The notes under the pieces are model-generated. The model did no database searches, was not told where the DNA came from, and saw only the letters and a list, made by a program, of their open reading frames with translations. Below, one piece after another: positions 1-64,000 of a DNA stretch of 64,000 nucleotides. The position numbers and the translations under genes are program-made. Positions within the stretch are counted from its first letter, which is position 1, and each line of letters starts with the position of its first letter. The stretch is from Citrus sinensis (Eukaryota; Streptophyta; Magnoliopsida; Sapindales; Rutaceae): contig NC_068559.1 in NCBI RefSeq assembly GCF_022201045.2, forward strand, positions 29,519,501-29,583,500, written 5' to 3'.

Positions 1-206
1 AGACATATTATTAAGTCATTTGATTTAAGAGAGTCGTGCTTAATTTACTAGAATAATAGTATATTCACACTGACTCTACTAAATTATATGACTTAACAAC
101 GTGTTTGCATGAAAAAAAAAAAGTACGTTCGCATAACAAAGACTATATATGTTGTGAAAAAGATGTGCCGGTGGTTTAATTAATTAAATGATTCACTCTC
201 ACTGAC

Positions 207-3200
207 CAGTAGTAGTCCCCATCCTGTTGGCATGAAGGCGAGTATACACAGCAAGATATCTTTGAAGGTCATATGAGGGATTGCTATCAAAATGATGAAG
301 ATAGTAATAAATGAAATGAATACCAAACCCTTAATCATTCTAAACAAAAGCTGGAAATTTGCACTGAATCGTCGCCTTCCAACAGACATTCCCTGTCAAA
401 GTTGAAATAGAAACCAGATCATAAATAAGAAATCCGCCACAGCCAATGCTTTAATTTTCTAGATAATTAATCGACTGGAGTTAGTTAATCTTGTTTTATT
501 TAAATTTCTCATTACCTTCACCAGCAACAATACGAAAATGATCACAACCCATGAAGCACCATAAACCTGTAGTTAATAAGTTAAAAAATTAATTAAGCTT
601 AGTTAAGAAGAATGTTTTAAACAATTAAAAGAAAAATTAAGAAAAGAAAATATGTTGTTGTTAACTTATACGCACGTACCAGAAAGTTCTGGGTACTCTT
701 GGTAAAGCTCAAGTGATAAACGAGACCATATTGATACATGAAGAAGCGCAATGACAACAATATCTCAACAATGATGCCGCGTTTCCCAGAGTAAAGGAGA
801 TGCTGTTGTTCCTTCTCCCACCAGGATTCCCAACTCTTTTCTGGAGGTACACCGATTCCTCCACGGTTGCTTATCCACTTATTCCAATCTGTCCAGTCAT
901 CAATAATCTTCTGCCACTCAAAGCCTGATGGGTTGAAGAGGAAAGGAGCAAACAACCAAGTCCCCACCATGAACCAGATTGATACAGTGATCAACAAAAA
1001 TGCAACTACACCTCTATATGAATTACCCAGTATATGGTACACAAGAAGTAGAATCATCAGTTCTATTCCTTTGACAAAGTGGCTGCGGGAGTAAAGCCGA
1101 TAATTTTCAGCAAACTTGGCGTGGAACACTACAAAGCCACGACCTGTACCTCTATATTCTGCACCGCCATGGAGCAATGTCCTCCCATAATAGTGAGTTT
1201 TTGTACCTAGAGAAAATGTGAAAAATACTGCAGCAAGTTGTAATTGCATCAATATGAAATCACTTAACGCATTGCGGAAGCCCCTTTCTAACCCAATTTC
1301 CATCATCATAGGTAAGGCCATTAAAAATCCAATTTGCACAAAAGACTGTGAAGCAAGAGCTACTTGAAGAGGCTTATTGTCTCTTATAGCTGGTTGGGTA
1401 CTCAACCCTTTTTCAAGACCACTGAGAATAAGATAAAGCCGCCCATAAAGAAACACATACACTGTGAGCACAGTTAGCTGTCAAAACAGAACCAACAGCT
1501 TGTCAGAAAATTATGAAGACTTGCATATAACAAACAGAAACACACACATACACACACAGAGTACATTCTCATCTATACATACCAAAGTGCTGAAATAGAA
1601 ACCAATCGTAGTGACATAGCATGACAACATTCTGAAGAAATCAAATCGATGTCCAAGCCTATAGATGTCACGGCTTAATGTTTGCTCGCCATTACCATTA
1701 GCTATCTTTGCCTCAAACAGAGATATTTGATTAAGACCTACATCTCTTCCCTTACCAACTTGTATATATTCATGATGAGTGACGTTGCCTTCACGTAGTG
1801 TAGAATTGAAACCTGCAAACCAAGTGTGCTGAAGAAAGAAGAAATTTTAACATTTGGAAACCTAAAACTTATGATGATACACATACCTGCAAATATGTCC
1901 TCACTTAAGTTAATAACTTTGGAAGCTTTGCTGACACCCCCTCTTGTAAGGTGAAACAATCTATCAAACACATCTGGATGACCATAGTGGAACCGGACTC
2001 TGAAGCAGCACAGAAAAATCATGTATATTTATTCAGCACATAACACGTAAGACATTCCTATCAAGATATAAGATACAAGAATGCGCGCGAAAATCATGTA
2101 AGGGGGGACATTAGCATAACTTTACCAGATAAAAAATATATAGGATACTGCTATTCTTATGTGTTAATGTTTCAGAGTGTTTCAGATGAGATACTGCTTG
2201 ATAGTAGATAACTTACTTCAAAGGGTGAGCCAACAATCTCTGCCCTATAGTTACAAAACTAGTCTCCTGATTCGACATAAACCATGCAAGAGATGAAACA
2301 CTGCATAAATCAACAAATAAATATTTGATGAGTTGCATATATCAAGAATTACTAACAAAAATGGAATCAAAATCCAGATTCTGGTTAACAACAACAACAA
2401 CTTAGTACCTGCCAGTGAATATATGCTCTCTAACTCCAAGTATTGTTGGATATCTGACACCATCATGCTTCTTAAGGAATTCTTGAAGCAAATTCCTCAT
2501 CTTGAGAGATTCTTCCATATAGTTGTCCTAATTTTTTCATATTTCGAAATGTGAGTTTGTTTGATATAATGAATTTAAGTAAATTCTACACTTATAAAGT
2601 TAAAATACTTGGTTCATATCAATTGTTTGCAAGCCTTCTCCACGTGTGAATATAATTGCGTGGTTTTGATTTTCAGGTTTCCCCCCGCCCAAAATTGCTG
2701 GTCCTGGAAGCTTTATTCGATAAATAACCTGTAGAAGAATATCCCAACAAACAGTTTCAATGTTCTTGCTTAATTTCTCAACTGATCCAATCCAACACCA
2801 TAGATACTCTTCAAGACTCATACTTGGTCTAAAGTTTGAACAGTCTCAGAAGAATCAATAGACTTGGTAGGTGCAGCAGCCTTCGCAAGAGCTGAATAAT
2901 AAACCTTCTGAACTGTCTTCTTGGTTTTATCTTTGCTAGTTTCTTCCACCTCATCGATATAAGCTACACGAAGGGACGGGTATCTGCAACAAGCAGAGAG
3001 TTTGGAGATGCAAGCATCAGTTTCTCGTAGAAACAGTAACCGACCAAAAGAATTCAAGTTCAAAGAAATACGTTGTCATAAGCCTCAGAATATCTTTTGC
3101 ACGAGCATCACCAGAACGTTTGTGAGTGCCATACTGTTGACATGATACCACATAAGTGAACTTCATGTCAGATACTGCCTGACATTGTGCCCACAGTGAT

Positions 3201-6200
3201 GTTTCACTCTTTGACTGTTCCTCACTATTCAGTTCAGCAGCCTTGTAGCCTTTCATTAATTCTGATTACAATAGATCAATGGATTTTTTATTTTTTCACA
3301 AGCAGCAACCAAAAGAGTTAGAACAATAATATGTAAAATTGTACACCAAATGAGGCAATGGTTCACATCCAAGCTTTTTTGTACCTTCATCCTTTGCCAT
3401 ATCAAGGAAGGCCTGGAGTTCCAAAGCTTTTCGGTAATACATCATGCCCCGTACTTCATGATGACAATAAGGAAGAAATTATCATATTGCAGCAAAATAA
3501 TACAGAAAACTGCAAGTCCATTACCCTGTTGAGACAGAGAAAGAGGAGAAGAGATAATACTTATACCAGTTTTGGTCAATGTTTGGCCTCTATAAGAAGC
3601 CCATAGACGAAGTTCTTCTTCCAACTCTTCGCTTGCTCTGAGTTCTTCTTCACTACTACAATTAACCCTCTCAAGAAAGTTCATCCATTCATCTGTAAAA
3701 ATTGTAGATTCCAAAATTAGCATATCCGCTAACACACTAGTCCATGGGGAAAAGAAAAAAGGGAAAAAGAAAACCTGGAAAGATCTTTTGCAAGTAAAAA
3801 AGGATGGAAACTCCATCTTCATTTGGCTTTTCCAGGCCATTAATGGAAAACAATACATCCTCTGAATAGTAGGGAGTTAGGACCCTAAATAAACAAAAGA
3901 AAAAGAATTATAATTATAAATTTGTCACCTAATATATGAATGTGAAGTGCGATATCATAGTTTTCTTCTGCTTCATGTTCTACACTCATAGCAATTTAGA
4001 GAAGGATTAAAACTAGGATTTTATTTATTAATTAAATAAAGAATAATATCGATGCGGAATTATGAAGTCCAAAGCCTTTTTTTAAGTGCGGCTACAATTT
4101 ATGCAGCAGCTATACAGGTACATTATCCTTGGTAAACAATGTTCAGCTCTGAGCTTACGAGAAGGAAAGCATATTCCGAACTTTTGGTGCACTAGGCATG
4201 TCCATGAACAATGAATTGGAGAAGAAAGAAATGCGCCTTATAGCTTCCAGATTTGATGGGACATCCATCGCAGACTCCTTCACAGTAAGCAATAGATGAA
4301 GTCTTCTGATCTGTGAGCAATAGTGAGATTATTTACGAGATATTTGGTACATGTATGTATGTCAGTAGATATGTATGCAAAAGTAAATAGTATAGTAAAA
4401 AAAAATGATCTAAAAACTTCTTCAGTAACACAATGAAGACATAAGAAGCAAGGCTGCCAAACCACGGGGAAAATATACATAAACTCTTCACCTGGCTCTG
4501 CTTGTTTAAATCATGTGATTTGGTATTATTCTAAAATGGTGAATGGTAAAATTTAGAGGCAGTAATGACATATTATTTCAACTTATGATCCTGAAAAGGT
4601 AGCTTACCTTTTCTTTCCAGGCTTCTGTTTCTGGGTAAACTGGAAATCCAAGTGCACCAAAAAAATGAACTTGTTGATCAAGGGGTGTCATTCCCTCGGT
4701 TTTTCCATAGGACCCACCATGGCTAGAATCTAACAGACTGAGTAAAGAGAATAATAAGCACATATTCTAACATCAAACATATAGCTAAGACATAGTGAAA
4801 TCAATGATTTTATTTACCTTGGAACAGCATCCTCCATTATGTCTCTGGTCACAACCTCTAGCATGTTAAGCAAGACAATAACAACTCGATCCTTGTCCTC
4901 TTTTTTATTTGCCAACTGCAGCAATTAGACTACCTTCCATTAGAATTTACAACTAAATTGAACCACTAGAGCTGTAAAGCTTCAACCGCTGACATTTACC
5001 AGGCACTCTATAAGCTCAACACATTGTTCATAGAGGCTAGGAAGTGCACTCATATTCAGTTCAGTTAACAGATTGTCCTCACGTATATGTTCATCAACTT
5101 TGGAGAAAATTTCATTAATAACCCTGGAACATCACAATTCATCGAGGAAGAAGCAAGATGTCAGAATGAAAGCAATTATATCCTCTTTTTAATGATAGTA
5201 ACATTTAGAGTTATGCTTACTCTTTCTCTCGTTCTCCCAGAACCAAAACGTTAATGATAATTTTAAAAGAAGCATAGCACTCTTGAACTGCACGATGCAT
5301 ATAATTGTCTGAATTCAATCTCTTTTTGAGTTCACGGTCTCTTCCATTGCTGTCTTTTGCCATATCCAATGCTATGGGTATCTAAACGGTAGAAATTGGT
5401 GAAATAAATTGAGGGTTTCTGTGTTCTTAGAGACCCCAGAAAAGAGATTAATTTGGGAGTAACGAGCATATATACCTACCTTGCTAGCAAGTAAAAATGG
5501 AGGCCATTGGATGAGGTCTAAATCACGGTCAGCCCAATAGGGGACAAGCAACAGGTCCATTTCCCTGCAAAAACAGGCAAGCGTTAGTGTTCTGAAGACA
5601 AAAAGTTTTGGAACTTTACAAAACAATTATCCAAGGGAAGTAAGAGCTGTAGAATTTCTGTGTAACCTATTACTTATTAGATCCTCCTCTCTGAAGCTAC
5701 TGATTATTTTGTTCCACATTTGAGCAAACTTTGCTTCCTCCTTCTCTTTATTAGTCGTGACCTGAATTAGAAGAGGTACCAACCATGAGGGTCAAGCGCT
5801 GCTAACTATAGTGCTAATGATACAGAATGATGATCAAACCTCATCAAATTTGCGAGAAAAAGTGGCCTTTAATCCCTTTTTCTTGGTCTTCTCATTCTTC
5901 TCTACTGGAATCAAGCACGCATTAAAAGCACCAGGTAGTGACTGAAATCGAGATCTTAACATTCCCAGTGTTCGAATCTGAAAGGAAAAAGAGGATCAAG
6001 CTAAGTATTTCAAATTTTCAACATCTGAAACAGATAAATGCAGGTTAATCTGTGGAATGATTTCACGGAAATTCTACATTCATAATGCTCAGGATAAGAG
6101 CTTTTTGCTCCAAAAATATTTTAAGGGAGTACTCAAGCTAAAGAGCACTCAAAGTAATAGGTGCACAAAACATGGTCTGCAATACGTCATCATTTTCTTG

Positions 6201-9200
6201 ATATGATTTGAAGGGACCCAAATTCTAGCTACACTCACAAGAAGTCAAAAAGTAGAATGTAAAGAGAAATGAAGCTTCACAAACCTCTCCGAGGCGGCGA
6301 AAAGCACCATAAATACCTCCAAATATGGTGGAGAATATAGCATACCAAATCTGAGTATCCATAAAATATACCTGTAAGAAGAACCAGCATTAGGTGGAAA
6401 CAAGAGGAAAAGGATGATGAATGTAGAAAATTGGCAATGTCAAAAATAAGAACTTACAAGAACAATTGGAGCCCAAAGTGCAATCACAACGCCAATGTTA
6501 TTCTTCGCTGCAAGCAGAGAATGATGACATCGGAAAGCATTTTCTAAAATAGAATAAGAAAGTACATCCACTTATTCCATTATTACCTTGAGGGAAGAAT
6601 TCATGCCACTGAAAGGTTCTTACGTGAACTTGCATTACAGCTTTGGTTGGACCCACAAGAGGCTTTATCTGCCATGAACAAGGAACTAAAAATTTGAGTT
6701 TCTTTTGCAATATTTTTCAGTTGGTGGACTAATATTTTGATCATCTTTAAATATTTCACAATGAAACCAGAAGGGAAACAAAATGCTAGCTAATTAGCTG
6801 CAAAAGCAATGATCAAAAGTTCCACTCATGTGTGTGCCAGGGAAATACCTCTACAAAATAACTGAAGGCTAATTTCGATGCTATTAGGAGAATCCAAAAT
6901 GTAGTATACCTACAAATTTCAGTTAACAACTCATTACTAATATCCATTGCCAACAAAATATTTTGAACTTTCAACTCTTACTTGAATAGTGAAATCGAAC
7001 TTTCATGCATTCCCCTTCCAACATAGAGTCGAGGCTGCAGGGTGGAGGGTAAGTGATGAATATTTATCATAGCAATATAAACCACAATTTATCATTAATA
7101 ATATGAACTACATGGTTCTGCATACCTGAGACCACCACATTATGAGCATCAGAATCTTATTATTTGATCTTTCAAGAAAGCGGCGAATGAATGGGAACAG
7201 AAACAACAGTACAGAGAGCATGTTTGGAGCTAAGTATACAAGGATGGCTGTAACAAATAAGGAAGGTGAACTTGGACTATTTCCAAACCAACTCTTTATA
7301 GTCTGTGCAAATCCAGCGGGATTTTTCAAACTATATGCATAAGTTATTGGTAGAATTACAACCCATCCTGCAGCTGAAACTGCCTTCAGAATATATCTTA
7401 GCTTCACATAAAATGACATGCTTCGCCTTGCTTTCCAACTTAGTACTATATCGACGACAGCTGCAATAAGTGCACAACATAAGTAATGCACCAATGTAGG
7501 AGCTAGACTGTATACTGGTGATATTACCTTGTGCAAGCTTCAGTATTGCAGCAGTAATGAAGATACTCAGGACCTTCATGAAAACATCTCCATCAAATAT
7601 AGAACTCAACTTTCCGGATCCATTCCAGCCAATGATAATCATAGCCTAAATAAAAAAATACACATCAATAATAACAAAATATATACATATTATAGGAGAC
7701 AGTAAGTAGGAGAGCATAAATAGAAAGTTGACTACCTGCAAACATAAGATATAAAAGCTCCACATTCTATCAAAACTTCTGAAGATGTGACAAAAGGAAC
7801 GTATTTCTACAAAGTTAATTTTGCCGATCCATCTGTCACCAGTAACTGGCTTCTTTTCCTGAAAAAGTATTTACAATGAGGAATCCAGTAGTTCATAATG
7901 AAATCAGGCAGAAAAAGGCTATTGTGTTAATGTTTACATGACAGGATACAAGGAAATATTGTAATCTATACAGCATTTCTGTGTTTTTTATCACTAACGG
8001 CAATACTACAAGGTATGTGGCAGTGACAGAGCCTTACATCAAGCATGTCAAAAAGAACTAAAGAAGAAGCCTCTTATGCATGAATATTGACTTAAATGTT
8101 AAAAATGAAATGTTAGCATTAGCCTGAAGCAGGGATTTTGAGTCACCAAAGAGGAGGAAGCAGAAAAGAAAGGCAAACTAGTAAATAATGTATATTCAAA
8201 ATAAGCCATACATCATCTTTGTCAACTCTAATCTCTTCAATAGGCTGGCAAAAGAAATCAGCGTCAGCACGCATAGGCCAACCTAACCGAAAACAATCAA
8301 CTGACCTGCATTTACATCTCAACTGAGTGACTTAGTCTACAGTCTTCTACAGTCTTAAGGAGAGGGAAAAAAAGGGTTAACTATGAAAATTAAAGTACCA
8401 GAAGTATTCATTTAAATCATCATAATTTCTCCATTGAGAATGCTTTGATTTTCCATCTTTGCTCCTTCTAGCTTCCTATGAAGCAGAACACCAGTCAAAT
8501 AGCAGAACTAAGACCAACTAAAAAAACAAGAGGAAAATGAGTATTCAGTGACCAAGGTAATGAAAAGCATCACCTTTGCTATTGTATCATAGATAGGCTT
8601 TACTACTTTCCACAAGAAAGCCTCTTCTTCCCCCCCATAGGCTGGCTTTATGTGCTCACCTGTCATGGGACTGACATTCCCAGCCAGCATCCCATACAGT
8701 TCAAATGCCATCTATAAAGGTTTGAATACAACTGAATTATAAAACTAGAATAAGCTTTATCTACAGGTCTTTTTTTTTTTAACAAATAATCTGTGAATAG
8801 AAATTTGAATCAAGCAGGAATGCTGCTCAATATACTTCTGAAACAGAGATAACTAAATTGAAAAACATACATGATGATATATATAACAAAGGCATTCTGG
8901 CATGAATCTCAAGTTTGCAGCTTCTCCCCATATAAGAAGATAAAGACCCATGTATAGCAATTTGCGTTGCTGCACTTCTTGTTGAATGGTTGGCAGCCTG
9001 TTAAAAGAACAGTGACACAAGTAATGACAATTATAAGAATGACTAAAACAAACAGGTAACTAACAATGTAGCACTGTCAAGCCCTAGGAAAAACGAAAGA
9101 AAGAAACAGACAGATGACAGAACTCAATGTGAGGTTCTCATGGATACCAATAAGTGAAAGAGTGGTAGGTCAGTGCGTTCTCTCATAGAAAGACTAGAAC

Positions 9201-11502
9201 TAGTCCTCTCAGCATTACAAGAAATACGGGTAGTGAAAAGGTAATTTCTTGAATTTTACATGAGAAGCCTCACCAAAGGCTACTTTTTCGCCCCAGATAC
9301 TTGCACCATTTTTTGTAGTTCTTGAAAAGTTTCTTCATCACTTCAGTCAGAGCACGATCATCCAACTAAATAGACACATTGTACACAAGTATTAACAGGA
9401 TACAACGCTAGTTCAAAATACGTCAACAATAATTTGAGCATAGAAGAAGTAAACCTTTGGTTGCTGATCTGGTTTTGGAAATTGTCGTAAGTGCACATTT
9501 GCAAGCAACAGAATCAAATGCTCCCTTTGATTTGCAACATTGTCCTTCTGCACAATGATATGCAGAACATGAGTTCCTGATAATAATGAAGCAATAACAC
9601 AAAACAAGATCGAAGTCACCTGAAAACCAAACATAGCTTGAAGCCAATCTAGAATATCTTCATCTATTTTCTTCTTGTGACCCTTTGGCCATGGCAAACC
9701 CCTGGTGTTGCGAAGTGTGGAAACAGTTGATTGAATCTGTCATGAAATGAGCAATCAATTAACTCAAGCTAGAACACAACAACTTGGAAAGGAAAAAGGG
9801 GGGAGGGGGGTAATAAGCGTACAACCAAGTAGCGGAACTAACCTCAGGATATCTCATGATAGCCTGATTTTGACTATCAGGATCAAGGGGAAGAATATTG
9901 TAAGGTACATATATTTGTGTCTTTTCTGCTACCTTAGTGTGAGCTTCCAGAATCTGAGGAAAATAGAGGAAAGACATGAAACCTTTAAAAATAATAAGAC
10001 AACCACTCTAGCTCATTCCAATCCAATCGAGGGGTTACAGTTTGATCAAATGTCATAAGAAAAAGAAGAACAAAAGCTTTCATTTTCACCTCATCAGCTA
10101 CTTCCACAGCTTCTGTTTGATTGACAGCCTTCAAAACTTCAAATAGGACTGCCGCAGTTTGATATGCTTTCGTAAGTTGGGCACTGAACTAGGAACATTA
10201 ACTTGTTAATAGAATAAAGCAAAGTAATGCCAAGTTTCCAGATGGAAAGAGGGGGGTGGGGGAAGTACACCCATGCTTTCATATTACTAACCGATCGGCT
10301 TTGTCAGCAGCATTCTGCAGAGCTTGAATGTACTTTTTGTAGTAATGTTGATAAAAGTTCTGAATTTCACGGGCATCACTCTTTGACCTTCCTGCTAATG
10401 TTGTTTCATTTTCCTGAAAGATAACAATAGGAGAAAGCATGATCAAACAGAATTCCACGTCAAAATACTTAAGACCAAGGGGAAGATGCAGTGAGGACTT
10501 AAAGTGAAAAGTTTTCAAGGCTGCCTGAAGTATTTGCGAAGGCTAGCAGAACCCACTGAACATGCAGTCACTCAAAGCCAGAACTATAGCAAATCAATGT
10601 ATGACATGCAAATAGATGGTTCAAAAGAGAGTTTGCATCCATAAAAGTTTGATATATGTCATCAAAACTGACAATTTTTTGAAAAATTAGGCAGTTTAAG
10701 GGAAAAATAACTTGATTATTGTTCTGTCCAACTCAATTTCAACTAATTCACAGATAGAAGCCTGATATTTCATAATCTATTTAAAAAATGTCTCGTCAAC
10801 GGCCAAAATCTGTGACAGCTTTCTAGCCCCTATTCTGTACAAGATGTAACTACTCAGGACTTGCTTTCTGCCATATTACACTGCAAATTAACAATCGAAA
10901 ACATTGCTCAAAAATCTCACAACAGTAATCTTAGTTAATCACATTATGTATGATGATTAAAGAAAAAAAATAAAAAGAAAAAGAAATACAGCTGCTGAAA
11001 AAGTGAAACCAGAGCTCACCCTTTCCAGACGTTGAAGAAGAGCAGTTTTAAATTGCCGAACACCACGTCCACTAGATGTAGGATCTAATCTGTGAGCTTT
11101 CTCAAACGCATAGAACCGGCCTAATTCCAGCAGCCAAAAATAACATATATCGAAATTCAGATGGAAATTCATAAAACATCCAATTACATCAGCAGATTAA
11201 ATTAAGTGCACAAATATCTATAAGCAATCGAGCTGATGAAAGAGGGTGCAAGCAAATGCAATCGTGAATAAGTAAAAAGACCAAAAGTACTAACAATATA
11301 AAAGCAACTTACAGAGATAAGCAACCCTTGGATTGCTAGCCTCCACTTCATTGGCAACTCGGAGGATTGGCGCAATCTCAACCAGTGAAGAGGGCACTAC
11401 TTCACTGTCCATCATTGCCTCTCCGAGGTTACCAGCGGTCTGCGTCCGCAGAATCCGCCTCTGCGGCTGTGGCTGTTGGTCAGAGCCCCTTCTCTGTGAC
11501 AT
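207..11502 (-). CDS. CALS1: Callose synthase, CALS1/CALS2 type (3' end off window)
   Basis: This gene encodes a plasma-membrane 1,3-beta-glucan synthase that makes callose from UDP-glucose at cell plates, plasmodesmata and wounds. The start [10 protein letters not shown] (ATG 11500-11502) leads into the family N-terminus ([38 protein letters not shown]). Small exons then follow in family order: [20 protein letters not shown] near 11.1 kb, [14 protein letters not shown] near 9.66 kb, [20 protein letters not shown] near 8.7 kb, the first membrane block at 7.1-7.6 kb, and the catalytic glucan-synthase domain from about 5.6 kb ([18 protein letters not shown]) to 1.7 kb ([17 protein letters not shown]). 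The C-terminal membrane block is at 0.2-1.5 kb. Wording such as [11 protein letters not shown] and [13 protein letters not shown] favours CALS1/2 over CALS3. The last visible exon ends at a GT donor after MPTGWGLLL (206/207). The apparent stop at 180 is intronic, and roughly the last 100 residues lie off the left edge. I saw no frameshift. A likely 5'UTR donor at about 12018 suggests a leader intron. Confidence 0.93.
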
Positions 11503-13923
11503 CTTTTGCCTCTATAAATATGATAATTCTACTTAAAACTACCTTGTTCACCTGTTAAACAGCATAAATCAGAAAACTTTTAAAAAGTTTAATCCTCATT
11601 AAATGCAAACCGTAAAAATGCTCAGAGATCATTGAAAATTTCCCTTTTTTTTTTTTCTTTGTGGATGACCCCAGCCCCAGGTAACAATTAACCAAAACAA
11701 GCACAAAAGTGAAAAACACATACTGAGCCAGGCCAAGTAAGCTTATATACTCAAGCTTTTTCATGAAACATAACAACAGAAAAGACATAGAAGCCACAAT
11801 TTTAGTGTTACTCTGTGGATTCAATTTCTTAGGAAGCCAATAGAGTGACAAGTGAGTAAATACCAAATAGGTCCCTTCCTAAGAAGTATGATAGAACAGG
11901 AGGAGAAGGCTGTTATAGTACAAGTGAAGTGAAGAGAAGAGACATAGAATAGGGAAACCAAATTGTTGTGAGGAAGCAAAGCAAGTCATAGCTAGTAGAA
12001 CGGAGATTAAGAGTACCTGTTAATTATAGAACAGAACAGCTTAAAAGATCATGCGATGTGATGTCTTCATGATGATCATAATTGATCATCAAGTCAGACC
12101 ATTTTCACAAAGGGATGAATGATTGCTTGAGAGCTGGAAATGGAATGAGATAAGAAAGAAACTGAGTAGTCTATGGAGTCTAAACTCATGCATGCCAGTA
12201 CATAAAAAGTTATAAACAATAGAAACGGAGAAAGCAGCGGCAGCACTCCACTGGTTACTAAAGCTCATACAGACAAACACAGTTACTCTTCAAAGAACCA
12301 AATATACACACGTATCATTAACTTGTTATTTGGCTTTTGGCTGTCCAATTAGAGCTTGCCAGCAGGTCATTACTTGAGGTTCTATTTCTGCGTTAAAGTC
12401 TCTGTGTCTCTGGTTGTTGCTTCTTTGATTCGAAATAAATATTTTAGCTGCCGTGTGATCTTAGCTAGCTTTAGGAAAAATTAAAAAAAAAAAATCCAAT
12501 AATTAAAAAAAAAATTAAACTACCCGATTGAATAGAAGAGGAGGTTTAAAAAAAAAAAAAAGAAGGTAAAAAGGTTTCTTATATTTAATTTAATAAAAGA
12601 ATAAATTAGATTACCCTGTTAAAAAAATAGAAGAGTAGGTAGATTGTGTCCATCCTGACATGTTTACTCACTGCTTTTGAGTGCTTGACAAACTATGATA
12701 AAGAAACACAAATATTGTTGGAAGGTGCTGGTTTTAAAAATTCTGTTCACTTGAGCTAATGGAAAGATGAGCCCAGCTTTTCTATAATTAATACAACTGT
12801 AGATATGCTGCTACATGTATGTATACAAAGTGATGGTTAAAGCGAAATGGACTAAGAATAGTAATTTGAAGTTAGGAAAACGTTGCGTCGATCATTTGAG
12901 ATAAGATTTATCTGGTAACCGAGGATTTGAGGCGAGGCCAGTGAGGCAAAGAGTGTCTTGCAAATGGTTGAATTGTTTATAGAAAAAGGCATAAAGCATG
13001 AGCTGAAAGCAAGATTGATCGTGGAAGTGATGTGTGAGTTTTAGTTGTGGGGTCCAATTAATCACCTAACTCGTTTTTGTTTTCTTGTGTGTGCCCTTTG
13101 ATTTGATTTGATTACACCCCATACCCATACCCCACAAAAATGGACTTGCAAACTAACCGGAAGATGACACGCTTTATAACCCCCCGTTGGATTAAAAGGC
13201 TGTCCGCTAAACAGTCCCGCTAATTTATATGCACACACACACACACAAAATAATTATGTTCTGTCCTTTTGCTGCATTAAAAGAAAAACAGAGCTCTTTT
13301 CTCCCAATTGGACAGATGGATGGATAGATATTGAAAAGTAAAACCATTATTCAAAAATTAAATTAATCAGAAATTGATCTCATTTCCCTTCCACTCACTA
13401 TCCAACAACATTGTCCTTGTCCTTGGCCTTGTCCTTGTCCCTGGTAATTGAATTTTATCGTATGATATGAATAGTGAAGTTCACAAAGTTGTTGGTTGTA
13501 AAAGTCTACAACAATAAAAGAGAGAGAAAGCCAGACCAAAAAACAAAAGGAGATACATGAATCTCACCTCCGACCTTTGAAGATAAATTTTAAGATAATT
13601 TTGTTATTAATTGAAAGTGTTAAAGAGTGTGCATTAAAAAAAAAAAAAAAACTCAATTTTTATCATTACTCCAAAAAAAAAAAAATAATAATAATAATAA
13701 TTAAAAAAAAGCCGGAGATGGCATGCCACTTGTAAGACAAGTACTTGTCCGCGTCATCATGGGATGCAAGCGACAGTTATTCAACACTGGAACTGGGAAT
13801 CAATACAAGCGAGACGGGGAGAGAGAGAGGGATCAAAGAAAGATTCAAGGGAATTAAATTAAAATTGAGTGAGGAACGGGTTAGGAAGTGAAGGCAGGTA
13901 GGTAATCGATAACTTCAATTTCA
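11503..13923. other. Divergent intergenic region between callose synthase and the 13924 gene
   Basis: This stretch holds the leader and upstream DNA of the minus-strand callose synthase and the promoter side of the plus-strand gene at 13924. I see no reading frame of substance. It is AT-rich with several A runs (12481-12494, 12548-12561, 13636-13651). There is a short hexamer repeat of ttgtcc units near 13411-13442, a CA run near 13232-13247 and a GA run near 13819-13828. Confidence 0.6.
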
Positions 13924-15165
13924 ATGGCAGAAGAAGGGAAAGCAGATGCGCAGCTTTTTCAGCTTCTAACAAATCTCCTTCAAGAGGTTTTACCTTTTTT
14001 TCTTTTCTTTTTTTTTTCCACCTCGATTTGTTTCTTCTATGTTATTACTTGGCTTTGCTGATTCATATAATTTAATTGTGATGATTTTCATTTGAATTTT
14101 GTTATGTGCTTACTTGATTTTGTCATTAAGAAACTCAATTGTCATATCTCCCGTCCCGTTGATTCTAAATCAGTTAGAAGATTGTTTGTAATTTCAACTT
14201 ATGGTCTGGTGTAGACGTGCAGTGTGTGTGTGATGCTGATGCATATGCATATGCATACCCAAAATGGGGACTTGACATATCTTTCTATTACCTGTAACAA
14301 GTAACACTACCCTATTTTTTATCACCCCATGTAGAGCAGTTCATTGAGATGATCATTCACTTGTCTGATCTCCTCAGTTCAGCTGTAAGTGATTAGTTTC
14401 TGTTATGGGGGAAAAAATTTTGATTTTTATGATTAAGGGGTTTCTTTGGCATTGTGCAAGTTTGGACTGAAAATCATGGATAGTTGATTGGGGTTACAGA
14501 TTTTGACGAAATTACAAGCCTAGATTCCCCCTTCCATCATAACAAATACGGAGGGGATTGAACAATGGGCTGAAATTCGGTTTCATTTTGTTCATTATCT
14601 TTTGCATACATTATTACGTCTGACTAGACGAGATATTCATCATCATGAAGCTTTCTCATCAGATTCTTGTAGGTAGAAGCATTGACCAACCAGGAAGAAA
14701 TTGAATTGCGTTCCAAAATTGAAGCACTGGGTTTGGAGGTTACTAAAGTTCCTTCAAAGTCCACACCACAACTTGATGAGGTATATTCAGGTTCTCTTGA
14801 TGCTACTCAAGTTAAAAGAATCAGATTCTCTATTCCTCCTGTCCTTTCTGGCGATTAAGTTTTCGTATTACGTGGCGATTTGCTTATTCTGTGTGTGTTT
14901 TATTTTGTTCTAATATACATCTGCTTATTAGCTGGAGATAGCTAGGGAGTTGGATAAATTATCGGCAAAGTTGGATGATGTTGATGGGATGATATCCTCA
15001 GCCATAGCTGCAGACCCACAGGTCCAGTCGCTCTTGAGTGGTACAGCTGATGTGTGGATGCCAGTTATTACTGCCACAGCTGATGAACGGCGTAATTTCA
15101 CAGGATCTATTGGAGATGACACTACTGAAGTGAAAGACAAAGAAGCTGTTGCTAATTCACGATAG
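13924..15165 (+). CDS. Small conserved-looking protein of unknown function, four exons
   Basis: I read the exons as 13924-13986, 14337-14384, 14673-14780 and 14932-15165. All junctions are GT-AG and phase 0, giving 150 residues. Exon 2 (48 nt) can be skipped without changing frame, giving 134 residues. The start is MAEEGKADAQ. The protein is rich in Glu, Leu and Lys with helical, coiled-coil-like segments (VEALTNQEEIELRSKIEAL, then ELDKLSAKLDDVDGMI), and ends in an acidic tail. There is no signal peptide or membrane segment. The regular exon phases and open last exon support a real gene. I do not recognise the family and assign no function; a subunit of a helical complex is only a guess. It lies divergent from callose synthase and convergent with the next gene. 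Confidence 0.7.
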
Positions 15166-15876
15166 TTTTGTCATGTCTTGTTTTCTTCAGGGCAAAATAA
15201 ATATGACCCTTTAATTAATTTCTGTATTTGTGGAATCTTTCTAGTCTATAATTTTTTTTAACCCAATAATTTTGTGAAAATATAGTTGAATTTATTTTGG
15301 GAGATCCTCCACCATCCACATTGGAAACAACCATAAGAATCATCCTCAAAAAATCTTCTACCAGGATGACAATTATATCGTTGGCAGATGAAATTTCTTT
15401 TGGTAGGACAAAACCCCGTAATGTGTTGCCGATGTGCTTAAATTAGCTTTTGTACCACATCTAGGAGAATTGTGTGAATTTTAACTCGACCAAACCGAGC
15501 AGGTGCACCTCTCATTGTATCTTATTGCAAGTTAACCTGGCAGTAGATAATCATAGTATTTATTGGCCAGAACTTTATGGCCAATTGATAGAGGTGGGTA
15601 TTTTCTGCTGATACCAACATTGTTGAGGGTAGTCAATGAAGTATATCCTTTATCCATAGATTTTAATATCCAAAGATAGTTGTTATGATCTTCGCTTTCG
15701 TATTTTCAGTTGCGGTTGGGGAGTTAAATATTTCTGCCATTAGTCACAGTTAGTCAGAACGAACTTCCAATATCTACAAGTATATAATCTGACAAAATAA
15801 AAAGTATCGACTGAAACAAAACACAGTTTTGATTGTTTCAAGCTATTCAACATCTGATTGTACACAAACAGTCCTA
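15166..15876. other. Convergent 3' region
   Basis: This stretch lies between the stop codons of the convergent genes at 13924 and 17350. It presumably holds both 3' UTRs. I see no further gene or repeat here. Confidence 0.5.
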
Positions 15877-17350
15877 CTATGATTTTAGCAGCTGAACAAT
15901 TAAACCAGTAAGCCACAATACAATTGATCCAACGATCCAACAAACAAGAACAGAGACTACAAATCCAGCCAAAATAGTAAGGAATGGAGGGCCTTGGCTG
16001 GCATCACTCGCTTTAGTGTCCGATTTCTCTTGGAGAGAATCTCCACCAGAAGGAGTTGAATTTGATGCAAAAACAGTAGAAAACCGTTGCCTTGCTTGCA
16101 ATCTCACTGTGCTATTGCTCTTGAACCTAAAAATATGACAATAAAGTATCATCAGTTTCAGCTGTAACGTTACAACTGTTGAACCATCGAAATCCACATT
16201 CATAAATACAAGAATAAGTTTTGCAAATGGTTTTAGACAAATCAACTTACAAGAATAAATTTGATTCTGATTGCTGTAATTAGGGACTAAGATTTGTATT
16301 GCTAAGTTGTCAAAACCACTGGAGGTTTACAACTTACTGAGTGAAAGAATTATGCTTCACAAGATGAACCCACCTTTAGCGACTCCCATAGGACAGAGAA
16401 AATGACAAATAATACTGTCTACCTTAAGTGCTACTACTACCTATTACAGTTAATTGCAATGAATAGTGCATGATTGGTAAAGAACTTCCCAAGATTGAGA
16501 ATCCTTCCAGCAGAATAAACAAAATTGGCTGTTTGGTTGAAAGTGAAGAGTGGTAAAAAACTTTCATGTTTTAGCAGGAACAGCCTTTCTTAACGGAACA
16601 GGTATGGAAAATAGTTTCAAGTAAAGAATTGCTAAGCTCGAAAACATTTGAAGCGGCTGAAAGCTTACACATACAGAATAATAAGATTGCAATGACAATC
16701 TTTACCGAGTTTAAGCAGATCTGAGATTAAGTGTGAGTAAAATTTTCATAATCCAACAAAGCATAACTACTAGTGAGATGGAATGGCAGTGTAATCGAAT
16801 GGGCAACTCGAATTGCAAGCTTTCATAAAAAACACGTTTTGTGAAAGGTCAGCTCATCTGGCAACATGCAATACTGCTGTACGTACAAACTTAGCAGTAA
16901 TATCCAAAAGAGTAATCGAAGTTTGAAATCAGTGATACCTTAACATGATATGCTTTTGGAAAAATTAGCCTTTTCTGTTTATCACACAATATTAATCAAT
17001 ACCCATTTCAGAAACAAATACCCAGTTACGGTTTTCTAGACTTAATACCTGAAAGCAGGGAATGTCCACTGAATTACAAAGCTCCAACAAGAACTAAAAC
17101 GGTGCTCATTTAGGAACTAAAATTGCTAACAATTTTCATTTTTCTATTTGTTTTCCCCAAAAAAAGAGTGAGAATTAATGGGTAAAAGTTTTAGAAACAG
17201 TAATAATATAGATAGGGCCTTGGGGGAGGGGTTGATGCGCATGTACCTGAAATTAGAGGGAAGAGAGGAAACTCTGGGCACAAGTTTGAGATAAGGAGTC
17301 CCAATAACGAATTGAGATGTTCTCGCATCACAAATGGAGGCTGTGTCCAT
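15877..17350 (-). CDS. Probable plastid small membrane protein (117 aa), two exons
   Basis: Exon 1 is 17247-17350 and exon 2 is 15877-16126. The donor GTACAT and the acceptor TTTTTAG join in frame across an Arg codon, giving 117 residues. The first ~55 residues are rich in Ser, Thr, Arg and Val with few acidic residues, like a chloroplast transit peptide. A Ser/Asp/Lys-rich spacer follows, then one long hydrophobic segment at about residues 85-113 (TILAGFVVSVLVCWIVGSIV) and a short tail LLKS. A start 12 codons further up (MTKNSCSDWG, 17386) is possible, but MDTASIC gives the cleaner transit-like N-terminus. I do not recognise the family. Plastid location is inferred from composition only and mitochondrial targeting is an alternative. 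Confidence 0.72.
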
Positions 17351-18391
17351 CTTCAGCCCCCAATCGCTACAGCTATTTTTGGTCAATGAGTTAATTGAAC
17401 CACCAAATCACCCTCACTTAGGCAAAGTTTAAAACTCATCTGTGATCTGTCAATGGCCCGGATGATAGTGCACAGTGCGTGTGGTGGCACCGGATAGGCC
17501 ATACGATTTGAGCCACGTGCCGTCCACTTTTATTGGTATTGCAACTAGTCTACTACTCGCATTGCTTAGCAGATTAGGAGACGCTAGCAAAATACAAAGT
17601 GATTATGTAGAGTTGTTTTTGCCTTGTTGGTATTTTTGCTTGAACACTCGTAAAATTACAACTGTTTAGTCATATGATTTCTTGATTCCTGCGCCGTTAG
17701 TGGCAATGGTCGGCTAACGAATTCAACACGTGGAGCTAGGTGCCTGGATCATTCTTTTCTTTTACAGACAGATATATTATCCTTTTTGTAGTTAACTCAG
17801 TTATCTAAGGGATACCGAAGAAAAAGTAATGGTTATAATAATCATAATAATAATAATAAAAATTAATCCACAGGTTGGCTGCAGTACAAACAAGCACGAC
17901 ACATTGCTACGCTAAAAGGATTCTACTAATACTAGTATCAGCATGTATAATGGTTCGCTGCTTCAGTCAAAATGCGTTTATTTGCTGCATACACGGGTCT
18001 GTCTAACTTGCAGTGACATGAAGCGGCAAACTAGATAACAGTTTACAGTTCAAGTGGATTAACAACATATCTAACACTTTCCAGTACCAAACAATAAACC
18101 ACAAATTTCCAAATCATTACAGTAGAAATTGTTGGCCATTTTGTAACCAATCATTACTTTATTCAACTGACTCAATATGGTTCTAAATCATATGTATTCA
18201 AAACAAAACAGCCAAAATCTGTGTTAAATCAAATTGCTGAATAAGAAAATCATAAAGATAAGAAAGTTAAAATGCCTGCAGTAATCAAATGGCCTCGCAA
18301 TTCTACACAAACTCTCCATCCATCACTAATTCCCTTGCTTCTTGAGCAATTATTACCGAAGAAAAAATTTATACACCCACCCTTTCCAATT
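17351..18391. other. Intergenic, no gene seen
   Basis: This lies between the small plastid-type gene (its 5' side) and the 3' end of citrate synthase. It contains an AT-rich aat repeat near 17832-17860. The short open frames here have no recognisable content. The part next to 18391 is presumably the 3' UTR of citrate synthase. Confidence 0.45.
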
Positions 18392-21300
18392 CTAAGCTGC
18401 TTTCTTGCAATTTTTCTCAATCCAATCTAAAGTTACACTTTTTGGCCTCTCAAGTGGCAGCCCAAGAGCTCGGTCCCATATCAACTGAACCAGCAAAAAG
18501 GAATATTAGTAACAACAAAAAATTACTGATAGAAAGAGGGGAATTGGAGAAAGAAAAAAAAAAAAAAAACCTGAGAGCAGATTCCAAGACTCCTTGATAC
18601 TCCAAAAAGAACAGTATAATATCTGTTAACCAAAAATTTTGTAGCACGTTATCACCTCTAGTAACTCATAGGATGGTTAAACCACAATTAGCTGTGGTTC
18701 CTGATAGAAAATCAGCATCATACCTTGCCTCAGCCAAACCAAAATGGTTCAGCAGCACCCCACTGTGAGCATCAACATTTGGCCAGGGGTTTTTAACCTA
18801 CAAGCATCAAAGGTTCAAAGTACAAATAGAATTAGATCCCACTTAGCTTCATTAGAGGAAACTTGAAAAAGAATTTACAATATCAAATCTGAAATATAGA
18901 ACATAGTAACGACTAGGTAAGACATTAGTCTCACATCAGCAACAACACTTTAAAAGTAAATAGTAATTATAAAATTATCTGGTAGTAGTTTTCCTAAATG
19001 GCATCTTTTGGTGGTTAATAATAAGAAAGGAAATATATGTAATGCCCCAAAAGTCTGTCTGTACAAACGATCTAGGCCTGTATTCGGAGTTTCCCTGGGG
19101 TTGGTAAGGCGAAATGGGGCCACCCTAGCCCATTGAGTGCTCTACCTCGGGCCATCGACATCATACGCTCTACTGAAATAGATTTCGCGGAAAACCAGCT
19201 ATATCCGATCTTGGTTGGGTTTTTTCACATTAAAACTGTAACCTATATTTCCACATAAGCCAACTCCAATAATTGAGCTTCTGTGCCAGATTTTCCAGGT
19301 TGTTCAAGACAAATTCTAATGTTACTTGTTAGAATCACACATTATAATGCAGTGTCCCCCCCCCCCCCCCCCCCCAACACAAAAAAAAAACCTTTTATCA
19401 TTCTAGTTGCTTACCTTGCCTAGTTTTGTTAATATTGGGGGCACCACTTCAAACAGCTTAGAAACCTGTAAAGTATAAGCTAAGGTTAGATACAAATTAA
19501 GAGCTTTTGTATACAGTATGCACCATAAAAAGGCACACCCTTGTTTATATTTTGCAATCAGGGATAAGTGACAACCAGCTGGAACAATGGATCATCAGGC
19601 AAATGCTTCAAGGCAAACTCCCTCTGACAAGTGTATCTCGGATCAGTTTTACGCAAAACACCATGACCAAATCCAGGGACAACCTTCATGTTTGAAAATG
19701 ATGGGATTAGAAAACAACATTAATAGTTTGCTAAACTTTCTGCTAGAGAAGAATATAAGTTAACTTAAGCTAGTGAACAATTCAAAAAGAAGTGAAAGAC
19801 AGATTCAGTGGAAAATCAAAACACAGGCCAATGAAACCTCTCAGGAGTCAAGGCGATGAGTCAAAGACTCAGTATTGAATCCTGAACGAAGAATACAAAA
19901 CTGCACAGCTGAGGAGTTCTGCCAAGGATGGAACTCCAAAATCCATCATAATATCTTAAAAAAGTGCCGAGTTCAGATGACTGGTTTAGTCATAATTAAA
20001 AGACTTCTGACAGAAGAAAAACAGTGAACAAGAATGGAGGCATGCGTGTTTCCATGGATAAAGGTTCTCTAGATGATTGTGTACTTTCATAATCTGAAAC
20101 TTCAGCAACAGAAAGAGTTGCGAAACTAAATAAAGCCTGTGTACCAAACAAATAAAAGACAATACCTTGCCACTATTCAATGTTTTCCAGACATAATCTT
20201 TCAACTGCTCCGTTGTTACGTTCTCACCACACTCATCCACCACAGATTTGATCCAAAGCAAAACTTCCTGCGATCACAACATTGCAAAAATAGGATATGC
20301 ACAGTGCTGTGATGGAGAAGAAAAAGTGAATAATAGAGAATGCTGTGACAGAAGTACCTGATTAGCCAAACCATGGAGTGGTCCAGCTAAACCATTTAAT
20401 GCGGCAGCAAAAGAAAGATAAGGATCTGAAAGTGCACTTGCAACCTGTATCAACCACAAATGCATGAGAACATAACATCAGCATTCTAAAAGAAGTTTCA
20501 CTGAATCAAGGAACAGGCTTTAAGACTAAAAAGTTCAAATACTCTAAAAACTAACTTCAGCAAAAAGCAACAACCATATATCAAAGATTCAATTAAATTA
20601 TATATGAGAGAAATGCAGCACAAAACTAGGCCAACTTACTAGATGGCCGGTGTGAGCACTGACATTTCCACCTTCGTGGTCACTGCAATAGATTATGCAA
20701 TTAATCGTAATTAAGTTCAGAGGTTTCCAAGTACCGCATGCTTTCGTAGAAAACAAGAAGTAAATTTTGTAATCTATTCAAACCTGTGAATGGTAACATA
20801 AAGCCTCATAAGCTCTAGCATCTTAGGATCATCGAATCCCAACATGTGCGAGAAGTTCCCACCATAATCCAGTGAGTCATCCTTGGGAATAATCTTTCCA
20901 TCCTTGTATATCCTGCAAATACAGATACATAACTACATATTGGAGTCCAGAAATCAGTTATTGGTGTTGGATAGCAGCCACACTTTTGGACAATTATTAT
21001 AAACTAGGTTTGAAATCATCTTAGAACCAGTCCAAATGTAGTGAGGTCACATGAGCAAGGATGAAAAGGTATGATATGTTGGACTTACCTTTGATAAACG
21101 TACGCAGCTACTACCGGCACACGAGCAATCAAATTAAGAGAATCCTCATATGTTGGTTCCCAGTACCTAAAATTAATATCATATAACATTGCTTTTCTGA
21201 CTAATAGGAAATTTAGATATAAAACTGATACTTCCCCCCACCAAAAAAAAAAAAATATTACTTTGATTTATGAATTCCCTTCTCATAAGCCTCCTGAAAT

Positions 21301-23823
21301 TCACTTTGCACCTGGAAAAAAATAAAATAAAATTGTCAAATTACCATCTACTTGCAGAACCTCAAAGTCCATCGAATGACTACCTTCCTAACTGTTCACT
21401 TTAGCATATCTTGGTTGGTTGAGTTATAAGAATGATGAGGTTATGAGAATAAAACAAAGAACATTTCCTTTAAAATTAAAAATAAGGAACTCAAGAATTA
21501 TGAGGCAATCAGTAAGGCCCCAGAAACAAGTGCAAGGACTAAATCATAGTCAGACCAATTCAAATTGTCAAATTGACTATGACTGGAATGATGGAACTCA
21601 AAATCAGGAAAAAAAATTTGTTGTTAGAGAGGGGGGGGGGGGGGGGGGGTTGTTCCGTATTGTGTTGTGTGGGAGGATGTGTGGGGGGTGGGGTTTTAAT
21701 CTATGCACATAGGTGAGAAATTAAACAACCTGCAGAGCCATGACCCCACTAGCAAACTGAGTCATCGGATGTGCCGTTACAGGTAGAGCATCAATGGCCT
21801 TGTACACATAATCTGCAAATAAAATGCAAAAAGCATAATAAAAACAATTGCAGCGTTGATCATAAACCCATGGCCATTTTAGGTTGAACTAGCTTTTAGC
21901 CATAAAATTAAAGGATCAATAAAACTCAAATCCAAACAACAATAAGAATCATGTGTTGTCATTCAATTAATTCAGCAAGCGAAATACTATTTCTAAGCAA
22001 AATCAAATGGATAGTTGAGCCCATTCAACTGAGAAGATCATGAACATGATAGTATATATGAACTAAGATAAATGTAGGAAACCCTACTCAAATAATCATG
22101 TTCAACTGATCAAATTCATACATCAAGCACATTCTACTACACAAATTATATGCAATTCAAGAGGAATGTAAGGCACAGACCTGGGACAGTGGCACGATCT
22201 CTCAATTCCTTGGACAAGCCATCGACCTGCTCTTTGCTCGGTACCTAGCATACAGAGGAAAGTAAAAAGAACACTGTCATGATGGTAAAGACCAAATTTT
22301 AAAATTAAAAAAAAAAAGAATGTAGCATTTTTTGAAAAGCTTTACAGCTTATCATGTCACAACGAAGACCACCACCCACCTTTCCAGTTAAAAGAAGCCA
22401 AAGAAGACCCTCAGGCAAAGGTTCTCCATCTGGCTTAGCGGCAGGTAACAACTTCTGGCACTCAGGAATAGACAGACCCCGAAAGCGAATTCCCTGGAAA
22501 TTTCAAATGCATCTTTTATATCCAAAACCAAATTAAGAAAAAAGAAATCCTAAAATTTGAGTAATTAATCATTCAAGTTCATAAATTTCAACATTCACCA
22601 GAAGAAACTATGTACCTCATCAGGGTCAAGTAATGAGGTTTCCCAAAGTAAGCCAGTCATTCCTCTCATCCCGCCGATTACCTTCTCAATCAAAAATATT
22701 TAAATGAGACTGCAATATTTAACACCTGGACAAGAAAACTACAATAATTCACCTCTACCAGACAAGAGTTGACATAAAACATTACCATGTCAACGGTAAT
22801 ATTTCCCAGCTGGGCTTTTCCAAGTTCTGACTTCACTTTCTTCAGGCGCTCCTGATGCCCCAAAAAAGAAAAAAAAAGGAAGGATAAATAAATAAAAAAA
22901 CAGAGACAAGACGAAAAAAAGTAAACTCGCTTCCATTTTGTGCTTGAGCGATGGAAAAGTTACTGCAATGTTTAACAAGGTAGATAGAACTGAGAAAGAA
23001 AAGCATAAAAATGATATCTAAACCTTCTCCCAAAAAAAAAAAATGCAGGGTGAATAAAAATGTAAAGGGAGTTAACCAGCATGTCAGTAGAAAATAAAGT
23101 GTAAGCAACACAACAAGAAAACATTCATCTACCAACCCATCATCAGAGGACAAGAACTTACCAAAACATGATCTACAGAAAATCAATCCTTTTATTGGTT
23201 CAAAACTAATAAGTAAGCAGCTGTACTAAGTTATCAAAAGAGTCATTCAACAATGAACAACACTTATCACAAGGAATAAAACAAACCTGTTGTTCTGGAA
23301 TCATTTCCTTGAGCTGAGAATGAAGGTCCTACAAGCATTAAATGGATAAAATGAATGATCTTGGATAATTGACTAGCATGATGTTAATAAGAAATAAAAA
23401 AGAGCAAACAACCAAATTTCATTCACAATGAACTAGATCATTATCAAAATACAATGGCAATAAAATTGCTAAATATAGAAAATAATGAAAGGCAAGTGAG
23501 TAGGAACACGTACGCACAAAAAAACATAGTCAATTCCAAAGAAAAAATAAAGAGAAACTACGAATCAAATGCAAGCGTGACAAACACACATACACCCACA
23601 TAAGTAGAGAGAGAGAGAGAGAGATTACAAGATCAGAAGAGCTTTGCATTTGAAGCCATCTCACTGAATTACTGAGATTAGACTGTTGCCCCTGAAACAT
23701 AGATTCAATAATCCGATATCGCGAAATATAATTGAAAAAAAAAAGTCAAAATCAATAAAACAAAATACTCACAACGCGAGAACGGAGGCGAGAAAGCGCA
23801 GTTACGCTCCTGAAGAACGCCAT
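18392..23823 (-). CDS. CS: Citrate synthase, mitochondrial
   Basis: This enzyme condenses acetyl-CoA and oxaloacetate to citrate in the mitochondrial matrix, the entry step of the TCA cycle and central to citric acid build-up in citrus fruit. The start [10 protein letters not shown] (exon 1, 23773-23823) begins a matrix-targeting peptide. Many short GT-AG exons follow. I could read [82 protein letters not shown] and the exons carrying the three catalytic regions. These are GPLHGLANQ (His, near 20.38 kb), [17 protein letters not shown] (His, near 19.65 kb) and NVDAHSG (Asp, near 18.77 kb). The end is [11 protein letters not shown], stop 18392-18394. From memory this is essentially the Citrus mitochondrial enzyme, about 471 residues. 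A 5'UTR intron is likely (donor near 24030). One intron holds a mitochondrial rRNA fragment and two hold long C or G runs. Confidence 0.97.
19044..19219 (-). repeat. Nuclear copy of a mitochondrial 26S rRNA fragment (NUMT) in a citrate synthase intron
   Basis: About 176 bp of GC-balanced, rRNA-like sequence sits in an otherwise AT-rich intron. Read on the minus strand it contains the conserved large-subunit rRNA stretch ATAGCTGGTTTTCCGCGAAA, then GTAGAGCACT and CCTTACCAACCCCAGG. This is the region of bacterial 23S with AGCTGGTTCTCC and GTAGAGCACT. The wording fits plant mitochondrial rrn26 rather than plastid rrn23. It is too short to work as rRNA and is best read as inserted organelle DNA. 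Confidence 0.85.
19356..19375. repeat. C20 homopolymer in a citrate synthase intron
   Basis: This is a run of twenty C on the plus strand (twenty G in the transcript), followed shortly by an A run. Its length is likely unreliable in sequencing. Confidence 0.9.
21631..21649. repeat. G19 homopolymer in a citrate synthase intron
   Basis: This is a run of nineteen G on the plus strand (C in the transcript), followed by a GT-rich stretch with more short G runs to about 21693. Confidence 0.9.
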
Positions 23824-24142
23824 GGTTCACTTCAAACTTCGAGCAGTCACCAGCAACTTCCAAATAAAAGTCACAAAAAAGGAAAACTTTGTTGGAAAAA
23901 AAAAAAGAATGTAGTTACTTCTTCTAAGGAAAATAAAGAATTGAATCAAATCAGCAAATAGATTTCGATGAGGAAAACAATCTGGAATAAGTTCATTGAA
24001 GAAAGAAGAAAAAATGAAGGGAACTTACGGAGACAGAATAATCCTCCTATTCGTATTCGTATTCGTAATCGTCGTATTCACGGATTTTGGTGCGTCGTGT
24101 GTTTGCCAGGGGCGCGTGCGCAATTGAATGAACTTTCCAGTG

Positions 24143-24150
24143 TTTATATA
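24143..24150 (-). promoter_or_regulatory. Probable TATA box of citrate synthase
   Basis: On the minus strand this reads TATATAAA. It sits upstream of a likely leader exon whose GT donor is near 24030, with the coding start at 23823. The spacing suggests transcription starting near 24115. Confidence 0.5.
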
Positions 24151-24264
24151 TTTCCTAATTTCCACCTACGGGTCGGCCTTAAAGTTCGGAACTTGCAGGT
24201 CAAATGCTGCTTCACGAAATTACATTTATGAACTTTACTGATACTGGCTGGCTAAGGTTGATCG

Positions 24265-25215
24265 TAGGGATGACAAAAATTCTCACGGGACAGATATTTT
24301 TGAGAATTTTTTTTATTCGGGGAGGATATGAGGATAATTTTATATTTAATTTTTTATTTGGGGAGGAGACGGGTATGAGGTGGAATCTTTATCTCCTACC
24401 CATTTCCCCATTTTAATTTTTAATTTTATTTTAATTTTTTAAAATTACTAGTAAATAAATTATAAAATTATAAATATTAGTAAAAATAAAAAATATCAAA
24501 ATATTTATATTATTAAACTTTTATGCTTAATTAGCTAATTAAAGTTCTAAATTTTTATTTAGGATATTAAAAAGACCGAGTAGATTCTATTAGCCAAATA
24601 TTTTTTTTTTAATTTTAATATTCTTTAAATATTTTAAACTTAAATCTATTTTTTATTTAATTTTAGATGTTATAATTGCCCACAGCGAATTACAATTTTA
24701 ATATCTAATCTAATCTAATCTAATATTTGCTTTTGATTTGCTTCGATTTAACTATTGTGTTGTAAAGAGAATAGTCCACATTTATAAAGTGCCCACGCCA
24801 CCATTGAAAAAGTTAATTTTGAATCTAAATTCGATTTTATTTGTAACAATTTTGTATTAGATTATTAATTTGTTCATGATAGTTTGTAAAATGAGTTTGT
24901 ATCCCTTGTATGTTGCGTTACTTACTAATTTAATGTATGTGACTTTTGTAGTAGATATTAATGTAAGATATATTTCGAACTTTACTTTTATTTGAATTTT
25001 TTATTTTAATATGATTAACTCAAAATAAAAAAAATGTATTAGTTATTCGGGGATCGGGGACCCTCGGGAATCCCCTGTTATTATTCAGGGAGGGAATGAG
25101 AATTCTCTCAAGTAATTCTGACGGGAACGAGGAGAGAATGGAGACATACGCAAAATATCGGGGATGGATACGAGGAGATCGGTCCCCTCCCCTCCCCTCT
25201 CCATTGCCATCCCTA
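24265..25215. mobile_element. Non-autonomous hAT-like element (951 bp)
   Basis: The ends are inverted: TAGGGATGACAA at the left and, read inward from the right, TAGGGATGGCAATGG. The flanking octamers gttgatcg (24257-24264) and gttggtca (25216-25223) match at 6 of 8 positions, as expected for an old hAT target duplication. The terminal parts are rich in GGGGA/CCCCT and the middle is AT-rich without an ORF. It shares end sequence and GGGA-rich subterminal style with the element at 43469-43850. It lies between the divergent citrate synthase and CNX2 genes. Confidence 0.8.
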
Positions 25216-25424
25216 GTTGGTCATCATTGGGAAAATGTTTATATATATACATATATGTGTGTGTGTCAGGGCAAATTAAGGTTATGAGAGTAATTTAATT
25301 CGAGGAAGCAAAGTAAGAGTTGAGTTGCTGCAAGTTGCAACATCAAAATACGAACAGTCGCACTTTTGAATTGTGCTGTACCGTCGCCTATTTTTCCCTC
25401 ACGCTTTTTGCCCTTTTTTTTCTA

Positions 25425-25454
<30 letters not shown>
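25425..25454. repeat. (TTTA)n microsatellite
   Basis: About seven tandem copies of atttatt-type tetranucleotide units lie upstream of CNX2. Confidence 0.85.
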
Positions 25455-25455
<1 letters not shown>

Positions 25456-25962
25456 ATTTCTGCAGTTCAGGTTATAGTCCTTGACGTGTGGCATTCGCTC
25501 ACCGACTAGGATTCGGTAACCCTCGAAAGTTGGTTTATTTATTGAATACCAACCATCCCTGTGCTGTGAATTTGGCTGCAGTTGAGTTGTTGGCTCAAAA
25601 ATGGGTGAGGAGAGGACTGAGAAGGAGCCGCCAAGGGGAAAGGGCTGATGTTATCAATCATATCATATTTGATTGATGTTTGGGAATGTACATGTGTTTG
25701 TGACACTTGTCTTATCCGAGATGCATCTAAAAATCTAATGAATTAATTACTTACAAATACTTGATATATAGCCTTTGCCCTTTCAGTTTTTCTAATAACT
25801 TTCCCCACAGTGACATACACAGAACCGTGGAATCAAACGAAACGAAAGGTCAGTCAGAACTATTTTATCATTTTCTTTTTTTGCTTGCTTTCTTCCATCA
25901 TCTTTATCATCATGTTCATCAGAATTATTTTCTTTCTTTTCTTCATTGTTTCAGCGGCGAAG

Positions 25963-28046
25963 ATGAGGCGCACTGTATCTAAAATCACTGACTGGCATTT
26001 AGGATTCAGAAATTCCAATTTCTTTTTGGTATGTGCATGTAGTATGAAATATGTTGCCTGCTTTTTATCTATTTTTTTTTTCTTAAATTCTTCTATGCCG
26101 TTTCTTCTGGATATGGTGTCTGAACTCAATTGATACCATCCCATGTTCTTTTCTGTGACCATTTTTAAGATGCTAGTTTAATCGTATAAATGTTTGTCAA
26201 CTCAAAAATGCATATTTTTTATTCTGTTCCCACCAACTCGGGAAATTTTATGCCCTCTTCAGGCTGACAGCTTTTATACTTTCAAAAATAATCAGGTTGA
26301 TTCTCAACTTGGATGGTTACCTTCGGTTTTGACAAGTGGTACTGATGATCACTTGTTGCATAAATCTGTCGCAAACATGAATTATGCCACTTCTTCTGCT
26401 AATTTATCGGAAGATCCCCTGAAAGACAAAGATAATCATCGTGTTTCTGATATGTTAATTGATTCCTTTGGAAGGATGCACACTTACTTAAGAATATCCT
26501 TGACAGAGCGTTGCAATCTACGGTGTCACTATTGTATGCCACCTGAGGGTGTTGACCTCACTCCTAAACCTCAGTTATTGTCACTCAATGAGATTCTTCG
26601 TTTGGCTTATCTCTTTGTAACTTCTGGAGTTGATAAAATTCGTTTAACTGGTGGTGAGCCTACTGTTAGGAAAGACATCGAAGAGGCTTGCTTCCATTTG
26701 TCTAAATTGAAAGGACTTAAGACCCTTGCCATGACAACCAATGGTCTCACCCTTGCCAGAAAGCTTCCAAAGCTCAAAGAATCTGGCCTTACTTCTGTCA
26801 ATATTAGTTTAGACACATTAGTTCCCGCAAAATTTGAATTCTTGACCAGGCGCAAAGGCCATGAAAAGGTTATGGAGTCAATTAATGCTGCTATAGAGGT
26901 TGGCTACAATCCCGTTAAAGTAAGTCTTAAGCTGCTTTAAACTACTTTCCCCTCACTGCTATTTCTTCTGCAATGCTTTCTATTGGACAAATTGAATTAA
27001 TATTCTCTTTCCATTTTTGCTGTATTCTTTTAGGTGAATTGTGTTGTGATGCGTGGGTTTAATGATGATGAGATATGTGATTTTGTGGAGTTGACACGTG
27101 ATAGACCAATTAATATTCGGTTTATTGAGTTCATGCCTTTTGATGGAAATGTCTGGAATGTTAAGAAGCTTGTACCTTATGCAGAAATGTTGGATACAGT
27201 GGTAAGGTAGAACTATCACAAGTAATCTTATTTGGAGATTTGTGGATGTTCTCTTGGTGTTCCATAATTAACTTATCTTAATTTTATAGGTAAAAAAGTT
27301 TCCAGGTCTTAGGAGAATGCAGGATCATCCAACAGAAACAGCTAAGAATTTTAAGGTTGATGGGCATCATGGTAATGTTTCATTTATCACATCCATGACC
27401 GAGCACTTTTGTGCTGGTTGCAATAGATTGCGACTTTTGGCTGATGGAAACTTCAAAGTATGCCTCTTTGGTCCTTCAGAGGTGAGTTGTACAATCTTCA
27501 ACAAATTCTCCTGTCCTATAAACTACACAGTTGAATAATTTTTTTTATTTTTTTAATTCTTACTGATTCTAATTGTTTTCAGGTTAGCTTAAGAGATCCT
27601 CTCCGGCAGAATGCGTCTGACGATGAACTCAGAGAGATAATTGGGGCAGCGGTATGAATTTTGAAGTGTTTCCACGATGCTTTTGTTTCCCTTATGCATT
27701 AAGTTCTAGAATTGACACACTTTATCCCATTACTAGTGAATTACCATCAATGCACATCTTGCAGAATAAGTTAGGATTTAGTTGGTTGGTAATGTCTGTT
27801 ATTGCTTCATAGCATAATGGGAAAATTGACCAGATAGGAGCATAAAAGTCTTACTTGGTATCTTGGATTTCTAATTGTAGAGTATATGACTCAGCTTTCA
27901 AGCTTTCTTGTTTAAATCGATGCTAATGTCTTTTGAACTTTTATCCTTCTGACATGATTCAGGTGAAGAGGAAGAAAGCTGCACATGCTGGAATGTTTGA
28001 TATTGCAAAGACAGCCAATAGACCTATGATACATATTGGTGGCTAA
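25963..28046 (+). CDS. CNX2: GTP 3',8-cyclase, molybdenum cofactor biosynthesis CNX2 (MoaA)
   Basis: CNX2 is the mitochondrial radical-SAM enzyme that, with CNX3, converts GTP to cyclic pyranopterin monophosphate, the first step to the molybdenum cofactor used by nitrate reductase, sulfite oxidase and xanthine dehydrogenase. I read six exons: 25963-26028, 26263-26919, 27034-27201, 27290-27481, 27583-27651 and 27963-28046, all GT-AG and in frame, giving 411 residues. The start [15 protein letters not shown] and a poorly conserved ~90-residue targeting region precede [20 protein letters not shown]. The SAM cluster motif is [24 protein letters not shown] follows, and the second cluster appears as [10 protein letters not shown] with a Cys 13 residues on (NFKVC). 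The chain ends with the family's double glycine (MIHIGG). The gene looks complete and functional. Confidence 0.96.
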
Positions 28047-31000
28047 AGCTCGGTACTTTTATTCTGAAAGTCCCACATACCACTTGGTTTTTTATTTTTA
28101 TTTTTATTTTATATAACCACTTGGTTATTATTTGTATATTTATTATGTTGTAGTGTTTGTTCCATATAATACCAGTTGTGCTGAGATTTTCCATTAATAG
28201 ATGCACTTTTCACATGGCAAGATGTATGAGTTCACTTAGTTTGTCTTCATATTGAAGAGCACATGTTTGTAGTGAATGTCACAAGTATTATTGATGGATT
28301 AAGGATGGAATACTTTGTTTCAGGCTATACAGGTGTTTTATCAATTTGTTTTTTGATAAAAGGTGTTTTATCAACTTAAAACTGTTTTTGATGGATAAAA
28401 TTGAATATGGGAGCATGTCAATTTCTTAGCGAAGACTTGCTGCAATCTGAGATTAACGGATGACTGAAGTTTGTGATATTTTGTCTAAGTCTGTAGCTTG
28501 TGTCATGATAGTTGATAACGGATGAGCCGAAACTTCTTGAAGGAGTTAAGTGACATATGTGCAATTTCCTTTTTGACTACTGGCAGGTTGGATAATGTAA
28601 ATAGGGAAGAACTTTTCTCAAGAACTCAAGTTCCCAATGGAACTGCTTATTCTCATGAATTGACCTGTCTTATACACCAAAGCTTTGAAATCATCTGCCA
28701 CCTGGCTTGTTGAGTCTTTGTAGAACCCTTTAGACGTTTCTGGCTGCTTGTATGTATTCAAATTCATTTCACAGATAAATTGTTGCCCTTTATAATATAT
28801 ATGTGAACCGTCATTGTTAAAATTTTTCAGAAATTGAAAAATTAATGACCAACAAAAACTGGTTTTCCTTTTCAGGTTTGGTGGAGTCTAATTTTCTATA
28901 CAAATCAAGTTGTTCATCTTCTCTTTCAGTTTCTCTCTCCATGTAAAGAGGATGATAATGCTTCCACCACTGGCTTCTAATACTCTCTTACAAGCCCTGC
29001 TTGCTACATACAGGCAAGCAAAATCAGTTTATTGTGCCACAGTTAAGGATGTAATCAACGTTTACAGAGAATTTTTTTTCTTTTTTCCTTTTTTTTTTTT
29101 TTTTCCTTTTTTTTTTTTCCAGTTTTGTTGTATGCGTCATATTATAGAAATGAGGAACTAAAATTCCTTGATTGACATTCTGTAATTCTGATTCTGTTAT
29201 TTTGTGCATTGAGTGTATAAAACTGAGTATCATTGTTAGCTCCTGGGTTTAGGCCCATTATTAGACACTGTAAATTGTCGTTTTGATTGATAAATGAAGC
29301 TCACAACTCCAAAAAAGCTGGGTAATTAAGGGCCTCAGGTGTTGATACATGTGCTTTGCTGCATGTAAGCATTTAATAAGACTTAAAAGGTGCATTAGAC
29401 GTTGATACTTAAGCGCAAAAGAGGAGCAAGGAGAAGGCTAATGTGGTTCCAGGTGTGGAGGCAGATCCTCGATTGAACAAGCAGAACCGATCACTCTGTT
29501 GTTCTACGACACTCTCAAACTTCCAAAGCTGCCTTCATTTTCGTGCACATCTATCCTTTTCAGCATTTCTGTTATGTTATCTTTTCTATATTTCTTTCTT
29601 GTTTTGTTGTGGTTTTTTTTGTTTCATGTTTAACTTACCGACTTGAATTTGCATGCAAATGACTAGATTAAAGTCACCTAGGTGTCATCGTTATTGTAAT
29701 AAAGGTAATCGAATTCTAAGTGCAGGTAAGGTTGGTGAGAATCCATCTGACAAAAGGAGCTTAGGTTAGGACCATATGTTTGCTTCTAGAGGTCAGTTCT
29801 ACTTCTCTCCAAATTTTGCACTTCTATAGAAGTAATTCTGCTTTTAGGACTTTCAACAGACTGGGGGTGGTTGATTATATGGCAAAGTCAATGTCGGTTG
29901 TAAGCAAGAGCAAAATCAACTCTTCGCTGTAGGCTAACTGCTGAAACCGGGAGACGAACAGACAGTCTGTCTTGTTAGTTTAAAATAGCAAATTAAAAGC
30001 AACTTAGCTACGGTGTTGGTAATTATCTCATCGGTCCCTGCTTTCTTAAATAATTAAAGAATGAAGGGGTATGTTTGTTTGGGATTGCATTAGCTTCTTA
30101 AGGAATCAATTATTACATGGATTCCCAGATAATCATCTTTGTAGATAATTTAGTAAGGCGTTTGGTAAATTAAAATTATTAGACAATGACTCTCCGAATA
30201 ATCTGATGTAACACATTTGCCAATTAATGATAAAAGGGGGGGTGGGGACATGTGTAATGACTAACGCGGACACACATTATATATATATTTTGTCATGTTT
30301 TAATACTTCAATGGATCATTTGACTGATTTTATCGGTATGTTAAACAATCCTCCCGATGATGTCTCGAACATGCCATTATTGGTGGAACCGATGGTAACT
30401 CTTTGCCAGTGACGGTGGCTCTTCACTGGAAAACTGACTTCCGTTTTGGTTGTTACTTTTTCTCATTTATTTAAATTTTAATAAATATTTGGTTATTTGG
30501 TAATTAGTAGTTACTTAATTGTGAGTATATAATTATTTTGAGTTTAGCATTTATGAAGAGTAAATCTGTCATTTGAACCACCAATAATCATAATCATACT
30601 GTCATATAATCTAATTTTCAAAGCTACCTTTCTATGATTAGTAAAAAATTTGATTCTTTGAGAAACAAATCAACTTACCAAACATAATTGTTGCATTAGA
30701 TTGTGAAACATAATTGTGATTATTTGACAAACTAAAGCGATACCTAAGTGCTCTTAATTTAGTCCTTGTATATGGCTTCAAAGCTCTGAGTGATGCTAAC
30801 TGCTAGGCAATTGTCTCTGCCATGTTTAGGCTGGATCCATCAATATTCTCCATCAGATTAATTAAATTATATATTTTAATTAATTAATATATATATATAT
30901 TTCATTAATTTATGCGTCGTATTCTCAACAACGCAACACAATACACCATATCAAGTTTTATATATCATAATAATTGAACAGAACAGATTTAGAGAAGTAA

Positions 31001-31286
31001 CCACAACACAAAATTTAATGAAAAACATTATTATTGATCAACAGTCGGGTAGCATAAATACATACATAACCACACCAATAATTGTACCTACATACCTACT
31101 TACAATGAGAAAGAGAGAGTCAATATCTCAGCGGAAATTAATTGACCAACGACAACTACTTGATTTCATATGCTCATAGCGAGGAGAAACCAATTATATA
31201 TCTTTACGTCGCTGACAAAGGGAACAAAAATCTGTGCACGCACTGGAAAATTCATGAAGATGAAGATTTCGTAGAGAAATAATTAA
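28047..31286. other. Intergenic, no gene supported
   Basis: The first few hundred bases should be CNX2 3' UTR. The rest is AT-rich with a pyrimidine-rich T/C tract at 29070-29121. Short open frames here show no family signature. The 30066-30760 part has the look of mobile DNA, but I could not define its ends. Confidence 0.45.
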
Positions 31287-31673
31287 TTAAGAAGAAGAGT
31301 CGAATCCTGTGCGTCCATCAAGGAAACGACTCAAAATATCACCGTCGTACCATGTCGCATTCTCAAGCCACTCATCATCTTGCAACTGCATGCTCTTCTT
31401 TGCCGCCAAATTTTTACTTGCGCTCTTCTTATTGTTGGCTTTTCTTTCACTTTCATGAGGTTGAGGTTGAGATTTTCCGGCGAGTTTTTGCACAACCTCT
31501 CGAAAATTTGCAGCGTCGGTCGTGATGATATGTTGTGCAAATATGTGAATGACGCGGATCTTGGGTTTGATCAATTTCGATATTACGTGTGAATTGCTGT
31601 GCGTGCGCATGCACATGGCCAGTTTCTGCGAAGGAGTACTTGAACTAACTTGCGGCGCAATCATTTCTTTCAT
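31287..31673 (-). CDS. VQ motif-containing protein (128 aa)
   Basis: This is an intronless frame. The VQ signature FREVVQKLAG at residues 57-66 matches the plant consensus FxxxVQxLTG, with Ala for Thr. The segment before it (KIRVIHIFAQHIITTDAANF) is the usual extended helix of the VQ24/VQ17/VQ25 kind. VQ proteins are small nuclear or plastid cofactors that bind WRKY transcription factors and are often targets of MAP kinases. The Ser/Lys-rich stretch at 67-92 and the acidic end with WLENATWYDGDILSRFLDG are also seen in this subgroup. A TATA-like TATTTAA lies about 60 bp upstream of the ATG. The gene looks complete. Which WRKY it binds cannot be read from the sequence. Confidence 0.88.
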   Translation of the reverse strand: MKEMIAPQVSSSTPSQKLAMCMRTHSNSHVISKLIKPKIRVIHIFAQHIITTDAANFREVVQKLAGKSQPQPHESERKANNKKSASKNLAAKKSMQLQDDEWLENATWYDGDILSRFLDGRTGFDSSS

Positions 31674-31733
31674 GGATGGATGTTCAGTTTTGAGTTAATT
31701 TTATGTTCTTGCAGGAGAGTCTTGGATCGATCC

Positions 31734-31740
31734 TTAAATA
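31734..31740 (-). promoter_or_regulatory. Probable TATA box of the VQ gene
   Basis: On the minus strand this reads TATTTAA, about 60 bp upstream of the ATG at 31673. It is followed by GC-poor leader sequence. Confidence 0.4.
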
Positions 31741-33431
31741 GGAAACACATTATATTATATTGTGTATCAGGTGGATCGGAGAAAATAGTGATCGTCCCAA
31801 AAAAAAAATAAAAAAAAAAATTAGAAATTTAATTAATATTTATAAGCAACTGTCCTTTGGTTGCTAATTAAAAAAATTGGAAGATATCGATAACGCTTAC
31901 CCTCTCACAAAGGTCAATCTAAGAACCTACAGGCCCAAGGATATTATAAGAATTAGATTATTACTATTTATTAGTCTTTGCTTGTCATGATAACCTAAGA
32001 TAATATATTCGTTTTAATTCTATTACCATTCTGGTCGTTATTATCATTTCTACATAAGTAATAGTGCATTCTGGTCGGAAATACGAAATTAATAAGCAAA
32101 TATGAAATTACTTTCCCTTTTCACTTTTTTTTTTTTTTTTAAAGTTTTGACAGAAGGAAAATAACAATCTTTCAAAGCACTAAGCTTTTGGGTGTTTACG
32201 ATTATTTCATCCAACCTTTTTTTTCCCTCCTTTGAAAACTATAATTATTACTATTATTATCTATGACTGTAATGGATTAAAAAAAGGGGGAAACTCATTA
32301 AACTTAAAAATAATAATTAATGTGCATAAGAGATGACCGTGAGATGAGTAGATCGGAGTGACATCATGAATCATGAAGGTGGCAGAGAATCAGGGTGGTA
32401 ATTAATTTACTAATAGTCTAATATGACAAACACACGAGACTTGAGCCGTTCAACGTGGCAAGATTCATCTGAGATGACTAAGTCAATGACACACGTGGCC
32501 GAATGATCATTGATTGTTGTGCGGTTTGATTAGTGGTATTATGTGCAAAGAAAATAACAGAACATCATTATAAAATAAGATATTTTACGATACAAAAATA
32601 TTTTATGACAAATTATTTATGATTTTGTTGTAATTTTTGTACTATTTTTTTTTATACAATTTTTTTAGTTAATGTGAGTAACACGTGGAGTTCGTTGGGC
32701 TAACTTGGGTTGGGCTTTTGAACATGATCTGGTTATCAATGATACTTTCAACAAAAGACTAATAAAATAAAATAACCATAAAAAAGTAAAAAAAAAAAAA
32801 AAAAACTATATAATTTTGGTTGTTATTTTTTCTTTCTTGTTTCTTTTAACAATCAAAACTATGGTGTTTTAGTGATTTTTTATTCATTATTTTTTCATCA
32901 TTTTGTACCAATATGGTTGTTCATATCTAGCACGCAGACATTTGTCTAATCTAGGTTCGTTCACATTTTAAATTATAAAAATTTCAATGTATATGCTTAG
33001 TGTTTGGGGGTAATTCTGGATTTTATTGCTTGGACCAATAATAGGACAATACATGGCAAGAAAAAATTGTATATACGTATATCACAGTATTTAAAAACTT
33101 CAATGTATATGCTTAGTGTTTGGTCGATGCTAACGCTGATTAATTGGGTTTATTTAATCTGCCAATCACAAAAGTCGATGAATTTGAATCTACCTATTGG
33201 CTTAATTAATTTCCATACCACAAAGAAGCTATATATATTATAAATGAAATGATTTGTAAGCTCCAAAGCCTACAAGGGTGTTCATACTAAATGAAATACA
33301 ATCTCATTCTGGACTCAAATTAATAGATATCATGATCCAAGAACGTGCAAACTAAATAAAAGAATTCCTTAATCTATATATTTATGTATAAAGTAATGCA
33401 GCGGGAAGCTAGAAACAAGACTAATTTAAGA
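31741..33431. other. Upstream DNA of the VQ gene
   Basis: No reading frame of note. Possible bZIP sites lie at about 32470-32500 (tgactaagtca, and cacacgtggcc with a G-box core) and near 32681 (acacgtgg). These sit 0.8-1 kb upstream of the VQ gene, so function is uncertain. The remainder is AT-rich, including an A run at 32788-32804. Confidence 0.4.
32983..33123. repeat. Pair of identical 25-bp direct repeats
   Basis: The same 25 bases, beginning ttcaatgtatatgcttag, occur at 32983-33007 and 33099-33123, 116 bp apart. This suggests a local duplication or the trace of an inserted element. Confidence 0.75.
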
Positions 33432-33776
33432 TTAACGACGATGATGAATTGGGGATGAGGCTGAGACTGCAGGAAGTTGGGTAATAATTGAATCATCAAT
33501 ATCTCCGGTAGGTGCAGGTGTAGGTGATTGCTGCATATCCTTTGGAGAAGGAGATGGCTCTCCACCTGAAGGCATGTCTTGTAGTACAGCAAGCATCCGC
33601 CGAATGCTTACCGACCGAGCTGGTTTGAAGCTGCTGCTACTGCTCCTGATCATCTTTTTGTTTTTTGAGAAGATGCTTGATGATTTCGATAGTATCAGAT
33701 ACACCAAAGCTTGCACCACCCCAAACAAGGCCACCTTCATCAACATATCATGATTCAACCACTCTTCAATCATCAT
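33432..33776 (-). CDS. Small plant protein of unknown function (114 aa)
   Basis: This is an intronless frame. The N-terminus MMIEEWLNHDMLMKVALFGV leads into a single hydrophobic segment at about residues 11-30 (LMKVALFGVVQALVYLILS). A Ser-rich basic stretch follows (SKNKKMIRSSSSSFKPARSVSIRRML), then a Pro/Ser-rich tail ending in HHRR. I have a general sense that such short membrane-anchored, SIRRML-containing proteins recur in dicots, but I know no function. The orderly layout (anchor, basic linker, proline tail) supports a real gene. W-box-like sites lie upstream. Confidence 0.62.
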   Translation of the reverse strand: MMIEEWLNHDMLMKVALFGVVQALVYLILSKSSSIFSKNKKMIRSSSSSFKPARSVSIRRMLAVLQDMPSGGEPSPSPKDMQQSPTPAPTGDIDDSIITQLPAVSASSPIHHRR

Positions 33777-33937
33777 CTTCTTGTGTATACACGCACCTCT
33801 TTATTAATTCTCAAGCATAAGACGATCAATCGACCAAAGGTTAATAATAATTGATCAGTTACGTACGTTGTAGCTAGACTCAAAGACGTTAGTTTATTTC
33901 TCAATAATAAGATTATGCAATGCAAGCGTCCCTTACA

Positions 33938-33981
33938 CACACACACACACACGTATATATATATACGCACACACACACAGA
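33938..33981. repeat. AC/TA microsatellite
   Basis: An (AC)n run, a short TATA run and a second AC run lie upstream of the 114-residue gene. Short apparent frames across it are repeat-derived. Confidence 0.85.
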
Positions 33982-34108
33982 CTTCTTTAACTTACGAAGC
34001 CTACCTTTTTGACGTTGGCTCAAGCTCAGAAAGGTCCACCACGAGAGGAGGCATGGAAATTTCCGCGTTACATATGTATACATATGAACCCCTTTTGAGA
34101 GTCTTGCA

Positions 34109-34265
34109 ACGACTTTAGGACTTTGACTTTGCGGCTTCTTTGACTGTCTAAACTCCAAATAGATTTAGCTATATTAATTACCAGGACACTAGGACAAAGG
34201 CCAGGTGTATTAGTTGTATATTACTGTATAGGAACTAAGTTCGTGTTGACTCGGTCAACTTTGAC
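34109..34265. promoter_or_regulatory. Cluster of W-box-type TTGAC cores
   Basis: The core TTGAC, or its reverse GTCAA, occurs at least four to five times in about 150 bp: two in the part reading actttgactttgcgg..tttgactg, and three in ttgactcggtcaactttgac. It lies 0.35-0.5 kb upstream of the ATG at 33776. WRKY factors bind TTGAC(C/T); binding here is not shown. Confidence 0.35.
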
Positions 34266-35258
34266 TTCATGCGGACGATTGGTTTAATTCTAAAAGAGGA
34301 GAGCTCGATCGAGAAAGAGAAATGATGATTTAATTGGTTCATATATTTTATTATATTACATTACTTGTCCATTTGTTCAGTTGCGTACGGTGATTGATTA
34401 TACTCGTGCTTAATTATATTGAACGATAAAAAGTCACGTGTATCATTGATTGATTAATGGGTCCTGCGTCTGAATCGGATTACGATTTCTTTAAGAAGAA
34501 GAGGAGACGTAGAGCAAATTGTTCTGGTCTTCTTCCCTCCAGGCGTCGGACTCCGATCAGATGACGACGACAATGATAAAAGATTACTTGCACAGAACAA
34601 ATTTCTGATTTGATGATATCTCTATCCATTTCGATTCGATAGTTGCTTGCTTCTAAGGCTATTTTTAATTAATTAATTTATTTATTATGTGGCACCGCGT
34701 CGTTTTAGTTTGTCATCTTATTCCCAAGGCCGTCCTTATCACTTTCCTTCGGTGAATGTGCCAAGTGGGCGGGCCACTTGTCATCTTGGAATATGATGCA
34801 TGGAGACCACAAGATTGGAAATCAAACAGCAACCAGTGGAATGGAATGGAAATGCAATGAATAATTAGATGGAACAATTGAACAAGATGATTACGTCTTT
34901 AAGTCTAATTATACAATCCAAATCCAAGATTGAACAAGCTTTGTTCACACTAAATGCTAAAAAAAGCAACACAAAATCTCTATCATCAGCTGGCTTAATT
35001 ATAATAATTATTATTGCTGTACGTAGAAGTTAGAAGCCAGCTGGACCTTCCGCTGCAGATTTATACTTGATCAGAATTCAGAAGGATAATATAAATGGCG
35101 GCAATCTTACGTTTCTCTAACAAGACCCGCAATCAAGTTCTAACCAGATTATAAGCAGAGGCCTCTAAATCGAAACTGAAAGGTCAAAGAGTAAAACATC
35201 TCTCAACAACGAAACCGGAAAAGTGAAAATACCTAGCAAGCCATTTCATTTCATTCAT
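34266..35258. other. Intergenic, no gene seen
   Basis: AT-rich sequence between the 114-residue gene's promoter and the 3' end of the RING gene. The last 200 bp or so are presumably 3' UTR of the RING gene. Confidence 0.4.
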
Positions 35259-35813
35259 TTACTGAAAATAGCTAGACGAACAAGCCCAGCTCACCACGTT
35301 GGATGGATTAATCATTGGTAATTGGAACCTGCAGAGAGGACAGGAAGATTGGTGGGAAAGGCAAGGGAGGATGCATTCAGAATGGTAAAGATGGTTACAA
35401 GGGAGTTGTTTGGCTTCAGAATGAAGCGAGAACTCATCTTTGCAAATAGCACAAGACTCTTGTGATAAGGACTCTGAGATTTCTACACTGTTCATTCTCA
35501 TTCCCACTGACGATGAATTATCCAGACCACTAGCAACTGAATTGGATTGATCATTGCCTTCACAACCATAATCAAACTGCAGGGAGTTGAAGTCAATGTC
35601 AGTGGTTAATTGTTGCTGCAGTGTTAATTGATTTGGTGAATCGGGGTTAATGGATTCCATATGTTCAAGAAAGTGGGTTTGCCATTGAGGGCATAGAACT
35701 TCTTGTAAAGGTAGGGTGGTGACGGTGGTGGAGAAGACGAGGCTAACGCTCATGTCACATTTATGGCACCAGTACGTCAATCTTGCTGCTGCTGGACATT
35801 TTGGTTTGGCCAA
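35259..35813 (-). CDS. RING-H2 zinc-finger protein, probable E3 ubiquitin ligase (184 aa)
   Basis: This is an intronless frame. The C-terminal RING-H2 finger has all eight ligands: Cys121, Cys124, Cys139, His141, His144, Cys147, Cys158 and Cys161 (CAIC..PCNHLYHSEC..CPLCRF). RING-H2 fingers recruit an E2 enzyme and direct ubiquitin transfer. At the N-terminus, RLTYWCHKCDMSVSL looks like the first half of the zinc ribbon found in plant RING proteins of the RZF/BCA2 kind. The second CxxC is incomplete here (CPQW at 41-44), so that ribbon may not form. The middle is Gln/Asn/Ser-rich and probably disordered. The substrate is unknown. It is short but looks complete. Confidence 0.87.
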   Translation of the reverse strand: MAKPKCPAAARLTYWCHKCDMSVSLVFSTTVTTLPLQEVLCPQWQTHFLEHMESINPDSPNQLTLQQQLTTDIDFNSLQFDYGCEGNDQSNSVASGLDNSSSVGMRMNSVEISESLSQESCAICKDEFSLHSEAKQLPCNHLYHSECILPCLSHQSSCPLCRFQLPMINPSNVVSWACSSSYFQ

Positions 35814-36079
35814 TCTTATTATTTGTTCGTTTGTTTCTGCGTTTTCATTTTTGGTTGAATATTAAAGAAAGAATGGCCGTGTATGAGTATGAGCGATACT
35901 CATTTGTGTCATTGTGTGTGGGGCTGCCTTGCCTTTTCCTTCTAGACATTAGCATTTGCTACCTTTCGGTTGGTGGTACTGCCAGTGCCGGTGTTCTGTC
36001 CTATTCATGGTCAGTTTTCGTGGTTAACAAACTATTAATAATAGATAGATTTTTATGGCGGATTACTTAACACAAAAGT

Positions 36080-36161
36080 GACGCTTTGGCCGAGTGGTTA
36101 AGGCGTGTGCCTGCTAAGTACATGGGGTTTCCCCGCGAGAGTTCGAATCTCTCAGGCGTCG
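36080..36161 (+). tRNA. tRNA-Ser(GCU)
   Basis: This 82-nt class II tRNA has a 7-bp acceptor stem (GACGCTT with AGGCGTC, one G-T pair) and discriminator G at 36161. It has the A box TGGCCGAGTGG, the anticodon loop CTGCTAA with anticodon GCT at 36113-36115, a long variable arm (ATGGGG..CCCCG) and the B box GTTCGAATC. There is no intron. It reads AGU/AGC serine codons. A T run follows. Confidence 0.96.
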
Positions 36162-36170
36162 CTGGTAACC

Positions 36171-36185
36171 TTTTTTTTTTTTTTT
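36171..36185 (+). terminator. RNA polymerase III terminator of tRNA-Ser
   Basis: A run of fifteen T starts nine bases after the tRNA end, well above the four or more needed for pol III termination. Confidence 0.85.
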
Positions 36186-38208
36186 GTATTTATTTACTTA
36201 TCTATAATGGTCACTTTTCTTCAATCTAGGCTAGGGTTTCCTCCCTTCCGCTGTTGTCTGGCTGCCCAGTTCGAAATGCCAAAGTTTCAGGTTAGAATCT
36301 GTTACAGACAACAGAAAATTCTATTATCATTTCGTGGGTTTTCCTTGATTTCAATTCTTGCGCACTTTGCTGAAACTCTCTCCAACTATGTTGTCATGTT
36401 TTCTGTAATTTCCCATTTGACTCTTTATAATTGCTTGGAAATTCATTGCCAATTATCCTTATAAACCCATCGTTGTTTATTATTATTATTGTTATTTAAT
36501 AGTTTGTGAACTAGAGATAACATAGCTTCCTTTATAATTCAGTGTAATTATTGAGCACAGTTTTTTGCATTGCATTGAACAACTTGCCAAACAATGATCA
36601 TGTTCTGTCCATGCTGAAAAGGTCATGTCTTGATGCAAACAAGTACCTTGCTCATATTAATGCGCATTTTTACTTGAGTGTTTGATCTGCACATATTTTA
36701 AATTCGTACCGTATGAGCTGGTTTTGATCTCAATATTGATGTCATTGGAGAACACTTTTCTTGGTGTTAATAATGTGAAACAATCTCCTCCACACCTAGA
36801 AGAACAGCCTTTACGTCAGTGCCCGTAATATATAAGTAGATATCAGGAAAAGGTTGTGCCATGATAGTTAAATTAAGTGGACTACTGTATATTACATGCT
36901 AGAAATTGTTGTTCATTATTTGAATGGATTTCTGTCCATACGGGAATGGATACAAGCTTTTAAGTACACTCTGTCGGAACAGAATATGAGTGGTAAAAAA
37001 TGAATGTCGTGAAAGTTTATGAAGGTTTTCATTTTCCAATGAGGTAACATTTATGTTCTGTGAAATAGGATATCCATCCTCTAATTTATAATTGACGGCA
37101 AGAAGGTTCTTAGTTGTGTATTCAATCTTTTGAGAGGCTCATGGAGCTTTCTGACTACTAAAAGACAAGGAGTTCGCAGTTAAGAGTAATAGCTTGATTC
37201 TGTTATGTTCTGCAATATTTGATTTGAGTAAAAGATCAAGTATATTGAGGTTTGTCATACAAAACTTTTTGGCATTGATGCTTTGCAATGTGTTAGTGGA
37301 ATTGTTGTATTTTATACAATTTGACTTGCACATGCAAGCCAAACTCTGCCTTGCCTACTCCTCTGGTACTTTTGTTGTCTCTATTCACCAACGACTTATG
37401 TCTCCTATGACTAAGAGTAGAAATTTCTAAAGCGCCAGATATCGGACAGGGAGGATATGCTATCTCTATCTAGAAGAACCAAGATGTGATCTAATTGGTA
37501 AGATAAATGTCCAGCATTGGGGTTCATGCTCACTGATATACCTAGAGGCTTCAAGAATGGCACGTGATAATTAACCATACCAGTCTCCAGAATTGATTCT
37601 CAAGTGCATTTAGATCGGGTTGCCTAGCATTACCACCCTACCAAACTTTACTGAAACCAAAGACCATAAGAACTTCCAACTTTACTTTGTCTTCAAGATC
37701 AGCTGCAGGCGTCTGACAGGACAGGACACAGAAGTGGAAGTTTTCTAGTTATAAAGCTTTGTTCTTTTTATTAAATACCCATTATTGTTATTTAAAATTA
37801 TACCCTTCGTATGGAATTCAGGCTATTTGGAAATTAATGTTGAAGACAGTGCTTGTGTGATTGACACTCCATTTGAATTCTCAAAATCCCCTGTTGCTTT
37901 AGCCTGTCATATTATACTTTTCTTTTCGTTAACCTTTGTAATGGTTTGTACTACAAGCTAATGCAAGTGGTGAAAATGAGTTGAATTGAATGGAAATTAT
38001 CTTGTAAGCATGAAATAGAGAGATAGGGAAAGGATTATTATTTATATTTACTAATTATTATTTACTCAGGGAAAAAAAAAACTGGAATTGAGTTGAAGAA
38101 ATAGAAATACAATTGGGTAGCAGACTAGCAGTTATTGAATAGTATAAGTAGTACTGCTCCCACTCTACTACTGAAATCTAAGAAGTAGATAAAATGAAAG
38201 GAAATTAT
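36186..38208. other. Two-kilobase stretch without a supported gene
   Basis: Just after the tRNA terminator is ctagggtttcctcccttccg (36229-36248), which carries a telo-box-type aaaccctag motif typical of leaders of plant translation-related genes. It is followed by an ATG at 36276 and a possible donor (cag|gttaga). I could not find further exons that make a convincing protein. A gctatttgg-starting stretch after a ttcag near 37825 could be a last exon of something, but that is speculation. Confidence 0.3.
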
Positions 38209-38637
38209 CTAAGAAGAGGGGTGAGAAAGCTTAGAAGCCTCAAGATCAGCGGCTTTCTTGAGAAAATTCTGGTCATCATCCTCAAGAGCCATCTGGATGG
38301 GGCAAGAACCCAAACCATCAGCAATAGCGAGCATGATTTTCTTCATCTCAGCACTGAATTCGTGAAGATCGATACTCCCACTGCTGTCCAAATCAAATTT
38401 CTCAAAAATGGAATCGTAGAGTTTTGTAAGCTGCTCAGGAGGGGTGGCTACATCAACACCGAAGTGGGTCTCGATGAGACGCATTGACTCAAAGGCCTTG
38501 CGCAGCTCTGACCGAGACAGAACCCCGTCATTGTTCAGGTCCAAAGCTGCAAATATCTCTTCAACACTCTTCTTGAACTGCTCCTCCTCATTCACAAAGT
38601 CCCTCACCGTTGATCCGTCAATTATAACAACCCCCAT
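38209..38637 (-). CDS. EF-hand calcium-binding protein (142 aa)
   Basis: This is an intronless frame with two canonical EF-hand loops. Loop 1 is residues 33-44 (DLNNDGVLSRSE) and loop 2 is residues 82-93 (DLDSSGSIDLHE), each with Asp at 1, Asp/Asn or Ser at 3 and 5, Gly at 6, a hydrophobic residue at 8 and Glu at 12. This is a two-EF-hand plant calcium sensor. It has no signal peptide or membrane segment, although MGVVI could be tested for N-myristoylation: Gly2 is present, but residue 6 is Ile rather than Ser. The C-terminus is Asp/Lys/Ser-rich. The partner is unknown and the gene looks complete. Confidence 0.88.
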   Translation of the reverse strand: MGVVIIDGSTVRDFVNEEEQFKKSVEEIFAALDLNNDGVLSRSELRKAFESMRLIETHFGVDVATPPEQLTKLYDSIFEKFDLDSSGSIDLHEFSAEMKKIMLAIADGLGSCPIQMALEDDDQNFLKKAADLEASKLSHPSS

Positions 38638-39099
38638 CTTCTTTTTTTTTTTTTTTCTGTAAATCTCAAAACTTTCTTCCTTATCTCTCCCTCTCCTCCC
38701 TCTGTTTGGTTACCTTGTCTGTGACAGAGATGACCGCAAAGATAAAATAAAAATAGAGAAAAAAAGATATTATTGATTTGATGATGACACTTGGCGATAC
38801 AGCCGTTTGCTTTGCCTTAAGTAAGGATGAGTTGACGCGTTGATATGAGGCTATCCGTTTAATTGGCCCAACTGTCAGTTTCTCTCTCTCTCTCTCTCAT
38901 TTTTTTAATTTTGTTTTCTTTTGTTCTGTGGTGAGTACTGAGTCGGTCAGTCATGTGCTCGCTAGTACTTGCTAATGCAAAAACAAAAATAAATTTAGGA
39001 GAGCTACAAATTAATTAATGAAATGAAATAAACAACGGATGCAACTATTTTTTTTTTTCCATTTCTCCTCATTCTCATTTAGTACAAGGAGAAGACACG

Positions 39100-40692
39100 T
39101 CAGACACCCTTTCTGCCAGAGTCAGATTTGGTCAAAGATCTAAGCCTCACTAAGAAATTAGCTTTTGTCCCCTCTTTCCGCTTCTTACTTCTATTTCCAT
39201 ACTTGCCCCCAGGCGATGAGTCCCAATTCTCCGGCGATCTCACTACCACCACACTCTCCGGCGATCTCGTTATCACCAGTTCATCGCACTCCATCACCTC
39301 CCCGCCAGATAAGATTTTCGCTTGCATTGCTGATACCACCTCCTTCATTGCCAAATCAACGTTGCCTCTGTTTCTCAACAGAACCTCCCCAATTTGAGCT
39401 GGCGTCAAGGCCCCACCTGCCCTTATGCAACTCTCGACCACATCAAATAGTGCATGATGAGACTCGATTCCAAGATAGTTCTTCGCTAAGACCTTGAACG
39501 CATGTGGCCCGCAGGTGCCAAGACTAACATGCACGTCCATGCGCCCACACCTAATCAGTGCCGGATCCACACTATCCCTGTGATTTGTAGTAAACACTAT
39601 GATCTTCTCCTCGCTACAGCACGACCACAGGCCATCAGTGAAGTTCAGTAGTCCTGACAGTGTCACCCTTCCGCTCTCTTCTCCGTTATTATTATTATTA
39701 TTGCCACAAGTAGAAGAAGCAATCCGCGAGCCCATCTCCTTTATTGATGATGATCTTTTCGTTTTTGCAGTAGTACTAGTATTACTACTCTTTAACATTC
39801 TGTCAGCTGTCAGATCAACTGAGCAGTCTATGTCTTCAATTACAATGATGGAACGGTTTGTAGTCTGCAGAAGCAATGCTCTGAGCTCTGAATTGTCCGT
39901 AACTTTTGTGAGTTCAAGATCATATACGTCGTAGCAAAGATAGTTAGCCATGGCAGCAATCAAACTTGATTTGCCAGACCCTGGTGGCCCGTAAAGCAAG
40001 TAACCGCGTTTCCATGCACGTCCAACTCTGTGATAGAACTCTTTCCCATTAGCGAATGCCGTCAAATCCTCCGTTATTTGCTTCTTAAGTTGAGGCTCAA
40101 GTGCCAGAGTTTCGAAGGTGGAAGGGTGGCGAAATGGGACAGAAACCCAGCCTGAGTCGTACGAGCCGTGGCCGTTGTTAGTGAAGAGCCTTCTCTCACG
40201 AGAAACGCGCTCAAACTCTTCAGCACGTGAGGTGACGTGATCGAGGTAGGCTGATAAAAGGGTTTGGCGGTGTCGTTTTGGTAGCTTGAGAGTGAAGCTA
40301 CGTTTTTCCTCTACGGAGTCTTGCACAGTGTCAACATGGTGCGTCCAGGAGAGACTGTGACCACTGAAAGAGTCGTGGACAGTGTGGTTGGGTGCAACAG
40401 TGAAGGAAATCCGATTGGAGGATCTAGAACGAGATAGGGTGAGGCGGCGGCACGTGCTGGATCCTGCGGGGTTGACAGAGTTGAGATAGAGGTTGACGTG
40501 GCGGTAGAGGTCGTTGACGTCGACGCCGCAGTAGCCGTTGAACTCCGGGATCTCGAAGTAGGAGTAAGGACTGAAGAGGTCTTGGAGAGATTCATAGAAG
40601 GAGTGGAGGAGTGAAAGGAGCTGTGAGGGTAAAACGTTTTGGAGGACGGTGAGGAGACCCAAGAATGACCACATTTGTGATAATATCTCCAT
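39100..40692 (-). CDS. AAA-ATPase, plant ASD/BCS1-like family (530 aa)
   Basis: This is an intronless frame. The N-terminus (about 1-30) is hydrophobic and probably a membrane anchor. It is followed by the plant AAA-type ATPase N-terminal domain (YFEIPEFNGYCGVDVNDLY) and the family linker SVPFRHPSTFETLALEP. The AAA module has Walker A GPPGSGKSS at about 235-243, Walker B SIIVIEDIDC at 281-290, the family insert SGLLNFTDGLWSCC, sensor-type VFTTNH and the arginine-finger region DPALIRCGRMD. Inside the module is a low-complexity Ser/Thr/Asn insert (about 300-338, six Asn in a row). It resembles At4g25835/At5g57480-type proteins, which are BCS1-related ATPases of mitochondria or ER, several of them stress-induced. 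The substrate is unknown. It is complete for the family. Confidence 0.93.
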   Translation of the reverse strand: MEILSQMWSFLGLLTVLQNVLPSQLLSLLHSFYESLQDLFSPYSYFEIPEFNGYCGVDVNDLYRHVNLYLNSVNPAGSSTCRRLTLSRSRSSNRISFTVAPNHTVHDSFSGHSLSWTHHVDTVQDSVEEKRSFTLKLPKRHRQTLLSAYLDHVTSRAEEFERVSRERRLFTNNGHGSYDSGWVSVPFRHPSTFETLALEPQLKKQITEDLTAFANGKEFYHRVGRAWKRGYLLYGPPGSGKSSLIAAMANYLCYDVYDLELTKVTDNSELRALLLQTTNRSIIVIEDIDCSVDLTADRMLKSSNTSTTAKTKRSSSIKEMGSRIASSTCGNNNNNNGEESGRVTLSGLLNFTDGLWSCCSEEKIIVFTTNHRDSVDPALIRCGRMDVHVSLGTCGPHAFKVLAKNYLGIESHHALFDVVESCIRAGGALTPAQIGEVLLRNRGNVDLAMKEVVSAMQAKILSGGEVMECDELVITRSPESVVVVRSPENWDSSPGGKYGNRSKKRKEGTKANFLVRLRSLTKSDSGRKGV

Positions 40693-40768
40693 CTTTAGTT
40701 AATATTTCCTTCGCTGCTCCGTTGGACGTTGAATTGTGTTTTTATCTTTGTTGAGGTATAATTTAATG

Positions 40769-40781
40769 TTTATATATATAT
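40769..40781 (-). promoter_or_regulatory. Probable TATA box of the AAA-ATPase gene
   Basis: The minus strand reads TATATATATAAA about 80 bp upstream of the ATG at 40692. This is a suitable place for a TATA box with a short leader. Confidence 0.45.
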
Positions 40782-40789
40782 TTCTATAT

Positions 40790-41881
40790 ATCTATATGTA
40801 GGGAATTTAATTAAGGGAAGATGACGGTGACAAAAGTGAAACGAGATATACAGTTTGGGATGTGATCTGATATTATGTTGTGAAGACTGAAGAGTGTGGA
40901 TACTACTAGCTATCAGCAATTAATACTGAAAAAAAAAAAAGTAAGGAGGTAAAGATACTGTTTAGGGCTTGAAAAAGAAGGACACAAACAAAAAAGATAA
41001 AGGCAGTTAAAGATGATGAAGATGACTACGTACTCTTCATCTTTTGCTTTTCTTTAATTTGCCTGTACCGCTAGCTTTTGTTTTTCATATTCACGCATTC
41101 AATCCCTATATATTGCGTGGAATACACATGCTTAATCTTCAATATATTAATTAAACATTTGATGAATCAATTTGTTTAAGCAATGTTAATAGCTAATTGC
41201 TGTTTTACGAAGGGAATTACAAGGCAAAGCATGCATGTATGCGCTCTAGTAGAGCATTTAATGGAGTGTGGGAAAGTTACTGAAAGCGGCTAAGAAAACG
41301 GCCGGCAACTGTTACTCGGAAATGAATGCAACTATAAGCACACGAGAGACATGGAGACCTTTTGCTTTATCATCATTAATTCGCTTTCATTTGTTTGCTT
41401 GCTTTATCTTTTTCTTGTAATTGCAGTTGAGGTTATCAAGAGGTCAAGAGAATGTTCTTGGAATAATTGTACTTAAATCATCTTTGTTACAGATTAACAG
41501 GGCATCTGTATCATTTCTTCAATCAGCCAAAGTGACCTTTAAAGTTGAAGATAAAGGACATAGATCTTTTAAATCCTTAAATATAATTTTAAATTTACAT
41601 GAAAGGAAATGGAAAATATTACGTTCTAAAAGATATGCATTTAAATGAGAAACATTCATCAACTTGCAATCACATATTCTATAGCTAAAGCACTGTGCCC
41701 AATTTTTATGGTAAATGGTATATGTTTTTTTTTTCTTTTTTATAAATAAAGTTGAGCCTCAAAGGAGGCGTTTATTGAATAAAAAAGATAAAAGTAACAG
41801 AGGGACCATAACATTCTTCACCGTAACAAGAACCAGCACTAAGCTAACAAGAAAGCAACAGAGCGCCAAAGGAGGAAGAAA

Positions 41882-41912
<31 letters not shown>

Positions 41913-42746
41913 GCAGCTCGTCTGAATTTATGTTTGAGAGAATGATTAGCATCAAAACAAAGAAATCTACAAATTTTGTAAGGGGATCTGGCCATTAAAT
42001 AATGGGATCACAGTGTACACTTAAATTTTAATTTCTAAATAACTGGTCGCATTATTATTCTCGCAATTTATAGGAGAGAATTAACTTAAAAGGACATGCA
42101 TTCGATCGACAAGAATAACTCACAATTTAATCGATAATATTAGGTGAAGTAATTAAGGCCCCATCTCATATTGAGATTGGACAGTTATAACATTTTATGT
42201 TACAGTAGTAAATTATTTGGTAAATACTAATTGTTGATGTTTGAAAATTAAGTTAATTTGATCCACCACTTATATTATGAAAAAAATTGAAATATTTTTA
42301 TTATTTTATTAAAATTATTATTTAAAATAGGAATTGAGACAAGAATGGGATATATTCGACTGTTGGGATATATTCGACTGTTGGAGTTCAGAATTCTTGT
42401 TTGTTGATAAAAGCAGCAGAATCGATTCTACTTTAATTTGGCTCAGCTACTCCTTTTTATGTCATAGAAATAAAAGGGAAAAAAAAAGTTCACTAAAGAA
42501 GCTTTAGACAAAGTCACTACTCTCTTATCTACTTGACTACTTGTATGGCAAATTACCCGGCTTTTTCAAACTCAGCTCCAAGTTCATAGTAGGGAAAGTA
42601 TAACGATTGAGCCCTGAGCCTGGGCCGAGCTCCGGCCATAAGGTTTTTACCTGCTTAGGGGCCTTGAGCTAAGTTTAACAATGAAGCCCAGCCTTTAAAG
42701 CTACACACTAAGGTCTGTTTGATATTTGGGGTCAGCAGATATAACA
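40790..42746. other. Upstream/intergenic sequence, no gene seen
   Basis: This stretch holds the AAA-ATPase upstream DNA and then AT-rich sequence. Contents are a (GA)n run at about 41884-41913, an 18-bp tandem duplication at 42347-42382, and a GC-richer patch of gagcc/ggcc units at 42607-42705 that looks like decayed mobile DNA. The open frames over the GA run are repeat artefacts. Confidence 0.4.
42347..42382. repeat. Perfect 18-bp tandem duplication
   Basis: The unit gggatatattcgactgtt occurs twice head to tail with no difference, followed by gga. This indicates a recent slippage or duplication event. Confidence 0.9.
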
Positions 42747-42841
42747 TAAACTTATGAGTGGGACTATTAGCACCCTCTAAATATCTCTTAACACCCATTT
42801 TCTTAATCAATCTCATTAAAATATTTTTTAAAAGGCAAATG

Positions 42842-42937
42842 CTAAGTTACATGCATGTACCTTACAACCCTCTCACATGAATAGTAAATGAACACTATTT
42901 ATGTGAGAGGGTTGTAAGGTACATGCATGTAACTTAG
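42842..42937. repeat. Near-perfect 43-bp inverted repeat with 10-base loop
   Basis: The left arm 42842-42884 and right arm 42895-42937 pair along 43 bases with one mismatch, around a loop of ten bases. A weaker outer match (tttttaaaagg on both sides) extends the fold to about 42820-42952. The arms contain gttacatgcatgtac, itself palindromic. It could be a foldback mini-element inside the Mutator-like element; I could not settle its target duplication. Confidence 0.9.
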
Positions 42938-43074
42938 AGGGATCCTTTTAAAAATTATAAAATTCTTTTAACACCTCCATCAATGACAAAAATATCCTTA
43001 ATTAAAATTTATTGTGTAAACCTCATTCTTTAATTTTTATTATTAAACTCTATTTCAACAATGAGATTTATTTC

Positions 43075-43896
43075 TTTTTTTTTTAAGAGTGCAAATTGCA
43101 AATTCACTAAGACAACTGCAAGGATCACATAGTTAAACCAAAGAAACATGTCACTTCAACTTGAGAAATCCAGTTCAACTGAGAAACGGTACGAAATGGA
43201 AAATAATAAACTAGACATGGCTATGTTATTTTGAGGCAGCAAATATCTTAGATTGTTGCTTCCAGGAAAGCTCTTCCTGGTTGACGATCAGCCAAAGGAC
43301 CATGACATCCGAAGAGCTTGGCATTCATACCATCTGGGACAATCCTGTTCTCTGAATTCCACCTTAGATAATCAGCACGGCTGAACTTGGTAAATCCCCA
43401 TTTCCTGCTGACAATAATCTTTTGACGAACAGGAAACTTGAACTTAGCACGGCGAAGGGCCTCCTGAGTAGGGTTGGCAATGGGACGGGATGGGATGGGA
43501 TTTACCAATCCCAGTCCCATCCCATATATGCAAATGGGATGAAAAAACATCCCAATCCCGTCCCTATATTTTTTTTGGGACAAAAATATGTCCCAATCCC
43601 GTCCCAAAAGAGATGGGATCCTGCGGGATCCCATCCCAATTGGAAAAATTTCCATTCTTAATCAGTAATGAGACGGGATGGAACGAAATTTTTCAATCCC
43701 ACTCCCATCCCGCATTTGTAATTGGGATAAAAAAAGGTCTCAATTCCGTCCTTAAATTTTTTTTATGGGACAAAAATATGTCCCAATCCTGTCCTAAATG
43801 GGATGGGATCCCGCAGGATCCCATCCTATCGGAAAAAATTGCCATCCCTACTCCTGAGCATGGTGGCTATTACTATCCTTGCAACAGACATAAAGC
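43075..43896 (-). pseudogene. RPL10: 5'-truncated processed retrocopy of 60S ribosomal protein L10 (RPL10)
   Basis: On the minus strand the reading contains the RPL10 C-terminal part: [55 protein letters not shown] and [12 protein letters not shown], stop at 43248. No introns interrupt it. A 3' UTR of about 160 bp follows and then a poly(A) tail (T10 at 43075-43084). Flanking copies aatgagatttatttc (43060-43074) and aatgggatttatttc (43897-43911) differ at one base and look like a LINE-type target duplication. The copy starts at about residue 150 of the ~220-residue parent and carries a small deletion near its 5' end that shifts the frame. It is split by a hAT-like element at 43469-43850. It is non-functional. 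Confidence 0.88.
43469..43850. mobile_element. hAT-like MITE (382 bp) made of two tandem half-units
   Basis: The ends TAGGGTTGGCAATGGG and (from the right) TAGGGATGGCAATTTT are inverted. A perfect 8-bp duplication ctcctgag flanks it at 43461-43468 and 43851-43858. The interior is two diverged copies of a unit of about 190 bp, each with GGGAT/ATCCC palindromic segments and a shared ggacaaaaatatgtcccaat stretch (near 43578 and 43769). It lacks coding capacity. The minus-strand open frame reaching in from the RPL10 copy is chance. Confidence 0.88.
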
Positions 43897-44197
43897 AATG
43901 GGATTTATTTCATTTAAAAGAAAAAATAATAGATTTTCATTCTCTCTGTTATAGTTATCAGTGATAAATTTTTCACTTGAAAACTAGAGGAAAAGGCAAC
44001 CTTTCTAGTTTCTAAAATGTTAGATTTTTTAAGGAAAAATTATTTGACTTTTGAGTGGGGGTTTAATTAGAAATTATCCTATTATGTAATTTTAATAAAG
44101 GTTAAAATCGTAAACTAATTAAAGTGGTTTTAAGAGGCATTTGGAGGAATGCCAATAGTCCCACTCTAAACTTATAAATAGTGTGATATTTGATCAA

Positions 44198-45125
44198 GTG
44201 AGGCTATTGGCACCCCTCGAAAATTCTCATCAAACACCATTTTGCATTAATGAATCTGTATTTTTTTAGAATTAATTATATAAATTAATATAGGCGTAAA
44301 ACAACTGCCTTAATCATCTATTTATCACAAATTTTCAATATTTGGTGGTGAATGAGGATGGGTTTAGTGGTGATGAAGATAAGTGGTTGTGGTGATTTAG
44401 AGAGAGAATACAAGTGAGAAAGAAAGTAATTTGCAAAAAAATTACGATTAAACACTTAAATTTCAAATATCATCATCTTTGTAAGCCACACCTATTATAA
44501 TCTCTTCACAATTTTTTTTTTATTTGAAACCTTTATTTCACACAGTACTAGCAAATATATTACAGATTTGAAGACATTTTTCTTTTTTTGTAGATTTATA
44601 TCATCAATTTTGCAATTCATCTTCTTCCATTATTATGTTTTTCTTCCACTCACTAACGGTTTAGAACTCCAGATGGTTTTGTTAAACATAAATTGAATTC
44701 TTTAATAAAGATTTTTGAAATACTTGTGCTAAACTTGTGAATGTTTGTTTCCGTCTCTAATTTGGATAAAACTAAATAACAATCAGAAAAAAAGGATTTT
44801 TGAGTTGAAATCCATTAACAATAATAAAAGAAAATGAATACAAGCATGCATACATTCTGCTATATTTCCTTGTTCTTAATTAGTTAGAGTTTATCAACAG
44901 TAAATTAATTAGAATTTAAAAGTGAGAAAGATGTTTAAGATTTGTTGTTGAAGGAGATTTTATTTTATTTTTTTTAACAAAATAAGTCGGGACTTGTGTA
45001 GAAAAAAGAGTGGGATTCAAATCTTGTACATGTCCTTAAACATAATTTTATCTAGTGATTAAACTATAAATATAAAGGACGAGGTTTTATAAGGTTAGTG
45101 AGGGATGCCGATAGCTTTGCTCTAT
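44198..45125. mobile_element. Second, diverged Mutator-like element (about 928 bp)
   Basis: The left end gtgaggctattggcacccctc is matched by an inverted right end (forward: gagggatgccgatagctttgctct). Flanking nonamers tttgatcaa (44189-44197) and tttgataaa (45126-45134) agree at eight of nine bases. The core gctattggca resembles the ends of the element at 42756-44166, so the two probably belong to one family. There is no ORF inside. The exact ends carry a few bases of uncertainty. Confidence 0.5.
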
Positions 45126-45529
45126 TTTGATAAAGTTTCTCTTATAATCTGACCATATTTAAACTTTAAAGGACTTTTTATCAAATTATTTCATCTCATT
45201 AATTACTTGTATTTAATTACAGTTGTGTTATCTGTGAAAAAATTCTTATTGGTTTACAACTAGCATCTCTTTTCCCCGTTATCCAATATTAATAAGAGAT
45301 TGAAAACATTAGGTATGAAAAATAGTAACCACGTTAAAGAAACATTAAATTAATGAAAAAACTTCTCCCTCCTTACCATCTCCGCAACTCCATCATTCAA
45401 AACTCCTTATCCTCCTCATCTTCTATCAAATAATCACTTTTCACAAAGAAATCAATTTTTTTCCAGTGGGTTCTAATGAACCTTTGTTTACTGGTTGCAT
45501 TCCCAGTTTTATTATTTTTCGTATGACCG

Positions 45530-47300
45530 CAGCATTTGAATTTTGATCGTAAATAAGATGTCATTTATTTCATCAAACTATAGACAACACGCCGTCTATA
45601 CATTTTACAGGACCAATAGCACGTCATCTAATGAATTGAATTCCATGTGATTCTAATAAAAGTAAGAGATCATTAAATTTTTTACATGTTTGTTTTTTCC
45701 ATCATAGATTTGTATATTAGGTAAAATTAAGGAGAAAAATTTAACTTAATAACACTTAAGTATGAATATATGTATAGGAAAATGATCTTTTAGCATCTCA
45801 TTAGGCTCATTCTAAATTTAGTCCAGTAATGTAAAAATTGTACATCTTATATGTGATACATTTTATTTGAAATATTTTTTTAATATTAATATACGTGGGT
45901 AGAAAGACCGTTTATAATACTAAAATTAAAAAATTAAAAGACCATTAGCTAAACCAAAAGCCAAAAGTAGCGCATTTGTACTAAAATACTATTTTTAAAA
46001 ACAATATTAACTTGTACTTTACCAAAAAAAAATCATTTGTACTTTTCTATTTATTTGTTTTCAAAAACAACTGTTGTAAAATTTAACTTTAGGCATAACA
46101 AGCGTAACTAAACGACATGTTATCCATCTTAACAATAAAGGTGCGACATGAAATCCGTGTTATTTATATAAATGACAAGTATAAACAGTATGTGTTGGTG
46201 CATCATATAGATGACTTGTGGTTTTTAGTTTGCATAAAGAGGACGTGTCATTTTGCTGATGAGTCTTTTTATGACATGTCATCTTTATATTTTACTATTT
46301 CAACAACATGCTATCTATTTAGTTGAATTTCACATGATTTTAGTGAAAGTAAGATGTCATTTTTTTACAGTTAAATAAAATAATAAATTATTTCAATTAT
46401 TCATATATTTTTACATATTTGTTTTCTCGAACATTGAAAATACGTAATTTGTATTTTTGAAAAAAGTTAAGGAAAAAATTTAACTTGAAAACAAAGTTTA
46501 ATTACACACACTTCTAGCTTCATAGAGGGAAATAAACTTTAGCTTCTCATTAGGCTCATTGTAAATTTGCTCCAACAATGTAAAAATAGTATACTTTTTT
46601 TTCATAATATTAATATTTGTGTATAGAGAGGCCATTTATAAAATTAAATTACAAAATCAAAAGACCGTTAGCTAAACTAAAAGAAAAATTAAAGGTAGTC
46701 CATTTGTCCCGAAATATTTTTTATAAATAATTTATACTTAAAAAATTAAAAAAAATTAACTTTGCTTTCTTATTTTTCTATTTTGAGAAAATGACCACTT
46801 ATTTTTATGTTTTGAGAAAATGACCATTGTAAAATTTTACTTTAAACATGATAAGTTGTTTATTTTTCAATGACATTACATCCAATATTTCAAATTTCAA
46901 ACGGCAAGCAGGTCGTAGATGACACGTCGTTTGTCATTTTATCTATTAATGACATGTCATTCATGTCATAAAGAAAAATATATACGACATGGCATCTGTG
47001 GTATTTATAGATCATAGTAATGGTAAGCATAAATAGTATGTATCAACGGATAATGAAAATGACCCATCATTTGAATTTTGATTGTGAACAACATATCATT
47101 TGATTTATTGACGTGTAGATGTTATGACATCTATATATTTTATAGGACCAAGGACACATCATCTACTAAATTGAATTCCACATGATTTTAATGAAAGTAA
47201 GAGATCATTTGTTTTTTAATAGTTAAATAGAATAACAAGTTATTTCAATTATTCATATAGTTTTATATGTTTGTTTTCCCTAACACTGACAATTAGTTGT
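45530..47300. repeat. Three degenerate copies of a roughly 700-850 bp repeat
   Basis: A recognisable segment reading gaatt(c/t)ca(c/t)(a/g)tgatt(c/t)ta(a/g)t(a/g)aaagtaaga recurs near 45645, 46325 and 47172. Each copy is followed at similar distance by an acatgtttgtttt- or acatatttgtttt-type segment. Copies 2 and 3 share more (tta(a)tttcaattattcatat). A ctcattaggctcatt segment recurs near 45801 and 46548. There is no coding potential. It may be an old tandem array or nested copies of one element. Confidence 0.6.
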
Positions 47301-47434
47301 TTGTATATTTGGATAAAATTATGGAAAAAAATTAACTTGGAAATAACGCTTAAGTATGAATATATACAATGTTGAAAATATATTATGTTGAATACACACA
47401 CATGAATGTATACTATATTAAATATATACTATGT

Positions 47435-47833
47435 TGCGCGCGCACACACACACACACACAAAGACTGGGCTTTATATATGAAAATAATCTCTTGGCATCT
47501 CATTAATAAAGTAAGGAATCTCTTATTGGAATAAACTAAAATTCAAAAAAGAAAAAGAAAAAGCACAAATTTCAATATATTATACATGACAAAACATACA
47601 CTATATTTAAGTGTGTATTTTTGTTATTTTTTAGATAAGTCTAGAGAATATATTTATCCATCCAGAATTTTAAAGTATAGGAAAATTTGAGAAAACATAT
47701 AAATTGTGCGGTTTAAGCGCTTTAAGTTTTAAACATTTAAAACTCCATGGTTTTAAAGTTTTCTCGAACTTTTCCTTCACTTTAAGATCCCAGACCGAAA
47801 AATTACTACACACACACACACACACACACACAC
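47435..47833. repeat. CA-rich microsatellites in AT-rich DNA
   Basis: A gcgcgcgc(ac)n run lies at about 47436-47461 and a longer (ac)n run at about 47809-47834. There is no gene between them. Confidence 0.85.
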
Positions 47834-47834
47834 A

Positions 47835-48807
47835 TACTTGAATCGTGGGAATAAATGAGATGTAAGTTATAGATATCCCGATGGAGTGGAATAACTTGTA
47901 TTTTATCTTATATAATTATTAAGAGTAATGATATATACACAAATGATATGAATGTATATATTCCTTGAATGATTGATAATTTTTCACAAGTTTCAATAAA
48001 ATCAATTACATTATCTCGTTGAACCACCCATTGATTGAGTCGTTCTCACCTCCCTTCCTCAACTTTGAGGGAACGAGTTTAATTCTTTTATTTGTGGTAA
48101 AAATATGGCTCGATTTCTCCATTATTTAGAATAACTTCTTCCGATTTGGAAGTGGATTTTCGATGTGTAGTATTTACCGTTGTACTGATCAAGGTTGGTC
48201 TAGACATATTTTTAATTATAATATTAATATAATTATATGTGATATCTCAAATATTATATTACGTGATCAATCATTTAATGAATGTCATAATGTATAGAGT
48301 GAGGATTTGGAGTAACACTTGCTCAATTATTAATATTTGTGACCTGGGTTCATTCATTAGTTTGATGTCATCAAAACAGTGCATGATGTCATTGAGTTGC
48401 GAGACAAATTAACCAATCATCACGATCGCTCTTTTTGCGTTGGTGGGGTTGGTGAAGTGACGCACTTTGAGGCTTTGAGCTCCACTCTTAAATGTTTTGG
48501 TTCTTGATCGCCTAGAATAGTGACACTTGTGCTCTCTCTGTAATATGATGTTATATTATTTTATTCTTTACCCATCCAATTCCCATCGTCATCTTATCTG
48601 CCTTCCAAGTTCCAAATTAGTCTAGGCCTAGCGATCAAAACCATATCCTATATTATTTTTCTCCTTTCCGGCCCAAGCCAACTAGTTGTCTGCCACACAT
48701 TATTGCTAGCTAGGAGATGATAATGCTCAACAATATTCTCTTCAAAACAACAAAGTTAAAAAGTACCGTTGCATGCTGCTGCCCTGGCACTAAATCTTTG
48801 GCGGCTG
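47835..48807. other. Left flank of the retrotransposon, former upstream DNA of the lipid-transfer gene
   Basis: There is no gene here. Before the retrotransposon inserted, this DNA was directly next to 55688. It was therefore probably the distal promoter of the lipid-transfer protein gene now at 55897. Confidence 0.45.
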
Positions 48808-48812
48808 CTAAT

Positions 48813-48911
48813 TGTTGAGTGTTAGAAAATGCATATTTATAAAGGAGAAAACCGTCATTTTACATTCCAAGTCTTACTAACAACCCTTACTTTTATGTAT
48901 TTAACCTTCTT
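48813..48911 (+). repeat. 5' LTR remnant (99 bp)
   Basis: This is identical, base for base, to 54302-54400 of the 3' LTR. At 48911/48912 the sequence jumps to pol (ttcgtctcc instead of the LTR's gtgattt), so the deletion removed about 1.29 kb of LTR and several kb of internal sequence. Only a base or two of microhomology is at the junction. Confidence 0.95.
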
Positions 48912-50295
48912 TCGTCTCCATTTTGACACAATTACAGAATCATTACCATTGAATGAGTCATTTCCAGATGAACAATTAATGAATGTGGAAGTATTACCTT
49001 GGTATGCTGATATAGTTAATTATCTTGTTACAGGTAAACTTCCAGAGCATTGGACCAAGCAAGATAAGGCTAAATTCTTTGCAGAGATAAAGAATTTCTT
49101 TTGGGATGACCCGTATTTGTTCAAGTATTGTGCAGACCAAATTGTTAGACGATGTGTCCCAGAAAGTGAAATTCAGAATATCCTTTCATTCTGCCATGAA
49201 CAAGCTTGTGGAGGCCATTTCAGTGCTAAGAAAACAGCAACTAAAGTTTTACAATGTGGTTTTTATTGGCCAACTATATTTCGAGATGCTTACACTTTCT
49301 GTTCTTCATGTGATAGGTGTCAACGAATGGGGAGCATTACACGAAGGAACATGATGCCACTAAATCCAATTTTAGTGGTTGAGATTTTTGACGTATGGGG
49401 TATCGACTTCATGGGACCCTTTCCCCCGTCTTTTGGCCATCAATACATATTGGTTGCTGTTGACTACGTATCGAAATGGGTAGAAGCAATTCCATGTAGG
49501 ACCAATGATCACAAGGTGGTGATAGCATTTTTGAAAAGCAACATTGTTTCACGCTTTGGATTCCCTCGAGCGATAATCAGTGATGGTGGTGCCCACTTTT
49601 GTAACAAAGCATTCAAAGCTCTTTTGACAAAGTATTCAATCACACACAAAGTGGCAACTCCGTATCATCCGCAAACCAGTGGCCAAGTTGAGATCTCCAA
49701 TCGAGAAATAAAGCACATATTAGAAAAGACGGTGAGGCCGGACAGAAAAGATTGGTCATTAAGACTTGATGATGCCTTATGGGCATATAGAACGGCTTTC
49801 AAGACCCCGATTGGGATGTCACCCTACAGGCTAGTGTATGGAAAAGCTTGCCACCTACCTGTGGAACTCGAGCATCGTGCATATTGGGCCATCAAGAAAT
49901 TCAATTTTGACATGCAGCAAGCCAGCTCAAAAAGAAGATTACAGCTGGCAGAACTTGAAGAAATTCGCAATGATGCATACGAAAATGCCAAGATTTACAA
50001 GCAACGAATGAAAGTCTTCCATGATAAGCAAATTATGAGAAAATCGTTCACTCCAGGTCAGAAAGTGCTTTTATTCAATTCTCGCCTGCACCTATTCCCA
50101 GGTAAGTTACGCTCTCGTTGGTCTGGCCCATTTATTGTTCATACTGTTTTTTCACATGAGGCAATTGAAATTAAAGACCCAAAGAACGGTGTCACGTTTA
50201 AAGTTAATGGTCAAAGATTAAAGCCATATCTAGAGTACCAACCACATGAAGAAGACACCGAAATAAATTTGAGTGACCCACCAAATTTGAATTGA
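48829..50295 (+). CDS. Retrotransposon pol, integrase part (chimeric N-terminus)
   Basis: This is an open frame of 488 codons. The first 28 residues are read from LTR sequence and are not native. From about residue 29 it is Athila-type pol downstream of RNase H. The zinc-binding H-H-C-C set is His123, His130, Cys161 and Cys164. The integrase catalytic triad is Asp193 (GIDFMGPF), Asp252 (IISDGGAHF) and Glu288 ([12 protein letters not shown]), with the expected 35-residue spacing. The conserved tail reads [39 protein letters not shown] and [10 protein letters not shown], typical of GPY/F-type C-termini. There is no stop or frameshift across about 1.4 kb, so integrase may be intact although the element lacks reverse transcriptase and a native start. 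Confidence 0.93.
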
Positions 50296-50421
50296 TTTTT
50301 TTTCTTTTCGTTGATTTGATTTTTCTTTCTTTCTTTTTATTATTATTCTTTTGCTAATTGAAATTGTTTTTGCATAAGTGTGTTTATTTTACCATTAAGT
50401 TTTCTCTTATCATTTTTAATC

Positions 50422-50655
50422 ATGAGTCTCATACTTAGACCGTTCCTCCTGAACATTCTTAAACCACTTCAACGTGTCAAAACTCATCTCAAAAGGCAGA
50501 TTCAATTTTGTAAAACACAACGCATTTAGGCTCTACAACCACCAGAGTTAGTAGCCTATGTTGAGGGTTTAGAACGCCAACTCAGAGACATTGAGAGAAG
50601 TGTTTACGACATCCAGTTGGAGCTTGAGGTAAATTCAATAAGAGGACGATTTTAA
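50422..50655 (+). pseudogene. Accessory ORF 1 of the retrotransposon: small basic, coiled-coil-like frame with a TAG
   Basis: The frame of 77 codons plus stop starts with ATG 127 bp after the pol stop and is broken by one TAG at 50527-50529. The first 35 residues are basic and hydrophobic (MSLILRPFLLNILKPLQRVK). The part after the stop (VAYVEGLERQLRDIERSVYD) has heptad-like spacing. I do not recognise it. It may be a decayed small protein of the element or simply non-coding. Its continuity beyond the stop is the only argument for a real gene. Confidence 0.4.
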
Positions 50656-50796
50656 TTTTCTTTGTGTGTTTTAATTTGTTTTTCTGTTTGTGTGCTTTAG
50701 TTTGTTACCCCGGTGAAGTGGTGGATAACGGTACTCCATGACAATCAAGTCGGTTACTTCAGTTTCCCATAATAACTGATATTCTGAGGCGAAGGT

Positions 50797-51354
50797 ATGG
50801 ACAGAAACGAGATTCTAGCGAAGCTTCACAAGCGATTCCCTTCACTTCCTCAGAATGCCCTCCTTACGATCTATAAAGCTCGGTCCGAACGCATGCGATT
50901 ACTCATGAGGAATAACATACCTGCTGACATCCGTTGGTTAATCGAGGTTAAAGTACGATCGGCAGGTGAGTTACCTCCAAAATTTATTGCATACATGCCT
51001 GGTTGTGGTAAATGAAATTATGCAAGAAAACAACGAGCTCGAAGAATTTCTGTTGCTTGTCATAAGTGTGCCAGAATGAGTTGCCATAAAAACCCATGTT
51101 CTTTAGGAATGATGTCTGATAACAGGGAAGATAAGATTCAATTCATTAGGGATGGCTTGAATAAGGAGTCATTGGATGATATCCTTTTGTCTCTTGAAAC
51201 GCATCCCAGTGGATATGTGCAAGGAGCGATTCTCCAGTTATGGCCATTATTCCAGAAAGAGCATGCACGATATAGTCTCGGGAATCTGACTATAAACGAC
51301 CCTGTTTGCCAGTTTATAAGAAAACTGGATAGGAAGCCTATCCTCGACCCATAG
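50797..51354 (+). pseudogene. Accessory ORF 2: zinc-motif protein resembling carlavirus-type nucleic-acid-binding proteins, one in-frame stop
   Basis: The frame has 186 codons including the final TAG and is interrupted by a TGA at 51013-51015 (codon 73). The N-terminal part (EILAKLHKRFPSLPQNALLT, then IYKARSERMRLL) is helical and basic. Just after the internal stop comes an Arg/Lys-rich run (NYARKQRARR), then a cysteine motif C-x2-C-x4-C-x4-C (CHKCARMSCHKNPC). This layout, short helical N-part then basic run then cysteines, is that of the cysteine-rich nucleic-acid-binding proteins of carlaviruses and related Betaflexiviridae (Pfam Carla_C4/Viral_NABP), several of which suppress RNA silencing. 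The resemblance is judged by eye and needs a profile search. The C-terminal ~80 residues I do not recognise. Confidence 0.55.
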
Positions 51355-51693
51355 AGGGCGTTCAAGCCGTTTCTGGACGTAAAACCAGAGGAAGATGTGA
51401 GCCACAGTCGCAACTACCTGTAAATATCCTTTTACTTTATTGTTATTTTATTTCACTATTGTCTTATTGTTTGCATTATTGTCTTTAATAATTTTATTAC
51501 TGTTTGCTTTTTCCTTATTACTGTTTGCTTTTTCCTTTTTACTGTTTTCTTTTTGACTCGCGAGCCACGTGCTTTACGCATTATTTGACATGGACATGTG
51601 ACCTCATACACAACTATGACCCACTATCACCAAGACTCTTAAATGTGATTTTCTTTGTCAATCACTCACAAATTATTTTTGCGAAGTATCACA

Positions 51694-52362
51694 ATGGCAG
51701 CTACTCCCAATAGACAATTCAAGAACATTTGTGTGCTTTCTGGATTTACATATGGCAAATATAAAGAGTTCGTTGAGGCAGCCATAGATCTTGGTCGAAG
51801 CATAGCAGCGAGAAAATTACACTTGGTGTATGGAGGAGGTAATCGAGGGTTATCAAAAATGGTCTCAGAAGCAGCTTTTATCAGAGGAAGTCAAGTGTTA
51901 GGCATCATCCCAAGAGTCTTAAAACCATTGGGCAGTTCGTCTGACTCATCAACTGGAGAAGAGTTAGTCGTCTCAGGTATGCAAGAAAGTATAACTAAAA
52001 TGCTTAATCATGCTGATGCTTTTATTTTCCTTCCAGGAGATCTTGCAACACTAGAGGCACTTATCACGCTAGCATCTTGGGCCCATCTGCACATCCACAA
52101 AAAACCCATCGGTTTGTTAAATGTCAATAACTTTTATGATGGCTTTATCGCATTTCTTAACCATGCAATAAAAAACTATTTCATTCCTGCTAATGTGAAA
52201 AAACTCTTTATTTGTGCTCACACTGCTACTGATCTACTTGATATGTTACAAGCTTATAAACCGGAGCCAGACCCCTGGACCTTTGTGTTGGAGCGACCAA
52301 ATAATGATGGTAACAGTAGCCGTAGTAAGAAGTACAAATTAGATTTAACTCTCCGCCTGTAA
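51694..52362 (+). CDS. Accessory ORF 3: LOG-like (cytokinin riboside 5'-monophosphate phosphoribohydrolase family) with degenerate catalytic motif
   Basis: This is an intronless open frame of 222 residues starting MAATPNRQFKNICVLSG. LOG enzymes release active cytokinin bases from their nucleotides. The Rossmann fold of the family is plain: NICVLSGF at 11-18, LHLVYGGGNRGLSKMVSEAA at 42-61, QVLGIIPRVL at 67-76, HADAFIFLPG at 106-115, LASWAHLHIHKKPIGLLNVN at 126-145. The signature PGGxGTxxE appears as PGDLATLEA (114-122): two glycines and the catalytic Glu are replaced. The Arg of the preceding helix is also absent (MQESITKM). Enzyme activity is therefore doubtful. An upstream ATG at 51655 would add 13 residues. 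Cellular LOG genes have several introns, so the copy was probably taken up through RNA. Confidence 0.85.
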   Translation: MAATPNRQFKNICVLSGFTYGKYKEFVEAAIDLGRSIAARKLHLVYGGGNRGLSKMVSEAAFIRGSQVLGIIPRVLKPLGSSSDSSTGEELVVSGMQESITKMLNHADAFIFLPGDLATLEALITLASWAHLHIHKKPIGLLNVNNFYDGFIAFLNHAIKNYFIPANVKKLFICAHTATDLLDMLQAYKPEPDPWTFVLERPNNDGNSSRSKKYKLDLTLRL

Positions 52363-54301
52363 ATATTTTCTTCTGTGTTGCACCACCCAGGTGATGTCTT
52401 CTAAACTCTACTTCTTTCATTTCAAACATTGAGGACAATGTTTTGTTCTGGTTGGGGGGAGGGAATAGTCGACAATTGTGGAATTTTGGTTAAGTTTTTA
52501 CTAATTTTTTGTTGTAGAAACTAACTGTTGCTAACTTTTTGTGTTGAAGATGGCTGAATATGGAGTGTAGTTACTCTAGAAACGCATCTTCATTGTTTAA
52601 AAAAAAATTCAAAAAAAAAAATTCAAAAAAATAAAAATAAAAATTAGACATTTTCTTTTTCTTTATTAAGTTTTGATGTTTATTTTTCTTTTTTTTAATT
52701 TCTCCTCTATGAATATACATTTTCCAACTTTTGAGTCGAAGATGGTTGAATATGGAGTGTAGTGCCTCTAGAAACGCATCTTCTTAGTAAAAAAAAAAAA
52801 ACCATTTTCGTTTTCTATCATTTTAAGTGTAACTTTTCTAATTAGTTTTTTATGCATCATTTTCATATCTCTGCATACATATTTTCCTTTCATGTTTAGA
52901 ATAGGTTGGGGGGTAGAATGTTGTTTAAAAAAAAAAATTGTGTGATTTGTTTTAACATTGGATGACATGATTAATTTCAAATTTTAGTATTTGTATTATC
53001 TTTGATCTTAAGTGATGTTACGCTATGTTTGCTACTTTACATGTTGATGTCGGAGACTAATATGAGTTGCTTGAAGGAATGAACATGTTATAAATAAATG
53101 CCAAGTGAGTTGTTGAGCCTATCACTTTCTTGGAGAGTAACCTTTTTGCCCATTCTCTATACAGCTTAGCAGTTTATTATTTTATACATAATCTCTAAAT
53201 TTCTTTTGAGTTAAACCTAAAAAAATTAAAAAAAAAAAAATTATAAAATAAAAAAAAGAGAAAAAAAATGTGTTGCTACATTAGGAGGCCCATCTAACTA
53301 GTAGACATGGATAATTATTTAGAGCCCTAAAAGACGATGGAAAGGCCATCTTTGATCCGTTTGAGCCTTTCTAGCCATCCATTTTATTAAATATCCATAG
53401 TTACCAATTTTGAGCCTTTTAAAAATAAAAAAATAAAAACTTTTTCTTTGTCAACTTATCATCTTGACCCACTCCGATTTGGAGTATTACCCGATATCTT
53501 ATAAGTTCCATCACCTATTTATGTTTGAGAAAAATATAAATAATTATTTTGTTCAGTGAAGTTATGCCAAAAAAAAAAAAGAGAAAAAAAAACAAAAGTT
53601 GTTGTTTTAAAAGAATAAAAATAAAAATAATAGGTGAAATCCACCTTGCAACTTCAAAAAAAAAAAAAAAACAAATCTCTGCATTTTTCTCAAACATACA
53701 CTTTGTTTTCTTTATTTCCCTTCTTTGTTAGCCATGTCTCTAGCCTACGTTACGTCCTAATAAAAGTCCTTCTTGATTTTAGGGAACTATAGTTTGAAGT
53801 AGAAGCTAGTTATATGGGCTAAAAAGATGTAGTGATGCATAATTAAAAAAAAAAAGATAAATAAAGTGGGTTGACTAGCATTTTTGTTTGACTTGAGATC
53901 GTATTATTTCTAAGCTGAGGGCATATTTATTTCATTTTGGTGAGAGCATGTGATATCACTTTTTCATTATTTTCTCTCAATTACCATTCATTGGAGTGAC
54001 TATTTTTATTGGGTTTAATTTCTTTGTGAGAGTGTCACTACTTCCAGTGAGATTTTGGGGTTTGACATGTCATTCTTGAAAGTAGCTATAACAAAGTCTA
54101 CTGGGCTGATTCATGTGGATGGTTGATGTGGGTGTGATGTTACTTTAGACTGGAGATAATGCTTATACTTTTATTTGATTGCTATCATTAATCTGATTGA
54201 ATAAACACGAGTGTTTCTAAAAAAAAAAAAAAATCATTTTGAATTTGAATTTTGTTTTCGCTTTATTTGCTAGGGACTAGCAATAAGCTGGTTGGGAGGT
54301 G
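52363..54301 (+). other. Non-coding 3' internal region of the retrotransposon
   Basis: AT-rich with many A and T runs. A segment of about 55 bp (gaagatgg(c/t)tgaatatggagt..tctagaaacgcatcttc) occurs near 52547 and again near 52739, so about 190 bp is duplicated. G-rich tracts gttggggggaggg (near 52451) and gttggggggt (near 52903) recall the polypurine-like tracts of Athila elements. The bases next to the 3' LTR (ggttgggaggtg) are the likely polypurine tract. Small lysine- or phenylalanine-rich frames here come from A/T runs. Confidence 0.55.
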
Positions 54302-54640
54302 TGTTGAGTGTTAGAAAATGCATATTTATAAAGGAGAAAACCGTCATTTTACATTCCAAGTCTTACTAACAACCCTTACTTTTATGTATTTAACCTTCTT
54401 GTGATTTAATTACATGTGTTTTATTTTAATTAAGTATTTTATGTATTTTAGGGGCATTATAGTCATTTCACAATAAAGGAGAAATCAGACGGCAAAACTG
54501 ACATCACTTTTGAACTCAGGACGGTAAAAAACCTTAGGAGGAGCATAAAAGGAAAAATGGCACTATTCACATGTACGGTACTATTCACGTGTATGGTACT
54601 GTATACGTTACTGTTCATGACACTGTTCACATAGACGGAT

Positions 54641-54912
54641 GATGACGTGGCATTGACCGATGATGTGGCATTGACTGATGAGGTGTCACGATCCTGTTGA
54701 ACTAAAATTCTTATGTACTGTTGATGGTGACGTGGCAGCATATCAGTGGACGAAAAATATCGCGTACGGTGCATGCATCACACAGGATTATTTTCAACCA
54801 AACCGCGTTACTGTTCATCCGGGTCAAATCGCGTTACTGTTCAAAGTCGGGTCAAACCGTGTTACTGTTCATCCGCGTGGTCAAACCATGGACTGTTGAC
54901 TGATGACGTGGC
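54641..54912 (+). promoter_or_regulatory. Three TGACGTGGC bZIP-type boxes in the LTR
   Basis: gatgacgtggc occurs at 54641-54651 and 54902-54912 and tgacgtggc at 54728-54736, with a one-base variant (gatgatgtggc) near 54660. ACGT-core boxes of this form bind plant bZIP factors. The GATGACGTG form matches the unfolded-protein-response type site. No binding is shown here. Confidence 0.5.
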
Positions 54913-54970
54913 GCAATCCTGAGCGTCCAAACTGTTTTTAATCCGATGGCCATGATTTACTCCATGTATC

Positions 54971-54980
54971 TATAAAAAGG
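54971..54980 (+). promoter_or_regulatory. LTR TATA box
   Basis: TATAAAAAGG in the middle of the LTR is followed about 30 bp later by a C-rich then AT-rich start region. This is a typical pol II core promoter of a long plant LTR and marks the U3/R border near 55005. Confidence 0.65.
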
Positions 54981-55813
54981 GGGCCTCTCCCCCCTAATTT
55001 GATATCTCTGAATCTATTTTTGGGATCCATTTTCTGTAATTCCCTCTCCATCTTGTATTTTCTTCGTATTTTAATAAATTCCCATTTTGCCCCTAGTTCA
55101 ATTATGAGTGGCTAATTTTCTTTCAAGCTTGGGTTGAAGGTGAAGTCTCAACATGTGTCATGGGCTTAATTTGGTAAATTTATTTTCTCTTCCCCTCTAG
55201 TTTTTGTGGATGTTTTGACTTCTCGTCGACAAATAATACTAATCTTGTCTAGTACCGCCTTGGTTACACCGGCTCTCTAGTATAAGGTTATTATTATTTG
55301 GCACGATAAGCCCTTAACACCATATTGATTAGAGCGTGGTTCATGAGGTGTGGATTCCCCCCTCATGATTTAATTGGTATTAATAAGGAATATTTAGTCC
55401 ATGATGCATGTTAATACGGATCCAGATACCCAAGTACGTCAATTTAATAGATTTTCTCTTCAATTTATTCTCTCAATTGCAATTGCAATTTTAGAATTTA
55501 TTCTCGCCATTTTAATTTAATTATTAGCATATTCCAAATCATTTCCACCATAAATCCAACTACCCATTTACAAAATTAATTCTATATATAATTAAAATCC
55601 ACCTCCTCGTGGGATCGACACTCGTCACCATTAGTCTATACTACAATAGATTCGTGCGCTTGCGAGTACATTAAAATTTGCACAACACTAATGTCTAATG
55701 TAATCATCAAAGAAAGAATATGCATGTAATGTGTAATGTATATAATATATATATATTCTCCCCATTGGCCATTTCCACTATCACCACCACCACAACTCTG
55801 ACCTCCCATTAGT

Positions 55814-55822
55814 TATATATAA
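55814..55822 (+). promoter_or_regulatory. Probable TATA box of the lipid-transfer protein gene
   Basis: TATATATAA lies 75-83 bp upstream of the ATG at 55897 and only 127 bp downstream of the retrotransposon end. Confidence 0.5.
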
Positions 55823-55896
55823 CTGCTATCTCCTTTAACTTCTAAGTTGCTAAAGCATAAATCCCTATCTCGATCTTGATTAAAGTTAGACTGGCA

Positions 55897-56751
55897 ATGG
55901 GCCTGCACAACTTATTAGTTACAATTATAATGCTGGTCATAGTATTAATGATGATAAGCAGTAGTGGAACAATGGCGGATAAAGCAAAAGACAGAGAGGA
56001 GTGCACAAATCAGCTGGTAGGGCTTTCTACATGTTTGCCTTATGTTGGGGGAGATGCGAAAGCTCCAACACCAGACTGTTGCAGTGGTCTCAAACAAGTC
56101 CTGAAGAATGACAAGAAGTGTTTGTGTGTTATTATTAGAGATATGAATGATCCAGAGCTTGGTCTTAATATTAATGTTACACTTACGTTAGGGCTGCCTT
56201 CGGTTTGCCATGCACCTGCCAACGTTTCTCAATGTCCTGGTTTGTAATTTTATATACGTTAATTTATATAATCTGTGCACTACTGTTGATGCCCGCCCAA
56301 TCTCTGATCTTTAACTTAAAATTAGTAATAATATACACGCAGATGCATATGGATGTTAATTTGATAAATTTAACCATATATGTGGATGATGCAGCACTTC
56401 TACACTTGGATCCAAATTCCCCAGAAGCTCAAGTATTCTATCAATTTGGTAGAAACCCCAGTAGTCCTCACACTGTAATTACAAGTACCCCAACTCCTAG
56501 TCCCACAGCCGCAGGTACAAATATATGTTAATGATAATAATTAGGATTAATTGTCGATCATCTTTTTCACTTCAGTTCTTATATCAGGTGGAGGAGGGAA
56601 GAACCCCATCAGTGCTGATTCTAGCAGCAACAATAGGGGAGCTCGTGTTCAAGGGACAAGTGACGGTTGTTGCATTGGAAATAGATGGTCAGGATTGGAG
56701 ATTGTTTCTGGGGTGGTGTTGTTTCATGTCTATTTATATAAAATTATATAA
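55897..56751 (+). CDS. GPI-anchored non-specific lipid-transfer protein (LTPG/YLS3-like, 208 aa)
   Basis: I read three exons, 55897-56239, 56395-56514 and 56588-56751, with GT-AG junctions that join in frame. The start [20 protein letters not shown] is a signal peptide. The mature part has the eight-cysteine pattern C..C..CC..CxC..C..C ([38 protein letters not shown]), which folds around a lipid-binding cavity held by four disulfides. A Pro/Ser/Thr-rich linker follows ([11 protein letters not shown]), then a hydrophobic C-terminus ([16 protein letters not shown]) suiting a GPI-anchor signal. Such proteins act at the outer plasma membrane or wall, for example in cuticle lipid export. A start at the ATG is chosen over an in-frame TTG upstream. 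The retrotransposon sits 209 bp upstream. Confidence 0.88.
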
Positions 56752-59700
56752 TAATGCAATAATTAATCAATATAAAATGATCAGCTTAGCTGAGCGTCAG
56801 CTTGGTTCTTCTCCTCTCCTCTTGAATAAATTAGGTTGGGCTGTTTAGTGTTTGCTGCTGTAACCGTATGCCGATTTATTATATGTGTTAATTAATTAAT
56901 TAATTAATATTCTCTCCAGTCTACCTAGTAGTGGAATAGAAAAACATGTGTGGATGAGAGATTGCAAGATGAGCCTGAAAAAGGCATCGCAAATGCAATA
57001 GCATGTTAAAGCTTGCCAGTGCCTAACAAAAGTGTGTTAAAGCTAGCCTGGCCCTTTTTGAAGGACCAGTTTATGATTGAGTAGGGTTTTTGACACTCTT
57101 TAAAATTCCTTAATAAACCCCTTTTTAATTAAAATTACTTAAATCATCAAAGATAAATTTATTTATTTTTAATTTTTGAAAATGAACATTCAATTATAAA
57201 CTTAGTTAAATAAATTATTCTTTTAGCAAGTTTTTTAAACCCACTGTATTTCATAAATTTATATTTATATTTATATTTTAATTATTTTTTTTTTGAAAAA
57301 AATTATAAAATTTAGAGTAATGGAAATATACCCTACATAATAAGAAGAAAATAATTAAAGATTTTAGGATTTCAATATATTTTATAAATAAAAATTTAAA
57401 ATATATCTTTTGAGGGAGGAATTTTATGGGAAGATGATTAATTTTAATATATGAGTTTACATTTTAAGGGGGTATTTTAAGAAATAAAAAATTTTAAGTG
57501 GTGTTATAAAGATTTTAGATGGGTTAATTTTAGAAGACTTATGATACCATATGGTTCAGAATCCAAGAAACAAAATAATCTTTGATAAAGGAGTTTGAGC
57601 TTTTAACACCCCCATTAAAATTATAATGAAAGTCGTTTTTTTTTAATTAATCTTTTTTCATACCAAAAGCACCCTTATTCTATTAAACCTCATCTACTCT
57701 GTTTATTTTATCTTTTCAATTTTTTTTCAATCATTAAACAAATTGAACTCTGGGCATAAATCTTATAGTTTAACAGTATTCTATAAGTATGGGAATAATC
57801 AATATTTAAGAAAAAAAAAATATGGGAGTAATGCATTTGTAAGAAAAATAACAGAAACAAAGATTATTTCGACTCAACGATTGGATAGATGAAGGTCACA
57901 AATAGAAAAAGGAAAAGAAAACGACTTGCTGATGACTGATTCAAAGAATTTGCTGAAAAAATAAAATATAATATGTGGGTGTGTTAAAGTATTTATTAAA
58001 AGAGAGTTTCATTTAAAGAATTGCATTGGCTTTCAATTCTTTTGGACTACTTACAAATTAGGATCAGGATTTTCTCCTGATCTGATAATTTTCTGAGCAA
58101 ACCAATTAATTGCTGATTGGTTGTTAATAAATAAAAAAATAAAAGAAGTTAAATCTTACCCATACACTACCATTAAAAGACACATGACAGAAGATTTTTA
58201 AAAGATTAGTATAACTCAGATCAGGAGAGGATCATGTTTCTACAAATTAAGGCAAAGAAGTTTAGCCAAGCTTGATGGCACTGCGGCTTTGATTTAACTG
58301 TTAGGTGTCTTTTCATTAATGGAGGAGTCGGCAACTAAACTAAGAGGAATATATTTTACTAAACTAAGTCAAATCTCCATTTGAAAAATAAATAAATTAA
58401 TTAATTAATTAAATATAGAGATAAAATGTATGGATGGCAACGAGGAGGACTCGGGGCAGGGATCATGAACCTGAACCCAATCCGGAAGTAATTTTTGAAC
58501 TTGTCCCTACATTCAAAAATGAGTTCTACTATTTACCCTGAGTCAAATCCTGAAATTAATGCAAACGACGCCGTTTCATGCATTTTTTTTTGTTTTAATC
58601 AGCATCAAAACGACGCCATTTCGTGCATTTTTGTTTATTTTAATCAACATCAAAACGACGCTGTTTGCTGAGCTTCTCATCTCTGTATCATTTATTTCAC
58701 ACAAATCTTGAAAACTGAAAGCGATTCAGCATTCACTGAGAGTCTAATATACCAATTCCGTACAATACATCCTAAAACATATTACATTCTACAACTTGAG
58801 AGGAAAATCTGCTTTAAGAACGCTAGCACTAGAGCTCATTCCCGAAATAGACCGATTTTGTTTTTCAAGCTTTTACGGATCATACTTGCCTAAATTAGTT
58901 GAGGGCCTGCGGCTCGAAGGGCCGCAGTTATGGCTACCAGCCCTAAAAAAAGTTGTAGCACTACTCCTTAAGAAAGAGATATGGCCCAATCTCATTTACA
59001 ACTTTATTCCAGTCCAGTCCAAAATCTAAAAAATTGTGAAACTGAAAATCTGAATGAATAATAGCTGGACAGGGTTCGGAGAGTAGCTGCCAGTTGCCGG
59101 TTGCTAGTTGTGTTGAGAGACTTGTTGAGTTGAGAGAAAAGATGGATAAAGAAAGGGGAGGTGAACGCCAGCATCAGCTTGACTTGTAATGGTATTGACT
59201 GACTACTGAGGCATGCGAACCGTGTGTGTGTGTGTGTGTGGCGAGTCCTGACAGAGTCAGTCGCCTCTCCACATACGCAAACCAATGGAAATACCAAAAC
59301 AAACAAAACATAAGCCCATGAATAATAACTCCTCCAATCCTTTCCTTCCGTTACTGTTTTAACTGACATTATTGCCCAAGGCTGCCGGTCCATATTACAC
59401 GAGCAATATCGTCTTTTTGGGTTAAAGCTCCCCCATCATCCGTACCTCTGCAAACGCCATACTCCCAATAAATTTAAATTAGAAAAAAAAGAAAAAGAAA
59501 AAAAGAACAAATTCAGCCGCTTCGGATGACAAATGAACGTTTAGATTTCGTAGATTTCCCAGTTATCCAACATCCCACCATTCGCATGTGGATTCATATA
59601 TCTCTGTAAAGTCTATTAATAATAATGTTTTGTAAAAAAGTTTTTTTTTCTTTCATTATTATTATAAAAAAATAAAAAAATAAAAAAATAAAAACTTGTG

Positions 59701-60597
59701 TGTTACGCATCCAGCAAGACAGGAGCCTCTGCCCTATCCTTCTCCTTAGTTTGATTTTAATTTTGATTGTGATGGGCCGCGGCTGCTGTTTGTAGTTGTT
59801 TCTTCTCACACGTATCTATTCTATCCTCTACTTGCTTTTCTTTTCATTTTACTATTAACAAATTAGTGTTTCAGTTTCTAGTTCTCCATCATTTATGCTC
59901 TATTGCTTAGTTTCTTGCTTTTGTGAGTGCTTCAAATGTTCAATTCACTGCCTTGTCTCTTATTCGCTAATTGAATTCTACTTTCATTTTCTTCTTTGGT
60001 GCCAAATTATGTAATTTCTTTTCTGGAAAACTCTCAATTTATTTTAATTTCTGGATTAGGAGAATTTATAGATTTGGTTCGTTATATTGAATTATTTGGT
60101 TGACGGCTTCGATGGGAAATCTGTTCTTGGTTGAAATCCCAGTCATTTAATAACAACATATACAAATATTTAACTCCCCACCCCACCCAACAATGGAAAC
60201 TTTTCAGTCTTTTTGTCCTAAACAGACTCTGAGAGTCTTTTCACCAAGCTAATACACACACATATATACGCGCTAAACATTTTCCTGAAGCCCTAATGCT
60301 GAAGCCAATTAGTCATTTACTATCTGCACACTTTACTAATAGAATAATAGCTCCTTTAGCATCTTTGTGTGCCTACTCCTCTTCCGTGGATTGGGATTAG
60401 TAACAAGGGATTTTTTTTCATTTGCTACAGCATTTCATCGAAATTGTGATTCATGAGTATGGGAAAAACCAAGTTATTTCACTTTGTCTAGTTGGCATCC
60501 AATCTTTAGCCGTGCTAACTTCAATCAGTGTCCTGCAAGTTCTTTTTGAATTTTGATAACAAAAAGCACTGCAGGCATACCTTCAACTCTTTGAAAC
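56752..60597. other. Intergenic with decayed mobile DNA
   Basis: No gene is supported. Around 57090-57520 are weakly inverted AT-rich segments (gacactctttaaaatt against aataccccc..aaaatttt) that look like an old MITE. Around 58430-58560 is ggatggcaacgaggaggactcgggg, which resembles one end of the hAT-like family seen at 24265 and 43469. A 45-bp minisatellite lies at 58563 and a TG run at about 59222-59240. The last part, 59.8-60.6 kb, should hold the promoter and leader of the transporter gene. Confidence 0.45.
58563..58672. repeat. 45-bp minisatellite, two and a half copies
   Basis: Units start aaacgacgcc at 58563, 58608 and 58653, spaced exactly 45 bp. The first two are full and differ at a few bases; the third stops after about 20 bases. 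Each carries the aaacgacg(c)cgttt motif common in plant non-coding repeats. Confidence 0.88.
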
Positions 60598-63500
60598 ATG
60601 ACTTCTTCAACTGTAATGAATTACGATATCGAAAATGATGATTCATTCACTCAGCCTGTTGGAAGATGGTCTGTTTTATATTATGGCTCGGGCCACATGC
60701 TGAATGACATCACTGCTGCCTGTTGGTTTACTTACCTCTTATTGTTCTTGACAGATATCGGACTTTCCCCCAGGTAGCTATTTATGAGAATGCATTTGTA
60801 ATGTTAACCTTTCAATTTGAGCTCCACATATGTCTGTTGTTTTATTTATTATTTTGTATTTGAGAAAAGAATGTGTGTGGGTCTGCTAATGGAAAATTAA
60901 ACAGCTTGAGAGTGTAATCAATGGGAAGAAAATACGATAAGTGTGATATCTGACTGATTTGGGCATCTCTCTCCACTGGAAAATAAATAATGTCTCGGTG
61001 GACTACTTAAAGCATGTGGCTGGCCCTTTTACTTGATGTTATTTTTTATTTTTTGTGTTAGATAGTAGAACACAAAAAACAGTTGTCTTACATTTTGATC
61101 CCTTCATTTCCTTTTGATTGTATTATATTGTTGGTTGAACTTTGCAAAAATATTTTTCTTGTAGTGCATAGAATATTAGAATTTGCATATAGACGTAGGT
61201 TTCTTTCCCTTTTTTAACATTTTGAATTTTCTGACTTACCTTACTGTTTAACAGGGGTGCTGCTGCTGTTATGCTTTCTGGTCAGATAGCTGATGGATTT
61301 GCTACCATATTTATTGGTGAACTGGTAATTTGGGAAGAAATAATTTGTCTGTTTAAAATTGGCTGTCATCTGTACCTGTCCATTGTTTCTTTTGCATCTT
61401 TTGTAACATCTCTCTCCTCCCTCTGCTTCCTTTTTATTTCTTTCCCTTTTGCTTTCGCATTCTTTTCCCCATGCATCAAAATTTTAGTTTTTTGATGGAG
61501 AAACTCTCATCTAAAGTTATATAGAGCATGTGTAGTCACAATCAGTGTGCTAGAAAGTCTTGCTAATATAGAGGTTGACCAACATTTTTGTGGTGCAATT
61601 TTGCACAACATGTTTATGATACAATTTTACCCAAAACATTGTCAAAAGAAGGCCTTTTGTAAGAGACTCACTTGTGACTTATGGAGTTAAAAAGTTGAAC
61701 AGCCTTCTGACAATGTTTTGTGCAAAAAGATTGCCATCGGAAAAAGGTGAGGAGATCATGGAGCATGATTGGCATAGAGAAACAAGTTGTATTGATATAT
61801 TTCAAATGAGTGCTCATGCATGTTATTTTGACTGGAGCTCTTAGATATCCAGTATTCTGTGGTGTAATTTTAAGTACCGATCTCGACCGATCTCATCCAC
61901 TTGAAAATTCGTGTCAATTTAATCTCCTTTTGTTCTTTGCTGGAATAACCTTTTTCCTTTTTTTTTTTTTCTTTAATGTTTCTTTTTGTTTGTTTTAAAT
62001 TCTTTTACTTGACAGATAGATAGGTTTGGACATTTCAAGATATGGCATGGTGCAGGATCTGTTTTGGTTGCAGTCTCATTTTCTTCCGTTTTTGGTGGTT
62101 GCATGCCATGTAGAATCCTTTCTACCTCTACATTAAAAGTGGAGACTATCTCATACTGTGTGTTTGCTGCAATCTTTAATGTAGGCTGGGCTGCTACACA
62201 AGTTGCGCACATGTAATGATCTCTACAGCTTAATATTTGTTAGTTGAATGTGCATTCATAACTAATTCTTCTAAACATGATAAGCAGGAGCCTTTGAATT
62301 TCTGTATTAGGATTCTCTTGATTTAAACCACTCTTGATTGGAATGCCAACTCCTATCATGCTGTTGGAGACATCGGAGTAAATCATCCTCTTCAGGTTTC
62401 CTCTTACAGTGGTTTGCCTGCTTCTGTAACTGGATTGATCAAAAGAAATTCTTTTCTTCCTTTGAGACTGAATTTAAAGAGTTCTATACGGTTATAAAGG
62501 GTTGTGATAGAGTAACAATTTTTTGTTTATCGGATCATAGAGCTCTTGATCTCCTCTACTTTGGGGAAAAAAATAAGAAAAATGAATCATATTTACTTAG
62601 ATACCAATATGTATGAATTACTCTACTCTGAGTAATGATATTTTTTTTTTTTTGTGTCAAAGGTCGATGGTGAATTGCATCACATTAAATTCAACGAGCA
62701 GAGTTGTGCTGACAAGCTGCCGCAATGCTTTTACAATGGTCTTTTTCTCTTTATACACTAGTTCCAATAGTTTTTTGTCCAACTTTCAGCATCTTTAAAT
62801 GTCTTGTTCACTGTTGGTTTGATGTATATGCTTTCCAGGTTGCCAACCTCAGCCTGTACGCTATTGCTTTTATAGTGTTTAGTGTGAGTACAGCAAAAAC
62901 GCATGCTGATCTTGAAAATCAGGTTTGCAATGCTTGATTAAAGAACTCTTTTACTTTGGGCTGTCAAAAGATCTTCTAATGGGAGTGATTCTAAAATTGT
63001 TCCGCAATGAACAGTATCGATGGATTGCATACTCATCAATTTTTATTGGATGCTGCTTTGTGGGAATATTTCTTTCCAGAACTGAAGAACCAAGGTATGC
63101 TGAATATCTTAATCTTTTATTCCACTTCTTAAGGTGTGTTTTGGCTAGTTTTCATGCAGATCTTGTGATAGAAATGTAATTTTGTTCAATATGGAAGCTA
63201 AGGAACCATTAACATTTCGGTGATTGCTCAAGAATTCCCCAAGGCATAGATGTTGATGAAGTTGCAATAAAAGAAAGCTTTTACTTAATAATATTGCACG
63301 AATCCCAAACCAGTTTCAATGCACCATGTCATTCCACTAAGAATATTCATGTATATTTGATGGTTTGTGTAACCATATACTTCAAAATGATGATAAATAA
63401 CGTTTTTTTATGTAGATTAAAGATGGGTTTGCGAGGAAATAGTCATGCAAGGATTTCATGGGCTTACTGGTTCAAGAAAATTTTGTACTATCAAGTTGCT

Positions 63501-64000
63501 CTCGTCTACATGCTCACCAGACTAGTAGTTAATGTTTCACAGGTTACCAAAGGAAATTCCCTTTTTTTTTGTTGGGGGGGGTGGGGGGATATTACCAGCT
63601 GAAAATAATGAGCTATTGCTATATGATATTTCTGTTACTTACATCAAGTTGGTTTTCTTGGGCCCAGGCATATCTTGCATTTTATGTCATTAATGATTTG
63701 CGAATGGGTCAATCTGCTAAAGCATTGGTATGTGCCCAGACCTTGTCTACTTTGACCTTTTTGGCATTCTTACTGATTTAGGTTCAGAAGATAAATTCTT
63801 AGATTAATATATTATCCAATTGAATGGATAGGTTCCTGCCATCATCTACATATGCAGCTTCATAGTATCCATCCTTCTTCAGGTTATCTCTTTGAAACTT
63901 TATTCTATGCATACATAGTGCTTTTCTTGTATTTTAACCTTTAGACATCACTATTTAGGAAATGGCATGGACCGGCCAGCGCCTGAAGGCTTACTATTCT
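60598..64000 (+). CDS. Major facilitator superfamily transporter, MFSD12-like (3' end off window)
   Basis: I read ten exons in frame with GT-AG borders: 60598-60773, 61255-61324, 62016-62212, 62663-62738, 62839-62922, 63015-63094, 63416-63542, 63668-63727, 63832-63882 and 63959 to the edge. The start is MTSSTVMNYDIEND. The sequence then reads VGRWSVLYYGSGHMLNDITA, LFLTDIGLSPRGAAAVMLSG, QIADGFATIFIGELIDRFGH, ITLNSTSRVVLTSCRNAFTM, ANLSLYAIAFIVFSVST, YYQVALVYMLTRLVVNVSQA and YLAFYVINDL. This is the MFSD12-type branch of the GPH/MFS carriers with about 12 membrane helices. The animal MFSD12 is a lysosomal/melanosomal cystine importer; the plant substrate is not known to me. The remaining helices lie beyond the right edge. 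No defect seen. Confidence 0.9.

What the first reader, a model, noticed from the sequence alone, without database searches (positions are those of the whole stretch)
51694..52362. LOG-like cytokinin-pathway gene carried inside a Ty3/gypsy retrotransposon
An open 222-codon LOG-family frame lies between pol and the 3' LTR of an Athila-like element, in the place where such elements often carry an env-like or extra ORF. Seen directly: LTR ends, 5-bp target duplication, integrase upstream in the same orientation, and an intronless LOG-like frame (LVYGGGNRGL, KKPIGLLNVN). Inference: a host LOG transcript was captured and is kept by the element, possibly to alter host cytokinin signalling or meristem state in its favour.
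Basis: partly seen in the sequence, partly recalled or inferred. Interest (0 to 1): 0.88.

Follow-up and report, generated by a model that had tools for sequence, protein, structure and literature searches.

The report
Retrotransposon carrying an altered hormone-enzyme gene
A jumping element present in hundreds of copies in a citrus-like plant genome carries a relative of a plant-hormone-activating enzyme that has lost a key catalytic residue yet is preserved by selection, next to a second gene resembling a plant-virus nucleic-acid-binding protein, which suggests an accessory gene set rather than an accidental passenger.

Summary
In detail: an intact 222-codon LOG-family ORF lies between integrase and the 3' LTR, and CTAAT flanks the element. 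The window copy is a deleted derivative. The ORF is a standing part of a high-copy Ty3/gypsy family (altered motif 839 times in the genome). But cytokinin activation is not supported: the catalytic Glu (CgLOG E122) is Ala in 19 of 19 flank-picked copies, and G116, G118, H97, K100 and E125 are replaced too. I read it as a conserved LOG pseudoenzyme. A second conserved ORF beside it matches carlavirus nucleic-acid-binding proteins in Pfam; two of eight members, both short frames, pass curated cut-offs, six do not, and 0 of 5 scrambled controls match. LOG/YgdH in Citrus LTR retrotransposons is already in print (PMC9289625). My literature searches showed no report of the catalytic loss or of the NABP-like ORF. 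Function is inferred; no expression data and no second plant genome could be examined.

The parts
48808..48812 (.). target-site duplication, left (CTAAT)
48813..48911 (+). 5' LTR remnant: first 99 bp only, identical to the 3' LTR start; joined directly to integrase, the two matches to a relative overlapping by 8 bp (48904-48911)
48904..50295 (+). integrase end of pol (zinc-binding H2C2 and rve core); the listed ORF 48829-50295 starts inside the LTR remnant and is chimeric
50797..51354 (+). second extra ORF, viral NABP-like (basic stretch plus C-x2-C-x4-C-x4-C); one premature in-frame stop at 51013-51015 in this copy; free of stops in 27 of the 30 subfamily-A copies examined
51694..52362 (+). 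LOG-like ORF, 222 codons
51979..51993 (+). codons 96-100, MQESI in this copy; of 59 element ORFs 59 have Gln97, 58 Arg99 and 58 Ile100; host LOGs read MH[QE]RK
52033..52059 (+). codons 114-122, PGDLATLEA in place of the LOG active-site motif PGGxGTxxE (catalytic Glu122 is Ala)
54302..55687 (+). 3' LTR, TGTTGAG...CACAACA, 1386 bp
55688..55692 (.). target-site duplication, right (CTAAT)

Best explanation
The ORF is a standing accessory gene of a high-copy Ty3/gypsy (probably Athila-lineage) retrotransposon family. It encodes a LOG-fold pseudoenzyme. Shown: it is present in hundreds of copies and at least three subfamilies, it was kept by purifying selection, the catalytic Glu and much of the substrate-binding set are replaced, by the same residues in the subfamily proteins compared, and it travels with a second conserved ORF resembling carlavirus/allexivirus nucleic-acid-binding proteins. 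Inferred: the two 3' ORFs act in trans on the host during the element's cycle, possibly from spliced messages (a consensus splice donor follows the PBS in subfamily-A-type copies). The NABP-like protein may bind RNA and blunt silencing, as viral relatives do. The LOG-like protein may bind a nucleotide or pair with host LOG without hydrolysing, acting as a sponge or dominant-negative partner that dampens local cytokinin activation or another nucleotide signal.
For: Copy number: 839 exact motif matches, reversed-pattern control 0. Constant layout: 36 of 39 C1 pairs have the PBS 7.2-7.6 kb upstream. Selection: dN/dS 0.21 among 19 flank-picked copies; between subfamilies 0.15-0.25 at dS 0.60-0.99; replacements are depleted among shared variants (N11:S24) relative to singletons (N35 plus 5 stops: S22), Fisher p 0.003, or 0.009 without the stops; neutral N:S 2.4-3.3. 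Catalytic loss: E122A, G116D, G118A, H97Q, K100I, E125T in 19 of 19 flank-picked copies and in the A, B and C proteins. Alanine mutants of AMP-binding and catalytic residues of CgLOG lose nearly all activity, S19A excepted (PMC4979012, passages). PDB 5zbk differs from 5zbj at this Glu, reading Ala. The 14 pocket positions are invariant among six element proteins against 127 of 185 positions overall, p 0.004. NABP-like ORF: at E up to 1, 8 of 8 members match Carla_C4 (best 1.5e-4) and 6 of 8 match Viral_NABP (best 5.2e-5); L058 passes both cut-offs and L008 passes Carla_C4; 0 of 5 scrambled controls match either; dN/dS 0.19 within A and 0.25-0.28 between A and B.
Against: No transcript, protein or phenotype was seen. 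Arg99, Thr119, Glu121 and Trp129 are kept, so a different activity is possible. Position 19 differs between the subfamilies aligned and G116D should disfavour a 5'-phosphate, which argues against a simple AMP sponge. Both C copies read are incomplete or broken at the N-terminus and one reads Pro at 122. The flank-picked copies are at least 99% identical to the window in the stretch used to find them, so they are a young set. Six of eight NABP-like members are below the Pfam cut-offs, the four A ones clearly (14.9-16.4 against 20.9 bits); the two that pass are short frames of 110 and 156 residues; a reversed control gave an unrelated weak match (zf-RING-like, E 0.0096). The one C1 pair without the splice donor is a B-type copy, so the donor is not shown for B. 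No conserved splice acceptor was found before the LOG start. The pocket test uses six related sequences and neighbouring positions, so its p value is optimistic.
Confidence: 0.6

Rival explanations
1. The element LOG is an active enzyme with changed chemistry or substrate (for example nucleotide phosphatase or another N-glycosidase) and alters cytokinin or nucleotide pools directly.
For: Arg99, Thr119, Glu121 and Trp129 retained and pocket invariant. Some wheat LOGs mainly convert iPRMP to iPR (PMC11593424, abstract and passages).
Against: Glu122, one of two proposed catalytic residues described as fully conserved in LOGs (PMC8234997, passages), is Ala in 19 of 19 flank-picked copies, and phosphate-loop glycines are replaced. 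The wheat iPR-group LOGs are said to keep the conserved residues of the critical motif.
Confidence: 0.2
2. Passive hitchhiker: a captured LOG copy without function, amplified because it sits inside a successful element.
For: Of 20 flank-picked copies 5 have a premature stop, one a frameshift in the last codons, one a lost start codon and one has most of the ORF deleted. Both C copies read are N-terminally incomplete or broken.
Against: dN/dS 0.15-0.25 over subfamily divergence at dS 0.60-0.99; singleton/shared contrast; full-length open frames in A and B with the same motif changes.
Confidence: 0.07
3. The protein now serves the element itself (RNA packaging, particle or nuclear-import role) and has nothing to do with cytokinin or nucleotides; only the fold is retained.
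For: Loss of catalytic and cytokinin-pocket residues; close linkage with a nucleic-acid-binding-like ORF; C-terminal tail ending LD[LV]TLRL conserved outside the LOG core.
Against: The ligand-pocket positions are among the most conserved, although this could reflect folding.
Confidence: 0.25

Closest known systems
LOG-like extra ORFs in Citrus LTR retrotransposons: YgdH domain in consensuses from C. sinensis, C. clementina and P. trichocarpa (PMC9289625, passages seen), citing Steinbauerova et al. 2011 (not held; abstract recalled, from no call: two Athila-like elements with similarity to LOGL4)
   Same: Very probably the same kind of element: LOG-family ORF in LTR retrotransposons of citrus
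   Different: The passages seen report domain presence only. Copy number, subfamilies, selection, catalytic loss and the neighbouring NABP-like ORF are added here
Plant LOG enzymes (AtLOG3 2a33, AtLOG8 1ydh; nine host LOG genes here)
   Same: Same protein family; 41-45% identity of element copies to a 107-residue piece of AtLOG3; Arg99, Thr119, Glu121, Trp129
   Different: No introns; PGDLATxEA for PGGxGTxxE; MQERI for MH[QE]RK; separate long-branched clade
Carlavirus/allexivirus/mandarivirus cysteine-rich NABPs (Pfam PF01623, PF05515)
   Same: Basic NLS-like stretch directly before a Cys cluster; Pfam match over this region
   Different: Encoded in a retrotransposon, between pol and LOG; most members score below the cut-offs; homology over the whole length not shown
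Orchid Ty3/gypsy elements with a functional m6A demethylase domain (PMC9289625, title, start of abstract and passages)
   Same: Plant Ty3/gypsy element that fixed an accessory domain
   Different: That domain is reported functional; here the captured enzyme is predicted inactive

Membership tests
LOG (cytokinin riboside 5'-monophosphate phosphoribohydrolase) | Lysine_decarbox/LOG family by sequence | tested here: met
   PF03641 E 1.7e-25; AtLOG3 E 4.8e-43
LOG (cytokinin riboside 5'-monophosphate phosphoribohydrolase) | PGGxGTxxE motif with catalytic Glu | tested here: not met
   PGDLATxEA; Ala122 in 19 of 19 flank-picked copies; 839 genome matches to the altered motif against 3 with Glu or Asp there in the element context
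LOG (cytokinin riboside 5'-monophosphate phosphoribohydrolase) | catalytic Arg (CgLOG Arg99) | tested here: met
   Arg in 19 of 19 flank-picked copies and in 58 of 59 full-length ORFs; Ser in the window copy itself
LOG (cytokinin riboside 5'-monophosphate phosphoribohydrolase) | phosphoribohydrolase activity | not testable with these tools
   needs an enzyme assay
Ty3/gypsy LTR retrotransposon | LTRs TG..CA, 5-bp TSD, gag, PR-RT-RH-INT order | tested here: met
   LTR, TSD and integrase in the window; gag and PR-RT-RH-INT (start) in one relative, L082
Athila lineage | PBS matching tRNA-Asp | tested here: inconclusive
   TGGCGCCATTGCCGGGGA lies 6 bases behind the 5' LTR of L082; that this matches tRNA-Asp and marks Athila is recalled
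Athila lineage | Pfam ATHILA ORF-1 (PF03078, recalled accession) | tested here: not met
   Gag of L082 matches only Retrotrans_gag above cut-off; whether this model marks the whole lineage is not known to me
Athila lineage | RT phylogeny with reference elements | not tested
   no reference RT set at hand
Carlavirus-type NABP (PF01623/PF05515) | Pfam match above curated cut-off | tested here: inconclusive
   of 8 members L058 passes both, L008 passes PF01623, six are below
Carlavirus-type NABP (PF01623/PF05515) | nucleic-acid binding / RNA-silencing suppression | not testable with these tools
   bench assay needed

The most novel reading that the evidence does not exclude
A plant retrotransposon family carries a two-gene anti-host module: a plant-RNA-virus-type cysteine-rich protein (a likely silencing suppressor) and a LOG pseudoenzyme that acts as a decoy or dominant-negative partner for host nucleotide/cytokinin signalling. 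This would be gene exchange between plant RNA viruses, host hormone genes and retrotransposons.
Probability: 0.25. Interest if true: 0.87.

Novelty: new variant of a known kind. Interest (0 to 1): 0.66.

Why it matters
Plant retrotransposons with extra ORFs have long been listed, mostly without functions. Here an extra ORF has a known fold, a clear prediction (dead enzyme, live selection) and hundreds of natural copies, so the question of what such ORFs do becomes directly testable with an enzyme assay and public RNA-seq. A conserved relative of plant-virus nucleic-acid-binding proteins in the same element, if confirmed, would tie retrotransposon success to suppression of host silencing.

Tried and rejected
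Rejected: single passive capture; recent capture from a present-day citrus LOG (long separate branch); intact cytokinin-activating enzyme. A set of 33 full-length A ORFs gave a lower dN/dS (0.136), but 30 of them came, picked by protein score, so I rely on the flank-picked set (0.21). 25 B ORFs gave 0.23, likewise picked by score.

Led nowhere: AlphaFold2 models of both ORFs had mean pLDDT 37.6 and 44.6, so no fold search was run. A scan of viral contigs with the NABP-like alignment found no relative (20 pattern matches, 0 confirmed); tblastn against phages found none; the PDB gave one match at E 0.085, an enzyme subunit, taken as chance. The genome-contig scan with the LOG alignment gave one distant bacterial hit from 77 pattern matches, not used. 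Trees leave the origin of the element LOG open: AU rejects grouping with bacterial 5zbj (p 0.016) and with the LOG3 group (p 0.045), not with the LOG8 group (p 0.22), nor element plus plants (0.65), nor element outside plants (0.57) (short host models L086, L087 and L090 were dropped there). Splice acceptor: AG positions before the LOG start differ between A and B. Steinbauerova 2011 is not held.

Full report
Observation. The window holds an open 222-codon frame at 51694-52362 (+) that matches Pfam Lysine_decarbox (E 1.7e-25) and Arabidopsis LOG3 (E 4.8e-43). It lies 3' of an integrase frame and 5' of a 1386-bp LTR (54302-55687), inside a CTAAT duplication. The 5' LTR is reduced to its first 99 bp, identical to the 3' LTR, and runs straight into integrase with an 8-bp overlap between the two matches to a relative. 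The window copy is therefore a deletion derivative without gag, protease, RT or PBS.

Family. The best 150 of 2106 candidates were scored and 149 have no internal stop. The exact motif coding PGD-x-A-T-x-E-A occurs 839 times, with 0 in the reversed-pattern control. Three subfamilies were told apart: A (window type), B, and C (two copies read, L032 and L060, both incomplete or broken at the N-terminus), with 72-76% protein identity between them. A relative read upstream (L082) has a 1.4-kb 5' LTR, a PBS, a gag frame and protease, RT, RNase H and the start of integrase. On contig C1, 39 of 86 LOG motifs have that PBS upstream on the same strand, 36 of them at 7.2-7.6 kb. The other 47 have no exact PBS match within 3-11 kb, so they are truncated, diverged or of another layout.

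Selection. To avoid picking intact ORFs, I located copies by the DNA just upstream (40 of 1443 candidates scored, all at least 99% identical to the window there, so a young set) and fetched the LOG stretch of 20 of the 39 non-window rows. The 19 rows left out include at least 11 whose LOG frame or 22 list as open, so the sample leans towards broken copies. One of 20 has lost most of the ORF by deletion, five have a premature stop, one has a one-base insertion near the end, one has lost the start codon, and twelve show no defect in the stretch fetched; most stretches begin a few codons into the frame, so the start codon was seen in only five. Pairwise dN/dS among the 19 is 0.21. Between subfamilies it is 0.15-0.25 at dS 0.60-0.99. 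Singleton variants are 35 replacement, 5 stop and 22 silent; shared variants are 11 replacement and 24 silent (Fisher p 0.003 with stops, 0.009 without; neutral expectation 2.4-3.3 replacements per silent change). Four multi-base codon variants were left out of this count. I infer that the gene was under constraint while the lineages were active and drifts after insertion.

Active site. In Corynebacterium LOG, Arg99 and Glu122 are the proposed catalytic residues. Gly116, Gly118 and Thr119 hold the phosphate; Met96, Lys100 and Glu121 the adenine; Met96, His97, Lys100, Glu125 and Trp129 the prenyl side chain. Alanine changes almost abolish activity, Ser19 excepted (PMC4979012, passages). In the flank-picked copies, 19 of 19 have Gln97, Ile100, Asp116, Ala118, Ala122 and Thr125, and 19 of 19 keep Met96, Arg99, Thr119 and Glu121; Trp129 is kept in 18, the other having its stop there. 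The B proteins and the C protein L032 share these changes; the C fragment L060 reads Pro at 122. Only three genome places in the element context have Glu or Asp at 122. A pattern for the canonical motif finds one place, a host gene (introns split the motif in other host genes). Nine host LOG genes were found by another pattern. In rough exon models all nine keep His97, Arg99 and Lys100, and the seven whose fetched stretch reaches it keep Glu122; three apparent departures at 114 or 116 (L088, L090, L091) lie at rough exon joints. PDB chains 5zbj and 5zbk differ at this Glu, 5zbk reading Ala; that this is an engineered inactive form is my inference. The fourteen pocket positions are invariant among six element proteins (window copy and the partial L060 excluded), against 127 of 185 positions overall (permutation p 0.004). 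The simplest reading is that the pocket was changed once and then held.

Second ORF. Between integrase and LOG lies a frame of about 185 codons, free of stops in 27 of 30 subfamily-A copies (picked by LOG score, not by this ORF; the window copy is one of the three broken), with dN/dS 0.19 within A and 0.25-0.28 between A and B at dS 0.91-1.01. It has a basic stretch followed by C-x2-C-x4-C-x4-C. At E up to 1, Pfam Carla_C4 (carlavirus nucleic-acid-binding protein) matches 8 of 8 members (best E 1.5e-4) and Viral_NABP 6 of 8 (best E 5.2e-5). L058 (110 residues, truncated) passes both curated cut-offs and L008 (156 residues) passes Carla_C4. The two full-length B frames fall just short of Carla_C4 (20.4 and 20.6 against 20.9 bits) and of Viral_NABP (19.8 and 20.0 against 23); the four full-length A frames fall clearly short (14.9-16.4 bits on Carla_C4). 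Three reversed and two shuffled sequences give neither family; one reversed sequence gave an unrelated weak match at E 0.0096, so the A matches alone would not convince. No relative was found in IMG/VR contigs or phages. Viral proteins of this type bind nucleic acid, and some carry an NLS and a zinc finger and suppress RNA silencing (PMC12115993 and PMC12172455, passages). The window copy has one premature stop in this frame.

Expression. A consensus splice donor (GGTAAGT) directly follows the PBS in 647 of 996 PBS matches genome-wide. On C1 it is present in 38 of 39 PBSs that have a LOG motif downstream, against 25 of 46 that have none. The one exception is a B-type copy, so the donor is shown for A-type layout only. 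This fits retrovirus-like spliced messages for the 3' ORFs, but no conserved acceptor before LOG was found, and no RNA data were available.

Origin. Element LOGs form one clade (100/100) on a long branch. They are not nested within plant LOGs, and the unrooted three-way split from plant and bacterial LOGs does not settle the source. The best matches among solved structures are plant LOGs (150.6 and 138.5 bits, against 129.3 for the best bacterial chain), which favours an old plant-type source. An intronless frame fits capture from mRNA. The protein database search that might have found relatives in other plants was switched off.

What is known. YgdH (LOG) domains in Citrus and Populus LTR-retrotransposon consensuses are in print (PMC9289625, passages), citing Steinbauerova 2011, which I could not read. 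A review of extra ORFs has no mention of LOG, cytokinin or citrus (PMC7264820, term search). Of ten library searches, seven used retrotransposon terms (listed 15 of 45, 20 of 41, 20 of 3867, 1 of 1, 20 of 25, 15 of 125 and 15 of 32 papers). None of the titles and abstract starts listed reports catalytic loss of an element LOG or a carlavirus-type ORF in a plant retrotransposon. Subscription papers and most full texts were not seen, so this is weak evidence of absence.

Verdict. The element-borne LOG is real, widespread in this genome and selected, but it is most likely a pseudoenzyme, not a cytokinin activator, and it is one half of a two-ORF 3' module. Its action on host silencing and on nucleotide or hormone signalling is a testable inference.

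Noticed in passing
50797-51354 and L012:595-1158, L055:2433-3080: Second extra ORF between integrase and LOG, resembling carlavirus-type nucleic-acid-binding proteins; conserved in subfamilies A and B.
   Followed up: yes
L004:187-477, L014:185-475: A third short frame of about 77 codons from its first Met, with a repetitive charged stretch, open in several A copies; no such frame of 70 or more codons is listed in the window copy L001.
   Followed up: no
L082 around 3229: Gag and pol frames are in the same reading frame separated by a single stop in this relative; possible read-through arrangement or decay.
   Followed up: no
55688-56247: The element sits about 0.2 kb upstream of a lipid-transfer-protein-like gene (LTP_2, E 9.8e-18), so its LTR could affect that gene's promoter.
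   Followed up: partly
G000:C1:8962996 and C5:21026778: Two places with identical matched letters coding PGGLGTLE followed by Glu or Asp, outside the nine host LOG genes found; possibly another LOG-like family.
   Followed up: no
43566-43853: Two direct repeats of 98 nt at 190-nt spacing, 83% alike.
   Followed up: no
39100-40692 (-): Single-frame AAA-ATPase gene of the At3g28540 type (Pfam AAA, AAA_assoc, AAA_lid_At3g28540).
   Followed up: no
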